Positions 1-64,000 of a stretch of DNA of 64,000 bases are shown one piece after another. Source of the stretch: Pimelobacter simplex (GTDB lineage Bacteria; Actinomycetota; Actinomycetes; Propionibacteriales; Nocardioidaceae); NCBI GenBank assembly GCA_016803235.1, contig JADCLI010000009.1:62001-126000 (forward strand). The letters are read 5' to 3'. The position numbers were made by a program, and so were the translations under genes. How positions within the stretch are numbered: position 1 is the first letter of the stretch; every line of letters begins with the position of its first letter. The notes below the pieces were generated by a model, which was not told the origin of the DNA, ran no database searches, and worked only from the letters and a program-made list of their open reading frames with translations.

Positions 1-1
1 C

Positions 2-145
2 ATCGGCGGCGTCACGCTCAAGGTCACCGACGACTTCGAGCTCGGCGGCATCGCCCTCGGCACGATCCTCGTCATCGTCTTCTTCCACCTCGTGAAGGGA
101 CGCACCGCCGACGCCACATCGGGAGAGGTGACCAAGAGGCTGTGA
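2..145 (+). CDS. C-terminal end of a nucleobase permease (NCS2-like), partial
   Basis: Only the last 47 codons are inside the window. They read as a hydrophobic segment (GTILVIVFFHLV) followed by a short charged cytoplasmic tail ending TKRL, which fits the last helix of a multi-pass transporter. The assignment to the NCS2 uracil/xanthine permease family is an inference from this tail and from the catabolic genes that follow. The stop TGA overlaps the GTG start of the next gene, so it is almost certainly the upstream member of the same operon, supplying substrate to it. Another transporter family cannot be excluded from so short a piece. Confidence 0.5.
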   Translation: MGGVTLKVTDDFELGGIALGTILVIVFFHLVKGRTADATSGEVTKRL

Positions 146-1004
146 AGCCCGCACCGTTCGACTACGTCCGGCCGGGGACCCTGGAGGAAGCCCTCCAGGC
201 CCTGGCCGGGCACCCGGAGGCCAAGGTCCTCGCCGGAGGACAGAGCCTCGTCCCCCTCCTCTCGATGCGGCTCGCCGCGCCGGCGGTGCTGGTCGACATC
301 AACGACCTGCCGGGCCTGGACCACGTCCGGGTCAGCGCCGACGGCGTCCGGGTCGGCGCCCTCGCCCGGCACGCCGCGGTCCTGCGTGACCCCGACGTCG
401 CGCGGGTGCAGCCGCTGGTCCCGCTCGCGCTGGCCAACGTCGCGCACGCGACCATCCGCAACCGCGGCACCACCGTCGGCTCGCTGGTCCACGCCGATGC
501 GGCGGCCGAGATGCCGATGGTGCTGCGGCTGCTGGACGGCTCCCTCGACGTCGTCGGACCCGGCGGGCGTCGTACGATCCCGGTCGCGGAGCTGTACGTC
601 GGCCCGCTCGAGTCCAGCCTCCACCACGACGAGATCGCGGTCGAGGCGTTCTTCCCGGCGCTGGCCCCGCACACCGGGGTCGCGTTCGAGGAGATCGCCC
701 GCCGCCACGGCGACTACGCCATGTGCGGCGTCGCGGCCGTCGTCACCGTCGAGGGCGACCGGGTGGTGAAGGCATCGGCCGGCTACCTCTCCGTCTCCGA
801 CATCCCGACCGTGGTCGACCTGACCGAGGCGCTCGACGGCTCGATCAGCGACGCGTCGCTCGCCGCGGCTGCCGAGGCCGCGCTGGAGCAACTCGACCCG
901 GAGACCGACATCCACGCGACGGCCGACTACCGCGCGCACCTCGCGAGGGTGCTGACCGCGCGGGTCGTGACCGCCGCCTACGAGAACGCACGCGAGGAGA
1001 AGGC

Positions 1005-1008
<4 letters not shown>
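142..1008 (+). CDS. Molybdenum hydroxylase FAD-binding (CoxM-like) subunit
   Basis: 288 residues, the normal length for the medium subunit of xanthine dehydrogenase/CO dehydrogenase-type enzymes. The FAD-binding signatures are present: AGGQSLVPLLSMR near residue 31 and TIRNRGTTVGSLVHADAAAE near residue 104. The C-terminal part matches the CO_deh_flav_C domain. It would pass electrons from the 2Fe-2S subunit via FAD to an acceptor. The GTG start overlaps the permease stop (GTGA), and its own TGA overlaps the next GTG start, so the genes are translationally coupled. Substrate cannot be read from this subunit; context suggests an N-heterocycle. Confidence 0.9.
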
Positions 1009-1504
<496 letters not shown>

Positions 1505-1508
<4 letters not shown>

Positions 1509-3886
1509 CCACCCGGATGATGGGCGCGAAGGTCCAGCGCGTCGAGGACGACCGGCTCGTGCGCGGCACGGGACGGTACGTCGACGACGTGGCCCCCGAC
1601 GCCCTGCACGCCGCGGTCCTGCGCAGCCCCCACGCGCACGCGCGGATCGTGTCGATCGACGTCGACGCCGTCCTCGACGTCGAGGGCGTGCACGCGGTGT
1701 GGACCCACGAGGACCTCGAGGGCGCGATGGCGGACCCCCTGCCGCTGCTCATCCCGCACCCGACGCTGACCCACGGCCGCACGCAGTACGCGCTGGCGAA
1801 GGACGAGGTCAACTACGTCGGCGAGGCCATCGCGTTCGTCGTCGCCGACGACCGGTACGTCGCCGAGGACGCCCTCGCCCGGATCGTGGTCGAGTACGAG
1901 CTGCTGCCCGCCGTGGTCGGCATCGAGGCCGCTCGCTCGGGCGCGAACCTCGTCCACGACGACGTCCCCGGCAACGTGGCGGCCCGGATGGAGCAGTCCA
2001 ACGGCGACGCCGCGGCCGCCATCGCCGCCGCGCCCCACACGCTCTCCCTCGACCTGCACATCGAGCGCAGCGCCTGCATGCCGATGGAGGGCCGCGGCAC
2101 CGTCGCGCGCTGGGACCCCGACCAGGGGCGGCTGCAGGTGTGGACCTCCACCCAGACCTCGACCGGCGTGCGCGCCGCGGTGGCGGCCAAGCTCGGCCTC
2201 GACCTCGGCCAGGTCGACGTCATCACGCCCGACGTGGGCGGCGGCTTCGGCGTCAAGATCGTGCACCCGTGGCCCGAGGAGCTGCTCGTCCCGCTCGCCG
2301 CGCAGAGGCTCGGCACGGCCGTGAAGTTCACCGAGGACCGCCGCGAGCACTTCATCTCCTCGGCCCACGAGCGGGCCCAGGTGCACCACGTCGAGGTCGG
2401 CTTCGACGACGAGGGCCGGGTGCTCGGCCTCGACGTGCGGTTCTGGCACGACCACGGCGCGTACACGCCGTACGGACTGATCGTCCCGATCATCACCTCC
2501 ACGCAGCTGCTCGGGCCCTACAAGCCGGGCGCGTACCACGTGCAGTTCGACTCGCTCTACACGAACACCGTGATCGTCACGCCGTACCGCGGTGCCGGGC
2601 GGCCGCAGGGCTGCTTCGTGATGGAGCGGACCATGGACGCGATCGCGGCCGAGCTGGGTCTCGACCGGGCCGACGTCCGCGCCGCGAACTTCATCCAGCC
2701 CGACGAGTTCCCCTACGACCAGGGCCTGATCTTCCAGGACGGTCGCGAGCTGAAGTACGACTCCGGCGACTACCCGGCGATGCTCGACAAGATCAAGGAG
2801 CTCGTCGACTGGGACGGCTTCGAGTCCTTCCGCGCCGAGAAGGCCGCGGAGGGCAAGCGGGTCGGCCTCGGCCTGGCCTGCTACGTCGAGGGCACCGGCG
2901 TCGGCCCCTACGAGGGTGCGCACGTGCACATCGAGACCTCCGGCAAGGTGAAGGTCGCCACCGGCCTGACCTCACAGGGCCAGGGCCACCAGACCGCGTT
3001 CGCGCAGATCGTCGCCGACGAGCTCGGCGTGCGCTTCGAGGACGTCGAGATCACCACCGGCGACACCCGCCGGATGCCGTACGCCGTGGGCACCTTCGCC
3101 TCGCGCGCCGCGGTGATGAGCGGCTCGGCCATCCACCTCGCCGCCAAGCGGGCCAAGGAGAAGGCGCTGCGGATCGCCGCCGACGCGCTCGAGGCCGACG
3201 TCGACGACCTCGAGATCGTCGACGGCGTCGTCAGCGTCAAGGGCACCGACTCGTCGATCCCGCTGGGCACGGTCGCGGTGCTGTCCAACCCGCTGCGCTA
3301 CGCCTTCGACGAGGCGTCCAAGGCGGCCACGCAGTTCAACGTGGGCGACCCGACGAAGCCGCCGGTGGCCGAGGACGACGAGCCTGGCCTGGAGGGCAAG
3401 GACTTCTACTCGCCGCCGCGCTCGACCTTCGCCTCCGGCATGCACGCCGTGATCGTCGAGACCGACGTGGAGACCGCGGAGATCCGGATCCTCAAGTACG
3501 CCGTGGTCCACGACTGCGGGCACCTGATCAACCCGATGATCGTCGAGGGCCAGATCCACGGCGGCGTCGCGCAGGGTGTCGGTGGCGCACTCTACGAGCG
3601 GATGGCGTACGACGAGTCCGGCCAGCTGCTCAACGCGTCCTTCATGGACTTCCTGATGCCCTACGTCACCGAGGTGCCGACCAGCATCGAGATCGACCAC
3701 CTCGAGACACCGTCCCCGCTCAACCCGCTCGGCATCAAGGGTGCCGGCGAGGCCGGCGTGATCCCCGGATCCGCTGCCTTCGCCGCCGCCATCGAGGACG
3801 CCGAGCGGCTTCCCATCACCGCCATGCCCATCTCGCCGTCGGAGCTGTTCGCGCTCCGCCAGGCCCACGCACAGGAGCCGAAGTGA
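1505..3886 (+). CDS. Molybdenum hydroxylase catalytic (molybdopterin, CoxL-like) subunit
   Basis: 793 residues. The large subunit binds the molybdopterin cofactor and hydroxylates the substrate using water as oxygen source. Visible signatures are GGGFGVKI in the Mo-pterin domain, PYRGAGRPQG at the active-site loop, and GIKGAGEAGVIPG near the C-terminus containing the family's catalytic Glu. The active-site loop lacks the Cys of true form I CO dehydrogenase (CSFR), so this is a xanthine dehydrogenase/form II-type hydroxylase of unknown substrate. The ATG overlaps the CoxS-like stop (ATGA). With the permease and barbiturase-family gene nearby, a pyrimidine or other N-heterocycle dehydrogenase is a reasonable inference. 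Confidence 0.92.
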
Positions 3887-4515
3887 AGATCTCCGGTCAG
3901 AACACCATCGCCGCGCCCGTCGAGAAGGTCTGGGAGGCGATCCTCGACCCGCGGGTGCTGGTCGCGACCATCCCCGGCTGCGAGCAGCTCGAGGCCACCG
4001 GCGAGAACGCCTACGCGATGACGGTCAGCGCCGGCGTCGCGGCGATCAAGGGGACCTACTCGGGCTCCTGCGTGCTCGAGGACCTGCGGGCCGGCGACGG
4101 GCTGACCATGAAGCTCAAGGGCGCCGGTGCGCCCGGCACCATCGACGCGACGGTGCTGGTGACCTTCAAGGACGACGGCGGCCAGACCGTCCTGTCGTAC
4201 GACGCCGACGCGGTCGTCGGCGGCATGATCGGCGGCGTCGGCCAGCGGATGCTGACCAGCGTCTCGCGCCGGATGGCAGCCGAGTTCTTCGGCAACGTCG
4301 AGAAGGTCATCGCGGGCGGCCTGCCCGCTGCCACCGCCGGTGGTGCTCCGGTCGAGACGGTGTCGGCCGACGGGGCGCCGGTCTTCGCGGCTCCGGCCAA
4401 GGCGTCGTCGGTCCCGTCCGTGGGCGGCGAGTCGTTCCTGATGGGCGTCGCGGTCGGCGGCGGGCTCGTGCTCGCCGGCGTGATCGTGGGCGGGCTGCTG
4501 GGCCGTCGGCGATGA
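3883..4515 (+). CDS. CoxG-like SRPBCC protein with C-terminal membrane anchor
   Basis: 210 residues. The first 145 or so form an SRPBCC/CoxG domain (VKISGQNTIAAPVEKVWEAI at the start, then the PGC segment). A low-complexity Ala/Pro/Val linker follows, then a transmembrane segment (VGGGLVLAGVIVGGLL) ending in GRRR. Family members accompany molybdenum hydroxylases, and CoxG is thought to anchor the enzyme at the cytoplasmic membrane or pass electrons to the quinone pool. The GTG start overlaps the CoxL-like stop. A paralogue at 18235 serves the second hydroxylase operon. Confidence 0.87.
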   Translation: MKISGQNTIAAPVEKVWEAILDPRVLVATIPGCEQLEATGENAYAMTVSAGVAAIKGTYSGSCVLEDLRAGDGLTMKLKGAGAPGTIDATVLVTFKDDGGQTVLSYDADAVVGGMIGGVGQRMLTSVSRRMAAEFFGNVEKVIAGGLPAATAGGAPVETVSADGAPVFAAPAKASSVPSVGGESFLMGVAVGGGLVLAGVIVGGLLGRRR

Positions 4516-5912
4516 CCTCGGCCACCTCGCTGTCGGTCGACTCGACCGCACGCGACCAGGCGGCCGCCGTACGACGCCGCGAGATCTCCGCGCGGGAGCT
4601 CCTCGACCTGCACCTCGAGCGGATCGCCGAGCGCAACCCCCGGCTCAACGCGATCGTCTCCCTCGACGAGTCGCGGGCCCGGGCCGGGGCGCTGGCCGCG
4701 GACGAGGCGCTCGCGTCCGGCGCCGAGGTCGGGCCGCTGCACGGCCTGCCGTTCGCGTTCAAGGACACCCATGCGGTGGGTGGTTGGCGCACGACGTACG
4801 GCTCCGCGGTGATGGCCGACAACGTGCCCGCGCAGGACGAGCTCATCGTCGAGCGGGTGCGCTCGGCGGGTGCCTTCACGATCGGCAAGACCAACGTGCC
4901 GGAGTTCGCGGCCGGGTCGCACACCTTCAACCGGGTCTTCGGCACCACGCTCAACCCCATCGACCCCACGCGCTCCGCGGGCGGGTCCAGCGGGGGAGCG
5001 GCCTGCGCCCTGGCAGCGGGCATGGTCCCGCTCGCCGACGGCTCCGACATGGGCGGCTCGCTGCGCAACCCGGCGTCCTTCTGCGGTGTGGTCGGGATGC
5101 GGCCCAGCCTCGGGCGGGTGCCCGAGTGGCCGCTCTACAACCAGTGGGAGACCACCTCGGTCGGCGGCCCGATGGCCCGCAACGTGGGGGACCTCGCGCT
5201 GCTGCTGTCCGTCATGGCGGGCCCGGACCCGCGGGCGCCGCAGGCCCTGGGCACGCCGGGCGCCACGTTCGCGGCACCGGTGGCGGCGTCGTTGGCCGGG
5301 CTGAGGGTCGCGCTCAGCGTGGACCTCGGCGGGGCGCTCGACGTCGACCACGAGGTGGCGGCCGTGGTCGAGTCCGCCGGTCGGGCCTTGGCCGGCGCCG
5401 GGGCGGTCGTCGCCTCGGCGTACCCGGACCTCTCGCTCGCCGAGGACACCTTCCGCACCCTGCGCGCCTGGCACTTCCAGGCCAAGCTCGGCTCGTTGCT
5501 CGCCGCGCATCCCGACGACTTCAAGCCGTCGCTCGCCGACAACATCCGGCTGGGTGAGACCCTCACGGGCGCCGACGTCGCGCGTGCGTACGGCCAGCGG
5601 ACCGCGCTGTCGGAGACGATGCGGCTGTTCTTCGGCGACCACGACGTGCTCGTGCTGCCCGTCTCCCAGGTCCCGCCCTTCCCGGCCGACCAGGAGTTCC
5701 CGACCGAGATCAACGGCAAGCCGATGGCGACCTACCTCGACTGGATGAGGTCGGCGTACTTCATCACCGTCACCGGCTGCCCCGCGATCTCGGTCCCCTT
5801 CGGCACGACTGCCGACGGCCTCCCGGTCGGTGTCCAGCTGGTCGCTCGGCACGGTGCCGACCTGCAGTTGCTCGAGGTCGCCCTGGCCGTCGAGGAGCTG
5901 GCTGCTCGCTGA
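4512..5912 (+). CDS. Amidase signature family enzyme
   Basis: 466 residues, full length for the family. The Ser-Ser-Lys catalytic triad is visible: Lys in FAFKDTHAVGG near residue 81, the cis-Ser and nucleophile Ser in GGSSGGAACALAAGMVPLADGS DMGGSLRNP between residues 157 and 187. It would hydrolyse a linear or cyclic amide. It is coupled to the hydroxylase operon by an ATGA overlap, so it probably acts on a product of the same pathway; a ureidomalonase-like or carbamoyl-amidase role is a guess from context. The end of the gene is followed by a large inverted repeat. Confidence 0.88.
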   Translation: MTSATSLSVDSTARDQAAAVRRREISARELLDLHLERIAERNPRLNAIVSLDESRARAGALAADEALASGAEVGPLHGLPFAFKDTHAVGGWRTTYGSAVMADNVPAQDELIVERVRSAGAFTIGKTNVPEFAAGSHTFNRVFGTTLNPIDPTRSAGGSSGGAACALAAGMVPLADGSDMGGSLRNPASFCGVVGMRPSLGRVPEWPLYNQWETTSVGGPMARNVGDLALLLSVMAGPDPRAPQALGTPGATFAAPVAASLAGLRVALSVDLGGALDVDHEVAAVVESAGRALAGAGAVVASAYPDLSLAEDTFRTLRAWHFQAKLGSLLAAHPDDFKPSLADNIRLGETLTGADVARAYGQRTALSETMRLFFGDHDVLVLPVSQVPPFPADQEFPTEINGKPMATYLDWMRSAYFITVTGCPAISVPFGTTADGLPVGVQLVARHGADLQLLEVALAVEELAAR

Positions 5913-5959
5913 CGGCAACATCTGCCCACGATCGGGCGATCCATCGGCAGATGATGCCG
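5913..5959. repeat. Near-perfect 14-bp inverted repeat between amidase and hyuA
   Basis: The arms are CGGCAACATCTGCC (5913-5926) and GGCAGATGATGCCG (5946-5959), complementary at 13 of 14 positions with a 19-base spacer. It begins directly after the amidase stop and ends 36 bases before the hyuA start. It could terminate the upstream transcript or be an operator for the downstream one. No T-tract follows, which slightly favours an operator. Confidence 0.55.
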
Positions 5960-5995
5960 TCGTGCAGCGCGACGTGGCTCACTTGAATGTGAGTC

Positions 5996-8074
5996 ATGAC
6001 AGCGAGGCGGATCAGGATCGGCATCGACACGGGCGGCACGTTCACCGACGTCGTTGCCTTCGACGAGGACAGCGGTGAGGTCGTCACCACCAAGACCCCC
6101 AGCACGCCGGGGAACCCGGCCGACGGGTTCCTGGCGGGCATCGACAAGGTGCTCGGGATCGCGGGGGCGGAGTTCGACGACGTCGTCGCCGTCAGCCACG
6201 GCACCACGGTCGCGACCAACCAGCTCCTCGAGGGCAAGGTGGACGCGCTGGGATTCATCACCACCGAGGGCTACGAGGCGATGCTCGAGATCGCCCGCCA
6301 GTCGGTGCCGGACGGCTACGGCAACTCCTACTTCTGGGTCAAGCCCGACCGGATCGTGCCCCGCGACCTGGTCAAGGGCGTCGGCGGCCGGCTCGACTTC
6401 ACCGGTGCGCAGATCCGCCCGTTCGACGAGGACAAGGCCCGCGAGGTCGCCCGCTGGTTCAAGGCGAAGGGCATCGACACCCTCGGTGTCTGCTTCCTGC
6501 ACGCCTACGCCAACCCGGCGCACGAGGAGCGGATGCGCGAGATCATCGCCGAGGAGCACCCCGACGCGGTGGTCTCCATCTCCAGCGAGGTGCTGCGCGA
6601 GTACCGCGAGTACGAGCGCTCGATGACCACGCTGGTCGACGCGGCGGTCAAGCCGAAGCTGAGCCGCTACGTCAACAACATCAAGGACCGGCTCGCGACC
6701 CAGAGCGGCCGGACCATCCCGTTCTACGTGATGAAGTCCAACGGCGGCGTGCTCTCGGCCGACGAGGTCGTGCACCAGCCGATCACCACCGTCCTCTCCG
6801 GCCCGGCGGCCGGCGCCCTCGGCGCCGCGCTGATCGCCAAGGTCGCCGGCTTCGACAAGGTGCTCACCTCCGACGGCGGCGGCACGTCGACCGACGTCTC
6901 GGTCGTCATCGACGGCGACCCGACGCTGACCACCGAGGGCAGCGTGGCCGTGTACCCGTCCAAGATCCCGATGATCGACGTCGTCACCGTCGGTGCGGGT
7001 GGCGGCTCGATCGCCTGGCTCTCGCCCGAGGGCACCCTCAAGGTCGGCCCCCACTCGGCCGGCGCCGACCCGGGCCCGATCTGCTACCGCAAGGGCGGGG
7101 CCGAGGTCACCATCACCGACGCGCACGTCTTCCTCGGCCGGATCCCTCCCCACCTGCTCGGTGGCGAGATCCCGCTCGACGTCGACGCGGCGAGCGCCGC
7201 GATCCAGCAGCTGGCCGGCAAGCTCGGCATCTCGGCGGAGGCCTGCGCGACCGGCATCCTGGAGATCTCCGCGTGGAACCAGGCCAATGCGCTGCGCCAG
7301 GTCACCGTCAAGCGCGGGCTCGACGTCCGCGACTTCACCCTCACCACGTTCGGTGGCTCCGGCTCCCTGCTGCTGTGCCGGCTGATGGACATCCTCAACG
7401 TCCCGACCGTGCTGGTCCCGCCCAACCCGGGCAACGTCTCCGCGTTCGGTCTGCTGACGGTGGACGTCAAGAACGACTACGTGCAGACCCACGTCGCGCT
7501 CCAGGAGAACCTGGACCCGGCCGACCTGCAGCGGGAGTACGACGTCCTGACCGCCCGCGCCGCCGAGGCGCTGAGCAAGGAGGGCTTCGCGGAGGCCGAC
7601 CACGTCTTCGTGCGGACCGCCGACGTGCGCTACTTCGGCCAGGCCTTCGAGGTGCGGGTCGGCGTACCGGACGGCCCGATCACCGAGGACACCCTCGCCA
7701 CCGTGGCCGACCGCTTCCATGCCGAGCACCGGGTGCTCTACGGCTACGACTTCTCCGGCGACGCGTCGCAGCAGGTCGAGGTCGTCAACCTGCGCGTGTC
7801 CGGCGTCGGCCCGATCAAGCGGCCCGAGATCCTGCGCGCCGACGGCGCCAAGCCGGAGCCCCGGCAGACGGGCTCGCGCTCGATCTGCTTCGACGCCGAT
7901 GCCGGGTACGTCGAGACGCCGGTCTTCTGGCGCACCGACCTGCCCGCCGGCCAGGTGCTCACCGGCCCGGTGATCATCGAGGAGTTCGGCTCCACCGTGC
8001 CCATCCACCCCGGCTTCACGGCCCGGGTCGACGACTACGCCAACATCATCGTGACGCGCTCGGAGGAGAGCTGA
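5996..8074 (+). CDS. hyuA: Hydantoinase/oxoprolinase family subunit A
   Basis: 692 residues. The N-terminal phosphate-binding motif IGIDTGGTFTDVVAFDE and the later DGGGTSTDVSVV are those of the ASKHA-fold HyuA family. These enzymes use ATP to activate a ring carbonyl (5-oxoproline, hydantoins, N-methylhydantoin) or to carboxylate ketones, together with HyuB. HyuB follows after one base, so the pair is expressed together. Upstream is a short gap with a TTGAAT-like -10 seven to eight bases from the ATG, suggesting its own promoter. Substrate is unknown; context favours a cyclic ureide or imide. Confidence 0.9.
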   Translation: MTARRIRIGIDTGGTFTDVVAFDEDSGEVVTTKTPSTPGNPADGFLAGIDKVLGIAGAEFDDVVAVSHGTTVATNQLLEGKVDALGFITTEGYEAMLEIARQSVPDGYGNSYFWVKPDRIVPRDLVKGVGGRLDFTGAQIRPFDEDKAREVARWFKAKGIDTLGVCFLHAYANPAHEERMREIIAEEHPDAVVSISSEVLREYREYERSMTTLVDAAVKPKLSRYVNNIKDRLATQSGRTIPFYVMKSNGGVLSADEVVHQPITTVLSGPAAGALGAALIAKVAGFDKVLTSDGGGTSTDVSVVIDGDPTLTTEGSVAVYPSKIPMIDVVTVGAGGGSIAWLSPEGTLKVGPHSAGADPGPICYRKGGAEVTITDAHVFLGRIPPHLLGGEIPLDVDAASAAIQQLAGKLGISAEACATGILEISAWNQANALRQVTVKRGLDVRDFTLTTFGGSGSLLLCRLMDILNVPTVLVPPNPGNVSAFGLLTVDVKNDYVQTHVALQENLDPADLQREYDVLTARAAEALSKEGFAEADHVFVRTADVRYFGQAFEVRVGVPDGPITEDTLATVADRFHAEHRVLYGYDFSGDASQQVEVVNLRVSGVGPIKRPEILRADGAKPEPRQTGSRSICFDADAGYVETPVFWRTDLPAGQVLTGPVIIEEFGSTVPIHPGFTARVDDYANIIVTRSEES

Positions 8075-8075
8075 C

Positions 8076-10079
8076 ATGTGCCTGAGCTGCCAGACCGCCT
8101 CGGTCCAGAACCCGACCGCGCCCCGCACCTTCACCCACGACGGTGACATCACCTCGCGCCGTGCGCCGACCGACTTCCCGTTCGGGACGCTGACCGGCGA
8201 CGCCGGCCGCAGCGCCGACCCGGTGCTCGTCGAGATCGTCCAGGGCTCGCTCGCCGCGGTCGAGCACGAGGTCGAGACCGCCATCGCGCGCACCTCCCGC
8301 AGCCCGATGATCCGCGACGCCCACGACTTCCGCGCGGGCATCCACGACCGCCTGCTGCGCAAGCTCACCGGACGCTCCTACTCCGCGCTCGTGCACCCGG
8401 TCGCCCGGGACTTCCCGATCGAGGAGATGCAGGAGGGGGACGTCTTCTTCCACAACGACGTCTACCTCTCCGAGGGCGGCATCGGCCACCTCCCCGACCT
8501 GTGCGTCACCGTCCCGGTGTTCGCCGGGCCGGAGGGTGAGCGCCGGGTCGTCGGCTTCATCCAGGCCTTCGGCCACCACGACGACATCGGCGGCGCCGTC
8601 CCCGGCTCGATGCCCTCGCACGCCACCAGCGTGTTCGAGGAGGGCCTCGCGGTGCCCCCGATCAAGCTGTGGGACGCCGGCGTCCCCAACCGGGCGGCGC
8701 TGCGGATCATGACCCGCAACTCGCGGATGCCCGAGTCGCTGGCCGCCGACCTCGACGCCGAGTGCTCGGCCTGCCTGATGGGCGCGCGACGCCTGGGCGA
8801 GCTCTTCGACCGCTACGGCATCGAGACCGTCGAGGCGTGCTTCGACGCGATCATCGACCGCTCCACCGAGACCTACCGCCGCGAGATCCTCTCCAAGATC
8901 CCGGTCGGCACCTGGACCTGGGAGGACTACGCCGAGCACGACGGCGTCGACGACCCGCAGCTGCACACGCAGCGGATCACGCTGACCCGGACCGCGGCCG
9001 AGGACCCCGAGGGGGAGCGGCTGATCCTGGACTTCGCCGGTACCAGCCCGCAGGCGAAGGGCCCGATCAACCACTGCGGCGACTACTCCGACGGCGTCTT
9101 CCTCAAGAAGTGGCTCGCGCCGATCCTGCGCAACCTCGCCGACACCCCCGAGCGGATGGCCGAGCTGGACGTCAACGAGGGCGTGGTGCCGCTGATCGAG
9201 ATGCGGTTCCCGCCGCCGGGCACGCTGCTGACGCCGGTCTTCCCGGCGCCGACGAACGCGCGCACCTTCGTGATCCTGCGCCTGCTCGGCGTGCTGGCCG
9301 GCGTGATCGCCAAGGCGGTCGACGGCAAGATGCCCGCCGACCAGGAGACGATCCGCTACACCGGTGTCTACGGCGAGGACCTCGAGGGCCGCTCGTACCT
9401 CATGCGCGAGGTGCTCGGCGGTGGCTCCGGCGGGCGCTACTACGCCGACGGCGAGGACACCATCCACGTCGTCCCGGACTCGCGGAACCTCCCCACCGAG
9501 TTCACCGAGTCGCGCTTCCCGTTCGTGGTCGAGTCGCTCGGCCTGGCCATGGACTCCGGCGGCGCCGGCCGGTTCCGCGGCGGCCTGGGCTACGAGAAGC
9601 ACATCCGGATGCTCAAGGACGCCAACTTCATGTCCATCGCCGACCGCTCGATCCTCGCCTGCTGGGGCGTCAAGGGCGGCAAGGCCGGCAAGCCGTTCCA
9701 GGTCACCATCGACCCGGGCGGTCCCAACGAGCGCGAGGTCGACGCCCTCGCCGACGCCGAGCCGGTCGTGGCGGGGGAGACCATCCGGATCCGCACCACC
9801 GGCGGTGGCGGCTGGGGCAACCCGCTCGAGCGTGACCCTGCCCTGGTCGTGCGCGACGTCGTGTGGCGCAAGGTCTCGCCGGAGGCGGCGCTCGCCGACT
9901 ACGGCGTGGTCCTCACCGGCTCGCTCGACGACGACACCCTCGGGCACGACGCCGACGCCACCGCCGCCGAGCGGGCCTCCCGCCCGGCGCCGGCCGACGA
10001 CGACGCCTTCTTCGACCGCGGCCCCGGCTACGGCGTGCTCGCCGGTGGCGCGGCCGCCGCCGCGGTGGACGTGCTCTGA
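8076..10079 (+). CDS. hyuB: Hydantoinase/oxoprolinase family subunit B
   Basis: 667 residues, slightly longer than typical HyuB (about 550-600) because of a 50-residue N-terminal extension starting MCLSCQTASVQNP and a variable C-terminal tail rich in Ala and Asp. Core family segments are visible: EIVQGSLAAVEHEVETAIARTSRSPMIRD-like start region, the FFHNDVYLSEGGIGHLPD region and GGGSGGRYYADGED. It is the partner that performs hydrolysis of the HyuA-activated substrate. The two N-terminal cysteines (residues 2 and 5) are unusual and might bind a metal; this is speculation. Confidence 0.9.
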   Translation: MCLSCQTASVQNPTAPRTFTHDGDITSRRAPTDFPFGTLTGDAGRSADPVLVEIVQGSLAAVEHEVETAIARTSRSPMIRDAHDFRAGIHDRLLRKLTGRSYSALVHPVARDFPIEEMQEGDVFFHNDVYLSEGGIGHLPDLCVTVPVFAGPEGERRVVGFIQAFGHHDDIGGAVPGSMPSHATSVFEEGLAVPPIKLWDAGVPNRAALRIMTRNSRMPESLAADLDAECSACLMGARRLGELFDRYGIETVEACFDAIIDRSTETYRREILSKIPVGTWTWEDYAEHDGVDDPQLHTQRITLTRTAAEDPEGERLILDFAGTSPQAKGPINHCGDYSDGVFLKKWLAPILRNLADTPERMAELDVNEGVVPLIEMRFPPPGTLLTPVFPAPTNARTFVILRLLGVLAGVIAKAVDGKMPADQETIRYTGVYGEDLEGRSYLMREVLGGGSGGRYYADGEDTIHVVPDSRNLPTEFTESRFPFVVESLGLAMDSGGAGRFRGGLGYEKHIRMLKDANFMSIADRSILACWGVKGGKAGKPFQVTIDPGGPNEREVDALADAEPVVAGETIRIRTTGGGGWGNPLERDPALVVRDVVWRKVSPEAALADYGVVLTGSLDDDTLGHDADATAAERASRPAPADDDAFFDRGPGYGVLAGGAAAAAVDVL

Positions 10080-10099
10080 GGAAGCACGAGGAGCACACG

Positions 10100-10864
10100 A
10101 TGAAGGTCGCGATCCTCGGGGGATCCGGCAAGACCGGTCGCGCCGTCGGCGCGGCCCTGGCCCAGGCGGGCGTGGCGACACGCCCCCTGGGCCGGGCCGC
10201 GTTCGACGACCTGCCGGCCGCCCTGGCCGGCGCGGACGCCGTGCACGTGATCGCCCCCAACCTCCACGCCGACGAGCCGGCCTACGTCGCCGCGGTGCTC
10301 GCCGCCGCCACCGAGGTCGGCGTGGGCCGGGTGAGCTACCACTCGGTCGCCTCGCCGTACGTCCCCGCCATGCCGCACCACCTCGGCAAGGCCGTCTCGG
10401 AGGACCTGGTCCGCCGCTCCGGCCTGGCCTGGACGATCGTCCAGCCCTGCGCCTACGTGCAGAACCTGCTCCCGGCGCTGCGGTCGGGCTCCCTGGACGT
10501 GCCGTACTCCGTCGACACCCCCTTCGGGATGGTCGACCTCCAGGACGTCGCCGCCGCGACCGCGGTCGTGCTCACCGGCGACGCGCACGTCGGTGCGACC
10601 TACGAGCTCGGCGGACCCGCCCTGGTCAGCATCGCGGACGTGGCCGCGGCCGCCGGGGTCGCCGCCCGCCGGGTGTCCGCCGGGGACGACGTGCACCCGT
10701 GGCTGCGGGCGATGTTCGACTACTACGACGACCACGGCCTGCCCACCGGCGGTGTCCCGCTGGCCGCGCTGCTCGGTCGCCGGCCGGCGTCGGTCGCCGA
10801 GGTGGTCGCCCGCGAGCTCCCCACCGATCCGGCCACCGATCCCGGCGCCGGTCCCGCGGTGTGA
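10100..10864 (+). CDS. NmrA/NAD(P)-binding Rossmann protein
   Basis: 254 residues. The N-terminal glycine-rich nucleotide motif is ILGGSGKTGRAVGAAL (residues 4-19), typical of atypical short-chain dehydrogenases of the NmrA group. A conserved YHSVASPYVPAMPHHLGK-like segment near residue 80 and WTIVQP near residue 113 also fit that group. Such proteins can be reductases, isomerases or redox sensors. It lies 20 bases after hyuB with a GAGGAGC ribosome site, so it belongs to the same transcript. Its exact reaction is unknown. Confidence 0.8.
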   Translation: MKVAILGGSGKTGRAVGAALAQAGVATRPLGRAAFDDLPAALAGADAVHVIAPNLHADEPAYVAAVLAAATEVGVGRVSYHSVASPYVPAMPHHLGKAVSEDLVRRSGLAWTIVQPCAYVQNLLPALRSGSLDVPYSVDTPFGMVDLQDVAAATAVVLTGDAHVGATYELGGPALVSIADVAAAAGVAARRVSAGDDVHPWLRAMFDYYDDHGLPTGGVPLAALLGRRPASVAEVVARELPTDPATDPGAGPAV

Positions 10865-10869
10865 GAGCC

Positions 10870-10888
10870 GCTGGCAGGTGTTGCCAGC
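10870..10888. repeat. 7-bp perfect inverted repeat downstream of the NmrA-like gene
   Basis: GCTGGCA and TGCCAGC are separated by GGTGT. It lies between the NmrA-like stop and the carbamate kinase promoter. There is no T-run, so it is either a weak terminator or an operator for the downstream promoter. Confidence 0.4.
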
Positions 10889-10942
10889 CTTCTGCTCCCG
10901 AGTTGGCTGTTCCTCACGATGAACGACGGTGATCCGGCTCAC

Positions 10943-10955
10943 TAGGTTCGCTGCA
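10943..10955 (+). promoter_or_regulatory. Leaderless promoter of the carbamate kinase gene
   Basis: TAGGTT (10943-10948) ends seven bases before the A of the ATG at 10955, so transcription should start at the start codon itself. This spacing recurs throughout the window. It implies that carbamate kinase and the ring hydrolase can be transcribed separately from the upstream operon. Confidence 0.55.
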
Positions 10956-11890
10956 TGAGGATCCTGCTGGCGCTCGGCGGCAACGCGATGACGTCCCCCG
11001 ACGGGAAGGCCCGTCCGGAGGACCAGATCGCGGCCGCGACCGAGGCGATGGAGGCCGTGGCCGACCTGGTCGCGGCGGGTGTCGACGTCGTCATCACCCA
11101 CGGGAACGGGCCCCAGGTCGGCAACCTGCTCGTCAAGAACGAGCTGGCCGCGCCGGTCGTGCCGCCCGTGCCGCTCGACTGGTGCGGCGCCCAGACCCAG
11201 GGCACCCTCGGCGACATCTTGATGAACGCCCTCGACGGCGCGCTCGCCGCCCGCGGCCTCACCCGGCCGACGGCGGCCCTGGTCACCCGCACCCGTGTCG
11301 ACGCCGACGACCCGGCGTTCGCGAAGCCGAGCAAGCCGGTCGGGCGCTACCTGTCCGCCGACGAGGCGCGCACCATGATCGAGCACGGCGAGACGTGGGA
11401 GGACCGCGGCGAGCGCGGCTGGCGGCGCATGGTCGCCTCGCCCGAGCCGCTCGAGGTCCTCGACGCGCCGGCCGCGGTCGCGCTGGTCGACGCCGGCTTC
11501 GTCGTCATCGCCAACGGCGGCGGCGGCATCCCGACCGTGCGTCACCCCGACGGCCGGCTCAGCGGCGTCGAGGCCGTCATCGACAAGGACCTCGGCGCGG
11601 CCCTGCTCGCCCAGGCGATCGAGGTCGACCTCCTCGTCATCGCCACCGACGTCGCGCACGCCGTGCTCGGCTTCGGCACCCCCGATGCCGCCGACATCGG
11701 CGAGGTCACCCTCGACCAGATGCGGACGTACGCCGCCGAGGGCCACTTCGCCGGCGGCTCCATGGGCCCGAAGGTCGACGCGGTCTGCCGCTTCGTCGCC
11801 AGCTCGGGTCGCCGCGGCGTCATCACCGACCTCGGCAGCATCCTCGCGGCCGCCGAGGGCCGCGCCGGAACCATCGTCACCCCCAACTGA
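10955..11890 (+). CDS. arcC: Carbamate kinase
   Basis: 311 residues, standard length. The N-terminus [17 protein letters not shown] and the segments [19 protein letters not shown] and [11 protein letters not shown] are classic carbamate kinase motifs; PKVDAVCRF lies near the C-terminus. It interconverts carbamoyl phosphate plus ADP with carbamate plus ATP in the cytoplasm. No arginine deiminase or carbamoyltransferase gene is nearby. It sits 23 bases before the ring-opening amidohydrolase, which suggests that carbamoyl groups released from a heterocycle are captured for ATP. Confidence 0.92.
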
Positions 11891-11913
11891 AGAACCCCGA
11901 AAGGAACCCGACC

Positions 11914-13020
11914 ATGCCTTCTGCCATCGAGGTCCGCAAGGTCCCGATCCACTCCGTCGCCGACGCCTCCGAGCTGGCCAAGCTCATCGACGACGGCGTC
12001 TTCAAGGCCGACCGCGTCATCGCGATCATCGGCAAGACCGAGGGCAACGGCGGGGTGAACGACTACACCCGGATCATCGCCGACCGTGCCTTCCGCGAGG
12101 TGCTCGTCGACAAGGGCGCCCCTGCCGACCAGGTCAAGCAGGTCCCGATCGTGTGGTCCGGCGGCACCGACGGCGTGATCAGCCCCCACGCCACGATCTT
12201 CGCGACCACCGACGTCGCCGAGGACGACCCGAGCCGCGAGGAGTCGCGCCTCACCGTCGGCTTCGCGATGAGCGAGCCGATCCTGCCCGAGGAGATCGGG
12301 TACGTCGCGATGATCGAGAAGGTCGCCGCCGGCGTGAAGGTCGCCATGGAGCGTGCCGGCATCACCGACCCCGCCGACGTGCACTACGTCCAGACCAAGA
12401 CCCCGCTGCTCACCATCCACACCATCCGTGACGCGCACAGCCGCGGCAAGCAGGTCTGGACCGAGCACACCCACGAGTCGATGGACCTGTCCAACGGCGT
12501 CACCGGTCTCGGCATCGCCGTCGCGCTCGGCGAGATCGAGATGCCGACCGACGCCGACGTCATGAACAACCGCGACCTCTACTCGTCGGTCGCCTCCTGC
12601 TCCTCGGGCGTCGAGCTCGACGTGGCGCAGATCGTCGTGGTCGGCAACGCGAAGGGCGTGGGCGGCCGCTACCGGATCGGCCACTCGGTCATGAACGACG
12701 CCCTCGACCAGGACGGGATCTGGAACGCCATCAAGGACGCCGGCCTCGACCTGCCCGAGCGCCCGCACCCCTCCGACCTGCAGGGCCGCCTGGTCAACGT
12801 CTTCCTCAAGTGCGAGGCCTCCCAGAACGGTGAGGTCCGCGGTCGCCGCAACGCGATGCTCGACGACTCCGACGTGCACTGGCACCGCCAGATCAAGTCG
12901 TGCGTCGGTGGCGTCACCGCCGCCGTCACCGGCGACCCGGCGGTCTTCGTCTCGGTCTCCGCCGCGCACCAGGGCCCGGAGGGTGGCGGCCCCGTCGCCG
13001 CCATCGTCGACCTGGGCTGA
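11914..13020 (+). CDS. Ring-opening amidohydrolase (cyanuric acid hydrolase/barbiturase family)
   Basis: 368 residues, the size of AtzD/barbiturase proteins. This rare fold has three repeated domains that each contribute a Ser-Lys pair. Candidates here are Lys41 in IIGKTEGNG with Ser82 in WSGGTDG, Lys in VQTKTPLL with Ser in [12 protein letters not shown], and Lys in [10 protein letters not shown] with Ser in [13 protein letters not shown]. The family opens the cyanurate or barbiturate ring. Beside a molybdenum hydroxylase and permease, a barbiturase role (oxidative pyrimidine degradation) is favoured over cyanurate, because no triazine genes are present. Ribosome site is GAAAGGAAC. Confidence 0.88.
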
Positions 13021-13042
13021 TCACCAGGACCGACCTCCTCCC

Positions 13043-13080
13043 GGATCCCCGTCCCCGCCCACCGGCAGGGGCGGGGATCC
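13043..13080. terminator. Bidirectional hairpin terminator
   Basis: The arm GGATCCCCGTCCCC (13043-13056) pairs with GGGGCGGGGATCC (13068-13080), 13 base pairs with a single bulged T. It lies between the convergent ring-hydrolase and VOC genes, the expected place for a shared terminator. No U-tract is present, as is common in this kind of genome. Confidence 0.7.
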
Positions 13081-13097
13081 GTCATGTGTGCGGTGCA

Positions 13098-13502
13098 TCA
13101 GCCGGCCGGCGGCGCGAAGACGCTGAACTGGTTGCCGGCCGGGTCGCGCAGGTAGGCGAACGTCGGCACGCCCGGGCCCACGTCGAGGTGCTGGCTGAGC
13201 ACGGTGCCGCCGAGCTCCTCGGCACTCGCGCAGGTGGCTGCGACGTCGGTGACCAGGATCGAGAACACGGCGTGCCCGGGCAGCCGTCCGCCGGTGCCGA
13301 AGATGCCGCCGGACGGCGCTCCGCCACCGGCCGTGGAGACCAGGCGGTAGTCGAGCCCGCCGGCCTCGGAGGCCTCGTCGGTGGCGAACGTCCAGTCGAA
13401 CAGGCCGCCGTAGAACTTCTCGGCGGCGCCGGGGTCGTCGGTCGCCACCTCGAACCAGGCGACGGTGCCGGGGGCGGGTGCGGCCGGGGGAGTGGTGGTC
13501 AT
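13098..13502 (-). CDS. VOC (glyoxalase/bleomycin resistance-like) family protein
   Basis: 134 residues. The start MTTTPPAAPAPGTVAWFEV is chosen because AAGGAG lies seven bases upstream; an in-frame extension further upstream has no ribosome site. The sequence shows the VOC pattern: WFEVATDDPGAAEKFYGGLFDW at the start, a middle gap region, and a final QHLDVGPG...YLRDPAGNQFSVFAPP half. VOC proteins are metal-dependent lyases, isomerases or dioxygenases, or antibiotic-binding proteins. It is transcribed with the WYL regulator upstream (66-base gap). Function is not predictable from sequence. Confidence 0.85.
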   Translation of the reverse strand: MTTTPPAAPAPGTVAWFEVATDDPGAAEKFYGGLFDWTFATDEASEAGGLDYRLVSTAGGGAPSGGIFGTGGRLPGHAVFSILVTDVAATCASAEELGGTVLSQHLDVGPGVPTFAYLRDPAGNQFSVFAPPAG

Positions 13503-13567
13503 CGTAGAGCTCCTTGCTGGGTCGTGGAGGGGGAACACGACCACCGTCCCAGGGCTTCGCGACAGCC

Positions 13568-14314
13568 CTATGTCGGAGTTCCCGGGGAGATTCCGAGCAG
13601 CTCCTCGGGCCGCAGCGCCGCGGCCGGGACCGGACCGAGCGCGCCCACGAGCGCCGGGTCAGGCGGCCGGCGCGGGCTGCGCGGGAGCGCCGGCGTGCGC
13701 TCGGCACGGCTGATCCGGTCCATCCGGAAGACCCGGTCGTCCTCGCGCAGCCGGCACCAGGCGGTGAGGTACGACCCGCGCGGGCCCATCACGACGTGCT
13801 GCGGCTCGACCTCGCGCTCCGACTCGACACCGTCCACGTCGACGTACCCGATGCACAGCACGTGTCCCTCGCGCACCGCGCGCCAGATGGTCTCGGCGAC
13901 GTCGGCGTCGGGCGTCGCCCCGAGCGGTACGACGAGACGCACCTTGGCCGCCGCCGCCCGGGCCTCGGTGAGCGCAGCGGCCGGCATCGCCGCGACGATC
14001 TTCTGCAGCGCCGAGCGGGCGTCACGAGCGAACAGCACGTGGGTGCTGCTGCTCAGCGCCACGGCGACCGCCGTCGCCTCGCGCGGGGTGAAGTTCAGCG
14101 GCGGCAGCGTCATCGACGGGTCCAGGCTGTAGCCGCCGGTGCGGCCCTGCCGGGTCGCGAGCGGCACACCGGCCTGCCCGATCGCGCTCAGGTCGCGCTC
14201 GATCGTGCGCACGCTCACCTCGAAGTGAGCGGCGAGCTGGCTCGCCGTGCGCCCCCGCGGGCCGGCCGCGCGCAGCTCCTCGACCAGGGCGTAGAGGCGG
14301 TCCGTGCGGTTCAT
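13568..14314 (-). CDS. WYL-domain HTH transcriptional regulator (YafY type)
   Basis: 248 residues. The N-terminal winged helix (residues 1-60) reads RTASQLAAHFEVSVRTIERDLSAI, the DeoR/HTH_11 pattern. The rest is a WYL domain with a C-terminal extension. WYL regulators sense small ligands or nucleic acid. The gene is divergent from the second molybdenum hydroxylase operon, sharing a 122-base intergenic region, and co-directional with the VOC gene. Control of either neighbour is plausible. The ATG sits seven bases from TAGCCT (14326-14321), a leaderless arrangement. Confidence 0.88.
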   Translation of the reverse strand: MNRTDRLYALVEELRAAGPRGRTASQLAAHFEVSVRTIERDLSAIGQAGVPLATRQGRTGGYSLDPSMTLPPLNFTPREATAVAVALSSSTHVLFARDARSALQKIVAAMPAAALTEARAAAAKVRLVVPLGATPDADVAETIWRAVREGHVLCIGYVDVDGVESEREVEPQHVVMGPRGSYLTAWCRLREDDRVFRMDRISRAERTPALPRSPRRPPDPALVGALGPVPAAALRPEELLGISPGTPT

Positions 14315-14394
14315 GTCGGCAGGCTAGGCGCGATCATCGACACCCCGGGGAGTGACGGCCCCGCGCCACCAACCCGGCACCAACCACCCCTGCC

Positions 14395-14436
14395 TAGCGT
14401 GAGCCGGGTCACAGGTCCCACGCTCAAGGGAGAGTC
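14395..14436 (+). promoter_or_regulatory. Promoter and ribosome site of the second hydroxylase operon
   Basis: TAGCGT at 14395-14400 is a likely -10 element, giving a leader of about 30 bases with a strong AAGGGAGAG ribosome site before the ATG at 14437. This operon therefore has a short leader, unlike most neighbouring leaderless genes. Confidence 0.4.
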
Positions 14437-14936
<500 letters not shown>

Positions 14937-14940
<4 letters not shown>

Positions 14941-17378
14941 CCGCCACCCAGGAGCCCGCCCAGGGCGAGATCGGCCGCGACCGCCGCCGCAAGGAGGACC
15001 AGCGCCTCATCACCGGCCGCACCCGCTGGACCGACAACATCACGCTGCCGGGGATGCTGCACCTGGCGATGGTGCGCAGCCCGTTCCCGCACGCCCGGAT
15101 CACCTCGATCGACACCGCGGCGGCCAAGGGCGCCCCCAACGTGGTGGCCGTGCTCACCGGCGCCGACCTCGGCGAGGGCCAGGGCGCGTGCATCAACGCG
15201 TGGCCCGTCGTACCCGACCAGGTCACGCCCGCCCACCTGCCGATGCCGACCGACCGGGTCGCGTTCGCCGGCGAGACGGTCGCCGTCGTGGTCGCCCGCA
15301 GCGCCGCCGAGGCGCGCGACGCCGCGGAGCTGGTCGAGGTCGACTACGAGGAGCTCCCGGCCGCGCTCGACCTCAAGGAGGCGGCCGCGAACACCGTCCT
15401 CGCGCACCCCGACCTCGGCACCAACGTCAGCGCCGTGTGGCGCTTCGACTCGGCCGAGGCCGGCACCGGTGGCGACGTCGAGCAGGCCATCGCCGAGGCC
15501 CGCGAGAACGGCATCGTGATCGAGCGGGAGTACCGCCAGCAGCGGCTGATCCCGGCGTTCATGGAGCCGCGCAGCGTCGTCGTCGACCCGACCGGCGAGC
15601 AGATCACCGTCTGGTCGGCGACCCAGGTGCCGCACATCCTGCGCTTCGCGATCGCGGCCACGACCGGCGTGCCCGAGTCGAAGATCCGGGTGATCGCGCC
15701 CGACGTGGGCGGCGGCTTCGGCGGCAAGCTGCAGCAGACGCCGGAGGAGATGATCGCCTTCGCGGTGGCCCGCAGGCTCGGCAAGCCGGTGAAGTTCACC
15801 GAGACCCGCAGCGAGTCCCTCCTCACTGCCCACCACGGCCGCGACCAGTGGCAGCGGCTCACCCTCGCCGCCACCAAGGACGGGCACGTCACCGGCCTCA
15901 AGGTGGACCTGCTCGCCGACCTCGGCGCGTACGTCGCCATCGTCGGCGGCGGCGTCCCGGTGCTCGGGGCGTTCATGTTCAACGCGATCTACAAGTTCCC
16001 GGCCTACCAGTTCCAGACCACGAACGTCCTCACCAACAAGACCTGGACCGACGCCTACCGCGGCGCCGGGCGGCCCGAGGCGACGTTCGCGATCGAGCGG
16101 CTGATGGACGAGCTCGCCCACGAGCTCGGCAAGGACCCGCTCGAGGTCCGGGAGATGAACTGGATCAAGCACGAGGAGTTCCCGTTCACCACCGTGGCCG
16201 GCCTCGAGTACGACTCCGGCAACTACGAGGCCGCCACCGCGCGCGCCAAGGAGATGTTCGGGTACGACGCCCTCCGCGCCGAGCAGGCCGACCGCCGCGC
16301 CCGCGGCGACCGGGTCCAGCTCGGGCTCGGCGTCTCGACGTTCACCGAGATGTGCGGCCTCGCGCCGTCCCGGGTGCTCGGCAGCCTCAACTACGGCGCG
16401 GGCGGCTGGGAGCACGCCGAGGTCCGGATGCTCGCGACCGGCAAGGTCGAGGTCGTCACCGGGGCGTCCGCCCACGGGCAGGGGCACGAGACGGCGTTCA
16501 GCCAGATCGTGGCCGACCGCCTCGGCGTACCGTTCGAGGACGTCGAGGTGCTGCACGGCGACACCCAGATCTCCCACAAGGGCCTGGACACCTACGGCTC
16601 CCGCAGCCTGGTCGTCGGCGGTGAGGCCCTGGTGCGGGCCGTGGACAAGGTGATCGAGAAGGCCCGGCCCGTCGCGGCCCACCTGCTCGAGGCCTCCGCC
16701 GACGACCTCGAGTTCAGCGACGGCCGGTTCACCGTCAGGGGCACCGACCAGGGCATGGCGATCACCGAGATCGCCACCGCCGTCTTCGCCGCCCACAACC
16801 TCCCCGACGGCGTCGAGGCGTCGATCGACTCGGAGGCGACCTACGACCCCGTCAACTTCAACTACCCCCACGGCACCCACCTGTGCGCGGTCGAGATCGA
16901 CACCGAGACCGGGCAGGTGCGGATGCGCAAGTACGCCTGCTGCGACGACATCGGCAATGTCATCAACCCGCTCATCGTGTCCGGCCAGGTCCACGGCGGG
17001 CTGGTCCAGGGCATCGCCCAGGCGCTGTGGGAGGAGGCGGTCTACGACGACAACGGCACCCTGGTGACCGGGTCGTTCGTCGACTACCTGCTGCCCACCG
17101 CGGCCGACACGATCAGCTTCGACCTCGACCACACCACCTCGCCGGCGACGACCAACTCGCTCGGCACCAAGGGCGTCGGTGAGGCCGGCACCATCGCCTC
17201 CACCCCGGCGGTGGTCAACGCGGTCGTCGACGCCCTGCGTCCCTACGGCGTCCACGACGTCGCGATGCCCTGCACGCCCGAACGGGTCTGGCGGGCGATC
17301 AACAGCGGTGGGTCCGGGGGAGAGACGACCCAGGCCGCCGCACCCCACTTCGACGAGTCGGAAGGAGCAGCCCAGTGA
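14937..17378 (+). CDS. Second molybdenum hydroxylase, catalytic (CoxL-like) subunit
   Basis: 813 residues. Motifs include [15 protein letters not shown] in the molybdopterin domain, AYRGAGRPE at the active-site loop and [10 protein letters not shown] with the catalytic Glu near the C-terminus. AYRGAGR is the loop found in form II CO dehydrogenase-like proteins, most of which have no proven CO-oxidising activity; the form I CSFR loop is absent. The enzyme should hydroxylate an organic substrate. Overlaps on both sides (ATGA and GTGA) show tight coupling with the small and FAD subunits. Confidence 0.92.
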
Positions 17379-18232
17379 TCCCCGCAGCCTTCGAGTACGT
17401 CGCCCCGGCCTCGGTCGAGGAGGCGCTGGCCGCGCTCGCCGAGCACGGCGACGACGCCAAGATCATCGCGGGCGGACAGAGCCTGCTGCCGGTGCTCCGG
17501 ATGCGGCTCAACGCGCCCGAGTGGGTGATCGACCTGGGCCGGATCGCCTCGCTGCGCGGCATCCGCGACGGGGGCGACCACCTCGCGATCGGCGCGATGA
17601 CCACCCACCACGACGTCGGCCAGGACCCCCTGGTCCACGAGCACGCGCTGCTCGTCAGCAAGGCGATCACCCACCTCGCCGACGCCCAGGTGCGCCACCG
17701 CGGCACCTTCGGCGGCGCGCTCGCGCACGCCGACCCGGCCGGCGACCTCGGCGCGCCGGCGCTGGCGCTGGGGTCGACGTTCGTGGTCCAGGGGCCCGGT
17801 GGCACCCGGGAGGTCCCGGCCGAGGAGTTCTTCGTCGACCTCTTCGAGACCGCGATCTCCGAGGACGAGATCCTCACCGAGGTCCGGGTCCCGAAGCACG
17901 ACGGCTGGGGCGCCGCCTACGAGAAGTTCGTCCGGATCGCCCACCAGTGGCCGATCGTCGCGGTCGCGGCGACCGTGCGGATGGACGGGGACGCGATCGC
18001 CGAGGCCCGGGTCGGGCTGACCAACATGGGCTCCACACCGGTGCGGGCGCGGGCGACCGAGGCCGCGCTGTCCGGCGTGCCCGCGACGGAGGAGGGAGTC
18101 GCCGCCGCGGCCGCCCTCGCCGCCGAGGGCACGAACCCGCCGAGCGACCTCAACGGCGACGCCGACTACCGCCGTCACCTCGCGACGGTGCTCACCCGAC
18201 GGGCCGTCCTCACCGCCGCCGGGAGGGGCTGA
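17375..18232 (+). CDS. Second molybdenum hydroxylase, FAD-binding (CoxM-like) subunit
   Basis: 285 residues. AGGQSLLPVLRMRLNAPEWV near residue 31 and VRHRGTFGGALAHADPAGD near residue 107 are the FAD-binding signatures of this subunit. It completes the electron-transfer chain of the second hydroxylase. The GTG start overlaps the large subunit stop by four bases, and the ribosome site GAAGGAG is inside the upstream gene. Confidence 0.92.
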   Translation: MIPAAFEYVAPASVEEALAALAEHGDDAKIIAGGQSLLPVLRMRLNAPEWVIDLGRIASLRGIRDGGDHLAIGAMTTHHDVGQDPLVHEHALLVSKAITHLADAQVRHRGTFGGALAHADPAGDLGAPALALGSTFVVQGPGGTREVPAEEFFVDLFETAISEDEILTEVRVPKHDGWGAAYEKFVRIAHQWPIVAVAATVRMDGDAIAEARVGLTNMGSTPVRARATEAALSGVPATEEGVAAAAALAAEGTNPPSDLNGDADYRRHLATVLTRRAVLTAAGRG

Positions 18233-18234
18233 CC

Positions 18235-18945
18235 TTGGACCTCAGCCACTCCTTCACCGTCCCGACGTCGCTCGACGCGACCTGGGCGCACTTCCAGGAC
18301 ATCGGCGCGCTCGCCGAGTGCTTCCCGGGCGCCCAGGTCACGGCGGTCGGCGAGGACGACGACGGCGCGCCGACCTTCGAGGGGACCTGCAAGGTCAAGC
18401 TCGGCCCGATCGCGCTGGTGTACGCCGGCTCCGGCAGGTTCGTGGAGCGCGATGAGTCCGGGCACCGCTTCGTCGTCGACGCGAAGGGCCGCGACAAGCG
18501 CGGCAACGGGACGGCGGGCGCCACGGTCACCGTGACCATGGCGGACGCGGGGACCGGCAGCACGCAGGTCGACGTGGTGACCGACCTCGCCATCACCGGC
18601 AAGCCCGCGCAGTTCGGGCGCGGCGTGATGCAGGACGTCTCCGACAAGCTGCTGGGGCAGTTCGTGTCCTGCCTCGAGCAGCGGCTCGCGACCGAGGGCG
18701 CCGCCGCGCCCGAGCCGGCCGACCAGGACGCCGGCCCGGCGTCGCAACCGACAGGGGCGGCTGCAGTGGGGGCGCCGTCCGGGGACCCGGACGCCGGGCC
18801 GGCCTCAGCCCCACCCCCTCCCGCGCTCGACCTGGGCTCGGCGGTGCTGCCGATCCTGCTCAGGACCTACGGCAAGCAGGTCGGGGCCGCGCTGGCGGTG
18901 CTGGTCGGAGTCCTGCTGCTGCGCCGGCGTCGCCGGCGGCGCTGA
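18235..18945 (+). CDS. Second CoxG-like SRPBCC protein with C-terminal anchor
   Basis: 236 residues, starting at TTG two bases after the FAD-subunit stop, with GGGAGGGG as ribosome site. Residues 1-145 form a CoxG/SRPBCC domain (SHSFTVPTSLDATWAHFQ, then FPGAQV). A Pro/Ala/Gly-rich linker of about 50 residues leads to a hydrophobic segment (VGAALAVLVGVLLL) ending in an Arg cluster. As in the first cluster, it probably tethers the hydroxylase to the membrane. Presence of one dedicated CoxG per operon implies both hydroxylases feed a membrane electron acceptor. Confidence 0.83.
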   Translation: MDLSHSFTVPTSLDATWAHFQDIGALAECFPGAQVTAVGEDDDGAPTFEGTCKVKLGPIALVYAGSGRFVERDESGHRFVVDAKGRDKRGNGTAGATVTVTMADAGTGSTQVDVVTDLAITGKPAQFGRGVMQDVSDKLLGQFVSCLEQRLATEGAAAPEPADQDAGPASQPTGAAAVGAPSGDPDAGPASAPPPPALDLGSAVLPILLRTYGKQVGAALAVLVGVLLLRRRRRRR

Positions 18946-18949
18946 CGCC

Positions 18950-19654
18950 TCACCAGGCGTCGGGGCGGGTGTAGTCCTCGTCGTCGTAGAGGTCCTGGTC
19001 CTCCCGTCGCTGGTCCGCGCCGCGGTCGTTCTGCTCCTGCAGCCGGTCGCGGCGCGGGTCGGACTCGCCGGGGTCCTGCGGCTGTTGCTCCGGAGGCGGC
19101 TGCTGGTCCTGAGGGTCCTGCGGCTGTTCCGGGCTCTGCTCGAGCTTCTCGCGAAGCCGCTGGTCGACCGCGCCGGCGTCGGCACTCTGCTCCTTGCCGC
19201 GGCCGGAGTCCTGGGGGCAGTCGCCGGCCGCCAGCACGTCGATGCCGGCCTGGTACGCCGCCCGGGCGTCCTCGTTCGCCCCTGCCGAGGCGGCCGCGTC
19301 GCCGACCGCCTCGTGGGCGAGCGCCAGGTTGATCCGCACGGTGCACTCGTCGCGGCGCGGGACGTCCTCCAGCGCCGCCCGGTAGGAGGCGATCGCGTCG
19401 TCGTACGCCCCCTGGGCGTGCTGGGCCGCACCCTCGTCGAAGGCCGCGATCCACGACTCGAACCAGTTCAGCCGCCGGGTGCCGGCGAACTCCGCGGCCG
19501 CGCCGTCGAGGTCCCCGCGGTCGAACGCGTCGCGCCCGGCGGAGTTGGCCTGCAGCATCAGCGTCACCTTGAGCGCGTACAGAGCGACCAGCAGCGCGGG
19601 CAGCAGCCCGGCGACCAGCAGGACCCGCCGCAGCCGGCCGCGTGGGTTCGTCAT
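18950..19654 (-). CDS. TPR-containing membrane protein (BatC-like)
   Basis: 234 residues. One transmembrane helix near the N-terminus (VLLVAGLLPALLVALYALKV) is followed by TPR-like helices (residues 40-150; AYDDAIASYRAALEDVP) and a long Gln/Pro/Asp-rich tail. The composition and position match the last gene of Bat-type operons, where a TPR protein follows two VWA proteins. The start at 19654 is preferred because it makes an ATGA overlap with the upstream VWA gene; a longer frame exists but would overlap that gene more. Confidence 0.72.
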   Translation of the reverse strand: MTNPRGRLRRVLLVAGLLPALLVALYALKVTLMLQANSAGRDAFDRGDLDGAAAEFAGTRRLNWFESWIAAFDEGAAQHAQGAYDDAIASYRAALEDVPRRDECTVRINLALAHEAVGDAAASAGANEDARAAYQAGIDVLAAGDCPQDSGRGKEQSADAGAVDQRLREKLEQSPEQPQDPQDQQPPPEQQPQDPGESDPRRDRLQEQNDRGADQRREDQDLYDDEDYTRPDAW

Positions 19655-20589
19655 CGCAGCGCTCCCTTCCGGGACGGGCGGGCCGGCGCCAGCACGTGGC
19701 GCGTGGCCCAGACCGCGCGCCACCCGGCGTGCAGCTCGACCAGCAGCAGCCCGAGCAGCGCGATGCCGACCAGCCAGGTCAGGTCGTGCTGGGCCGGGCG
19801 CTCGTGACCGCCCGCCCCGTCGGAGTACGACGCCTTGAACGACGCCGCGATGTCGTCGACCCCGCCGGGGCGGGTGCGATGCTCGAAGGGGACGTCGAGC
19901 TCGTCGGCGACCTGCTGGAGGTTGTCGAGGTCGGCGCGGGACTGGGCGGTGTCACCCGTCTCGGGGTCCTGGACGAAGCCGAGGTCGCCGGTGAGGTCGT
20001 CGTCGGCCGGCATGGGGGCGCCCTGCTGCGTGCCGTAGCCGAGCACGACACCGCCGGCGACCAGGTCGGTCACGTCGGCGTACGTCTCGTCGTCGCCCTC
20101 GCTGGTGGTGTCCTCGCCGTCACCGACGTAGACGACGACCCGGCGCCGCTGGGGCGCCTGCTCCGCGGACCGCTCGAGCAGGTCCGTCAGCTCCGGAACC
20201 GGTCGGTCGGCGCGTGAGCCGATGCCGTCCTTGGGCTTCTCGAGGTCGAGCGTCTCGACGGCGGCACCGAAGGCTGCGCTGTCGGAGGTCAGCGGCAGCA
20301 CCACCCGAGCGTCGGTGCCGAACGCCAGCATCCCGAACCGGGCGCCGGGCAGCGCCTCGGCGAGTGCGACGAGGTCGGCCTTGGCGCCGGTGATGCGGGG
20401 CAGCTTGGTGTCGTGGTCGAGCGCCGCCATCGACCGGGTGCGGTCGACGACCACGATCACGTCGAGGTCGGCGAGCTGGGTGGGGACCTCGGTGCGGCCG
20501 ACGCCGGGGCGCAGCAGGATGACCACGAACAGGAGCACGATGCCGATCCGGCGGGCGATCACGAGGGCCGTGGAGGTCGAGGCGGTCAT
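19651..20589 (-). CDS. VWA-domain membrane protein (BatB-like)
   Basis: 312 residues. An N-terminal transmembrane helix (IGIVLLFVVILLRPGV) precedes a VWA domain with the MIDAS motif DRTRS (DVIVVVDRTRSMAALD), a variant of DxSxS with Thr at the second ligand position. A second helix (LTWLVGIALLGLLLVEL) lies near the C-terminus. Overlap ATGA on both sides places it between another VWA gene and the TPR gene. Such operons with MoxR ATPases are thought to assist folding or assembly of envelope complexes. Confidence 0.82.
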   Translation of the reverse strand: MTASTSTALVIARRIGIVLLFVVILLRPGVGRTEVPTQLADLDVIVVVDRTRSMAALDHDTKLPRITGAKADLVALAEALPGARFGMLAFGTDARVVLPLTSDSAAFGAAVETLDLEKPKDGIGSRADRPVPELTDLLERSAEQAPQRRRVVVYVGDGEDTTSEGDDETYADVTDLVAGGVVLGYGTQQGAPMPADDDLTGDLGFVQDPETGDTAQSRADLDNLQQVADELDVPFEHRTRPGGVDDIAASFKASYSDGAGGHERPAQHDLTWLVGIALLGLLLVELHAGWRAVWATRHVLAPARPSRKGALR

Positions 20590-21632
20590 CGGCGCTCCCC
20601 GGCACGACGGTCGCGCAGCACCAGCACGGCCTGGGCGACCCACACCGCCACCAGGCCGGCGAGGCCGACGCCGACGACGACGGTGCCGAGCCGCGGCCGG
20701 TCGAGCACCTGCACCAACGGCGGCCGCTTGATCGGCTTGGCGTCCAGGCTCGCGATCGCGTCGATGACCGCCTTGGTGCTGCCGTCGGCGCCGAGCACCG
20801 AGAAGGTGCCGCCCGTGCTGGTCACCGCCGCCTCGAACTGCTGGGCCGCGTCGGGCCGCTCCGCCGTCGCCGGGGCGGCGATGCCGTGGACCACGACCTT
20901 CTTCTCCCGCGCGAACGCCGCCGCGTCCGGCACGGTGAAGATCCCCGCTCCGATCGGCTCGTTGTCGGAGGCCAGCACGATCGCGCGGCTGCGGTCCTCG
21001 TCGCTGCGGTCGAACCGCTGCACGCACGAGGCCAGGCCGTCGCCCATCTGGGACTGGACGTCCCAGTCGAGCACGGTGCCGGCGGTGAAGACGGCGTACT
21101 CGTCGCTGTAGACGTCGCCGGACGCGAACGCCTTCTCCGCCGCGTTGAGCTGGTCGAGCACGTAGGTGTAGTCGTCGGTCAGCGGGAACACCGTGATCGC
21201 GGCGCCGCTCCAGATGGTCAGCCCGATCCGCTCACCGCGCAGTCCCGAGATGATGGTGCGGAACTCACGCAGCACGTCGGCGTCGACCTCCGCCATCGAC
21301 CCGGAGGCGTCCAGGCACAGCACGATGTCGCGGGTGCGCTCCTCCTGGCTCATCGACTGCCGCTGCTGCAGGCGGCCGGCCAGCACGACGGCGCCGGTGC
21401 ACGCGACCAGGGCGGCCAGGGTCAGACAGGCACCGAGCGCGACCTGGCGGCGGACCAGCGTGCGGTAGCGGGGGAGGGACTGCAGCCGCGCCGCGTGGGC
21501 GACGTACGACGCCCCGGTTCGGCTCGGCCGCCGCCACGGCCGCAGCCACAGGACGAGGAGCAGCAGCACGAGGGCGCCCAGCGCCAGGGCCAGCCACGGC
21601 CAGCGGAACGTGGTGGCGTCGCTGTCCCACAT
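20586..21632 (-). CDS. VWA-domain membrane protein (BatA-like)
   Basis: 348 residues. Two N-terminal membrane helices (LALALGALVLLLLVLWL and CLTLAALVACTGAVVLAG) precede a VWA domain with a canonical MIDAS motif DASGS (IVLCLDASGSMAEVD). A C-terminal helix (VVVGVGLAGLVAVWVAQAVLV) follows. The canonical metal site contrasts with the DRTRS variant of its neighbour. It is coupled by overlaps to both flanking genes. Confidence 0.85.
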   Translation of the reverse strand: MWDSDATTFRWPWLALALGALVLLLLVLWLRPWRRPSRTGASYVAHAARLQSLPRYRTLVRRQVALGACLTLAALVACTGAVVLAGRLQQRQSMSQEERTRDIVLCLDASGSMAEVDADVLREFRTIISGLRGERIGLTIWSGAAITVFPLTDDYTYVLDQLNAAEKAFASGDVYSDEYAVFTAGTVLDWDVQSQMGDGLASCVQRFDRSDEDRSRAIVLASDNEPIGAGIFTVPDAAAFAREKKVVVHGIAAPATAERPDAAQQFEAAVTSTGGTFSVLGADGSTKAVIDAIASLDAKPIKRPPLVQVLDRPRLGTVVVGVGLAGLVAVWVAQAVLVLRDRRAGERR

Positions 21633-22132
21633 CACACGGCGCTCCGGACCGGGCTCCAGGTCGCCACCAGCCCGCGGGCACGGCCGACCGCGGTCTCGAA
21701 CAGGTCGCGCGCGACGGCGTCCTCGGGTGCGAACTCCGGGGGGTACACGAGCTCGAGCACCTCGACCAGGGCGAGCGGCGCGCGGTCGCGGAAGTCGGCC
21801 AGGGCCATGGTCCGCGCCGGCAGGGTGGTGACCGCGGCGACGTAGTCGCGCACCACCTCGCTGAGCTGCTGGTGACCGTCGCGGGCCGTGATCTCGCCCG
21901 CCCGGACCCGGGCGTCGACCTGGTCGATCCGGGCCAGGTGCTGCTGGCGTACGTCGGGCAGCGGCACGCCGGGGCGGGCCAGCGCCGGCGACCGGGGCGC
22001 ACGGGTGAGCCACCAGGCGAGCAGGTAGTAGAGCACGAGGGCGACCACGAGCCCGACCGCGATCCACAGCCACCGGTCGGCGTACGCGACCGGGCCGGTG
22101 AACTCCTCGGGGAGGTCAACGGCGGCGCGCAT
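21632..22132 (-). CDS. Single-pass membrane protein of the MoxR operon (DUF4381-like)
   Basis: 166 residues with one transmembrane helix near residues 22-42 (WLWIAVGLVVALVLYYLLAWW) and a helical cytoplasmic part. The gene position, between DUF58 and VWA genes, and the topology match the small DUF4381-type component of MoxR/VWA operons. I do not recognise a catalytic motif. It overlaps the DUF58 gene by 17 bases and the VWA gene by TGATG. Confidence 0.65.
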   Translation of the reverse strand: MRAAVDLPEEFTGPVAYADRWLWIAVGLVVALVLYYLLAWWLTRAPRSPALARPGVPLPDVRQQHLARIDQVDARVRAGEITARDGHQQLSEVVRDYVAAVTTLPARTMALADFRDRAPLALVEVLELVYPPEFAPEDAVARDLFETAVGRARGLVATWSPVRSAV

Positions 22133-23006
22133 GGCGGTGCCTCTCGAGGAGCCGGAAGACGGCGGTGATCGCGCCGTCGTGGTCGCGGACGACCTCGTGG
22201 GCGATGCCGAGCTGGTCGAGCCGGCGGCGCATCCGCTGGCCCTCCTCGTCGACGAGGGCGGCGAACTCGGCGCGCAGCCGGGCGTCGCGCCGCAGCCAAC
22301 CGGGCACCTCGGCGTCGGCGTCGACGTCGACGAGCCGCCGGCCCGCCACCTCGCGCCGGGTCGGGTCGAGGTCGCCGACGGTCAGGAAGAGCACCTCGTG
22401 CTGCGCGGTGAGCCGGCGCAGCAGCAGGGTGGACTCCTCGGAGAGGGTCACGTCGTCGGTGACGACGACGAGGATGGTGCGCCGCCGGATGGTGCGCACG
22501 ACGTGGCGCAGCAGTCCGGGGAGGTCGCTGTGCGGGCCGTCGGGCGTGATCGCGCGGTGCACCGTGCCGAGCAGCCGCTCGAGGTGGAGCTCGCCGGCGC
22601 CCGGGCGCTCGACGTGGCGGCGGTGCTCGTCGCCGTGGACCAGCGCGACGAGGTCGCCGTGCTGCACGGCGAGCAGGCCCAGCACGCCCGACACCAGGAC
22701 CGCGAGCTCGCGCTTGGCCACCGCGGCGTCGTTGAGCGCCGCCATGCTCCGGCCGGTCGAGACGCACAGCAGCACGGTGTGCTTGCGCTCGGCGACGTAC
22801 CGCTTCACCAGGAGCTGGCGGCTGCGGGCCGAGGCCTTCCAGTCGATGTCCTTGACGTCGTCGCCCCGGACGTACTCGCGCAGGTCGTTGAAGTCGATCC
22901 CGCGCCCGACGTGGATCGCGGCGTACTCGCCCTCGAGCAGGCCCCACACCTTGCGGTGGGCGTGGATCGCCAGGCGGGACTTGATCCGGGTCAGGTGCGC
23001 GGTCAT
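22116..23006 (-). CDS. DUF58 protein
   Basis: 296 residues, soluble. The defining DUF58 segment is present: REYVRGDDVKDIDWKASAR with VKRYVAERKHTVLL immediately after, followed by a degenerate VWA-like fold. DUF58 proteins are partners of MoxR ATPases. It begins seven bases after the moxR stop. Function is not biochemically defined in actinobacteria. Confidence 0.88.
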   Translation of the reverse strand: MTAHLTRIKSRLAIHAHRKVWGLLEGEYAAIHVGRGIDFNDLREYVRGDDVKDIDWKASARSRQLLVKRYVAERKHTVLLCVSTGRSMAALNDAAVAKRELAVLVSGVLGLLAVQHGDLVALVHGDEHRRHVERPGAGELHLERLLGTVHRAITPDGPHSDLPGLLRHVVRTIRRRTILVVVTDDVTLSEESTLLLRRLTAQHEVLFLTVGDLDPTRREVAGRRLVDVDADAEVPGWLRRDARLRAEFAALVDEEGQRMRRRLDQLGIAHEVVRDHDGAITAVFRLLERHRHARRR

Positions 23007-23013
23007 CCGCGGC

Positions 23014-24072
<1,059 letters not shown>

Positions 24073-24102
24073 GCCGCCCAACCTACCCAGTGGGCGAGGG
24101 GG

Positions 24103-24918
24103 TCACCCCTCCTCGCTGAGCAGCCGGTGGCGCAGCTGCTCGTCGCGGTGCAGCCGGGCCAGGTCGCGCTCGCGGCGCTCGGCCACCACCGCCATCAGCA
24201 CCAGCTCGGCGGGCGCCCCGGGCGGCGGCGGCGGAGCGACGTACGGCGCCACGTCGGCGAGCAGCGCGCGCCCGACGCGGTCGCGGGACACCGGGTCCAG
24301 CGTGGGCAAGCGGCCCAGGAACTGGCGCACGGCCAGCGCCGTGCCGGTCGGCAGCGCCGCGAGGTCGGTCCGCCGCGCCCACGCCGCGAGCTGCGGCGGC
24401 ATCGGCGGCGGTGGGGGCAGGCGCAGCGGGACCCGCTCGCGCACGACGTAGGTGCCGGCGGCGTAGTCACCGAGCCGCTTGCCGCGGGTGCTGAGCATGA
24501 TCGAGAAGAACGCCGGGGCCCCCGAGAACGCGTAGATCTCGACGAACCCGATCAGCGCCCTGACCAGCGCGTGCTGGAAGCTGATCGGCCCGCCGTCGTC
24601 ACGCACGGTGCGCAGCCCCAGCGCCAGCTTGCCCACCGACCGGCCGCGGGTCAGCGTCTCCAGCGCGGTCGGCACCACCAGGAAGGTCACCACCGAGGTG
24701 AGCACGATGCCCGCGCCGATCAGTGCCTCGTCGTGGGCGACCGAGGCGCCGACGAGCAGCAGGATGTAGAGCGCGACCAGCGTCAGCACCGTCACCACGA
24801 CGTCGATCAGCCCGCTCGCCATCCGCAGGCCGAGGGACGCGGCCGGCAGGTCGAGCGCCACGCCCTCGCCGGTGACGAGGTCGTCGGCGGTGACGGTGGC
24901 GAAGTCGGAGGTGGTCAT
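24103..24918 (-). CDS. RDD-family membrane protein
   Basis: 271 residues. The RDD domain occupies roughly residues 28-150 with three to four membrane helices and the signature GRSVGKLALGLRTVRDDG. The C-terminal half is soluble, with two polyproline stretches. RDD genes commonly sit beside MoxR and SpoIIM genes in actinobacteria, as here. The gene ends 31 bases before the moxR start and shares direction with it. Confidence 0.87.
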   Translation of the reverse strand: MTTSDFATVTADDLVTGEGVALDLPAASLGLRMASGLIDVVVTVLTLVALYILLLVGASVAHDEALIGAGIVLTSVVTFLVVPTALETLTRGRSVGKLALGLRTVRDDGGPISFQHALVRALIGFVEIYAFSGAPAFFSIMLSTRGKRLGDYAAGTYVVRERVPLRLPPPPPMPPQLAAWARRTDLAALPTGTALAVRQFLGRLPTLDPVSRDRVGRALLADVAPYVAPPPPPGAPAELVLMAVVAERRERDLARLHRDEQLRHRLLSEEG

Positions 24919-24950
24919 CGTGGGCAGCCTACGGGTGGGACCGGAGTCAG

Positions 24951-25373
24951 TCAGGAGAGCAGGTCCAGGCCTGGAGCGTTCTGATAGATGCCGTCGCCTG
25001 CGAGTAGTGCTGCGCCCTTGGCGATCGCGCTGGCGGCCACCCACCGATCGGCCGTGTGGTGCTTGGCGTGCAGCGCGTGACCGAGCCGCCTGCACGCTGA
25101 CGTGAGGTCCGCGTGGGCATCCACCACCTGGTTGTCGGACCGGATCGTCGGTGTCTGGTCGAGGACCATTCGAAGGTCCGTGCGGCGCCGTGCCCCCCAA
25201 CCATCCGCAAGCGCTCCGGCCAGCAGCTCGGCCCTCGTCTGGAACGAGATGAGGACCCTGCGGTCGCGGAGCAGCTCTCGCCACGCAGGAACGCGAGGAT
25301 CAACAGAGTTCCTGTGGACGAACAGGTGGCTGTACACGTCGGTGTCGACGACAGCGACAGCGACGGCGCTCAC
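24951..25373 (-). CDS. PIN-domain ribonuclease (VapC-like toxin)
   Basis: 140 residues. The four acidic residues of the PIN metal site are recognisable: Asp10 (VVDTDVYSH), Glu49 (TRAELLAG), Asp109 (TADRWVAASA) and Asp127 (LLAGDGIYQ). PIN toxins cleave tRNA or rRNA. Its ATG overlaps the stop of the larger upstream gene by four bases, the usual antitoxin-toxin arrangement. Base composition is visibly less GC-rich than the flanking operon, suggesting acquisition. Confidence 0.85.
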   Translation of the reverse strand: MSAVAVAVVDTDVYSHLFVHRNSVDPRVPAWRELLRDRRVLISFQTRAELLAGALADGWGARRRTDLRMVLDQTPTIRSDNQVVDAHADLTSACRRLGHALHAKHHTADRWVAASAIAKGAALLAGDGIYQNAPGLDLLS

Positions 25374-26224
25374 CCTCGCGCAGCCTTCATGAAGGAAGAG
25401 AACTCCTCCTCGTTGAGGTCGAGACCACCGCGCGGATCAGGTCCGGGAGCCGAGGCGAGGATCTCGTCGAGGTCCAGGATGTGACCGTCCTCGAGGTCGG
25501 CGGCTGGATCGTCCAGCGCGGCGATGGAGACGTCGTCCAGTGCCACGAGCTGTCCCGAGACGAGGATGCCCTTGCCGGTGGCGAGCACCCACTGCCCGAC
25601 GAGGTGAGCGGCTGGCAGATCGTTCTCGACGTGCTTGAGGTCGACTGCGTGACCGACGTCGTCGCGCACCCGGAACTCGTGCGAGCGGAGATCGACCTTC
25701 TCGAGACGTCCCTTCGCGGTCATCACCACGTCCGTCAGCTCTCGTCGGGAGGTCCAGGTCTCGACGTTGATCGCGCTGGACTCGAGCTCGATGGGTGGGT
25801 GCGCCGAGTCGCTCAGTGTCGCGCGTGGGCCTGCTTCGCGGAGCGCCGCCACCAGCTTGCCTGCGCTCTCGGCGATGAGCTCGGTCGTCCACTCGGGACG
25901 CTCGTCGGCGCGGATCGCCTCGATGATCTCCCAGAATCGCAGATCGGCGAGCTCGTGCTGCTCCAGGTCGAGGTCGAGCTTGTCGATGGGGCCCTTGCTG
26001 AAGCGGAGGATCGTGCTGCCCGGCTCGACGGCCCGAAGCCGCAGCTCGGCGAACTCCTCCATGAAACGCATCGTGCGGCCCGGACCCGGGGTGTTCACGA
26101 CATGCCGACCGATCCGGGTCGTGAGCTCCTGGAGGGCCGTGGTCAGTGCGGCGAGGTCCCTCACGACGACCTCGCCGTCAGGGAACGGTGCGTCGATGAG
26201 CCGCAGCTCGAGGTCCTTCGTCAT
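25370..26224 (-). CDS. Large partner of the PIN protein, possible antitoxin; unrecognised family
   Basis: 284 residues, far larger than usual VapB antitoxins (70-90). The start MTKDLELRL has an AGGAGGT ribosome site; an upstream in-frame start lacks one. I see no known DNA-binding motif. The C-terminus is acidic and ends LNEEEFSSFMKAARG, resembling the short helical tail with which antitoxins wrap PIN toxins. The body is acidic and mixed alpha/beta. It overlaps the PIN gene by ATGA, so it is either an enlarged antitoxin or a substrate-recognition partner. Confidence 0.6.
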   Translation of the reverse strand: MTKDLELRLIDAPFPDGEVVVRDLAALTTALQELTTRIGRHVVNTPGPGRTMRFMEEFAELRLRAVEPGSTILRFSKGPIDKLDLDLEQHELADLRFWEIIEAIRADERPEWTTELIAESAGKLVAALREAGPRATLSDSAHPPIELESSAINVETWTSRRELTDVVMTAKGRLEKVDLRSHEFRVRDDVGHAVDLKHVENDLPAAHLVGQWVLATGKGILVSGQLVALDDVSIAALDDPAADLEDGHILDLDEILASAPGPDPRGGLDLNEEEFSSFMKAARG

Positions 26225-26333
26225 GGCGGACACCTCCTGACTTCCATTCTCCACCTGGGCTGGTTCGCGCATCGATCATCGGTCGAACCCTCGACAGATC
26301 CCGGGAAGGCCACGCCGGTAGCGGCCCGGCAGG

Positions 26334-26408
26334 TCACCAGGTCTCGACGCGGAGTCCGTCGACGCGGCGGAACTCGCGCTCGTCGCGGGTCACGACCGCT
26401 CCGCGCGA
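26334..26408 (-). pseudogene. C-terminal remnant of a second VapC-like PIN gene
   Basis: The minus strand reads GAVVTRDEREFRRVDGLRVE followed by T, W and a TGA stop (26336-26334). This is the standard last strand-helix of VapC toxins, where the VTRD Asp is the fourth metal ligand. Nothing recognisable precedes it, because the reading runs into the promoter and start of the SpoIIM gene. It is too short to be functional and is best explained as a decayed toxin gene. Confidence 0.6.
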
Positions 26409-26424
26409 CGGATACGCTCGCCTC

Positions 26425-27429
26425 GTGCCCCGCATCGACCTCGACGCCTACGTCGCCACCCATGCGGGGTCGTGGACACGCCTGGACCAGCTGGTGCGCC
26501 AGCGGCGCCGGACGGGGGCGGAGGCCGACGAGCTGGTCGACCGCTACCAGCAGGTCGCGACCCACCTGTCCGTCGTGCGCACCTCGGCGCCCGACGGCGA
26601 GCTGGTCGCGCACCTCTCGTCACTGCTGGGGCGGGCACGGATCGCGATGCTCGCCTCGCGGGTGCCGAGCTGGCGGGGGTTCGCGGGGTTCTTCACCGAG
26701 CGCTTCCCGGCGGCGCTCTACCAGCTGCGCTGGTGGTGGCTCGGCTGCCTGGCCGGCAACGTGGTCGTCACCGCGGTGATGATGGTCTGGCTCGGCCAGC
26801 ACCCCCAGGTCGAGCAGAGTCTGCTCTCGCCGCAGGAGGTCGACCAGCTGGTCGACAACGACTTCGAGAGCTACTACAGCGAGAACGCCGCGGGTGCCTT
26901 CGCCACCCACGTGTGGGTCAACAACGCGTGGGTGAGCGCGCTGTGCATCGCGCTGGGGATCCTCGGGCTGCCGGTGCTCTACCTGCTGTTCCAGAACATC
27001 GCGAACCTCGCCATCGTCGGCTCGATCATGATGCGGCACGACCGCGGCGACCTGTTCTGGGGCCTGATCATCCCGCACGGCCTGCTCGAGCTGACCTGCG
27101 TCTTCGTCGCCGGCGGGGTGGGCCTGCGGCTGTTCTGGTCGTGGGTCGAGCCCGGCCAGCTCTCCCGCGCGGCCTCCCTGGCACGGGCGGGACGTACGTC
27201 GGTCACGGTCGCGCTGGGGCTCGCGGTCTGCCTGTTCGTGAGCGGCATCATCGAGGGCTTCGTGACCCCCTCGCCGCTGCCGACCTGGGCCCGGATCGCG
27301 ATCGGCGTGCTCGCCGAGCTGGTGTTCCTCGCCTATGTGTTCGTGGTGGGCCGCGCCGCGGCGTCGCGAGGTGTCACCGGAGACGTCTCGGCGTCGCTGC
27401 TGGAGGACCGGGTCGCCACCCAGGCCTGA
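26425..27429 (+). CDS. SpoIIM/stage II sporulation M-like membrane protein
   Basis: 334 residues. A soluble N-terminal part (residues 1-95) is followed by five to six helices with the DUF95/SpoIIM pattern, including NNAWVSALCIALGILGLPVLY and FWGLIIPHGLLELTCVFVAG. The family includes Bacillus SpoIIM but is widespread in non-sporulating actinobacteria beside RDD/MoxR genes. The GTG at 26425 is seven bases from TACGCT (26413-26418), a leaderless start. Here it has been separated from RDD by the PIN gene pair. Confidence 0.87.
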   Translation: MPRIDLDAYVATHAGSWTRLDQLVRQRRRTGAEADELVDRYQQVATHLSVVRTSAPDGELVAHLSSLLGRARIAMLASRVPSWRGFAGFFTERFPAALYQLRWWWLGCLAGNVVVTAVMMVWLGQHPQVEQSLLSPQEVDQLVDNDFESYYSENAAGAFATHVWVNNAWVSALCIALGILGLPVLYLLFQNIANLAIVGSIMMRHDRGDLFWGLIIPHGLLELTCVFVAGGVGLRLFWSWVEPGQLSRAASLARAGRTSVTVALGLAVCLFVSGIIEGFVTPSPLPTWARIAIGVLAELVFLAYVFVVGRAAASRGVTGDVSASLLEDRVATQA

Positions 27430-27453
27430 GACCGGCCTCCCTAGGCTGGGCAC

Positions 27454-28797
27454 ATGAGCCGGGCCGTCGTGGTGGGAGCAGGCATCGCCGGACTGACCGC
27501 CGCCCGCGCCCTCGCCGAGGCCGGTCACGACGTCCTCGTCCTCGAGGCGACCGACCGGGCCGGCGGGAAGCTGCGGTCCGGCCGGGTCGCCGGCGTCACG
27601 GTCGACGTCGGCGCCGAGGCGATGCTCCACCGCCGTCCCGAGGGCACCGCGCTCGCCAGCGGGCTCGGCCTGCCGCTGACCCACCCCACCGCCGCCACCT
27701 CGCGGGTGTGGACCCGCGACGCCCTGCGCCGGCTGCCCCGCACCGTGATGGGCGCGCCGCTCGACCTCGACGACCTCGCCGCCACCGGCATCCTGTCGGC
27801 CGACGGCCTCGACCGCGCCCGGCACCAGGCCGTCCCGCACCCCGGCGGCGACGTCTCCGTGGGCGACCTCGTCGCCGAGCGGTACGGCGACGAGGTGGTC
27901 GACCGGCTCGTCGAGCCCCTCCTCGGCGGGGTGTACGCCGGCCAGGCCCGCCGCATCTCCACCCGCTCCGCCGCGCCCCAGCTCCTCGAGCTCCTCGCCC
28001 GCGACCAGGTCGCCGTCCCGGCGCCGCCCGCGGACGCACCCCCGGTGTTCGCGGCCGTCGACGGCGGCATGTGGCTCCTGCCCGCGGCGCTCGAGGCAGA
28101 CCTCCACGACCGCCCCGCCGCCGAGGTCCGGTACGCCGCCCCGGTGACCGCGGTCCGCCGTACTCCCACCGGCTTCGTGGTCACCACGCCCACCGGTGAC
28201 GAGACCGCCGACCGGCTCGTCCTCGCCACGCCCGCGGCGCCGACCGCGCGGCTGCTCGCCGACCTGGCCCCCGCGGCGTCCGCCGAGCTCGAGGCGGTCG
28301 CCTACGCCTCGGTCGCCCTCGTCACCTTCGCCTTCCGCGGCGACGACCCGGGCGTCGCCGAGGCGCTCGACACCGGCGCCTCCGGCTTCCTGGTGCCGCC
28401 GGTCGACGGCCGCCGGGTGAAGGCGTCGACCTTCTCGTTCGCCAAGTGGGACTGGGTGCGCCGCGCGGGGGAGGGCCTGCTGGTCCTGCGCACGTCGCTG
28501 GGCCGCTTCGGCGAGGAGCGCACCCTCCAGGTGCCCGACGAGGGACTGGTCGGCGCCTCGCTCGCCGACCTCGAGGCCGCCACCGGCCTCACCGCCGCCC
28601 CGGTCGACGCGGTGGTCCAGCGCTGGGGCGGCGGCCTGCCGCAGTACTGGGTCGGTCACGCCGACCGGGTCGCCCGGATCCGGGCAGCCGTCGCCGAGGT
28701 GCCGGGCCTGGCCCTGTGCGGGGCGGCGTACGACGGCGTCGGGATCCCCGCCACCATCGGCTCCGCGCAGCGGGCGGTCCGCGACCTGCTGGCCTGA
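27454..28797 (+). CDS. hemY: Protoporphyrinogen/coproporphyrinogen oxidase (HemY/CgoX type)
   Basis: 447 residues. The FAD-binding GxGxxG motif is at the N-terminus (VVVGAGIAGLTAARALAEAG) followed by the E of VLEATDRAGGK. RLVEPLLGGVYAGQ and VGHADR...GAAYDGVGIPATI are signatures of HemY-type oxidases. In actinobacteria this enzyme converts coproporphyrinogen III to coproporphyrin III using oxygen, the step before ferrochelation and HemQ. HemQ is encoded 3.6 kb downstream. The ATG is leaderless: TAGGCT at 27442-27447 lies seven bases away. Confidence 0.9.
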   Translation: MSRAVVVGAGIAGLTAARALAEAGHDVLVLEATDRAGGKLRSGRVAGVTVDVGAEAMLHRRPEGTALASGLGLPLTHPTAATSRVWTRDALRRLPRTVMGAPLDLDDLAATGILSADGLDRARHQAVPHPGGDVSVGDLVAERYGDEVVDRLVEPLLGGVYAGQARRISTRSAAPQLLELLARDQVAVPAPPADAPPVFAAVDGGMWLLPAALEADLHDRPAAEVRYAAPVTAVRRTPTGFVVTTPTGDETADRLVLATPAAPTARLLADLAPAASAELEAVAYASVALVTFAFRGDDPGVAEALDTGASGFLVPPVDGRRVKASTFSFAKWDWVRRAGEGLLVLRTSLGRFGEERTLQVPDEGLVGASLADLEAATGLTAAPVDAVVQRWGGGLPQYWVGHADRVARIRAAVAEVPGLALCGAAYDGVGIPATIGSAQRAVRDLLA

Positions 28798-28859
28798 GCC
28801 CGAGAACCTTGCCCCGATGTCCCTGTCCCGCGGGACACCGGGCCCGGGATGGTCCTGCC

Positions 28860-29573
28860 ATGACAGCCCAGACCCACGTCCCCCCGACCGCCCTCGACCA
28901 CACCGCTCCGCGCGACGAGCCGGTCGTCTACCCCCCGACCCGCTGGGCGCTGGCCGGCCTCGGCGCCGGCCTCGCCGGCGTCGGCGTCATGGTCTCGTCC
29001 TCGATGGTCGACGCCGTCTACGACGAGAAGCTCCAGGGCGACGCCGACGCGATCTCCCGGGCGCTCGGCGACATGGTGCCGCAGATGCTCGTGTTCCACG
29101 TGAGCGCGATGGTCGCCGCCGTCCTGATGATCCCGTTCGCGGCGGGCCTCCACCGCCGGCTGAAGGCGACCACCCCGGCCGACAGCGTCCTCCCGCTCGT
29201 CGCGTTCTCGGGCGTCCTGGTCACCGCCGTGATGCTGGTCGTCGGCTCCGGGCTCGACACCGAGTTCATCTTCGCGGCGGGCGACCCGGAGATCGTCGTC
29301 GCCGAGGACGCCGCGATGTTCAACCACTGGATCGGCACCGTCCCGTGGTGCTGGGGCCTGCTCGGCCTGGCCGGGCTCACCCTGTTCGGCGCCGCGCGCC
29401 ACGGCGGCGTCCCGAGGTGGATCGGGCTGGTCGGCCTCGTCGGCGGCGGGCTGACCCTGCTGCTCGGCATCTCGCCGCTGCAGTACATGGCCGGCATGAC
29501 CGGCCCGATCGGCCTCGTCGTGATCGCACTCGGCTTCCTCGCCGGGGACAAGGCGTTCCGCGGTCGCTCGTGA
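28860..29573 (+). CDS. Six-helix membrane protein, DUF4386-like
   Basis: 237 residues with about six hydrophobic segments, starting WALAGLGAGLAGVGVMVSSSM and ending GPIGLVVIALGFLAGDKAFR. The topology and helices resemble DUF4386/DUF998-type integral membrane proteins; no catalytic motif is visible. It precedes a histidine kinase-response regulator pair by 62 bases on the same strand and may be its target or accessory. Function unknown. Confidence 0.65.
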   Translation: MTAQTHVPPTALDHTAPRDEPVVYPPTRWALAGLGAGLAGVGVMVSSSMVDAVYDEKLQGDADAISRALGDMVPQMLVFHVSAMVAAVLMIPFAAGLHRRLKATTPADSVLPLVAFSGVLVTAVMLVVGSGLDTEFIFAAGDPEIVVAEDAAMFNHWIGTVPWCWGLLGLAGLTLFGAARHGGVPRWIGLVGLVGGGLTLLLGISPLQYMAGMTGPIGLVVIALGFLAGDKAFRGRS

Positions 29574-29635
29574 GGCGAGTGTCCAATTCGGCCGGTCCGC
29601 ACCGTGGGGGTGCGGGCCGGCTGCACAATGTGCCG

Positions 29636-31702
29636 GTGACCGAGCCGGTGCCGCCCCAGGCCGCCACCCGCCCGCGCGGCCTGACGGTCGTCGCGGTCCT
29701 CGTCGTACCCGCCCTGTGCGTGGCGATGGTGCCGATCGCCTCGTGGCTCGACATGGGCGCGCCGACCTCCGGCCCGGGGTACGACGTCGCCGGCGGGGCG
29801 GGCTGGCCGTGGACGTTGATCGGTGCGCTGCTCGGCGTGCTCGCCGGCATCATCCTGGTGCGGGAGCCGCGGCAGCGGGTCGGCTGGGTGCTCGCGGGCT
29901 CCGGGCTGTTCTGGGCGCTCGACGGCCTCTCGCAGAGCTACATCCTGTCCGGCCTGCGGGAGACCGAGGCCTGGCCGGGGATGACCTTCGCGCTGTGGTT
30001 CCTCAACCGATTCGGGTCCTACCTGACCTCGGTGACCGCGGTGCTGGTGATGATCTTCCCGACCGGCCGCTTCCTGCCGGGACGCTGGGGCACCGCGTCG
30101 TGGGTCGCCACGGTCGCGATGGTGGTCAGCGGCCTGTGCTTCCTCGTCATCCCGGCCGACGGCGATCGCGCGATCCCCGACCTGCCGCCCGGCGTCGACG
30201 AGGACCCGACCTCGATCGACGCCCTCGCCGGTCACGGCGACCAGGTCGTCACGCTCGGGCTCGCGCTCGGCATCGCCGGGTTCTTCTTCGCGCTGCTCAC
30301 CGTGGTCGTGCGCTACCGCCGCTCCGCGGGCCTCGACCGCGACCGGATGCGCTGGCTGCTGTGGAGCGTCATCGTCGTCGTCGCCGTCAGCATCGCGACA
30401 CTGGCCTTCTCCGTGCCCGACGGCGACTTCGTCGGCGCCGTCGTGGCCTCCGTCGTCCCGCCGATGGCGATGACGATCGCGATCGTCCGCCCGGCGCTCG
30501 TGCCGATCCAGGACCTGCTCGCCCGCACGTCCGTGCTGGCCGCGGTGTTCGCCGTCCTCGTGGCCGCCGACGCGCTGGTGCTGGGGCTGTTCACGCTGCT
30601 CCTCGACGACGAGCTGACCCAGGCCCAGGTCGTCGGCGTGGTGCTCGTCGTCTCCGTCGTCCTCTACGGGCCCGTGCGGCAACGGCTCTCCGCCGGGGTG
30701 CGCCGGGTGATGCTCGGCGAGCGCGGGAACCGGTACGACGCCGTGGCCGGTCTCGCGTCCACGCTGGAGAACACCGACGACACCGCCGAGCAGCTCGCCG
30801 AGGTCGCCCGGGCGGTGGCCTCCGCGTTCGCCGTCCCGTTCGTCAGCGTCGAGGTCGACCGCGGCCACGGCGAGCGGTTGGTGACCACCTTCGGCGAGCG
30901 ACCCGCCGAGGTGCGCACGCTGCCGATCACCTGGCGCGACACGACCATCGGCCGGCTGGTCCTGCCCGCCAAGGGCCTGCGCAGCCGGCTGACCGTGCGC
31001 GACGAGGAGCTGCTCGGCGACCTGGTCCGCCAGGCCGCCACCGCCGCTCGCACCAGCCAGCTCGCCGAGGAGGTCCAGCGCAGCCGCGAGCGCCTGGTCA
31101 CCGCCCGCGAGGAGGAGCGGCGCCGGATCAGGCGCGACCTGCACGACGGCTTCGGGCCGGCGCTGAGCGGCATCGTCTTCCAGCTCGAGGCGGCCCGGAT
31201 GACCGTCGAGCGTGACCCGGCCCGAGCCCAGGCCCAGCTGGAGACGGTGAGCTCGCAGGTGCAGGAGGTCGTCGCCGACGTACGACGCCTCGTGCACGAC
31301 CTGCGTCCGCCGGCCCTCGACGACCGGGGGCTGGTCGGTGCCCTGCGGCAGCAGGCCGAGCACCTCGCCGTCCCACTCGACGTGTCCGCGCCCGAGGACC
31401 TGCGGCTCCCGGCGGCGGTCGAGGTCGCGGCGTACCGGATCGCGGGCGAGGCGCTGACCAACGTCGCCCGGCACGCCGGCGCGAACGGCGCCCGGCTGCT
31501 GGTCGAGAGGGCCGACGACGACACCCTCGTGCTCGAGGTCGCCGACGACGGCCGCGGCATCCCGGCCGACCGGGCCGCCGGCGTCGGCCTCGCCAGCCTG
31601 CGCGAGCGCGCCGCCGAGCTCGGCGGCACCACCGTCATCTCCAGCCCACCGGGCGGCGGCACCGTCGTCCGGGCCCGACTTCCCCTGAGGAGCCCCGCAT
31701 GA
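29636..31702 (+). CDS. Membrane sensor histidine kinase (NarL/DesK class)
   Basis: 688 residues. The N-terminal 340 residues hold about ten membrane helices. A GAF-like domain follows (roughly residues 375-470), then a HisKA_3 dimerisation helix with the phospho-acceptor in RRDLHDGFGPAL, and an HATPase domain with EALTNVARHA (N box) and DDGRGIP (G box). GTG at 29636 is taken as start, though another in-frame GTG lies six bases earlier and neither has a clear ribosome site. It overlaps the response regulator by ATGA, so the two form a cognate pair. Confidence 0.85.
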   Translation: MTEPVPPQAATRPRGLTVVAVLVVPALCVAMVPIASWLDMGAPTSGPGYDVAGGAGWPWTLIGALLGVLAGIILVREPRQRVGWVLAGSGLFWALDGLSQSYILSGLRETEAWPGMTFALWFLNRFGSYLTSVTAVLVMIFPTGRFLPGRWGTASWVATVAMVVSGLCFLVIPADGDRAIPDLPPGVDEDPTSIDALAGHGDQVVTLGLALGIAGFFFALLTVVVRYRRSAGLDRDRMRWLLWSVIVVVAVSIATLAFSVPDGDFVGAVVASVVPPMAMTIAIVRPALVPIQDLLARTSVLAAVFAVLVAADALVLGLFTLLLDDELTQAQVVGVVLVVSVVLYGPVRQRLSAGVRRVMLGERGNRYDAVAGLASTLENTDDTAEQLAEVARAVASAFAVPFVSVEVDRGHGERLVTTFGERPAEVRTLPITWRDTTIGRLVLPAKGLRSRLTVRDEELLGDLVRQAATAARTSQLAEEVQRSRERLVTAREEERRRIRRDLHDGFGPALSGIVFQLEAARMTVERDPARAQAQLETVSSQVQEVVADVRRLVHDLRPPALDDRGLVGALRQQAEHLAVPLDVSAPEDLRLPAAVEVAAYRIAGEALTNVARHAGANGARLLVERADDDTLVLEVADDGRGIPADRAAGVGLASLRERAAELGGTTVISSPPGGGTVVRARLPLRSPA

Positions 31703-32358
31703 CCAGCCCGATCCGCGTGGTCGTCGTCGACGACCACCAGATCGTCCGCGACGGACTCACCTCGCTGCTCGGCGCGCTCGACGGCATCGAGGTCGTCGGC
31801 TCGGCGTCCGACGGCCGCGAGGCGCTGCACGTCGTCGAGGAGACCACGCCGGACCTGGTGGTCATGGACATCCAGATGCCGCACCTCGACGGCATCGAGG
31901 CGACCCGCTTCCTCACCGGCCGCAACCCGGCCCTGCGGGTGGTCATGCTGACCATGAACGAGGACGACGACATGGTGCTGAGCGCGATCCGGGCGGGCGC
32001 CTGCGGCTACCTGCTCAAGGGCGCCGGCGCCGACGAGGTCCAGCACGCGATCCGCTCCGCCGCCGCCGGCGGGATGGTCTTCGGCGCCAGCCTCGCCGCG
32101 AAGGTCGCCGGCTTCTTCGCCGGCGCCGTCCCGGCCGCCCGGGCCGACGACGAGCCCTTCCCCGAGCTCAGCGACCGCGAACGCGACGTGCTGCAGCGGA
32201 TCGCCGCGGGCCGCACCAACGACGAGATCGCCGCCGCCCTCTACGTGTCCAACAAGACCGTGCGCAACACGGTCTCGGCGATCTACGCCAAGCTGCACGC
32301 CACCGGGCGGGCCGACGCCATCGTCAAGGCGCGGGAGGCGGGCTACGGTCGCGACTGA
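31699..32358 (+). CDS. LuxR/NarL-family response regulator
   Basis: 219 residues. The receiver domain has the acidic pocket DDH near residue 11, the phospho-acceptor Asp in LVVMDIQMPHLDG and Lys in LLKGAGA. The C-terminal LuxR HTH reads LSDRERDVLQRIAAGRTNDEIAAALYVSNKTVRNTV. It is the partner of the upstream kinase. The pair sits between hemY and hemQ, so an effect on haem genes is possible but not shown. Confidence 0.92.
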   Translation: MTSPIRVVVVDDHQIVRDGLTSLLGALDGIEVVGSASDGREALHVVEETTPDLVVMDIQMPHLDGIEATRFLTGRNPALRVVMLTMNEDDDMVLSAIRAGACGYLLKGAGADEVQHAIRSAAAGGMVFGASLAAKVAGFFAGAVPAARADDEPFPELSDRERDVLQRIAAGRTNDEIAAALYVSNKTVRNTVSAIYAKLHATGRADAIVKAREAGYGRD

Positions 32359-32378
32359 GGGCCCGGCAGAATGGGGGC

Positions 32379-33110
32379 ATGTCGGACCAGGACCCCCAGG
32401 CGCACCTCAAGACCAACGCCGCGAAGATCAACGAGCTCAACGACACCGTCCGCTTCACCATGTGGTCGGTGTTCCGGCTCGAGCAGCCGCTCGGCGCCGA
32501 CGACGTGGTCCGCAAGAACGAGGCCGCCGAGGTCGAGGCGCTCCTCGCCGACCTCGCCGCCGAGGACGTCGTCGTCCGTGGTGTCTACGACGTCGCGGGG
32601 CTGCGTGCCGACGCCGACCTGATGATCTGGTGGCACGCCGCCGACAGCGACCGGCTCCAGGACGCCTACCACCGGCTGCGTCGTACCGCCTTCGGGGCAC
32701 GGCTCGCCCCCGTCTGGTCGCAGATGGCGCTGCACCGCCCGGCGGAGTTCAACCGCAGCCACCTGCCGGCGTTCCTGGCCAACGAGCGCGCCCACGCGTA
32801 CGCCGCGGTCTACCCCTTCGTCCGCTCCTACGAGTGGTACCTCCTCGAGGACGCCGAGCGCCGCCGGCTGCTCGCCGAGCACGGCCAGATGGCCCGCGGC
32901 TACCCCGACGTGCGGGCCAACACCGTCCCGAGCTTCGCGCTCGGCGACTACGAGTGGATCCTCGCGTTCGAGGCCGACGACCTGACCCGGATCGTCGACC
33001 TGATGCGCCACCTGCGCGGCTCGGAGACCCGCCGCCACGTCCGCGAGGAGGTGCCGTTCTACACCGGGCGGCGCATCGAGGTCGCCGACCTGCTCGCCAG
33101 GCTGCCCTGA
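32379..33110 (+). CDS. hemQ: Coproheme decarboxylase HemQ
   Basis: 243 residues, a chlorite dismutase-fold protein. It carries out oxidative decarboxylation of iron-coproporphyrin III to haem b, the last step of the coproporphyrin-dependent pathway. The catalytic Tyr lies in YPFVRSYEWYLL and the haem-ligand His in LLAEHGQMARGYP; the C-terminal FTxP-like region is replaced by VPFYTGRRI as usual for actinobacterial HemQ. It is leaderless (CAGAAT at 32367-32372, ATG at 32379). Confidence 0.93.
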   Translation: MSDQDPQAHLKTNAAKINELNDTVRFTMWSVFRLEQPLGADDVVRKNEAAEVEALLADLAAEDVVVRGVYDVAGLRADADLMIWWHAADSDRLQDAYHRLRRTAFGARLAPVWSQMALHRPAEFNRSHLPAFLANERAHAYAAVYPFVRSYEWYLLEDAERRRLLAEHGQMARGYPDVRANTVPSFALGDYEWILAFEADDLTRIVDLMRHLRGSETRRHVREEVPFYTGRRIEVADLLARLP

Positions 33111-33118
33111 GTCATCGT

Positions 33119-33154
33119 TTGCAAAGTCTATTGACTTAGTCCACTATGGAGGCA
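33119..33154 (+). promoter_or_regulatory. Promoter of the cysteine leader ORF and cysteine dioxygenase operon
   Basis: TTGCAA (33119-33124) and CACTAT (33142-33147) are separated by 17 bases, a good -35/-10 pair. Transcription starting seven bases after the -10 would begin exactly at the A of the leader ATG, 33154. The surrounding 40 bases are AT-rich compared with the genome. A GGAGG lies only one base from the ATG, too close to act as a ribosome site, which supports leaderless translation of the leader. Confidence 0.65.
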
Positions 33155-33222
33155 TGACCAGCCTCCTCCCAGTCCTGCGTGGCACCCTCCGGGCGTCCGG
33201 GCTGTGTTGTCGCTGCTGTTGA
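33154..33222 (+). CDS. Polycysteine leader peptide (cysteine-responsive attenuator)
   Basis: A 22-codon ORF beginning MTSLLPVLRG and ending SGLCCRCC before TGA. Four of its last five codons encode Cys. It lies 53 bases upstream of the cysteine dioxygenase start and is transcribed with it. Leaderless polycysteine ORFs upstream of sulfur-metabolism operons are known in mycobacteria, where ribosome progress through Cys codons tunes downstream expression. Here the same role is inferred: plentiful Cys-tRNA would allow completion and alter access to the downstream ribosome site. The ORF is too short for ordinary gene callers. Confidence 0.75.
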   Translation: MTSLLPVLRGTLRASGLCCRCC

Positions 33223-33233
33223 TCCGCGCCATC

Positions 33234-33251
33234 CGATCCAGCCGATCCAGC
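33234..33251 (+). repeat. Tandem 9-bp repeat in the leader-cysteine dioxygenase spacer
   Basis: CGATCCAGC occurs twice with no gap, between the polycysteine leader stop and the cysteine dioxygenase ribosome site (GGAGGAA). It may take part in alternative base pairing that exposes or hides that site; I cannot fold it here. Confidence 0.4.
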
Positions 33252-33275
33252 ACCGACCACTCCCGGAGGAACCCC

Positions 33276-33725
33276 ATGACCCAGCTCGCCGTCCTGCCCC
33301 TGCTCGAGGTGGTGCGCAACCACGCGGCCGACCCCGACCTGCTCCACCTCCTCGACCACGACCCGCACGAGCGCTCGTGGATCCGCCTGCTCGCCACCGA
33401 CGACTACGAGCTCTGGCTGATCTCGTGGCCCGCCGGTGCCGCCACCGACTGGCACGACCACGGCTCGTCCTCGGGTGCGTTCACCGTCCTCGAGGGCCGG
33501 CTCACCGAGCACACCTTCGACGGCGGGCTGCGGCTCGTCGACATCGGTCCCGGCGACGGCAAGGCGTTCGGTGCGGGCTACGCGCACGACGTCCGCAACG
33601 CCACCGACCGCCCGGCGCTCTCCCTGCACGCGTACTCGCCGCGGCTGCACACGATGACCCGGTTCAGGTTCCACGGCGACCGGCTGGAGGCGCTCGGCGT
33701 CGAGCGGGCGGGGGAGGGCTGGTGA
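33276..33725 (+). CDS. Cysteine dioxygenase, type I (cupin)
   Basis: 149 residues. Cupin motif 1 has the metal ligands His60 and His62 in [16 protein letters not shown], and His104 lies in GYAHDVRN (motif 2). The family oxidises the thiol of cysteine to cysteine sulfinate using Fe(II) and oxygen. The ATG at 33276 is chosen because GGAGGAA precedes it; an in-frame GTG further upstream lies within the leader ORF and has no ribosome site. GTGA overlap joins it to the rhodanese gene, and the upstream polycysteine ORF fits cysteine-dependent control. Confidence 0.9.
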
Positions 33726-34147
33726 GCGCCCTGGCCCCGGCGTCCGTCCGGTACGACGGCGTCGACGCCCTCCTCGCCGACGCCCGGTCCCGGCTCGACC
33801 GGATCAGTGCCCGCGCCGCCTTCCAGGAGCTGGTCGCCCTCGGCGCGCTGCTCGTCGACATCCGGCCTGCCGCCCAGCGGGCCCGGGAGGGCGAGGTGGC
33901 GCGCTGGCTGCCCGCGCTCGTGGTCGAGCGCAACGTGCTCGAGTGGCGCTTCGACCCGCGCAGCGACGCGCGGCTGCCCGAGGCGTCGTACGACCGCCGG
34001 GTGATCGTGCTGTGCCAGGAGGGCTACACCTCCTCGCTCGCCGCGGACGCGCTGCGCAGCATCGGCGTCGAGCGGGCCACCGACGTCATCGGTGGCTTCG
34101 CGGCCTGGCGCGAGGCCGGCATGCCGGTCAACGGGCTCGCTGCCTGA
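33722..34147 (+). CDS. Rhodanese-like sulfurtransferase
   Basis: 141 residues, a single rhodanese domain. The start of the domain is [16 protein letters not shown], and the catalytic Cys is in [18 protein letters not shown] near residue 96, followed by [14 protein letters not shown]. It transfers sulfane sulfur to cyanide or thiols, consistent with processing sulfur released from cysteine catabolism. GTG start overlaps the cysteine dioxygenase stop. Confidence 0.9.
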
Positions 34148-34170
34148 GGGCTGCTGAGTACGCTCGTCGT

Positions 34171-34575
34171 ATGGCATACGAGGTCGAGAAGACGGACGAG
34201 GAGTGGCGCGCCGAGCTGACTCCCGAGGAGTACCAGGTGCTCCGCCAGGCCGGCACCGAGCGGGCCTTCACCGGTGAGTACACCGACACCGAGACCAAGG
34301 GTGTCTACCGCTGCAAGGCTTGTCAGGCCAAGCTCTTCGAGTCCGACACGAAGTTCCACTCCGGCTGCGGCTGGCCGAGCTTCTACCAGCCGATCAGCGA
34401 CACGATCGAGTACCTCGAGGACACCTCGCACGGCATGAAGCGGGTCGAGGTGCGGTGCGCCAACTGCGGCTCGCACCTCGGTCACGTCTTCCCCGACGGC
34501 TACGGCACGCCGACCGGTGACCGGTACTGCATCAACTCGATCAGCCTGAGCCTGGAGCCGGCCGACGGCAGCTGA
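34171..34575 (+). CDS. msrB: Peptide-methionine (R)-S-oxide reductase
   Basis: 134 residues. Zinc ligands are Cys48/Cys51 (CKAC) and Cys96/Cys99 (CANC); the nucleophile is Cys120 in [10 protein letters not shown], and GCGWPSF is the substrate-binding motif. It repairs R-methionine sulfoxide in proteins using thioredoxin. It has its own leaderless promoter (TACGCT 34159-34164), although it follows the cysteine dioxygenase operon closely. Confidence 0.96.
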
Positions 34576-34610
34576 CCCGGCGGTGCCGGCTTGACGGACA
34601 CCGGACTTGC

Positions 34611-34631
34611 ACATGAGAATCATTCTCATGT
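34611..34631. promoter_or_regulatory. Zur/Fur-type palindromic operator
   Basis: A perfect 21-bp palindrome centred on C34621, with core CATGAGAATCATTCTCATG. It matches the general Fur-family pattern of AATnATT flanked by inverted arms. It overlaps the likely -10 (GAGAAT, 34615-34620) and ends next to the chosen ATG at 34628; TTGACG at 34591 is a possible -35. Because the downstream gene looks like AztD, Zur with zinc as co-repressor is the likeliest regulator. Confidence 0.7.
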
Positions 34632-35863
34632 TGACCAAGTCCGGTGTCCTCGTCGTCCTCTCCTCCCTCCTGCTCGCCGCGTGCGGGACCGAGCAGTCCG
34701 CTCGTCCCTCCTCCGACCCCAGTGACCGCTCGCCCGCCGGCGAGGCGGCGACGGAGGTCGACCGGCCGCAGGCCCGGCTCGCCGTGACCTACGACGGCGG
34801 CGTGCTCGTGCTCGACGCCGCGAGCGGCGAGGTGCTGCTCGACGAGAAGCAGGAGGGCTTCCTCCGGCTCAACCCGGCGGGCGACGATCGGCACGTCTTC
34901 GTCTCCGGGGCGGGCGGTCTGACCGCGCTCGACACCGGCGCGTGGACCGACGAGCACGGTGACCACGGGCACTCGTGGACGACCACGCCCCGGCTCACGG
35001 ACTTCACCATCCCGGCCGAGGAGCCCGGTCACGTCGTCCCGCACCACGGCCGCACCACGGTCTTCGACGACGGCACCGGCGCGATCACCGCCTTCGACCC
35101 GGCCGACCTGGCCGACCTCGACGAGGACGAGCCCGAGCTCGACACGTGGGAGGCCGACGAGGCGCACCACGGCGTCGCCGTCCAGGACGGTCACGGCAAC
35201 CTGGTCCTCACGGTCGGCGACCATGAGTCCCGCAGCGGCATCCGGGTGATGACGGCGGCCGGCAACGTGCTGGCCGAGACCGACGAGTGCCCGGGCGTCC
35301 ACGGCGAGGCGTTCGCGGGCGAGGTCGCCCTCTTCGGGTGCGAGGACGGCGTCGTCCTCGTCGACGGGCGCGAGATCACCAAGGTCGACGCGCCGGACGC
35401 CTACGGCCGGATCGGCAACCAGGCCGGCCACGAGACGTCGCCGTACGTGCTCGGCGACTACAAGGTCGACGCCGACGCCGAGCTGGAGCGCCCCACGCGG
35501 GTCTCGGTCATCGACACGCGTGACGCGTCGCTGCGCCTGGTCGACCTGCCCGCCAGCTACAGCTTCCGGTCCCTCGGCCGTACGCCGGACGGCGCCGCCC
35601 TGGTCCTCGGCACCGACGGCAGGCTGCACGTGATCGACGTCGCCGAGGCGAGGGTGGTCGCGTCGGTCCCGGTCACCGCGGCGTGGAAGGAGCCGAAGGA
35701 CTGGCAGCAGGCCCGGCCGCTCCTGGAGGTCGTCGGCGCGACGGCGTACGTCACGGAGCCGGCGACCAAGCAGGTCCATGTCGTCGACCTCGACTCCCTC
35801 GAGGTCACCGGCAGCCTCACCCTGCCCCAGGTGCCGGTCGAGCTGACCGGCGTCACCGGCTGA
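34628..35863 (+). CDS. aztD: AztD-like zinc-binding lipoprotein (beta-propeller)
   Basis: 411 residues. The N-terminus is a lipoprotein signal peptide (MLTKSGVLVVLSSLLLAAC) with lipobox LAAC and lipidated Cys19. A His-rich metal-binding stretch, DEHGDHGHSW, lies near residue 102 and more His follow (VVPHHGR, EAHHG). The rest reads as repeated propeller blades ending VHVIDV and VHVVDLDSLEV. AztD proteins deliver zinc to the AztABC importer; no such transporter is in the window. Start 34628 gives the best signal peptide; ATG 34613 and TTG 34607 are in frame alternatives. Confidence 0.72.
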   Translation: MLTKSGVLVVLSSLLLAACGTEQSARPSSDPSDRSPAGEAATEVDRPQARLAVTYDGGVLVLDAASGEVLLDEKQEGFLRLNPAGDDRHVFVSGAGGLTALDTGAWTDEHGDHGHSWTTTPRLTDFTIPAEEPGHVVPHHGRTTVFDDGTGAITAFDPADLADLDEDEPELDTWEADEAHHGVAVQDGHGNLVLTVGDHESRSGIRVMTAAGNVLAETDECPGVHGEAFAGEVALFGCEDGVVLVDGREITKVDAPDAYGRIGNQAGHETSPYVLGDYKVDADAELERPTRVSVIDTRDASLRLVDLPASYSFRSLGRTPDGAALVLGTDGRLHVIDVAEARVVASVPVTAAWKEPKDWQQARPLLEVVGATAYVTEPATKQVHVVDLDSLEVTGSLTLPQVPVELTGVTG

Positions 35864-35913
35864 GCCGCGCGCCGCGGTCCTCGCCGTGGCACGGCCGGGC
35901 TTAGGCTCGCGCC

Positions 35914-37005
35914 ATGGCGAAGACCGCGGCGGCGATGGTCCAGGCAGGCGACCGCGAGGTCCGGGTGTCGAGCCCGGACCGGGTGATCTACGAGGCGACC
36001 GAGCGCACGCCCGAGGTGACCAAGCTGATGGTGGCCGAGTTCTTCGTCGCGGTGGAGGACGGCCTGATGCGCGCGCTGCGCGACCGGCCCACCGCGCTCG
36101 AGCGCTGGCCGGACGGCTACCGCGAGGGCTTCCGGCTCTCCACGGGGTACGGCGACGACGGCGAGGGCTTCTACCAGAAGCGCGTCCCCAAGGGCGCCCC
36201 CGACTACCTCGAGCCGGTGCGGATCACCTTCCCGTCGGGCCGCACCGCCGAGGAGATCTGCCCGACCGAGATCGCGGTGCCGGTCTGGTGCGCCCAGATG
36301 GGCACGCTCACCTTCCACCCGTGGCCGGTGCGGCGGGGCGACGTGGACCACCCCGACGAGCTGCGGATCGACTTCGACCCGCAGCCCGGCACCACCTTCG
36401 GCGACGCCGTGCGGGTCGCCGGGGTCGCGCGCGAGCTGCTCGAGGAGCTCGGGCTGCAGGGCTACCCGAAGACCTCGGGCAACCGCGGCGTCCACGTGTA
36501 CGTGCGGATCGAGCCGCGCTGGGAGTTCACCGACGTCCGCCACGCCGCGATCGCCTTCGGCCGGGAGCTCGCCAGGCGCGACGACCAGGTCACCACCGCG
36601 TGGTGGAAGGAGGAGCGGGGGGAGCGGATCTTCATCGACTTCAACCAGAACAACCGGGACCGGACCATCGCCTCGGCCTACTCCTTGCGGCCCAAGCCCG
36701 GCGCGCCGGTGTCGACCCCGCTGACGTGGGCCGAGCTGGCCCACACGACCGATCCCCGCGAGCTCAACCTGTTCACGGTGCCCGAGCGGATGACCGACGG
36801 CGACCCGTGGGCCGGGATCGACGACACGGCGTACTCGCTCCAGCCGCTGCTCGACCTCTGGGAGCAGCAGGTCGCCGACGGCGAGGGCGAGCTCAACTTC
36901 CCGCCGGACTACCCGAAGATGCCGGGCGAGCCGCCGCGGGTGCAGCCGAGCAAGAAGGTCGCCGAGCACTGGGACGAGGACGGCAACCGGGTCGAGGGCA
37001 CCTGA
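35914..37005 (+). CDS. ligD: LigD-type polymerase/primase domain protein (stand-alone)
   Basis: 363 residues, only the polymerase domain of LigD. The archaeo-eukaryotic primase fold shows the metal-binding Asp pair in RIDFDPQPGTTF, the SGNRGVHVYV motif and FIDFNQNNRDRTIASAYSLR near residue 250. It would add ribonucleotides or fill gaps during end joining or repair. The ligase and nuclease domains of LigD are absent; an ATP-dependent ligase is encoded 0.9 kb away on the opposite strand. No ku gene is visible. Leaderless start (TAGGCT 35902-35907). Confidence 0.9.
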   Translation: MAKTAAAMVQAGDREVRVSSPDRVIYEATERTPEVTKLMVAEFFVAVEDGLMRALRDRPTALERWPDGYREGFRLSTGYGDDGEGFYQKRVPKGAPDYLEPVRITFPSGRTAEEICPTEIAVPVWCAQMGTLTFHPWPVRRGDVDHPDELRIDFDPQPGTTFGDAVRVAGVARELLEELGLQGYPKTSGNRGVHVYVRIEPRWEFTDVRHAAIAFGRELARRDDQVTTAWWKEERGERIFIDFNQNNRDRTIASAYSLRPKPGAPVSTPLTWAELAHTTDPRELNLFTVPERMTDGDPWAGIDDTAYSLQPLLDLWEQQVADGEGELNFPPDYPKMPGEPPRVQPSKKVAEHWDEDGNRVEGT

Positions 37006-37018
37006 GGCCCGCCGGACG

Positions 37019-37282
37019 TCACCCCAGGCCGCGGACGACCGCCACCTCGCACAGCCGCGCGATCGCGCCCCGGACCGCCAGGTCGAGCGCCGGGACCGAC
37101 GTACCGACCAGCAGGTGGACCGCCGAGCGCGTCGTCCGCGCGGGGTGGGGGAGTCCGGAGCCCGGCACCATGGCGACGACGAAGTCGCACAGGTCGATCA
37201 CCCGGTCCCGCTCCTCGGCCCTCAGGCCCGCGCCGGCGAGCGCCTCGTAGAGGCGGACGTCGAGGGTGTGCAGGGCCGACAT
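37019..37282 (-). CDS. Small hypothetical protein
   Basis: 87 residues starting MSALHTLDVRLYEALAGAG. A GAGGAGG ribosome site lies about ten bases upstream of the ATG, and codon use looks like that of real genes. There is no recognisable motif; it is mostly helical with a hydrophobic centre (VIDLCDFVVAMVPG, SAVHLLVGTSVPAL). It ends 14 bases from the LigD polymerase stop on the other strand. Confidence 0.5.
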   Translation of the reverse strand: MSALHTLDVRLYEALAGAGLRAEERDRVIDLCDFVVAMVPGSGLPHPARTTRSAVHLLVGTSVPALDLAVRGAIARLCEVAVVRGLG

Positions 37283-37312
37283 GACCGGTCAACGACCTCC
37301 TCGGTCGGTGCG

Positions 37313-37840
37313 TTACGACTCCTCGTGCTCCAGCAGGTGCAGCACGGGGACGCCGAGCTTGCGGCGCGCCCGCGAGGTCCAGTCGACGTGGAAGAACTCG
37401 GCGACCAGGTGCGGGCGGGTGAGGATGATCGACTCCCGGCCGTCGACCTCCTTCACCTTGCTGATGAGGGCGTCCACCGGCGGCTCGGTGACGATCGAGA
37501 CCGAGCCGATGATCGCGCCGGCCGCGACCAGCGCCTCGCGGGTGGTGGCGAGATCGCGCTCGGCCTGGTCGCGGTACTCCCCGCGCAGCCGCTCGATCTC
37601 GTCCGGCGACGGCGTGATCGGCGGCGCGATCAGGTCGGCGCCGCCGATGACGCCGAGGGAGGCCTCGACGGCGGCCGCGGCGTCGGCCATCGGCAGCAGC
37701 ACGTGGTACTGCACCTCGATCGTCGGGTCGTCGTCGAGCTCCTGGTGCAGGCCGCGGACCTGGGCGGCGTCGGCGGCGGTGAGCGCCTGCTCGATGAGCA
37801 GGACGACGGCGTACGGTTCCTCGCGGGGAGCGGTGCTCAT
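37313..37840 (-). CDS. Universal stress protein-like hypothetical protein
   Basis: 175 residues. The C-terminal third (ALISKVKEVDGRESIILTRP, then SRARRKLGVPVLHLLEHEE) resembles the end of USP/Rossmann-like domains, including the S-rich turn and VPVLHLL strand. The N-terminal half does not show the ATP-binding G-2x-G-9x-G(S/T) motif. CAGGAT lies seven bases before the ATG, a leaderless arrangement. Function unknown. Confidence 0.55.
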   Translation of the reverse strand: MSTAPREEPYAVVLLIEQALTAADAAQVRGLHQELDDDPTIEVQYHVLLPMADAAAAVEASLGVIGGADLIAPPITPSPDEIERLRGEYRDQAERDLATTREALVAAGAIIGSVSIVTEPPVDALISKVKEVDGRESIILTRPHLVAEFFHVDWTSRARRKLGVPVLHLLEHEES

Positions 37841-37881
37841 GACACCATCCTGCCGCTCCGGCGCTCGCGCGTCAGCCCCGG

Positions 37882-38994
37882 TCAGCCCCCGAGGACGTCG
37901 GCGAGGTCGTAGCGCACCGGCTGCTCGAGCTGGTCGTAGCCGCACGACTCCGGGTCCCGGTCCTCGCGCCACCGCTTGAAGTGCGCGGTGTGCCGGAAGC
38001 GCCGGCCCTCCATGGCGTCGTACTTCACCTCGATCACGCGCTCGGGCCGCAGCGGCGTGAACGAGAGGTCCTTGCCCTGGCTCCACCGGCTCTGCGTGCC
38101 GGGCTGGCGGCCGGGGTTGGCGACGAGGAACTCCTGCCACCGGCCCCACGGGTGCTCCTCGATCGGCACGACGAGCGGCTGCAGCTCGTGCCACAGCTCG
38201 GCCCGGCGCTTGGCGGTGAAGCTCGCGCTGACCCCGATGTGCTGGAGCTCGCCGCCGTCGTACAGGCCCAGCAGGAGGCTGCCGATCAAGGGGTTGTCCG
38301 GGGTGCTCGTCTTGTGCTCGCGGTAGCCCGCGAGGACGACGTCGGCGGTCCGCTCGTGCTTGATCTTCAGCATGGTGCGGGCGTTCGGGGCGTACGGCGC
38401 GCTCAGCGGCTTGGCCACGACCCCGTCGAGCCCGGCCCCCTCGAACTGGTGGAACCACTCCTCGGCCATCGCCGGGTCGGTGCTGGTGCGGGTCAGGTGG
38501 CAGCGTCCGGTGTCCGCGCCCAGGTGGGCCAGGGCCTCCTCCAGCGCGGCCCGGCGCTCCGCGAACGGCCGGTCCAGGTAGCTGTCGTCGTCGAGCGCGA
38601 GCAGGTCGAAGGCGACGAAGTCCGCCGGTGTCTGCTCGGCCAGCAGGTTGATCCGCGAGGCCGCCGGGTGGATCCGCTCCTGCAGCACCTCGAACTGCAG
38701 CCGCCCCTTCCCGTCGGCGCCGTCGAGCGCCACGAAGATCTCCCCGTCGAGGACGCACCGTGGGGGCAGCTCGGCCCTCATCGCCTCGACCAGCTCGGGG
38801 AAGTAGCGCGTCAGCGGCTTGGTGTTGCGGCTCGCCAGCTCCACCTCGTCGCCGTCACGGAACACGATGCACCGGAACCCGTCCCACTTCGGCTCGAAGC
38901 TGAGGCCCAGGGGGTCGTGCTTCGCCGGGTCGGGCACGCCGGACACGGCCTTCGCGAGCATCGGCAGGACGGGCGGCATCACAGGCAGGTCCAC
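37882..38994 (-). CDS. ATP-dependent DNA ligase (LigC type)
   Basis: About 370 residues. The nucleotidyltransferase motif I with the AMP-accepting Lys is FEPKWDGFRCIV; motif III is VLDGEIFVAL; motif IV/V are GLDGVVAKPL and MLKIKHERTADVV. An OB-fold domain ends the protein (SRWSQGKDLSF to VRYDLADVLGG). This is a compact two-domain ligase for repair of nicks or end joining. Start is uncertain: GTG 38994, GTG 38982 and ATG 38979 are in frame. It faces the ABC-F gene divergently. Confidence 0.9.
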   Translation of the reverse strand: MDLPVMPPVLPMLAKAVSGVPDPAKHDPLGLSFEPKWDGFRCIVFRDGDEVELASRNTKPLTRYFPELVEAMRAELPPRCVLDGEIFVALDGADGKGRLQFEVLQERIHPAASRINLLAEQTPADFVAFDLLALDDDSYLDRPFAERRAALEEALAHLGADTGRCHLTRTSTDPAMAEEWFHQFEGAGLDGVVAKPLSAPYAPNARTMLKIKHERTADVVLAGYREHKTSTPDNPLIGSLLLGLYDGGELQHIGVSASFTAKRRAELWHELQPLVVPIEEHPWGRWQEFLVANPGRQPGTQSRWSQGKDLSFTPLRPERVIEVKYDAMEGRRFRHTAHFKRWREDRDPESCGYDQLEQPVRYDLADVLGG

Positions 38995-39033
38995 GCTGCC
39001 CACCGTAGTGCCGCGCGCCCCTAGGATCGGCGG

Positions 39034-40695
39034 GTGAGCGCGAACCTCGTCACCAAGAACCTCTCCGGTGGCCATGCTCACCGCGTGCTCTTCGAGGCCC
39101 TCGACCTCACGGTGGCGCCGGGGGACGTGGTCGGCGTCGTCGGCGTCAACGGCGCCGGGAAGTCGACCTTCCTGCGGATCCTCGCCGGCGACCTCGACCC
39201 GCTCGACGGCACCGTCACGACCGCACCCTTCGACGCCTTCGTCGGCTGGCTGCCGCAGGAGCACGAGCGGGTCGTCGGCGAGACCGTGGGCGGGTACGTC
39301 GAGCGTCGTACCGGCGCCGCTGCCGCGACCGCCGCGATGGAGCAGGCCGCCGCCGCCTTCGGCGCCGAGGACTTCACGAGCGCCGACGAGGACGCGTACG
39401 CCGCCAGCCTCGACCGCTGGATCGCCAGCGGGGCGGCCGACCTCGACGAGCGGCTCGCGCCGGTGCTCGCCGACCTCGGGCTCGACGTCGGCCCGGACGC
39501 CCTGATGACCTCGCTGTCCGGAGGTCAGGCGGCCCGGGCCGCCCTCGCCGCCCTGCTGCTGAGCCGGTTCGACCTGGTGCTGCTCGACGAGCCGACCAAC
39601 GACCTCGACATCGCCGGTCTCGAGCGCCTGGAGGGCTTCGTGCGCGGCCTGCGCGCCGGTGTCGTGCTCGTCTCCCACGACCGCGAGTTCCTCTCCCGCG
39701 TGGTCACTCGGGTCGTCGAGCTCGACCTGGCCCAGCGCCAGGTGGCGGTCTACGACGGCGGCTACGACGCCTACCTCGAGGAGCGGGCGGTCGCTCGCCG
39801 TCACGCCCGCGAGGCCTACGAGGAGTTCGCCGCCACGAAGGCCGACCTGGTCAACCGGGCGCGCGTCCAGCGGGAGTGGAGCTCCCAGGGCGTCCGCAAC
39901 GCGATGCGGAAGTCGCCCGACAACGACAAGGTCCGGCGCCGCGCGCAGAGCGAGTCGTCGGAGAAGCAGGCGCAGAAGGTGCGCCAGATGGAGTCCCGGA
40001 TCGCGCGCCTGGAGGAGGTCGCCGAGCCGCGCAAGGAGTGGGAGCTGCGGTTCACCGTCGGCGCCGCCCCGCGCTCCAGCTCCGTCGTCGCCACGCTCGA
40101 CCAGGCAGCGGTGCACCTCGGCACCTTCACCCTGGGGCCGGTGTCCCTGCAGGTCAACGCACGCGACCGGATCGGCGTCACCGGGCCCAACGGCGCCGGC
40201 AAGTCGACCCTGCTCCAGCTCCTCCTCGGCCGCCTGGCCCCCGCCACCGGTCGCGCCGGCCTGGGCGCCTCGGTCGCGATCGGCGAGATCGACCAGGCCC
40301 GCACCGGCCTCCCCGAGGACCGCGCCCTTGCCGACGCCTTCGAGCAGGCCGTCCCCGAGATGTCACCGGCCGACGTCCGCACCCTCCTGGCGAAGTTCGG
40401 CCTCAAGGCCGACCAGGTCACCAGCCTCGTCGGTCGGCTCTCCCCGGGCGAGCGGACCCGCGCCGCGATGGCGCTGCTGCAGGCGCGCGGGGTCAACCTG
40501 CTCGTCCTCGACGAGCCCACCAACCACCTCGACCTGCCCGCCATCGAGCAGCTCGAGGAGGCGCTCGCGTCCTACGACGGCGCGCTGCTCCTCGTCTCGC
40601 ACGACCGCCGGCTGCTCGACAACGTCCGGCTCGACCAGCGCTGGCACGTCCAGGACGGTCGGGTGAGCGTCACGCACGTCGAGGGCGGGCAGTAG
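39034..40695 (+). CDS. ABC-F family ATPase (ribosome-associated)
   Basis: 553 residues, no membrane helices. Two ABC domains have Walker A GVNGAGKST and GPNGAGKST, signatures LSGGQAAR and LSPGERTR, and Walker B LVLLDEPTNDLD and LLVLDEPTNHLD. The interdomain linker (residues 250-330) is strongly charged and helical as expected. ABC-F proteins bind the ribosomal E-site to relieve stalling or protect against antibiotics; the drug target cannot be read from sequence. GTG is leaderless with TAGGAT at 39022-39027. Confidence 0.92.
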   Translation: MSANLVTKNLSGGHAHRVLFEALDLTVAPGDVVGVVGVNGAGKSTFLRILAGDLDPLDGTVTTAPFDAFVGWLPQEHERVVGETVGGYVERRTGAAAATAAMEQAAAAFGAEDFTSADEDAYAASLDRWIASGAADLDERLAPVLADLGLDVGPDALMTSLSGGQAARAALAALLLSRFDLVLLDEPTNDLDIAGLERLEGFVRGLRAGVVLVSHDREFLSRVVTRVVELDLAQRQVAVYDGGYDAYLEERAVARRHAREAYEEFAATKADLVNRARVQREWSSQGVRNAMRKSPDNDKVRRRAQSESSEKQAQKVRQMESRIARLEEVAEPRKEWELRFTVGAAPRSSSVVATLDQAAVHLGTFTLGPVSLQVNARDRIGVTGPNGAGKSTLLQLLLGRLAPATGRAGLGASVAIGEIDQARTGLPEDRALADAFEQAVPEMSPADVRTLLAKFGLKADQVTSLVGRLSPGERTRAAMALLQARGVNLLVLDEPTNHLDLPAIEQLEEALASYDGALLLVSHDRRLLDNVRLDQRWHVQDGRVSVTHVEGGQ

Positions 40696-40709
40696 CCGGT
40701 CGCGCGGAG

Positions 40710-41114
40710 TCAGTAGGACTGACCGTTCGCGTACCGCTCCCGCCGGAAGTGCCGACCCCTGCCTCGGTTGCGGCTCTTGAACGTCGGCAGCTGCGAGTCG
40801 CAGTTCGGGCAGACCATGCGCAGGTTGTCTCGGTGGTTGTTGGTGGCGTCGCCGTCGACGTGGTCGAGCACGAAGACCAGGGGCTGGTCGTTCCACTCCT
40901 CGGCGATGCCGCAGATCTCGCAGCAGCCGTCCTGGGCATCGAGGAGGTAGCGCCGGATGTAGTGGCCCTTCTCGCCGGCGACCGTCGCGACCCCGGTCTG
41001 TAGCCAGGCATAGGTCTTAGCGGTGCGTTCGGCCGACCGCTGGCAGTGGTTGCTGCAGAACACCTTCTGGCTGCGCCGGACCAACTCGACGCCGCACCCG
41101 AGACAGTTCGTCAT
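40710..41114 (-). CDS. HNH endonuclease-domain protein
   Basis: 134 residues. An N-terminal zinc knuckle (CLGCG and CSNHC) is followed by an HNH nuclease core: CEICG, the FVLDHVDGDATNNHRDNLRMV core with the HNH residues, and VCPNC. Such small HNH proteins are nicking endonucleases or anti-phage/homing enzymes. It is less GC-rich than neighbours and starts 34 bases from the 3' end of tRNA-Thr, on the same strand. TAACGT (41126-41121) lies seven bases before the ATG. Confidence 0.82.
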   Translation of the reverse strand: MTNCLGCGVELVRRSQKVFCSNHCQRSAERTAKTYAWLQTGVATVAGEKGHYIRRYLLDAQDGCCEICGIAEEWNDQPLVFVLDHVDGDATNNHRDNLRMVCPNCDSQLPTFKSRNRGRGRHFRRERYANGQSY

Positions 41115-41115
41115 G

Positions 41116-41141
41116 GTCGGACGTTAGGAACCGGGTCCGAC
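41116..41141. repeat. 7-bp inverted repeat between tRNA-Thr and the HNH gene
   Basis: GTCGGAC (41116-41122) and GTCCGAC (41135-41141) are perfect inverted arms with a 12-base spacer. It may terminate the tRNA transcript or act as operator of the HNH promoter, whose -10 lies between the arms. Confidence 0.45.
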
Positions 41142-41147
41142 GGAAAT

Positions 41148-41224
41148 TGGAGCCGCGTGTCGGATTCGAACCGACGGCATTCGCTTTACAAGAGCGACAC
41201 TCTAGCCAACTGAGTTAACGCGGC
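41148..41224 (-). tRNA. tRNA-Thr (anticodon UGU), CCA encoded
   Basis: The minus strand folds as a cloverleaf. The acceptor stem is GCCGCGT with ACGCGGC. The anticodon stem TCGCT/AGCGA encloses the loop CTTGTAA with anticodon TGT, which reads ACA (Thr). The T arm is GTCGG-TTCGAAT-CCGAC. A discriminator T and genomic CCA follow. All arms pair without mismatch at the positions checked. Confidence 0.95.
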
Positions 41225-41259
41225 ACGTCCCGCGTGGGCGGGCACGTGGGCCATCCTAG

Positions 41260-42123
41260 TCAGCGCAGCTGCGTGACCTCGAACCGCTCGTCCGGTACGG
41301 CGATCGCGTCCTGTGCCGCGACCAGCCGCAGCTCCCGCTCACCCGACTCCAGGGTCGCCGCGAGCACGTCGTACACCGACGCGACGGTCCGCCCCAGGGC
41401 GACCGCGGCCGAGCCGGAGGTGTGCAGGTGGGCGGTGAACAGGGCGGCGGTGATGTCGCCGGAGCCGTTGGCCTTCATCGGCAGGCGGGGGGTCTGGACG
41501 ATCCAGGCACCGTCGCCGGTGACGGCGACCATCTCGATCACGTCGTCGGGCGCGCCGGCCCGCTCCACCGAGGTGACCAGCACGGTGGAGGGCCCGAGGG
41601 CGCGCACCTCGTCGGCCGCCGCGAGGATGTCCTCGAGCGACGACGGCCCGGACAGCGCGTCGCGTCCGGTGATGAAGCCCAGCTCGAACTGGTTGGGCGT
41701 GAGGATGTCCGCGACCGGTACCACCTCGGCGCGGATGATCGGCGGGATCTCCGGGTTCACGAAGCAGCCCGACCTGGCGTTGCCCATCACCGGGTCGCAG
41801 GTGTACGTCGCCGCGGGGTTCGCCGCCTTGACCCGCTTGACGGCGTCGACGATCACGGCCGCGACGGCGGGGGAGCCCTGGTAGCCGGAGAGGACGGCGT
41901 CGCACGACGGGAGCACGCCGCGGTCCTCGATGCCCGTGATCACGTCGGCCACGTCGCCGGGTGCGAGCAGCGGGCCGCGCCAGGCGCCGTACCCGGTGTG
42001 GTTGGAGAAGTGGACCGTGAAGACCGGCCACACCTCGTGGCCGAGGCGCTGCAGCGGGAAGACCGCCGCGGAGTTGCCGACGTGGCCGTAGGCGACCGAG
42101 GACTGGATGGACAGGATCCGCAC
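41260..42123 (-). CDS. pdxY: Pyridoxal kinase
   Basis: 287 residues, the same length as typical PdxY. SSVAYGHVGNSAAVFPLQRLG at the start, GYQGSP, DPVMGN, TPNQFEL and the anion-hole motif KANGSGDITAALF are PdxK/PdxY signatures. It phosphorylates pyridoxal in B6 salvage. GTG at 42123 is preferred over GTG 42129 because GGGAGGA is seven bases upstream. PLP-dependent enzymes elsewhere in the window would use the product, but no direct link is shown. Confidence 0.93.
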   Translation of the reverse strand: MRILSIQSSVAYGHVGNSAAVFPLQRLGHEVWPVFTVHFSNHTGYGAWRGPLLAPGDVADVITGIEDRGVLPSCDAVLSGYQGSPAVAAVIVDAVKRVKAANPAATYTCDPVMGNARSGCFVNPEIPPIIRAEVVPVADILTPNQFELGFITGRDALSGPSSLEDILAAADEVRALGPSTVLVTSVERAGAPDDVIEMVAVTGDGAWIVQTPRLPMKANGSGDITAALFTAHLHTSGSAAVALGRTVASVYDVLAATLESGERELRLVAAQDAIAVPDERFEVTQLR

Positions 42124-42161
42124 CCGCACATCCTCCCAGCCGCCCCTGACCAAGACGAGAA

Positions 42162-42178
42162 CACGAAACACTTTCGTG
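42162..42178. promoter_or_regulatory. Perfect inverted repeat, possible operator
   Basis: CACGAAACACTTTCGTG is a perfect 7-bp dyad around CAC in the pdxY-GMC intergenic region. It lies eight bases before a KstR-like site and could be bound by a second TetR-type regulator or stimulate the same one. Confidence 0.5.
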
Positions 42179-42185
42179 AAGAAAC

Positions 42186-42199
42186 TAGAACGCGTTACA
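42186..42199 (+). promoter_or_regulatory. KstR-like operator upstream of the GMC oxidoreductase
   Basis: TAGAACGCGTTACA matches the published KstR pattern TNNAACNNGTTNNA at every fixed position, with ACTAGAAC and GTTACAGT as flanks. KstR is the TetR-type repressor of steroid and long-chain acyl catabolic genes in actinobacteria. The site lies 57 bases before the GMC start. A related site precedes the acyl-CoA synthetase at 63111. Confidence 0.6.
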
Positions 42200-42255
42200 G
42201 TGAGCCGGCCGGGCCCCGAATGACCCCGGTCACACGAGCGAAGGATGGGAAGCGG

Positions 42256-43911
42256 ATGGCGAAGCGCGCGGCGTACGGCAACGAGGCTGACTACGTGGTG
42301 GTCGGCTCGGGCAGCTCCGGGGCGATCGTGGCCGGGCGCCTCGCGCAGTCCGGTGCGAGCGTGATCCTGCTCGAGGCCGGCAAGTCCGACGACAAGGGCA
42401 TGCACGGCTACTTCACCAAGAAGCCCGGCATGATCGGCCCGATGCACTCCGAGCCGCGGCTCGAGAGGCTCTTCGACTGGGGCTACCGCTCGGTCCCGCA
42501 GCCCGGCCTCGACGGCCGCCGGATGCCCGCCCCGCGCGGCAAGGTCGGCGGTGGCTCGAGCTCGGTCAACGGCATGGTCTACGTCCGCGGCAACCGCGCC
42601 AACTACGACTCGTGGGCGGCCGAGGGCAACACCGGCTGGGACGCCGACAGCGTCAACGAGGCGTTCAAGCGCTACGAGGACTTCGAGGACGGCGAGAACG
42701 CCTACCGCGGCGCCGGCGGCCCGATCAAGATCACCCGCAACAAGACGCCGCAGGAGGCCAGCCTCCAGTTCATCCAGGCCACCGCCGACACCCTCGGCGT
42801 GAAGGTCCTCGACGACTACAACGCCGCCGAGCAGGAGGGCATCGCCCGGATGCAGCAGAACGCTGCCGACGGCCTGCGCTACTCCTCGACCCGTGGCTAC
42901 GTCCACGACCTCGCGCCGCGCACGCTGGAGTTCCAGACCGAGGTCCACGTCACGAGGATCGTGGTCAAGGACGGCCGGGCGACCGGCGTCGAGGTCATCG
43001 ACCAGGGCAAGGGGGGCGGCACCCGCCGGTTCATCAGGGCCGGCAAGGAGGTCATCGTCTCCGCCGGCTTCGCCAACAGCCCGCAGCTGCTGATGCTCTC
43101 CGGCATCGGCCACGCCGACCACCTCGCCAGCGTCGGCATCGACTGCATCGCGGACCTGCCGGTCGGCGACAACCTGCACGACCACCTGTTCCACCCGATG
43201 TCGTTCCACGTGCCGAGCGTCGCGTACCGCGGCAACGCCTGGACCTTCTTCAAGGGCATGGCGCGCGACCTGACCCGCGGCGGCTCGTTCCTCGACAACT
43301 CGGTCTTCGAGTCCGTCGGCTTCGTGCGTACGTCGGCCGCCACCGACGTCCCGGACCTCCAGCTGCACATGCTGCCGTGGGCCTACCCGAGCCCCAACCA
43401 GGACGAGCCGATCCGGCACATCCCCGACGGCCGCCCGTCGCTGACCGTCTTCTCGACGCTGATCTACCCGAGGAGCCGCGGCACGCTGCGCCTCGCCTCG
43501 GCCGACCCGACGGCCGCGCCGCTCATCGACTACGGCTTCTTCACCGACCCCGCCGACGTCGAGGTGCTCGCCGAGGGCACCGAGATGATCCGCGAGATCA
43601 TGGCCTCGGCCGCCTTCGGTGGCGCGGTCAAGGAGGAGATCCACCCCGGCCCGTCCATCCCCAACGGCAAGGAGCTGCGGGTCGCGCTCAAGAACCGCTC
43701 CACCTCCGTCTACCACGGCGTCGGCACCTGCCGGATGGGCGTCGACGAGCGCGCCGTCGTCGGCCCGGACCTCAAGGTCCGTGGCATCGAGGGCCTGCGC
43801 GTCGCGGACGCCTCGATCATGCCGAGCATCACCGGCGGCAACACCAACGCGCCGTGCTACATGATCGGCGAGAAGGCCGCGGAGCTCATCCTGGGCGGAG
43901 CGAGCTGGTGA
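42256..43911 (+). CDS. GMC-family oxidoreductase (choline dehydrogenase-like)
   Basis: 551 residues. The FAD-binding motif is VVVGSGSSGAIVAGRLAQSG, followed by GGGSSSVNGMVYVRG (GMC signature 1). The C-terminal catalytic pair is in YHGVGTCRMG and GGNTNAPCYMIGEKAAE. GMC enzymes oxidise alcohols to aldehydes; the aldehyde dehydrogenase overlapping downstream (GTGA) would complete conversion to an acid. The KstR-like site suggests a sterol or lipid alcohol rather than choline, but this is inference. Confidence 0.88.
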   Translation: MAKRAAYGNEADYVVVGSGSSGAIVAGRLAQSGASVILLEAGKSDDKGMHGYFTKKPGMIGPMHSEPRLERLFDWGYRSVPQPGLDGRRMPAPRGKVGGGSSSVNGMVYVRGNRANYDSWAAEGNTGWDADSVNEAFKRYEDFEDGENAYRGAGGPIKITRNKTPQEASLQFIQATADTLGVKVLDDYNAAEQEGIARMQQNAADGLRYSSTRGYVHDLAPRTLEFQTEVHVTRIVVKDGRATGVEVIDQGKGGGTRRFIRAGKEVIVSAGFANSPQLLMLSGIGHADHLASVGIDCIADLPVGDNLHDHLFHPMSFHVPSVAYRGNAWTFFKGMARDLTRGGSFLDNSVFESVGFVRTSAATDVPDLQLHMLPWAYPSPNQDEPIRHIPDGRPSLTVFSTLIYPRSRGTLRLASADPTAAPLIDYGFFTDPADVEVLAEGTEMIREIMASAAFGGAVKEEIHPGPSIPNGKELRVALKNRSTSVYHGVGTCRMGVDERAVVGPDLKVRGIEGLRVADASIMPSITGGNTNAPCYMIGEKAAELILGGASW

Positions 43912-45470
43912 GTACGCCGACCCGTCCCGCCACGGTCACCGACGAGCTGCTCGAGCGCCTGGTCGCCCGGGTCCCCGGTCGCACCGGCGCGACCTGGAAG
44001 CTCACCGAGGTCTACACCGGCGAGGTGCTCGTCGAGCTCCCGCAGTCGACGCCCGAGGACATCGAGGACGCCTTCGCCCAGGCCCGCGCCGCCCAGGCGC
44101 TGTGGGCGCAGTGGCCGGTCGCCAAGCGGCTCGAGGTCTTCGACCGCGCCCACACCCTGCTGGTCGACAACGCCCACACCACCGCCGACCTGATCCAGGT
44201 CGAGAGCGGCAAGAACCGGCGGATGGCGATCGAGGAGACCTGTGACCCGCCGATGGTCATGTCGTACTACCTCAAGCGCGCGAAGAGGCTCCTCGCCCCG
44301 AAGAGGCACGGCGGCCCGGTGCCGGTCGTCTCCGGCTCGACCGAGGTCCGCGTGCCCAAGGGCGTCGTCGGCATCATCGCGCCCTGGAACTTCCCGTTCG
44401 CGACGGGTCTCTCCGACGCCATCCCGGCGCTGATCGCCGGCAACGCGGTCGTGGTCAAGCCCGACAACAAGACGGCCCTCTCGCCGCTCTACGGCATCTC
44501 GCTGCTCGAGGAGGCGGGCCTGCCGAAGGGCCTGTTCCAGGTCGTCTGCGGCGAGGGGCCCGACGTCGGCCCGACCCTGATCGACAACGCCGACTACGTC
44601 ATGTTCACCGGCTCCACCGCGACCGGCCGGGTGATCGGCGAGCGCGCCGGCCGCAACCTGATCGGCTGCTGCCTCGAGCTCGGCGGCAAGAACCCGATGA
44701 TCGTCCTCGACGACGTCAACGTCGAGGAGTGGGTCGAGGGCACCACCTTCGGCGTCTTCGGCAACACCGGCCAGATCTGCATGCACATCGAGCGGATCTA
44801 CCTGCCCGAGAGCCGGTACGACGAGCTCAGGTCCGCCTTCGTCACGCGGGCGGCCAACCTGCGGATCGGCGCGGCCTACGACTTCGGCCCGGAGATCGGC
44901 TCCCTGGTCAGCCCCGACCACCGCGACCGCGTGGCCTCGCACGTGGAGGACGCCGTCGCCAAGGGAGCGACCGTGCTGACGGGCGGTCGCGCTCGGCCCG
45001 ACATCGGTCCGGCGTTCTTCGAGCCGACCGTGCTCGAGGGCGTCACCAAGGACATGCTCGCCGGCCACACCGAGACCTTCGGGCCGGTCGTCTCGCTCTA
45101 CTCCTACCGCACGGTCGACGAGGCGATCCACCTCGCCAACGACACCGACTACGGCCTCAACGCCTCGGTGTGGAGCGGTGACCTCGCCCGCGCCGAGGCG
45201 GTGGCCGAGAGGATCGAGTCGGGCAACGTCAACATCAACGACGCGCTCGCGACGGCGTACGCCTCCAAGGGCTCGCCCTCGGGCGGCGTGAAGAAGTCCG
45301 GCGTCGGCGCCCGGCACGGCGACCAGGGCCTGCTCAAGTACACCGACGCCAAGAACGTCGCGGTGCTCAAGAAGCAGGTCATGGGGCCACGGCCGGGCCA
45401 GGCCTACGACGCCTACGTCAAGCAGATGCTCAGCTCGCTCAAGCTGATGCGGAGGCTCCGCGTCCGCTGA
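43908..45470 (+). CDS. Aldehyde dehydrogenase (succinate-semialdehyde dehydrogenase-like)
   Basis: 520 residues. PWNFPF near residue 162, the catalytic Glu in LELGGKNPMIV and catalytic Cys in GNTGQICMHIE identify an NAD(P)-dependent aldehyde dehydrogenase. It is often annotated as succinate-semialdehyde dehydrogenase. Coupled to the GMC gene by overlap, it probably oxidises the aldehyde that enzyme makes. The N-terminal 20 residues and C-terminal 40 (ending LMRRLRVR) are extra relative to the core family. A terminator hairpin covers its stop codon. Confidence 0.9.
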   Translation: MSTPTRPATVTDELLERLVARVPGRTGATWKLTEVYTGEVLVELPQSTPEDIEDAFAQARAAQALWAQWPVAKRLEVFDRAHTLLVDNAHTTADLIQVESGKNRRMAIEETCDPPMVMSYYLKRAKRLLAPKRHGGPVPVVSGSTEVRVPKGVVGIIAPWNFPFATGLSDAIPALIAGNAVVVKPDNKTALSPLYGISLLEEAGLPKGLFQVVCGEGPDVGPTLIDNADYVMFTGSTATGRVIGERAGRNLIGCCLELGGKNPMIVLDDVNVEEWVEGTTFGVFGNTGQICMHIERIYLPESRYDELRSAFVTRAANLRIGAAYDFGPEIGSLVSPDHRDRVASHVEDAVAKGATVLTGGRARPDIGPAFFEPTVLEGVTKDMLAGHTETFGPVVSLYSYRTVDEAIHLANDTDYGLNASVWSGDLARAEAVAERIESGNVNINDALATAYASKGSPSGGVKKSGVGARHGDQGLLKYTDAKNVAVLKKQVMGPRPGQAYDAYVKQMLSSLKLMRRLRVR

Positions 45471-45491
45471 GCGTGTCCGCGGACGCGGAGC
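45455..45491. terminator. Terminator hairpin overlapping the aldehyde dehydrogenase stop
   Basis: GCTCCGCGTCCGC (45455-45467) and GCGGACGCGGAGC (45479-45491) form a perfect 13-bp stem with an 11-base loop that contains the TGA. It separates the convergent aldehyde dehydrogenase and hsp20 genes and can serve both. Confidence 0.8.
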
Positions 45492-45500
45492 CCCTCCCGG

Positions 45501-45944
45501 TCAGGCCTCGATCGCCTCGCGGTCGCCCGGCGACGCGGCGCCGGCGACCTCGATGCGGCGCGGCTTCGCCTTCTCGGCGACGGGGATGACCAGGCGGAGC
45601 ACGCCGTCGGCGTACGCCGCCTCGATCCGCTCGAGGTCGAGGTTGTCGCCGAGGACCAGCTGGCGCGAGAACTGGCCGTGCGTCCGCTCCGACGCCAGGC
45701 GCTGCCAGTCGCCGTTGCCGGCGACCCGCTCGGCCCTGATGGTCAGCACGTTGCGCTCGACGTCGATGTCGATGCTCTCCTTGCTGACGCCGGGGATGTC
45801 GAGCTCGAGCACGAACTGCTCGCCCTGCCGCCAGGCGTCCATCGGCATCACGGCCGGACGGTTGGTCGTACCGAGTCCGGCGCCCAGGAGCTGACCGGCG
45901 AACCGGTCGAAGTCACGGAACGGGTCGGTGGTACGCAGCAACAT
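45501..45944 (-). CDS. Hsp20 small heat-shock protein
   Basis: 147 residues. The alpha-crystallin domain spans about residues 35-130 ([40 protein letters not shown]). The start MLLRTTDPF has an AAGGAGGAA ribosome site. It is an ATP-independent holdase. The gene is divergent from an HspR-like regulator, its probable repressor. Confidence 0.93.
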
Positions 45945-45968
45945 GACAGGTTCCTCCTTCGGGATGTG

Positions 45969-45987
45969 CCGGCACCCGTCGTGCCGG
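45969..45987. repeat. 7-bp inverted repeat in the hsp20 leader
   Basis: CCGGCAC and GTGCCGG with CCGTC between, 25 bases upstream of the hsp20 start. It may be a regulator site or an RNA hairpin that influences translation of hsp20. It does not match the CTTGAGT-type HAIR element. Confidence 0.4.
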
Positions 45988-46032
45988 GCGGATGCGTTGA
46001 TCTGCAATGACTGTTATAGGTAATCTGAACCC

Positions 46033-46332
46033 GTGATTCAAGGGGATCCGGAAGGTCATGGCGAGCGGACGCGGGGCGTCTTCGCGATCTCGGTCGCGGC
46101 CGAGATGACCTCGTTGCAGATCCAGAACCTGCGCGTCTACGAGCGCCGCGGCCTCCTGGAGCCCGCGCGGAGCGACGGCGGCACCCGGCTCTACAGCCGC
46201 GCCGACATCGACACCCTGCACCGCATCCGCGACCTGCTCGCCGAAGGCCTCAACCTCGCCGGCATCGCGCGGGTGCTGGAGCTCGAGGCCGAGGTGGCCC
46301 GGCTGCGCCGGCGACTCGCTCAGGCAACCTGA
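46033..46332 (+). CDS. HspR-like MerR-family regulator
   Basis: 99 residues from a leaderless GTG (TAATCT at 46021-46026, GTG at 46033). The winged helix reads VAAEMTSLQIQNLRVYERRGLLEPARSDGG, and the arm continues through YSRADIDTLHRIRDLLAEGLN. The short C-terminal coiled coil (ELEAEVARLRRRLAQ) suits dimerisation. HspR proteins repress heat-shock genes; hsp20 is divergent with 88 bases between starts. The 3' end overlaps the convergent dioxygenase gene by 13 bases. Confidence 0.85.
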   Translation: MIQGDPEGHGERTRGVFAISVAAEMTSLQIQNLRVYERRGLLEPARSDGGTRLYSRADIDTLHRIRDLLAEGLNLAGIARVLELEAEVARLRRRLAQAT

Positions 46333-47105
46333 AGGCTGCGCTTCGACAGGCCCATCCAGAACCCGTCGATCACCTGGTCGCCCGGCTCGGTGGGGTCGGT
46401 CGCGGCACCCAGCGTGACGAACAGCGGTGTGTAGTGCTCGACCGTCGGGTGCGCGTAGGGCATGCCCGGCGCCTTGTCGCGGTACGACGCCAGCTCGTCG
46501 ACGTCGCCGCGCGCCATCGCCTCGCCGGCCCAGGCGTCGAAGTCCGAGGACCAGCCGGGGGCGGCCGCGTCGAGCTGCCAGGACGTCAGGAACGGCAGGC
46601 CGTGGGTGAGGAAGCCGGAGCCGATGATGAGCACGCCCTCGTCGCGCAACGGCTTGAGCCGGCGCCCGATCTCCATCAGCCGGCCCGGGTCGTGGGTGGG
46701 CATCGACATCTGCAGGACCGGGATGTCGGCGTGCGGGTACATGATCCTCAGCGGCACCCAGGCGCCGTGGTCGAGGCCGCGCGAGGAGTGCTGGTGGATC
46801 GGCTCCGTGCGCGGCATCATCGCCGCCACCCGGGCGGCCAGCGCCGTGGCGTCGGGCGTCTCGTAGGTCATCTGGTAGTACTTCGGCGCGAAGCCGCCGA
46901 AGTCGTAGACCAGGGGCGCGCCGCTCGCGGTGAGCGAGAGGGGTGCCGACTCCCAGTGGGCGCTGACGATGAGGATCGCCCGGGGGCGCGGCAGGTCGCC
47001 GGCCCAGGCGGCGAGCTGGCTCGACCAGAGTGGGTCGTCGAGGAGTGGGGGAGCGCCGTGCCCGATGTAGAGGGCCGGCATCCGGCTGCTGGTGTCCGTC
47101 GTCAT
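46320..47105 (-). CDS. Class III extradiol dioxygenase-family protein (YgiD/DODA-like)
   Basis: 261 residues. Metal-ligand motifs include ALYIGHGAPP, VSAHWES and LDHGAWVPLR, plus GSGFLTHGLPF. The family contains 4,5-DOPA extradiol dioxygenases. The start MTTDTSSRMP at 47105 is preferred; an in-frame extension would pass through the operator described next. Substrate in this organism is unknown. Confidence 0.85.
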   Translation of the reverse strand: MTTDTSSRMPALYIGHGAPPLLDDPLWSSQLAAWAGDLPRPRAILIVSAHWESAPLSLTASGAPLVYDFGGFAPKYYQMTYETPDATALAARVAAMMPRTEPIHQHSSRGLDHGAWVPLRIMYPHADIPVLQMSMPTHDPGRLMEIGRRLKPLRDEGVLIIGSGFLTHGLPFLTSWQLDAAAPGWSSDFDAWAGEAMARGDVDELASYRDKAPGMPYAHPTVEHYTPLFVTLGAATDPTEPGDQVIDGFWMGLSKRSLQVA

Positions 47106-47115
47106 GTCCACTCCA

Positions 47116-47135
47116 ATAGTTGAGACTTCAACTAT
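47116..47135. promoter_or_regulatory. 8-bp inverted repeat, MarR/Rrf2-like operator
   Basis: ATAGTTGA (47116-47123) and TCAACTAT (47128-47135) form a perfect dyad with a 4-base spacer, 11 bases upstream of the dioxygenase start. The TTGA...TCAA form and AT-rich arms are typical of MarR/HxlR-type regulators that respond to aromatic or oxidant signals. The regulator is not obvious in the window. Confidence 0.55.
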
Positions 47136-47162
47136 ATTCCCACCGGGCGTGGACGGCAAGGT

Positions 47163-47860
47163 TCAGGCGGGCAAGGTCCAGTCCACCGGTTGCCCACCGC
47201 GCTCCACGAGCAGCGCGTTGACCCGGCTGAAGGGGCGCGACCCGAAGAAGCCGCGTGACGCCGACAGCGGCGAGGGGTGCGGGGACTCGACCGACGGGAT
47301 CGGGCCCAGGTGCGGCGTGAGCGTCTGGGCGTCGCGGCCCCCCGGATGGCGGCGATCGGGGCGCCGGCCTCGGCCCGGCGTACGAGGGCCTGGATCGCGC
47401 ACGCCGTGACGTGCTCCCAGCCCTGGTTGCGGTGCGACCCGGGCTCGCCGGGCCGCACCGTCAGCACCCGGTTGAGCAGCATCACGCCCTGGTCGGCCCA
47501 GCCGGTGAGGTCGCCGTGGCCGGGGTGCACGAAGCCGACGTCGTTGGCCAGCTCCTGGTAGATGTTCACGAGGCTGCGCGGGATGGGGCGTACGCCGCGG
47601 TCGACGGCGAAGCTGAGCCCGATCGGGTGACCGGGCGTCGGGTAGGGGTCCTGCCCCACGACGAGCACGCGGACGTCGGCGAGCGGGCGCCGGAAGGCGC
47701 GGAAGACGTGGTCGCCGGCCGGCAGGTAGGCGCGGCCCGCGGCGATCTCGGCCCGCAGGAACTGGCCGAGAGCAGCGATCCGGTCCTCCACCGGTGCGAG
47801 GGCCTCGGCCCAGTCCGCGGCCATCAGGCCCTGGTCGACGAGTCCCTGGAGAGCACCCAC
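47163..47860 (-). pseudogene. ung: Uracil-DNA glycosylase with a frameshift
   Basis: The first 172 or so codons (from GTG 47860) encode an intact UDG N-terminus with the catalytic motif [18 protein letters not shown] (residues 67-84). At a run of six C/G (47338-47343) the frame is lost: instead of the expected AI-x-x-GRDAQTL, the first frame goes to RGAATPRR. The rest, with [26 protein letters not shown] and PVDWTLPA, continues in the next frame to a stop at 47163. A one-base deletion in the run explains this. Both catalytic motifs survive, so a sequencing error or slippage must be considered. Leaderless start with TAGGGT. Confidence 0.85.
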
Positions 47861-48184
47861 GGCCGAACCCTAGGACACCCAAGGTGTCGTGGTCCCCCCA
47901 GACCCCACCCCTCCCAGAGGGTCCGGCCGTGGTGCTGCTTCCTGTCGTCGCGGTGCCGGCGTGCGCCCCTCTCCCTCCCAGGGGCGCACGACCGGCTGCG
48001 ACGTGGCTCCGACGCGGATCTCGAGCCCGGCTGGTCCTCCGGGGGCACTCCCGGCAATGGGGTGCCGGATCCCGGTGGGGCTCCCTCCAGCGGGCCTGAG
48101 GTCCGCGTCGGTAGTGAGGAATCTACGGAGCGCGCCGGGGGTCGCGAATCGGGAACGCGGCCGGGACCGGTTAGTCCTTTGGGA
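47861..48184 (+). ncRNA. Gene-free 0.32-kb stretch with C-rich-loop hairpins; candidate 6C-like RNA
   Basis: No convincing protein is encoded on either strand. On the plus strand there is a GACACC/GGTGTC hairpin at the start, a GACCC/GGGTC hairpin (47901-47923) with a loop CACCCCTCCCAGA, and a 20-bp interrupted stem (47947-48002) whose inner ten pairs, GTGCGCCCCT with AGGGGCGCAC, enclose CTCCCTCCC. Two neighbouring hairpins with C-rich loops are the hallmark of the actinobacterial 6C RNA. I cannot confirm the match without a covariance search. Confidence 0.35.
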
Positions 48185-49612
48185 CTATGTCCCGGGAGCG
48201 AACGGCCGGGCCAGCCGGTCGAGGAAGGCGACCAGCACGGCCTCCCGCAGGGCCGGCGGGGCGACGTCGAGCAGCGCGTTGACCGTCGCCATCCGTTCCG
48301 GCAGGCCCAGCCGGCCGTCCTCCCCGGCGAGGCCGCCGGCCGCGAGCAGCAGGTCGAGCTCGGCGTCGCCCAGCGTCGCCGGGTCGAGGCCGCGCAGCAG
48401 CTCGGCCACCCCGCTGTCGACCGCCACCGGACCCGCCTGGCGCGCCGCGGCGACCGACTCGTCCAGGGCGGCGAGGAACGCCGCCGGGTCGGTGGCCGCG
48501 CTGATCGCGAGGTGCAGGGAGGGCGCCCGGTCGCCGTACGACAGCTGGGGCTGGACGAACCAGCCGCGCGCCGCCATCTCGTCGCAGACGGTGAAGACGT
48601 CGAGGCCCGCGTCGGCCACCGCGGCGACCAGCGTCGACTCCGGGACGGCGACCAGGCAGAGCCCGTCGAGCGCTGAGATCCCCGTCGCGATCGTGTCCGT
48701 CGCCACCAGCGCCCGCTCGGCGAGGCGGAGGTACCCGTCGTCGCCGATCGCCTGCACCGTCGCCCATGCGCCGGCGGTCGGGCCGCCCGAGCGCGTGGAC
48801 TGCAGCGTCGCGTTGAGCATCGTGTAGCCGGGCCAGCCGGCGTGGGCGAAGTACTGCGGCCGGCGCAGCGCGGGTGTGCGGTGCAGCAGCAGGGAGGCGC
48901 CCTTGGGGGCGTAGGCGTACTTGTGCAGGTCGGTCGAGATCGACGTGACGCCCTCGACCGCGAAGGTCCACGGCGTCACCTGCCGCCCCAGCCGGGCGGC
49001 GTACGGCAGCACCCAGCCGCCGATGCAGGCGTCGACGTGGCAGCGCACGCCGCGCTCCGCGGCCGCCGCCGCGATCGCGGGGACCGGATCCACCACCCCG
49101 TCCGCGTACGACGGCGCGCTGGCCACCACCAGCACCGTGGTCTCGTCCATGGCAGCCGTCATCGCGGCTGCGTCGGCGCGGTGGTCGGGCCCGGTGGGCA
49201 CCGCCACGACGCGGACGCCGAAGTAGTGCCCGGCCTTGTGGAAGGCGGCGTGCACGGTGTCCGGCACGACGATCGACGGCGAGTCGACGTCCGGCCGGGA
49301 GTCCCGTGCCCCCTGCACCGCGAGCAGGCAGGACTCCGTGCCGCCCGAGGTCAGCGTCCCGACCATCGTCGGCGGGCCGTCCACGAGCGAGCGGGCGAAG
49401 GCGACCAGGTCGTTCTCCATCGTCAGCAGGCTCGGGAACGCCGTCGGGTCCAGGCCGTTGCTGCCGGCGAACGCGGCGACCGCCTCACGGGCCAGGGCGT
49501 CGACCTCGGCCAGCCCGGCGTCGTACACGTAGGCGAGCGTGCGCCCACCGTGCACCGGCAGGTCGTCGTCCTGCAGTGCGGCCAGCCGGCCGCGGATCTC
49601 CTCATGAGCCAA
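48185..49612 (-). CDS. PLP-dependent decarboxylase/aldolase (sphingosine-phosphate-lyase/GAD-like)
   Basis: 475 residues. The PLP Lys is in STDLHKYAYAPKGAS, the SGGTES phosphate-binding motif near residue 91 and HVDACIGGW (aspartate pairing the pyridine N) are clear. The closest families are group II decarboxylases and sphinganine-1-phosphate aldolase. The start is a TTG overlapping the end of the MFS gene, with GGGAGG nine bases upstream; no better in-frame start exists. Substrate unknown. Confidence 0.83.
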   Translation of the reverse strand: MAHEEIRGRLAALQDDDLPVHGGRTLAYVYDAGLAEVDALAREAVAAFAGSNGLDPTAFPSLLTMENDLVAFARSLVDGPPTMVGTLTSGGTESCLLAVQGARDSRPDVDSPSIVVPDTVHAAFHKAGHYFGVRVVAVPTGPDHRADAAAMTAAMDETTVLVVASAPSYADGVVDPVPAIAAAAAERGVRCHVDACIGGWVLPYAARLGRQVTPWTFAVEGVTSISTDLHKYAYAPKGASLLLHRTPALRRPQYFAHAGWPGYTMLNATLQSTRSGGPTAGAWATVQAIGDDGYLRLAERALVATDTIATGISALDGLCLVAVPESTLVAAVADAGLDVFTVCDEMAARGWFVQPQLSYGDRAPSLHLAISAATDPAAFLAALDESVAAARQAGPVAVDSGVAELLRGLDPATLGDAELDLLLAAGGLAGEDGRLGLPERMATVNALLDVAPPALREAVLVAFLDRLARPFAPGT

Positions 49613-50909
49613 CGAGATCGACCTCCCGTGCGTCGAGGGCGTAGCCGCGCAGCCACCACAGGCTCGCGAGGACCAACAGGGCCGGCAGGACCGAGAAGCC
49701 GAGGGTGATCGCGGTGACCGCGGAGTCCGGCTGCACGACGTCGCCGCCGTCGCTGGACCGGTAGGACCCGAGTGTCAGCACCACCGCGAACAGGCCGGGG
49801 CCCAGGGCCAGGCCGAGGGTCTCGCCCGCGGTCCACACGCCGGTGTAGACGCCGACCCGCGACGATCCGGTACGACGCGCGTCGACCGCCGCCGCGTCCG
49901 GCAGCATCGCCATCGGGAACACCTGCACGCCGGCGTACCCGACGCCGACGAGGCCGACCGCCGCGAACACCACCGCCGACGGGGCGTGCCCGGCGAGCAC
50001 CGCCAGCGCGGCCCCGGTGGCGAGCACGATCGAGGAGGCGACGTACCCCCGCTTCTTCCCGACCCGCCGCCCCACCGCCGCCCACGCCGGCGTCAGCAGC
50101 AGGGCCGGGCCGACGAAGCACACGAAGAGGATCGTCGCGGCGCCGTCGCGCTCGAGCACGTCGCCGGCGAGGTAGTCGACGCCGGCGAGCATGCAGCCGG
50201 TCGCGAGCGCCTGGACCACGAAGGTGACGAGCAGCAGCCGGAAGTCCCGTGCGGCCGCGACGAGGCGGAGCTGGTCGCGCAGGGTGCCGGGGCCGGGCGC
50301 GACCTGGCCGATCGGTGCGGTGCGGGTGCCCCGGTAGGCGAGCAGCGCACCGGTGACGATGATCGCCGCCATCGCGACGCCCATCACCCGGTAGCCGTCG
50401 CGGCCGCCGACGGCGTCCCGGATCGCCGGTGCGCTCGCGCCCGCGAGCAGGATCGTGAACGCCAGGATCGCCACCCGCCAGGTCATCAGCCGGGTCCGCT
50501 CGGCGTAGGAGTCGGTGATCTCGGCGGGCATCGCGACGTAGGGCACCTGGAAGAAGGCGTAGGCCGTCGCGCAGGCCAGGAAGGCGACCAGCACCCAGGC
50601 CGCGTCGAGGGCGCGCGAGCCGAGGTCGGGCCCGGCGAAGAGCAGTGCGAAGCACCCGCCCAGCACCAGGCCGGCGCGCAGCAGCCACGGCCGTCGCGGA
50701 CCGCGTGGATCGACCGTGCGGTCGCTGATCCGTCCCGCGACCGGGTTGAGCACGACGTCCCACGCCTTCGGCAGGAACACGATCGCGCCGGCCACGAGCG
50801 CGGGCAGCGCCAGGGTGTCGGTCAGGTAGGGGAGCAGCATCAGGCCGGGGACCGTGCCGAACGCGCCCGTGGCGACCGAGCCGGCGCCGTACCCGATCCG
50901 CAGGCTCAC
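49602..50909 (-). CDS. MFS transporter of the GPH/MFS_2 type
   Basis: 435 residues with about 12 hydrophobic segments. LRIGYGAGSVATGAFG at the N-terminus and FLPKAWDVVLNPVAGRISDR are the signature of sugar/cation symporter-type MFS_2 proteins, which also include lipid and drug carriers. GTG start overlaps the stop of the hydrolase gene, and the decarboxylase overlaps its end. Substrate not predictable. Confidence 0.85.
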   Translation of the reverse strand: MSLRIGYGAGSVATGAFGTVPGLMLLPYLTDTLALPALVAGAIVFLPKAWDVVLNPVAGRISDRTVDPRGPRRPWLLRAGLVLGGCFALLFAGPDLGSRALDAAWVLVAFLACATAYAFFQVPYVAMPAEITDSYAERTRLMTWRVAILAFTILLAGASAPAIRDAVGGRDGYRVMGVAMAAIIVTGALLAYRGTRTAPIGQVAPGPGTLRDQLRLVAAARDFRLLLVTFVVQALATGCMLAGVDYLAGDVLERDGAATILFVCFVGPALLLTPAWAAVGRRVGKKRGYVASSIVLATGAALAVLAGHAPSAVVFAAVGLVGVGYAGVQVFPMAMLPDAAAVDARRTGSSRVGVYTGVWTAGETLGLALGPGLFAVVLTLGSYRSSDGGDVVQPDSAVTAITLGFSVLPALLVLASLWWLRGYALDAREVDLVGS

Positions 50910-52090
50910 TTGCCGAGGGCTCGCGACGCCGCCGAGGAGTGCCGCCGCTTCCGGTTGGTGCCGATCGGCGTCGTCGCCCGGTTGTCGGTCGACCACTGGG
51001 TGATCCACTCGTCCATCGCCAGCCAGGTGGTGGTCCGAGCGGCCCGGCCGGTCAGCATGCCGAGGTGGCCGCCCGGCACGACCTCGAAGCGGACCTCGGG
51101 CGACTTCGTCAGCAGGGGTACGACGGCCCGCACCGCCGGGACGGGCGCGATGCCGTCGGTCGCGCCGCCGAACACCAGCACCGGCACGGTGATCTCGCCC
51201 AGGTCGATGGTCCGGTCGTCGAGCTCGAAGGTGCCGCTGGCGAGCTGGTTGCCCTTCGCGAAGCGGTGGTAGAGCTGCCCGAAGGTGCGGCCCGGGTAGG
51301 CGATCATGTTGGCCGTGAAGTGGTCGACCGCCTCGACCTGGGCGAGGAACTCGCGGTCGTCGACGTGGGTCGCGAGCGCGATCGGCTTGGTCACCAGCTT
51401 CTGGAACGCGGTGAGCTGGAAGGCCCACTTGACCAGGGGCTTCGGTGCCCCGCCGAGCATCTGGTAGCCCCTCGTGATCGGGCCGTTGCCGTTGAACAGG
51501 TTGAGCAGCGGCCGGAACGGCGCCAGCAGCGGCACCAGCGAGATGTCGATGGGCGAGCCGACGACGGTCAGCGACGCGACGGGCAGGTCGCCGGAGCGCC
51601 GGTCGGCCAGCGTGAGCAGCGAGAAGATGCCGCCCAGCGACCAGCCGATCACGTGCACCGGCCGGCCGCCGGCGTGCTCGGAGGCCGCTCGGATCGCGCT
51701 GGGCACGACCTCGTCGACCCAGTGCTCCATGCCGAGGTTGCGGTCGCGGAAGGACACCTCGCCGTACTCGACGAGGTACGTCGGCCGGCCCTCGGTGACG
51801 AAGTGCTCGACCAGCGAGCAGCCGCGCCGCAGGTCGTAGCAGCTCGACGGCGCGGCGAGCGGGGTCACCAGCAGCACCGGGTCGCCGTGCTCCTGGACGT
51901 GACCCGACGGGCGGTAGTGGTAGACCTCCCGCAGCGTGCCGTCGTCGATCAGCGTGCGCGGCATCGGCCGCAGGTCGGCGACGCCCCCGTACAGCAGCTT
52001 GTGGGCGACATTGCTCGCCGCGGCGACGACCTGGTCCGGGGCGGGGAGCAGGCCGGCGCCCGGGACGGAGCGCAGGGGCACCAGATCCAT
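50906..52090 (-). CDS. Alpha/beta hydrolase, PhaC-like
   Basis: 394 residues. The nucleophile elbow is VIGWSLGGIFS near residue 168; the catalytic Asp and His would be in VFGGATDGIAP and VVPGGHLGML. Length and the N-terminal RPMPRTLIDDGTLREVYHYRP segment resemble class III PHA synthase (PhaC) relatives, but the nucleophile is Ser rather than the Cys of true synthases, so it is more likely a lipase/esterase or acyltransferase. It opens a three-gene overlapping operon. Confidence 0.8.
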   Translation of the reverse strand: MDLVPLRSVPGAGLLPAPDQVVAAASNVAHKLLYGGVADLRPMPRTLIDDGTLREVYHYRPSGHVQEHGDPVLLVTPLAAPSSCYDLRRGCSLVEHFVTEGRPTYLVEYGEVSFRDRNLGMEHWVDEVVPSAIRAASEHAGGRPVHVIGWSLGGIFSLLTLADRRSGDLPVASLTVVGSPIDISLVPLLAPFRPLLNLFNGNGPITRGYQMLGGAPKPLVKWAFQLTAFQKLVTKPIALATHVDDREFLAQVEAVDHFTANMIAYPGRTFGQLYHRFAKGNQLASGTFELDDRTIDLGEITVPVLVFGGATDGIAPVPAVRAVVPLLTKSPEVRFEVVPGGHLGMLTGRAARTTTWLAMDEWITQWSTDNRATTPIGTNRKRRHSSAASRALGK

Positions 52091-52096
52091 GGAGGA

Positions 52097-52113
52097 AAAC
52101 TACCGCGCGGTAG
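52097..52113 (-). promoter_or_regulatory. TetR-type palindrome overlapping a leaderless promoter
   Basis: CTACCGCGCGGTAG (52100-52113) is a perfect palindrome. On the minus strand its last bases form part of TAGTTT (52102-52097), a -10 element exactly seven bases from the ATG at 52090. A protein bound here would block RNA polymerase. The pattern TACCGnnCGGTA is typical of TetR-family operators. Confidence 0.6.
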
Positions 52114-52152
52114 CCCCTCGTGAGGCTGTCGTCCGGGGATCGTCTCCCGAGG

Positions 52153-53577
52153 TCAGGACCGGGTGGCCGGCCGCACCGACTTGGTGTGGCTGTGGTTCTC
52201 GTCCTCGAGCTCGGTCATGAAGCTGTCGGCCCACGCCTTCACGTCGTGCTGCGCGATCTGGCGGCGCATCGCCTTCATCCGCCGGCCCAGCTCCTTCGGG
52301 TCGGCCTGGTAGGCCTCGAGGAGTGCCGCCTTCATGCCGTTCATGTCGTAGGGGTTGACCAGCCAGGCCTGGCGCAGCTCGTCGGCCGCGCCGGCGAACT
52401 CCGAGAGCACGAGCGCGCCGTCGTCCTCGACCCGGCAGGCGACGTACTCCTTGGCGACCAGGTTCATGCCGTCGCGGTACGGGGTGACGACCATGACGTC
52501 GGCGGCCCGGTAGAGCGCCGCCATCTCCTCGCGCGGGTACGACGTGTGCAGGTAGCTCACGGCCGGTCGGCCGATCCGGCCGAGGTCGCCGTTGATCCGC
52601 CCGACGAGCAGCTCGATGTCGTCGCGCAGGTTGCGGTAGTGCTCGACCCGCTCTCGCGAGGGGACGGCGACCTGGACGAAGACCGCGTCGTCGACGGTGA
52701 ACGAGCCGTCGCGGATCAACTCGCCGAAGGCGCGCAGCCGGGCGTGGATGCCCTTGGTGTAGTCGAGCCGGTCGATGCCGAGGAAGATCCGGCGGGGGTT
52801 GCCGAGCGCGTCGCGGATGGCCTCCGCCCGCTCGGCGACGGCCTCGGAGCGGGCCAGCTCCTCGAAGCCGGCGGCGTCGATCGAGATCGGGAAGGCGGCG
52901 GCGCGCACGGTGCGCCCGTCGGGCAGGTAGACGAGGTCGCGGTGCGTCTTGTGGCCGACTCGCTGGCGCACCAGGCGGATGAAGTTCTGCGCGGCGCCGG
53001 GCAGCTGGAAGCCGACCAGGTCGGCACCGAGCAGTCCCTCGAGGATCTGGCGGCGCCACGGCAGCTGCTGGAACAGCTCGGCCGGCGGGAACGGGATGTG
53101 CAGGTAGAAGCCGATGCGCAGGTCCGGGCGCAGCTCGCGCAGCATCTGCGGCACGAGCTGCAGCTGGTAGTCGTGCACCCACACCGTCGCGCCGTCGTTG
53201 GCGAGCTCGGCGGCCCGCTCGGCGAAGCGCCGGTTGACCTTCACGTAGGTCTCCCACCACTCGCGGTGGAACTCCGGCTTCGCGACCACGTCGTGGTAGA
53301 GCGGCCACAGGGTGGCGTTGGAGAAGCCCTCGTAGTGCTCCTCGATCTCCTCGGCCGACATCGCCAGCGGCACCAGGTCGAGGCCGTCGACCTTGAACGG
53401 CTTGAACGGCTTCGTGCCGCCGGGCCAGCCGATCCACACCCCGTCGTGGGCCCGCATCACGGGCTCGATGGCCGACACCAGGCCACCGGGGGAGCGGCGC
53501 CAGCGCGCCTTCCCGTTGTGGTCGGTGACGCGGTCGACGGGGAGGCGGTTGGCGACGATCACGAGGTCATGGCCCAC
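52153..53577 (-). CDS. otsA: Trehalose-6-phosphate synthase
   Basis: 474 residues, GT20 family. [10 protein letters not shown] and [11 protein letters not shown] at the N-terminus, [25 protein letters not shown] and [12 protein letters not shown] are the standard substrate-binding motifs. It makes trehalose 6-phosphate from UDP- or ADP-glucose and glucose 6-phosphate. GTG start is leaderless (TAGGGT 53589-53584). The matching phosphatase otsB is 4 kb away on the other strand. Confidence 0.95.
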
Positions 53578-53603
53578 GGCCCCACCCTAGTGGGGCAGGG
53601 GGA

Positions 53604-53650
53604 GTGTCGGGCTGGCCCGACACCAGGTGTCGTGCTGGCAGGATTCTGCC
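53604..53650. repeat. Three overlapping dyads in the otsA/histidine kinase intergenic region
   Basis: GTGTCGGG-CTGG-CCCGACAC (53604-53623), CGACACCAGGTGTCG (53618-53632) and GGCAG-GATT-CTGCC (53637-53650). TGTCG/CGACA occurs in three half-sites with regular spacing. This looks like a multi-site operator between divergent genes, plausibly bound by the adjacent LuxR-type regulator. Confidence 0.5.
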
Positions 53651-53678
53651 GACGACGATCCCCGACCACGCTGGACCC

Positions 53679-54959
53679 ATGACCGAGACCTTGGTGACGA
53701 GCCCGCCCGCGCAGCCGCTGACGAGGCGCTGGCTGCGCGACACCGGCTACGCCTTCGCCGCACTCCCGCTCGCCCTCCTCGCGCTCGTCGTGGTGGTCGC
53801 GCTGGTCGCCGCCGGGCTCGGGATGGCCGTGGTGGTCGGCGGCGTCTTCGTCCTCGTCGTCGGCGTGCACGCCGCCCGCGGCTTCGCCCACGTCGAGCGC
53901 CGCCGGCTCGCGGTGCTCACCGGGCGGGAGGTCCCGCTGCCGGCGTACCTGCGGGCGCGCGGCGACGACGGCCTCTGGCGCCGGACCCTGACCCCGCTGC
54001 GCGACCCGCAGTCGTGGCTCGACGTGGTGTGGGCGCTGGTCGGGTGGATCACCGCGACGGTGGCGTTCTCGGTCGCGATCATCTGGTGGGCCTCCGTCCT
54101 CGGCGGACTGTCGTACTGGTTCTGGGAGCGGTTCGTCCCGCGCGACGGCACCGACGCGCAGAGCCTGGCCGACCTGGTCGGGCTCGGCGAGAGCCGGGCC
54201 GCCGACGTCGGGCTGGTCACGGCGATCGGGGTGCTCGCGCTGGTCACGCTGCCGTTCGCGATGCGGTTCGCCGCCGTCGTGCACGCCAGCCTGGCGTCGG
54301 TGCTGCTGACCAGCCGGGCCGAGCTGCAGGGCCGGGTGGCGCACGTGGAGGAGAGCCGCGAGTCGGCGCACCGGGCCGAGGCCGAGTCGCTGCGCAGGCT
54401 GGAGCGCGACATCCACGACGGCCCCCAGCAGCGGCTGATCCGGCTCGGCATGGACCTCGGTCGGGCGCGCGTCCAGCTGGCCGACGACCCGGCCACGGCC
54501 GCCCGCACGCTGGACGCCGCCGTCGCCCAGACCCGCGAGGCGGTGGAGGAGCTGCGCGCGCTGTCGCGGGGCATCGCACCGCCACTGCTGGTCGATCGCG
54601 GCCTGGCCGCCGCGGTCAGCGAGATGGCCGACGGGCAGCCGATCCCCGTCCGGGTCAGCGCCGACCTGCCGCCCGAGCTGCCGCTCGCCGTCGAGACCGC
54701 TGCGTACTTCGTGGCCGCCGAGGCGCTGACGAACGTCGTCAAGCACAGCGGCGCCGACCGGGCCGAGCTCGCGCTCGGGGTCGCCGGCGGGGAGCTGGTG
54801 ATCACCGTCGACGACAACGGCTGCGGCGGCGCGGCCGACGTGCCCGGCCACGGTCTGGCCGGCCTGCGCGAGCGGTTGGCCGGTGTCGACGGCGCGCTCT
54901 TCCTGGCCTCCCCGGAGGGCGGGCCGACCCGGCTGCGGGCGCAGGTGCCGCTGCGGTGA
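53679..54959 (+). CDS. Sensor histidine kinase (HisKA_3, Sensor-domain type)
   Basis: 426 residues. Four membrane helices arranged in two pairs (residues 25-65 and 118-205) flank a short loop, matching the putative-sensor domain found in actinobacterial NarL-type kinases. The phospho-acceptor is in LERDIHDGPQQRL, the N box is EALTNVVKHSG and the G box DDNGCGGA. A response regulator follows after ten bases. Signal unknown. Confidence 0.88.
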   Translation: MTETLVTSPPAQPLTRRWLRDTGYAFAALPLALLALVVVVALVAAGLGMAVVVGGVFVLVVGVHAARGFAHVERRRLAVLTGREVPLPAYLRARGDDGLWRRTLTPLRDPQSWLDVVWALVGWITATVAFSVAIIWWASVLGGLSYWFWERFVPRDGTDAQSLADLVGLGESRAADVGLVTAIGVLALVTLPFAMRFAAVVHASLASVLLTSRAELQGRVAHVEESRESAHRAEAESLRRLERDIHDGPQQRLIRLGMDLGRARVQLADDPATAARTLDAAVAQTREAVEELRALSRGIAPPLLVDRGLAAAVSEMADGQPIPVRVSADLPPELPLAVETAAYFVAAEALTNVVKHSGADRAELALGVAGGELVITVDDNGCGGAADVPGHGLAGLRERLAGVDGALFLASPEGGPTRLRAQVPLR

Positions 54960-54969
54960 GGATGGCGTC

Positions 54970-55647
54970 GTGAGGATCGTGGTCGCCGACGACTCCGTGC
55001 TGCTGCGGGAGGGCCTGCAGCTGCTGCTCGTCGAGGCCGGCCACGACGTCGTGGCCGCCGTCGGCGACGGACCGACCCTGGTCGACGCGGTCCTCGAGCA
55101 CCGCCCGGATCTCGCGATCGTCGACGTCCGGATGCCGCCGAGCCACACCGACGAGGGCCTGCGGGCGGCGGTGGCCTGCCGGCGCTCGTGGCCGGACGCG
55201 CGGGTGCTGGTGCTCTCGCAGTACGTGGTGGCGTCCTACGCCGACGAGCTGCTCGCCACGGGGGAGGGTGGCGTCGGCTACCTGCTCAAGGACCGGGTGA
55301 GCGAGGTCCGCGAGTTCCTCGACGCGCTGGTGAGCGTCGCCGAGGGCGGGACCGTGCTCGACCCGATGGTCGTCAAGCACCTGATGGGCCGGCAGCGCGA
55401 CCCGCTGGCCGCGCTGACCCCGCGCGAGCGGGAGGTGCTCGCGTTGATGGCCGAGGGCCGGTCCAACGCCGCCGTCGCGGACGCGCTCGTCGTCTCGCTC
55501 GCGGCAGTGGAGAAGCACACGCAGCGGATCTTCGCGAAGCTCGGCCTCTCGCCCGACGACGACCAGTCGCACCGCCGGGTGCTGGCGGTGGTGCGCTTCC
55601 TGCGCGCCCACCAGGGCGGCCCGTCGTCCGATCAGTCGTCGGGGTAG
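54970..55647 (+). CDS. LuxR/NarL-family response regulator
   Basis: 225 residues. Receiver: VVADDSVLLREG, phospho-acceptor in LAIVDVRMPPSHTDEG, Lys in YLLKDRV. DNA-binding: LTPREREVLALMAEGRSNAAVADALVVSLAAVEKHTQRIF. The GTG start follows the kinase stop by ten bases. The 3' end overlaps the convergent oxidoreductase gene by 16 bases. It may bind the dyads upstream of its own operon. Confidence 0.92.
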   Translation: MRIVVADDSVLLREGLQLLLVEAGHDVVAAVGDGPTLVDAVLEHRPDLAIVDVRMPPSHTDEGLRAAVACRRSWPDARVLVLSQYVVASYADELLATGEGGVGYLLKDRVSEVREFLDALVSVAEGGTVLDPMVVKHLMGRQRDPLAALTPREREVLALMAEGRSNAAVADALVVSLAAVEKHTQRIFAKLGLSPDDDQSHRRVLAVVRFLRAHQGGPSSDQSSG

Positions 55648-56642
55648 CGGATCCCCAGGTCGGCCCGCAGGGCGTCCATCTGCCGTAACACCGTGAGCGT
55701 CTGCGCGTGGGGGACCAGCGGGCTCTCCCGCAGCCCCGCGCGCAGGCAGCGGCCGACCTCGGCGATCTCGTTGCCGTAGCCGCGCCCGATCACCGGCTCC
55801 TCACCGGCGAGCACGACCTGCTGGTCGGGCCGGCCGATCGGCGTGAACACCGCGGCGGTCGGGTGGTGGAAGTCGCCGTCCAGGATGATCCGGCCGAGGT
55901 CGGTGGCGATCGACGCGGCGCGGCTCGACCACGACGTCATCGAGGCGTGCAGGGTGGCGACCGCGCCGTTCGGGTAGCGCCCGGCGATCGCGACGTCGAG
56001 GTCGATCCCGCTGGGGGCGACGGTGGCCACGCCGCGCAGCTCCTCGGCCTCGCCGAGCAGCAGGTGCGCGAGGGTCAGCGGGTAGATGCCCATGTCGAGC
56101 AGGGCGCCGCCGCCGAGCTCGGGGGCGAGCATCCGGTCCGTCGGCGCGGCGTCGACGCGGAAGCCCAGCTCGGCCGCGAGGTGGCGTGGCGTGCCGAACC
56201 GGCCGGTGGCCAGGTCGCGGCGCAGCTCGCGCACCACGGGGTGGCAGGCCGTCCACATCGCCTCCATGAGGAACCGGTCGTGCTCGGTGGCGAGCCGCAC
56301 CATCTCCTCGGCGTCGGCGGTGCGCAGGGTCAGCGGCTTCTCGCACAGCACGTGCTTCCCGGCGGCGAACGCCGCCCGGGCTCCGGCGAGGTGCAGGGAG
56401 TGCGGCGTCGCGACGTAGACGACGTCGACCGCCGGGTCGGCCACCAGCGAGGCGTAGCTGCCGTGGACGCGGGTGCCGCTGTCGCCGTACTCGCTGGCGA
56501 AGGCCTGCGCGGAGGTCTCGCTGCGCGATCCGACGGCCGCCAGCCGGGCGCCGGGGACCAGGGCCAGGTCGGCGGCGAAGGCGCGTGCGATCTTTCCGGT
56601 GGCGAGGATGCCCCAGCCGAGGGGGTCCGGGTTGCCCGTCAT
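55632..56642 (-). CDS. Gfo/Idh/MocA-family oxidoreductase
   Basis: 336 residues. The Rossmann motif is GWGILATGKIARAFAADL, and the catalytic Lys is in the CEKPLTLR segment near residue 99. The C-terminal domain holds LLDMGIYPLTLAHLLLG. Family members oxidise or epimerise sugars, inositols or related alcohols with NAD(P). Substrate unknown. TAGGCT lies eight bases before the ATG. Confidence 0.9.
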   Translation of the reverse strand: MTGNPDPLGWGILATGKIARAFAADLALVPGARLAAVGSRSETSAQAFASEYGDSGTRVHGSYASLVADPAVDVVYVATPHSLHLAGARAAFAAGKHVLCEKPLTLRTADAEEMVRLATEHDRFLMEAMWTACHPVVRELRRDLATGRFGTPRHLAAELGFRVDAAPTDRMLAPELGGGALLDMGIYPLTLAHLLLGEAEELRGVATVAPSGIDLDVAIAGRYPNGAVATLHASMTSWSSRAASIATDLGRIILDGDFHHPTAAVFTPIGRPDQQVVLAGEEPVIGRGYGNEIAEVGRCLRAGLRESPLVPHAQTLTVLRQMDALRADLGIRYPDD

Positions 56643-56679
56643 GGGCGCGAGCCTAGGGTGGGGCGGACGGCGCGGCCGA

Positions 56680-56709
56680 ATGACATCGTTGTGATTCGCG
56701 CGTTAGAGT
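56680..56709 (+). promoter_or_regulatory. Promoter of the DUF3263-LytR_C operon
   Basis: ATGACA (56680-56685) and TAGAGT (56704-56709) are separated by 18 bases. The leader would be about 45 bases and carries a GAGGAGAA ribosome site, so this gene pair is not leaderless. Confidence 0.45.
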
Positions 56710-56761
56710 ACTGATCAGAACACCTGTCGACCTTCCCCACCTGATGCGTCGAGGAGAACCC

Positions 56762-57064
56762 ATGACCGCCGAGCGCAGCACCCAGGAGAACGCCGCCGCC
56801 GCGGCCGCTCCCGGCGGCCTCAGCGACCGCGATCGCGCCATCCTCGAGTTCGAGCGCCAGTGGTGGAAGTACGCCGGCGCCAAGGAGAGCGCCGTGCGTG
56901 AGCAGTTCGACATGAGCGCGACCCGCTACTACCAGGTGCTCAACGCGCTGATCGACCGCCCGGAGGCCCTCGAGGCCGACCCGCTGCTCGTGCGCCGCCT
57001 GCGGCGGCTGCGCTCGCAGCGCCAGCGGCAGCGGTCCGCCCGGCGCCTGGGCTTCGAGATCTGA
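56762..57064 (+). CDS. DUF3263 helix-turn-helix protein
   Basis: 100 residues. The core LSDRDRAILEFERQWWKYAG and FDMSATRYYQVLNALIDRPEAL define the actinobacterial DUF3263 family, which has a predicted HTH and is found next to LytR_C genes. It ends with a strongly basic helix. It is probably a DNA-binding protein of unknown regulon. GAGGAGAACCC precedes the ATG. Confidence 0.9.
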   Translation: MTAERSTQENAAAAAAPGGLSDRDRAILEFERQWWKYAGAKESAVREQFDMSATRYYQVLNALIDRPEALEADPLLVRRLRRLRSQRQRQRSARRLGFEI

Positions 57065-57066
57065 CC

Positions 57067-57600
57067 ATGGCCGCCGACACTCGCACCCACCACGAGCGCG
57101 GCGCCGTCCTGCCCTCGCCCGTGGTGCTGCTCAGCATCGTCGCGGTGGCCCTCGCTGCCATCGCCTTCGTCGCCACCCGGGGCGACGGCCCCGTCGAGCG
57201 CGACATCTCCGCCACCAAGGCGGCGGCGACCCCGACCGCCACCGAGGAGCCCGGCGACGCGGGCACCGAGCCCTCCGCGACCCCCACCGAGGAGGAGAAG
57301 CCCGCGCCGCCCCCGGTGGTGCGCGCCGACCACTCCGTCGTCGTCTTCAACAACACCGCGATCCGTGGCCTCGCCGGCCGGGTCTCGGAGAAGGTCGAGG
57401 ACGCCGGCTGGAAGGTCGCGGCGGCCGACAACTGGTACGGCACGGTGCCCGCCACGACCGTGTACTTCCCCAAGGGCAAGAAGGCGGTCGCCCAGCAGCT
57501 CGCGCTCGACCTCGGCATCGCCCGGGTGCAGCCGGCCGACGCCGACAGCGACATGAGCGAGACCAACCTCACCGTCATCCTCACCGGCGAGCTGGACTGA
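57067..57600 (+). CDS. LytR C-terminal-domain membrane protein
   Basis: 177 residues. A short basic N-terminus and one transmembrane helix (VVLLSIVAVALAAIAFVATR) lead to an extracellular Thr/Pro/Glu-rich linker and a LytR_C domain (VVFNNTAIRGLAGRVSEKVE, DAGWKV). The domain is linked to cell-wall glycopolymer proteins. It follows the DUF3263 gene by two bases. Confidence 0.88.
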   Translation: MAADTRTHHERGAVLPSPVVLLSIVAVALAAIAFVATRGDGPVERDISATKAAATPTATEEPGDAGTEPSATPTEEEKPAPPPVVRADHSVVVFNNTAIRGLAGRVSEKVEDAGWKVAAADNWYGTVPATTVYFPKGKKAVAQQLALDLGIARVQPADADSDMSETNLTVILTGELD

Positions 57601-57673
57601 TCCCGGTCGATCGACGCCGGTCCGGCCGAGCATTCACCCTCCCGTCATCCGTCGTCGCTGGTGTCGTGATGGG

Positions 57674-58534
57674 ATGGAGGGCGTGAGGTTCACGTCCGTC
57701 TCCGGCGAGCAGCGGTACGACGCGCTGGTGCGCGTCGCGTCGCGCACCGTCGTCGGCCTGGACTTCGACGGCACCCTGTCGCCGATCGTCGACGACCCGA
57801 CGCAGGCGCACATCCACCCGGACGCCCCCGAGGTGCTGATGGCACTGGCCGAGGAGGTGGCCGCGATCGCGGTGATCACCGGCCGGCCGGCCCGCCAGGC
57901 TCTCGACCTCGGGGGGCTCGAGGAGGTCGGCGACGCGCTCGAGGCGGCCGGCAAGGAGCTCTTCGTCTTCGGGCAGTACGGCAACGAGCGGTGGAGCTCG
58001 ACCCACCGCAGGATCATGGGCGCCAGGCCTCCGCGGGGGCTGGCGACCTTCGAGCGCGACCTGCCCCGGGCGCTGCGCAGCGCCGGCGCGAGCGACGCGT
58101 TCGTCGAGGACAAGGGGCTCGCGGTCGCGGTCCACACCCGCCGGCTGCCCGACCCCGAGGGGGCCTTCGACCGGCTGCTGCCCCCGCTGCGCGAGCTCGC
58201 GGACCGGCACGGCCTGGTCCTGGAGCCCGGGAAGTCCGTGATCGAGGTCCGCTCGGCCGGTTCGCACAAGGGCATGGTCGTGCACCGCCTCGCCGGCGTG
58301 CTCGACGCCGCCGGCTTCCTCTTCGCCGGTGACGACCTCGGCGACGTCGAGGCGTTCGAGGCCGTCGAGGAGCTCGGCCAGCGCGGCCTGGCGACCCTGC
58401 GGGTCTGCTCGGCCTCCGACGAGCAGAGCGCCCTGGTCGCGCTCTCCGATGTCGTCGTGCACGGTCCCGCCGGCGTCCTGGACCTGCTCCGGCGGTTGGC
58501 CGCCGACGCGCGCGCCGCGCGGCGTACGCCCTGA
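57674..58534 (+). CDS. otsB: Trehalose-6-phosphate phosphatase
   Basis: 286 residues, HAD superfamily. The nucleophile motif is VVGLDFDGTLSPIVDD; the later acid motif is LFAGDDLGDVEAFEAV, with VITGRP as motif II. It removes phosphate from trehalose 6-phosphate made by OtsA. Two starts are possible, ATG 57674 and GTG 57683; neither has a well-spaced ribosome site, and the first is used here. Confidence 0.92.
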   Translation: MEGVRFTSVSGEQRYDALVRVASRTVVGLDFDGTLSPIVDDPTQAHIHPDAPEVLMALAEEVAAIAVITGRPARQALDLGGLEEVGDALEAAGKELFVFGQYGNERWSSTHRRIMGARPPRGLATFERDLPRALRSAGASDAFVEDKGLAVAVHTRRLPDPEGAFDRLLPPLRELADRHGLVLEPGKSVIEVRSAGSHKGMVVHRLAGVLDAAGFLFAGDDLGDVEAFEAVEELGQRGLATLRVCSASDEQSALVALSDVVVHGPAGVLDLLRRLAADARAARRTP

Positions 58535-58602
58535 GATCCCACATCTCGGACGCTGATCTCGACATTCGGGACCCCGATTGGTTGTCGGCGAGGGATCGCC
58601 CC

Positions 58603-58755
58603 TAGGCTGAGCGTGCTCATCCAGAGGGACTGAGGGAACGGCCCTGAGAAGTCCCGGCAACCGCCGCGAACTCCCGTCGGACACCTGCTCGCAGGACCGG
58701 CGTCGCGGAAACGGTGCCAAATCCGACCCGCGCGAGAGTCGCCGGGACAGATGAG
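58603..58755 (+). promoter_or_regulatory. SAM riboswitch with upstream promoter
   Basis: TAGGCT at 58603-58608 is a likely -10, so the transcript begins at about 58615. The aptamer follows directly: P1 pairs CTCATC (58616-58621) with GATGAG (58750-58755). Conserved S-box features are GAGGGACTGAGGGAACGGCC, CCCGGCAACC, GGTGCCAAATCC and the closing GACAGATGAG. This is a SAM-I-clan riboswitch. The AAGGAGG ribosome site abuts the 3' strand of P1, so SAM binding probably controls translation of the next gene by limiting ribosome access. Confidence 0.93.
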
Positions 58756-58767
58756 AAGGAGGAATCC

Positions 58768-60054
58768 ATGAGCGCCGTTGTGACCGAGTCGCCCGAGACG
58801 ACCGAGACCGCCAAGCCCGGCCTGCGCGAGGGCGCGTTCGGCAACGCCACCGCCCTCTCCTGTCGCGAGTGCGGCCACCGGGTCGACCTGGGCCCGTTCT
58901 ACGCCTGTCCGGATTGCTTCGGCCCGCTGGAGATCTCCTACGACTTCCCGAAGGTCACCCGCGAGGAGATCGAGGCCGGCCCGCGCAACATCTGGCGCTA
59001 CAAGGCGCTGCTGCCGGTCCCGTCGGACATCGAGACCAGCCCCAACACCGAGCCCGGCTTCACCCGGCTGCTCAAGGCCGACAACCTCGGCCGCGAGCTC
59101 GGCATCGCCAACCTGTGGGTGAAGGACGACACGACCAACCCCACCAACTCCTTCAAGGACCGCGTCGTCGCCTGCGCGCTCAGCGCCGCCCGCGAGCTGG
59201 GCGCCAAGGTCTTCGCCTGCCCCTCGACCGGCAACCTCGCCAACGCGGTCGCCGCGGCCGGCGCCCGGGCCGGGATCAAGACCGTCGTGTTCATCCCGAG
59301 CAACCTCGAGCACCCCAAGCAGGTGAACTCGGCCATCTTCACCGACGGCCTGGTCGCCGTCGACGGCAACTACGACGACGTCAACAAGCTCGCCTCCGAG
59401 ATCGCCGGCGAGGAGGAGGGCTGGGCGTTCGTCAACGTCAACGTGCGGCCCTACTACGCCGAGGGCTCCAAGACCATCGGCTACGAGATCGCCGAGCAGC
59501 TCGGCTGGCGGCTGCCCGACCAGGTCGTCATCCCGGTCGCGTCCGGCTCCCAGCTGACCAAGGTCGACAAGGCCTTCCAGGAGCTGATCAAGCTCGGCCT
59601 GGTCGAGGACAAGCCCTACCGGATCTTCGGCGCCCAGGCCACCGGCTGCGGTCCGGTCGCCACCGCCTTCAAGGCCGGCACCGACGCCATCCGTCCGGTC
59701 AAGCCCGACACCATCGCCAAGAGCCTGGCCATCGGCAACCCGGCCGACGGCATCTACGTCCTCGACATCGCCCGCCGCACCGGCGGTGCCGTCGAGGAGG
59801 TCACCGACGACGAGATCCGCGCCGGCATCGTGCTCCTCGCGCGCACCGAGGGGATCTTCGCCGAGACCGCCGGCGGTACGACGACCGCGGTCACCAAGAA
59901 GCTCGTCGAGACCGGCCAGCTCGACCCGAACCTCGAGACCGTCGTCGTCAACACCGGCCACGGCCTCAAGACCCTCGACGCGATCGCCGACCAGGTCGGC
60001 GCCGCGGCGACCATCGCCCCGACCTACAGCGCCTTCAAGGCGACCGGTCTCTGA
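58768..60054 (+). CDS. thrC: Threonine synthase-family PLP enzyme (threonine or homocysteine synthase)
   Basis: 428 residues. An N-terminal zinc ribbon (SCRECGH and ACPDCFG, about residues 31-53) precedes a fold-type II PLP domain with the Schiff-base Lys in TNPTNSFKDRV and the phosphate loop STGNLANAV. Sequence alone reads threonine synthase, which acts on O-phosphohomoserine. The SAM riboswitch and the MoaD-like sulfur carrier directly downstream suggest an alternative: replacing the phosphate with sulfur to make homocysteine. Both reactions share the substrate, so sequence similarity does not separate them. AAGGAGG precedes the ATG. Confidence 0.85.
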   Translation: MSAVVTESPETTETAKPGLREGAFGNATALSCRECGHRVDLGPFYACPDCFGPLEISYDFPKVTREEIEAGPRNIWRYKALLPVPSDIETSPNTEPGFTRLLKADNLGRELGIANLWVKDDTTNPTNSFKDRVVACALSAARELGAKVFACPSTGNLANAVAAAGARAGIKTVVFIPSNLEHPKQVNSAIFTDGLVAVDGNYDDVNKLASEIAGEEEGWAFVNVNVRPYYAEGSKTIGYEIAEQLGWRLPDQVVIPVASGSQLTKVDKAFQELIKLGLVEDKPYRIFGAQATGCGPVATAFKAGTDAIRPVKPDTIAKSLAIGNPADGIYVLDIARRTGGAVEEVTDDEIRAGIVLLARTEGIFAETAGGTTTAVTKKLVETGQLDPNLETVVVNTGHGLKTLDAIADQVGAAATIAPTYSAFKATGL

Positions 60055-60080
60055 TCCTCCCGAAAGCAAAGGAACCCCCC

Positions 60081-60359
60081 ATGGCAGTCAGCGTCCGGAT
60101 CCCCACCATCCTCCGCACCTACACCGGCGGTGAGTCCGAGGTCAGCGCCACCGGCGCCAACCTCGCGGAGATCCTCGACGACCTCGACGCCAACTACGCG
60201 GGCATCAAGGGCCGGATCCTCGACGAGGACGGCAAGCTGCGCCGCTTCGTCAACGTCTACGTCAACAACGACGACGTGCGCTTCGAGCAGGAGCTCGCCA
60301 CCCCGACGCCCGACGGCGCCGAGGTCTCGGTGATCCCCGCGGTCGCCGGCGGCTGCTGA
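60081..60359 (+). CDS. MoaD/CysO-like ubiquitin-fold sulfur carrier
   Basis: 92 residues. A beta-grasp protein (VSVRIPTILRTYTGGESEV, RRFVNVYVNNDDVRF) ending VIPAVAGGC. The Gly-Gly is the site activated to a thiocarboxylate in CysO, ThiS and HcyS. Here one extra Cys follows the Gly pair, so a protease would have to expose it, as happens for HcyS, or the terminal Cys has another role. It lies 26 bases after the ThrC-like gene under the same riboswitch, so it is likely its sulfur donor. Confidence 0.85.
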   Translation: MAVSVRIPTILRTYTGGESEVSATGANLAEILDDLDANYAGIKGRILDEDGKLRRFVNVYVNNDDVRFEQELATPTPDGAEVSVIPAVAGGC

Positions 60360-60371
60360 GCCAGCGCCCCT

Positions 60372-61401
60372 TCACAGCTCCCGACGCCGGGTCCGCAGGT
60401 ACGCGGACTCGGCGTCGTTGCTGCACAGGGCCAGCGCGGCGTCGTACGCGCGCCGGGCCTCCTCGGTCCGGCCCAGCCGGGCCAGCAGCTCCGCCCGCAC
60501 GGCCGGCAGCCGGTGGCCCGGCAGCGCGACCGCCCCGAGCGCGGCCAGCCCGGCGGCCGGGCCGTCGCGCTCGGCGAGCGCGACCGCCCGGTTGAGGCGC
60601 ACGACCGGCGACTCGCGCAGGGCCAGCAGCTCGTCGTACCGCTCGACGATGCGACCCCAGTGCGTCGCGGCCGGGGTAGGTGCGATCGCGTGCTCGGCGG
60701 CGATCAGCGCCTGGAGCAGGTACGGCGCCGGCGGCTCGCCGACCAGGGGGCGGAGTAGCTCCAGCGCCCCGAGCGCCTCGCCGTGGTGCCACCGGCCGCG
60801 GTCCTGGTCGGCGAGCAGCACCAGGGCGCCGTCGACGACCCGGGCGTCGCGGCGAGCGTGCAGCAGGACCATCAGGGCCAGCAGGGCGTCGAGCTCGGCG
60901 CGGTCGACCTCCGGCGGCAGGACCGATCGCAGCACCCGCACCAGCCGGATCGCCTCGCCCGCAGGACCCGGCCGCAGCACGTCGGCACCCGTCCCGGGCG
61001 CGTAGCCGGTGGTGAAGGCGAGGTAGGCGATCTCGCCGACCGTCCCGATCCGGGACGCCAGCTCGGGCCCGTCGGGCAGGGTGAACGCGGCATCGGCCAG
61101 CTTCTTGCGGGCCCGGGTGAGCCGGGCCGCCATGGTGGCGGTCGGCACCAGGAACAGGCGCGCGATCTCCTCGGTCGGGACGCCGAGGACCAGCCGCAGC
61201 GTGAGCGCGGCGGCCGCCTCGCGGTGGGTTGCCGGGCACGCCCTCGTCCGGCCAGTGCCGGGCCGCGGCCTCGAACGCGTCGGCCAGGCCGTCCTCGGCC
61301 AGGTCCAGGCGCCGGTAGCGCGCGACGAGCAGGGCCAGCAGCCGGCCCCACTCGTCGCACTGCAGCCGGGCCAGGGCTTCGTGCGCGGTCTGCTCGCTCA
61401 G
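60372..61401 (-). pseudogene. ECF sigma factor (ECF42-like) broken by an internal deletion
   Basis: From 61401 to about 61231 the minus strand encodes a sigma region 2 start (LARLQCDEWGRLLALLVARY, DLAEDGLADAFEAAARHWPD, EGVPGNP). From about 61226 it continues in another frame with sigma region 4 (HREAAAALTLRLVLGVPTEE, IARLFLVPTATMAARLTRAR) and an intact TPR-like C-terminal domain to 60372. About 70 residues between them, the rest of region 2 and the linker, are missing. The junction lies near 61226-61231 and shifts the frame. The first codon appears as CTG overlapping an upstream TGA (CTGA). Confidence 0.75.
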
Positions 61402-61475
61402 GCCGGCTGCTCGACGGCCGGGCGGACGTCGACGGTGGTGTCGCCGTCCGCCGCGATGACGCCCGGGAGGGCTCC
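61398..61475 (-). pseudogene. Possible tail of a DGPF/YCII-like partner gene
   Basis: The frame ending at TGA 61400-61398 reads GALPGVIAADGDTTVDVRPA followed by VEQPA. The strand VDVRP is the usual last strand of DGPF-domain proteins, whose genes precede ECF42 sigma factors. The rest of that gene is absent. The match is short, so this is tentative. Confidence 0.3.
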
Positions 61476-61491
61476 CGATCGACAGCTCGAG

Positions 61492-61505
61492 GGAGGAATT
61501 CCTCC
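61492..61505. repeat. 14-bp perfect palindrome
   Basis: GGAGGAATTCCTCC lies five bases beyond the acyl-CoA synthetase stop, at the edge of the sigma-factor remnant. It could be the trace of a rearrangement or part of a terminator; it is too compact to form a stable hairpin loop. Confidence 0.4.
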
Positions 61506-61509
61506 GGGG

Positions 61510-63111
61510 TCAGCCCAGCAGCTGCGCCGCCAGCGCCGCACTGGCCGGGTAGTCGACCTTGCTGACCGGGGTGCGCGGCACCTCGTCGATGAACAGGATC
61601 GTCTTGGGGACCTTGTAGTTGGAGATGAGCGCGCGGCAGTGCTCGCGGACGTCGTCCTCGGTCAGCGTCGAGCCCTCCCGGCGCTGGACCAGCGCGGTGA
61701 CCTGCTGGCCCCAGCGCTCGTGCGGGGTGCCGACCACGACCGCGTCGAAGATGTCGTCGTGGCGCAGCAGCACCGCCTCGACCTCCTCGGGGTGGACCTT
61801 CTCGCCGCCGGTGTTGATGCACACCGAGCCGCGGCCCAGGACCGTGACCGAGCCGTCCTCCTCGCGACGCGCGAAGTCGCCGGGGATCGCCCAGCGCACC
61901 CCGTCGATCTCCTTGAACGTGGCAGCCGTCTTGACCGGGTCCTTGTAGTAGCCGAGCGGCACCGGGCCGGAGCGGCCGAGCATGCCGTCGACGCCGACCG
62001 GGCACGGCTTGAAGTCGGCGTCGAAGACCTCGACCTGGTCGGTGACGGTGAACCGGGGCGCGCTCTGGCCGCCGTCGGTGCCGTCGTCCATCCGGGAGCC
62101 GGCGGCGCCGGACTCCGAGGAGCCGTAGGAGTCGAGGATGAACCGGCCGGGCAGGGCGCGGCGGATCTCCTCGCGCACGCCGTCGGACAGGGGAGCGGCG
62201 CCGTTGGACACCGCGGCCAGGCTGGACAGGTCCCAGCGGTCCGGCTCGGCGAGGATCGCCTCGGCCACGGGACGGCCCATCGCGTCGCCGAGGAAGGTCA
62301 GCGAGACGACCTTCGCCTTCTCGACGAGGTCCAGGATCTTCGCGGCGTCGAAGTGCGGCTCGGTGTAGAGGGCGACGGTCTGGCCGGCGACGTGGGCGTT
62401 GCCGAGGATCCACTGGCTGCCGCCGTGCATCATCGGGCCGCACGCCAGCAGCACCATCGGGTTCTCGGTCGCGCTCGCCTCGGCGACCAGCTGCTCGATC
62501 GAGTCCAGCGGGGCGCCGTACCGCGCGGCGTTGAGCGCGGCGCGGATCAGGTCCTCGTTGCGCCACACGACGCCCTTCGGATAGCCGGTCGTGCCGCCGG
62601 TGTAGAGCACGTAGTGGTCGTCGGCGGAGCGGCCGGTGACCTTGCGCTCGGGGGAGGACGCGGCCAGCGCGGCGTCGTACTCCTCGCCGAGGACGATCGT
62701 GTGCCGCAGCGTCGGCAGGTCGAGCTCGGCCACCGCGGCGACGTGCTCGGGAGCGACGATGGCCGCGACGCAGTCGGCGTTGCCGTAGAGGTACGCCAGC
62801 TCGTCGCGGAGGTACTTGTAGTTGATGTTGATCGGGACCGCCCGGGCCTTCAGGCAGCCGTAGAGCGCGTCGACCCACTCGATCCGGTTGGTCGAGTGGA
62901 CGGCGACGTGCTCGCCGGGCTGGATGCCGAGCCCCACCAGGTGGTTGGCCAGCCGGGTGGAGCGCTCGTCGACCTCCGCAAAGGTCCACACCCGGTCGCC
63001 GGTGTGCACGGCCGCCCGGTCGGGCAGGGCGTCGGCCATCGCCTCGAGCACGTCGGCGAGGTTGATCGGGCGTGCGGTGGCCTCTGCAGCGGTGTCTGTG
63101 GTGGGGGTCAC
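61510..63111 (-). CDS. Acyl-CoA synthetase (FadD-type AMP-forming ligase)
   Basis: 533 residues. The AMP-binding P-loop is YVLYTGGTTGYPKGVVWRNE, followed by SYGSSESG (A5) and GRGSVCINTGGEKVHPEEVE (A7-A8). The catalytic Lys is in NYKVPKTI...VSKVDYP near the C-terminus. It activates a carboxylic acid to its CoA thioester. The KstR-like site upstream suggests a steroid or fatty acid substrate. GTG start with weak TCTCCT nearby. Confidence 0.9.
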   Translation of the reverse strand: MTPTTDTAAEATARPINLADVLEAMADALPDRAAVHTGDRVWTFAEVDERSTRLANHLVGLGIQPGEHVAVHSTNRIEWVDALYGCLKARAVPININYKYLRDELAYLYGNADCVAAIVAPEHVAAVAELDLPTLRHTIVLGEEYDAALAASSPERKVTGRSADDHYVLYTGGTTGYPKGVVWRNEDLIRAALNAARYGAPLDSIEQLVAEASATENPMVLLACGPMMHGGSQWILGNAHVAGQTVALYTEPHFDAAKILDLVEKAKVVSLTFLGDAMGRPVAEAILAEPDRWDLSSLAAVSNGAAPLSDGVREEIRRALPGRFILDSYGSSESGAAGSRMDDGTDGGQSAPRFTVTDQVEVFDADFKPCPVGVDGMLGRSGPVPLGYYKDPVKTAATFKEIDGVRWAIPGDFARREEDGSVTVLGRGSVCINTGGEKVHPEEVEAVLLRHDDIFDAVVVGTPHERWGQQVTALVQRREGSTLTEDDVREHCRALISNYKVPKTILFIDEVPRTPVSKVDYPASAALAAQLLG

Positions 63112-63129
63112 AGGAGAAGAGTGCCAAAC

Positions 63130-63143
63130 TAGAACAAGTTCCT
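63130..63143 (-). promoter_or_regulatory. KstR-like operator upstream of the acyl-CoA synthetase
   Basis: TAGAACAAGTTCCT on the plus strand contains the AACNNGTT core flanked by near-symmetric arms (AGGAAC/GTTCTA), 19 bases from the GTG start. The last fixed base differs from TNNAACNNGTTNNA. It resembles the site at 42186, so the same regulator may bind both. Confidence 0.5.
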
Positions 63144-63198
63144 GCCAGTGAACGTCCCACTCGGTGACGGCTTTCGTGCGGGTCGGGACAATGGCCCG

Positions 63199-63669
63199 GT
63201 GACCGACCACCACTACGCGCTCGACCTGGTCTGGCAGGGCAACCGCGGCACCGGCACCTCCGGCTACCGCGACTACGACCGCACGGTCCTGCTCACCGCG
63301 GCCGGCAAGCCGGACCTGCTCGGCTCCGCCGATCCGACCTTCCGCGGCGACGCCGCGCGCTGGAACCCCGAGGAGCTGCTCCTCGCGGCCCTCGCGCAGT
63401 GCCACCTGCTGTCGTACCTCCACTCGGCGGTCAACCACGGCGTCGTCGTGGTCGCCTACGACGACAGCCCGGTCGGCACCATGGCGCAGGTCGGGCAGGG
63501 TGGGCGGTTCACGTCGGTGACGCTGCGCCCGCGGGTCACCGTCGCGGACGCGTCGATGGCCGAGACGGCCCAGGCGATCCACGGCGAGGCGAGCACCAAC
63601 TGCTTCATCGCGGCGTCGGTCAGCTTCCCCGTCGGCCACGAGCCGACGGTGCTCGTCGCCGGAGCCTGA
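63199..63669 (+). CDS. OsmC-family peroxiredoxin-like protein
   Basis: 156 residues. The two redox Cys are in ALAQCHLLSYL and STNCFIAASVSFPV, the family pattern. OsmC/Ohr proteins reduce organic or fatty-acid hydroperoxides. The GTG is leaderless (GACAAT 63187-63192). It is divergent from the acyl-CoA synthetase, sharing an 87-base region that includes the KstR-like site. Confidence 0.9.
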   Translation: MTDHHYALDLVWQGNRGTGTSGYRDYDRTVLLTAAGKPDLLGSADPTFRGDAARWNPEELLLAALAQCHLLSYLHSAVNHGVVVVAYDDSPVGTMAQVGQGGRFTSVTLRPRVTVADASMAETAQAIHGEASTNCFIAASVSFPVGHEPTVLVAGA

Positions 63670-63727
63670 CACCCCGCCGCCACCGGCGCGCCACGATCCG
63701 TTCAGGCCGGTCTGGTTCAAAGCAGCC

Positions 63728-64000
63728 ATGAGCCGCACCCGTACCGCCCTCGTCGCCGCCGGCGCCGCCCTCGCCGGGATCGGCGTGACGACCGGCGGTG
63801 GGCGCGAGCTGCTGCGCCGGCAGGCCGCGATCGCCCGGGCCCGGATCGGGAAGCCGCTGGGCGAGCAGGCCATCCCGGCCGACAAGGTCTGGAAGAGGAA
63901 GTCGTACGACGGCCCGCCGCTCCACCTGCTCGTCCTCGGCGACTCGATCGCCGCCGGGCTGGGCGCCGAGCGCGCCAAGGACACCCTCGGTGCGCGGATC
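63728..64000 (+). CDS. SGNH/GDSL hydrolase, N-terminal part
   Basis: The first 91 codons are inside the window. A short hydrophobic N-terminus (TALVAAGAALAGIGVTTGGG) suggests a signal anchor, followed by an Arg-rich stretch. LLVLGDSIAAGLGAER holds the GDS motif with the nucleophile Ser near residue 72. Family members are lipases, esterases or deacetylases. The rest is beyond the window edge. Confidence 0.85.
   Translation, partial: MSRTRTALVAAGAALAGIGVTTGGGRELLRRQAAIARARIGKPLGEQAIPADKVWKRKSYDGPPLHLLVLGDSIAAGLGAERAKDTLGARI

Follow-up and report, generated by a model that had tools for sequence, protein, structure and literature searches.

Through the polycysteine attenuators of mycobacteria, an abundance of cysteine lowers expression. 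These attenuators have been reported as leaderless short ORFs that respond to cysteine (Canestrari et al. 2020, doi 10.1111/mmi.14498), and a leader with clustered cysteine codons is described as ribosome-occupied in M. smegmatis in the available part of Shell et al. (2015, PMC4633059). Cysteine leaders were also predicted for the cys operons of Mycobacterium and Propionibacterium acnes and for cbs of Bifidobacterium longum (Seliverstov et al. 2005, PMC1262725), and the accessible portion of that study states that no conserved hairpin able to act as a terminator was found for the Mycobacterium leaders.

The window, a stretch of 64,000 nucleotides from Pimelobacter simplex, contains a cysteine-rich leader that stands first in a sulfur-metabolism operon, with a thiol dioxygenase of the CDO_I family and a rhodanese downstream. 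From its conservation and from folding calculations, this conserved 22-codon leader is probably a cysteine-tRNA-sensing translational attenuator of the dioxygenase-rhodanese operon. The locus is composed of the following features:

32379-33110: HemQ, neighbour of the leader locus.
33119-33124, plus strand: -35-like hexamer TTGCAA, from the sequence and from TTGNAA in 24 of 24 relatives.
33124-33137, plus strand: inverted repeat AAGTC-TATT-GACTT between -35 and -10, a candidate transcription-factor site from 24 promoters placed side by side.
33142-33147, plus strand: -10 hexamer CACTAT, 6 nt 5' of the leader ATG, from the sequence.
33154-33222, plus strand: 22-codon leader ORF MTSLLPVLRGTLRASGLCCRCC*, predicted to be leaderless, from the sequence and a 24-genome comparison.
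33205-33219, plus strand: leader codons 18-22, TGT TGT CGC TGC TGT (Cys Cys Arg Cys Cys).
33265-33269, plus strand: Shine-Dalgarno sequence GGAGG of the dioxygenase, from the sequence.
33276-33725, plus strand: thiol dioxygenase of the cysteine dioxygenase type I family, 149 aa (Pfam CDO_I PF05995, E 1.1e-17).
33722-34147, plus strand: rhodanese-like protein with a GTG start (Pfam PF00581, E 2.5e-7).
34171-34575: MsrB, downstream of the rhodanese.

The original prediction of a type I cysteine dioxygenase gene coupled to a rhodanese agrees with the profile matches and with the 4-nt overlap (GTGA) of the dioxygenase stop and the rhodanese start. The dioxygenase scores 64.5 bits against PF05995 (cut-off 23) and was found in 24 of 215 genomes of the genus (E ≤ 1e-60, identity 75-100%), all of which keep the GTGA overlap followed by a rhodanese relative. 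His60, His62, His104, His118 and Tyr120 are invariant across the 24 aligned proteins, and together with the profile these columns place the protein in the cysteine dioxygenase type I family; NCBIfam gave no match for it. L-cysteine is only a possible substrate, since the nearest solved chain, deposited as a cysteine dioxygenase, matches at no more than 46 bits, and among the literature matches listed no title dealt with the substrate of this enzyme. Further downstream, MsrB may be a leaderless gene in its own right, with TACGCT located 6 nt 5' of its ATG (34159-34171).

A separate leader precedes the dioxygenase in 21 of the 24 genomes, with a length of exactly 22 codons in 20 and of 26 codons in one (L013). 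The ORF of the original prediction proved correct in coordinates and translation, as did its 53-base spacing: the stop codon TGA lies at 33220-33222 and is followed after 53 nt by the dioxygenase ATG. Among the 21 leaders, this gap is 41-53 nt in 15 and 71-142 nt in six. A 3' cluster of cysteine codons, which had been proposed as a feature to look for in homologous loci, is conserved, 19 of 21 leaders having at least three cysteines in their six terminal codons. The endings are CCRCC in 15, CRRCC in two, and CCPCC, LCRCC, RCRGC (G150) and RCRRR (G002) in one each. Loss of these codons in close relatives was to have counted against the proposal, and it is limited to a minority, with two cysteine codons left in G150, one in G002 and none in three genomes where the leader is fused to the dioxygenase.

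Among 20 leaders, the mean pairwise DNA identity is 86% for codons 18-22 and 57% for codons 2-17. Since codons 18-22 are conserved down to the choice of synonymous cysteine codon, which is largely fixed, both the RNA and the peptide are considered to be under constraint there. In the 5.36-Mb genome, the codon pattern TGYTGYCGNTGYTGYTRA matches once, at this locus; a reversed-pattern control also matches once, thus rarity alone is no proof, and the leader is judged to be beyond chance from its conservation in 21 genomes. No family was identified for the 22-residue peptide in Pfam (to 0.001) or NCBIfam (to E 10), short queries being hard for such models. Rfam returned no match at E ≤ 1 for 32900-33500, and plasmid records held no match to the leader. 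An earlier pattern search matched 68 of 215 genomes, mostly in apparent coding repeats, and was discarded. Inside the leader is a small terminator-like hairpin (33188-33201) followed by the U-rich cysteine codons, where 0.1 would be expected by chance.

With respect to the promoter, the TTGCAA and CACTAT pair was rightly identified by the original prediction in both hexamers and their 17-nt spacer, and in all 24 genomes the ATG follows the -10 box at a distance of 6 or 7 nt. A generic sigma-70 scan called no promoter-like site here and the assignment consequently draws on conservation in the 24 genomes. In G014 (N. carbamazepini), G115 (N. stalactiti) and G025, the leader ATG reads in frame into the dioxygenase; the promoter is retained, and the cysteine codons, the stop and the hairpin described below are gone. 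A protein tree, with modest branch support, places G014 apart from G115 and G025, which implies at least two fusion events, each fusion being known from a single assembly. Indirectly, the fusions argue well for a functional start at the 5' ATG. From the -10 spacing and these three fusions, the leader is likely translated from the first base of the mRNA. In L022, a dioxygenase relative with 52% identity, the dioxygenase's own ATG occupies the leaderless position.

The cysteine codons and stop of the leader are complementary to a downstream GATCCAGCA arm. The predicted hairpin has a UU bulge made up of the last base of a cysteine codon and the first base of the stop, and its parts are:

33209-33224, plus strand: 5' arm GTCG-C-TGCTG-TT-GATC, extending over the stop codon.
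33235-33242, plus strand: first copy of the 3' arm, GATCCAGC, a lineage-specific duplicate (one copy in most relatives).
33244-33257, plus strand: 3' arm GATC-CAGCA-C-CGAC.

The tandem CGATCCAGC that the original prediction noted between the ORF and the ribosome site is exact and located as claimed (33234-33242 and 33243-33251), although its interpretation is modified: it is best described as a local duplication of the hairpin 3' arm and is found as an exact tandem in only one of 21 leaders. Several imperfect GGTCCAGC/GATCCAGC copies 3' of the leader in L084 (2024-2110) recall the tandem of the window, and L164 also has a repeated element, CCTGCTCCA.

A nine-pair core of the hairpin is present in 20 of 21 leaders; it arose in 0.15-7% of 2000 trials each with shuffled gaps and in 14 of 894 other leader windows. 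MAFFT misaligned the diverged hairpins and the arms were therefore anchored by hand. In the resulting alignment of 20 rows, which omits L010, pairing holds in 179 of 180 cells, and four of the nine pairs vary on both sides, these changes coming from three sequences and hand anchoring itself favouring pairing. The paired changes are GGCUG/CAGCC and GACU/AGUC in L079 and, in L014 and L013, UGUUG with CGACA and CGACG, respectively; among the 13 close rows no pair varies on both sides. Less biased checks are the shuffle test, a covariance model and the comparison with a second genus. The covariance model was built from the 13 close leaders and recovers all seven diverged leaders at 20-37 bits, with the middle helix dropped in L014 and with L079 (20.2 bits) not exceeding the score of the L002 reverse strand (20.4 bits). 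The three fused loci were unmatched at that place. The model also touches the cysteine ends of leaders of other types (L092, L020, L085, L031 and L091) at 14.6-23.5 bits. Testing the arms by duplex energy gave a weak result (mean z -0.98, p < 0.05 in five of 21), and RNAalifold gave only -3.3 for the 21 leaders. As the cysteine codons are reduced in G002 and G150, the hairpin is more constant than the codons themselves.

The sequence CCCGGAGG at the dioxygenase Shine-Dalgarno site can pair with CCTCCGGG of leader codons 11-14. Pairing of the site with leader nucleotides 1-33 or 28-51 was not above shuffles for the group (mean z -0.68 and -0.52). A general pairing with the leader start, which produced a three-way junction in several folds, was rejected (p < 0.05 in four of 21, mean z -0.68). 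In L011, L012, L013, L014, L015 and L084, inspection by eye revealed an extra strong GC hairpin between the cysteine hairpin and the ribosome site, with sequences that differ from one another.

Of 296 genomes of the class searched with covariance model R1, 32 were matched at E ≤ 0.05, including G000 and G042. One match, in G637 (family f22, genus g58), fell on the end of a leader ...RRSCCCCPSC* located before a dioxygenase. Ten others read by eye (L116-L125) were rejected: none was on such a leader and most resemble coding sequence. A pattern search then matched 104 of 150 genomes of genus g58, and control patterns matched in similar number, thus the pattern alone is uninformative. Fifteen loci were chosen by eye for their loop letters among the matches listed; 13 have a leader and a dioxygenase, and L170 and L171 have neither. 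With L126, which was found by the covariance model, a polycysteine leader of 30-32 codons precedes a dioxygenase relative (41-47% identity) in 14 of 16 fetched loci, and the leaders have cysteine-rich ends such as CSCCCPSC. The nine pairs form in all 14, and the UU bulge at the stop recurs. GATC/GATC is replaced by GAGC/GCTC, and the remaining helix is AGCTG/CAGCT in 12 and GGCTG/CAGCC in two. The search pattern had imposed six of the nine pairs fully and one letter of a seventh; the change between GAGC/GCUC and GAUC/GAUC and the outer change from A-U to G-C were not imposed. TTGACA and TGTCCT are found 5' of the ATG, TGTCCT mostly at 7 nt, so these leaders look leaderless as well. They are near relatives of one another, and their gaps reach 155 nt.

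A survey of a further 39 loci encoding dioxygenase relatives found an ORF resembling a cysteine leader in the 500 nt upstream at 11 of them on the strand of the gene, and at two on the opposite strand; L101, one of the 39, was read at the wrong place, since only 167 nt of its contig precede the match. Two tandem leaders precede the dioxygenase relative in L018, L021 and L023, one of the ...CCR(F/L)A* type (by eye in L021 and L023) and one containing ...HVDLLRTASDLCPW...; in L018 a ...CCRFA leader is followed by a second HVDLLRTASDLCPW leader that overlaps the dioxygenase start. Other types are TLCRCCRRPR (L031, L086), MLCRCCRRPR (L085), MRCRCCA and MRCCCCA (L091, L092), and HVDFVRVASALC (L109, L111). 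By eye and without a control, the cysteine codons pair downstream in nine of the folds of 11 such loci, and for the second leader of L018 and L021 they pair by eye into the ribosome site ...CACAGGAG. In L087 (reverse complement, 821-910, same genome), a leader MVTAATHAHLVVRRHVDFGRTRSMMCWPR* stands before a sulfite reductase ORF starting at 985. The sulfite reductase leader of this genome is cysteine-bearing (e.g. ...VVRRHVDFGRTRSMMCWPR*) and belongs to the class of RRHVD-type leaders with a single cysteine.

To model the effect of a ribosome on the leader, it was placed at positions along the leader and the cost of opening the dioxygenase initiation window (30 nt) was computed; this window, a 31-nt footprint and energies at 37 °C were assumed. 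Leaders within each genus are related and the results are not independent trials. Averaged over the 15 short-gap leaders (41-53 nt), the cost is 13.3 kcal/mol without a ribosome, 14.2-14.9 kcal/mol with the A site at codons 2-9, 8.5-9.1 kcal/mol at codons 14-19 and 10.7 kcal/mol at the stop. Since codons 14-17 are as low as the cysteine codons, the low-cost stretch includes the cysteine codons and is not confined to them. The drop on stalling is 4.6 kcal/mol compared to 1.0 kcal/mol in shuffles and is positive in 14 of the 15, L005 having none; taken singly, six of the 15 have an equally large drop in at most 5% of their 60 shuffles. The leaders with gaps of 71-142 nt present no stall effect as a group (0.33 versus 0.06 in shuffles, the control covering five of the six with L013 left out), and only L084 is clear. 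The g58 leaders, which were met after the folding model was made, have a drop of 7.2 kcal/mol versus 0.35 kcal/mol in shuffles. It is positive in 13 of 14, each with an equally large drop in at most 3% of 40 shuffles, and L126 shows no effect. With the ribosome at the stop, the g58 cost is mostly intermediate. In the first genus, the predicted switch is strong in Nocardioides daeguensis (L033/L003). The second-genus loci and their folding results slightly raised confidence in the attenuator reading and in the wider regulon idea given below.

From these elements, a mechanism may be proposed. A ribosome would start at the 5' AUG, as the three natural fusions suggest. With cysteine plentiful, it would pass Cys-Cys-Arg-Cys-Cys and leave at the UGA, the cysteine codons would fold onto the downstream GATCCAGCACCGAC arm, and the dioxygenase ribosome site would be held shut by the leader fold. 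If cysteine is scarce, the ribosome would stall on the first cysteine codons and cover the 5' arm, and the dioxygenase ribosome site would become easier to open. Because the modeled stalled ribosome removes the hairpin and eases opening of the site in the short-gap and g58 leaders, the dioxygenase is likely ON when cysteine is scarce. The original prediction transferred the mycobacterial type of control to this locus with expression rising with Cys-tRNA. Its leader, the likely leaderless start, the conserved terminal cysteine codons and the conserved operon are retained; the direction is not, since the folding model points the opposite way.

Raising a cysteine-degrading enzyme during cysteine scarcity would be odd physiology and counts against the attenuator. 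One reading of such a rise is that the dioxygenase frees sulfur from another thiol. A wider and more tentative idea is that the actinobacterial 'cysteine dioxygenases' form a cysteine-starvation regulon: in several lineages they would stand behind leaders in which a hairpin of cysteine codons and stop shuts the ribosome site, and they would release sulfur not from surplus cysteine but from different thiols.

The explanation that survives best beside the attenuator is coupled translation, whereby ribosomes that finish the leader at plentiful Cys-tRNA would reinitiate and raise the dioxygenase to burn surplus cysteine. A catabolic cysteine dioxygenase and the 41-53-nt gaps of 15 of 21 leaders suit this explanation, and ribosome delivery by short upstream ORFs is discussed in the available part of one report (PMC12548453). 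However, the hairpin persists across gaps as long as 142 nt (first genus) and 155 nt (g58), and in the means the site is opened further by a ribosome on the cysteine codons than by a ribosome at the stop, with L126 and L169 of g58 as exceptions; coupled translation is thus considered unlikely. Slightly less probable again is transcription attenuation, in which leader translation would govern Rho-dependent or U-tract-less termination before the dioxygenase. Rho was proposed for the mycobacterial cysteine leaders (PMC1262725, accessible portion), and the further strong GC hairpin seen by eye 5' of the ribosome site in the six long-gap leaders would be in keeping with it. Against this, the gap in the window is just 53 nt, and no intrinsic-terminator-like site was called within it (33223-33275), the single call being the one inside the leader.

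Control by the promoter alone, with a regulator on the -35/-10 repeat and the leader as a remnant, is improbable. Conservation of the spacer is strong, beyond what a promoter would need: all 24 genomes, the fused ones included, keep GACTTA or a close variant, and the AAGTC-TATT-GACTT pattern has one match in its own genome when up to three mismatches are allowed; it is a possible regulator site. Yet a remnant leaves the fixed leader length, the codon conservation and the paired arms unexplained, and promoter control and leader control may act together. In L007 the repeat is AACTC-TATT-GAGTT, changed on both sides. A role of the cysteine-rich peptide itself in trans, such as sensing metals or redox state, is hardly credible despite the CCRCC end of 15 of 21 leaders, given that codons 2-17 vary while synonymous codons 18-22 are largely fixed, that cysteine codons are lost in G002 and G150 and discarded in the three fusions, and that g58 combines a different peptide with the same hairpin.

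If the attenuator reading is true, Cys-tRNA sensing by leader peptides extends past cysteine synthesis to a gene filed as breakdown, and the real role of the dioxygenase becomes directly testable, with the fusions as natural deletion variants that provide ready controls. Sequence comparison shows that the leader is conserved together with its length, that the arms are complementary and change in pairs both inside each genus and from one genus to the other, and that the operon and the fusions exist; the leaderless start, the stalling and the direction of the response are what we infer.

The kind of element is already known from the cysteine leaders of mycobacteria; the dioxygenase target, the stop-codon hairpin and the fusions were not met in the literature searched, which did not extend to the full text of Canestrari et al. 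(2020), and no title or beginning of an abstract joined cysteine dioxygenase and a leader peptide on this subject. Compared to a classical trp-type attenuator, no intrinsic terminator was called here between leader and dioxygenase. The RRHVD-type leaders are similar as short cysteine-containing ORFs before sulfur genes, but have a different motif and no cysteine cluster. Among the genes behind mycobacterial leaders, cysA2 is of the rhodanese type. As far as the accessible text of Seliverstov et al. (PMC1262725) describes them, the 2005 leaders share runs of cysteine codons near the stop in Actinobacteria, but precede cys operons and cbs; a conserved RNA structure for cysteine leaders, as proposed here, is of a sort that this comparative study did not find in mycobacteria. 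The LEU element of leuA in Actinobacteria is alike in that its run of regulatory codons makes up one side of a stem close to the ribosome site that follows, but it has leucine codons and a pseudoknot, and its run pairs with the Shine-Dalgarno box (PMC1262725, same portion), whereas here the codons are for cysteine and the gene is a dioxygenase. The mycobacterial attenuators, in the available parts of PMC4633059 and doi 10.1111/mmi.14498, are closest, being short predicted-leaderless ORFs with 3' cysteine codons upstream of sulfur genes that include cysA2. The present leaders differ from them in belonging to the Nocardioides group and a second genus, in the thiol dioxygenase that they are predicted to control, in the hairpin of cysteine codons and stop with its paired changes, and in the natural in-frame fusions.
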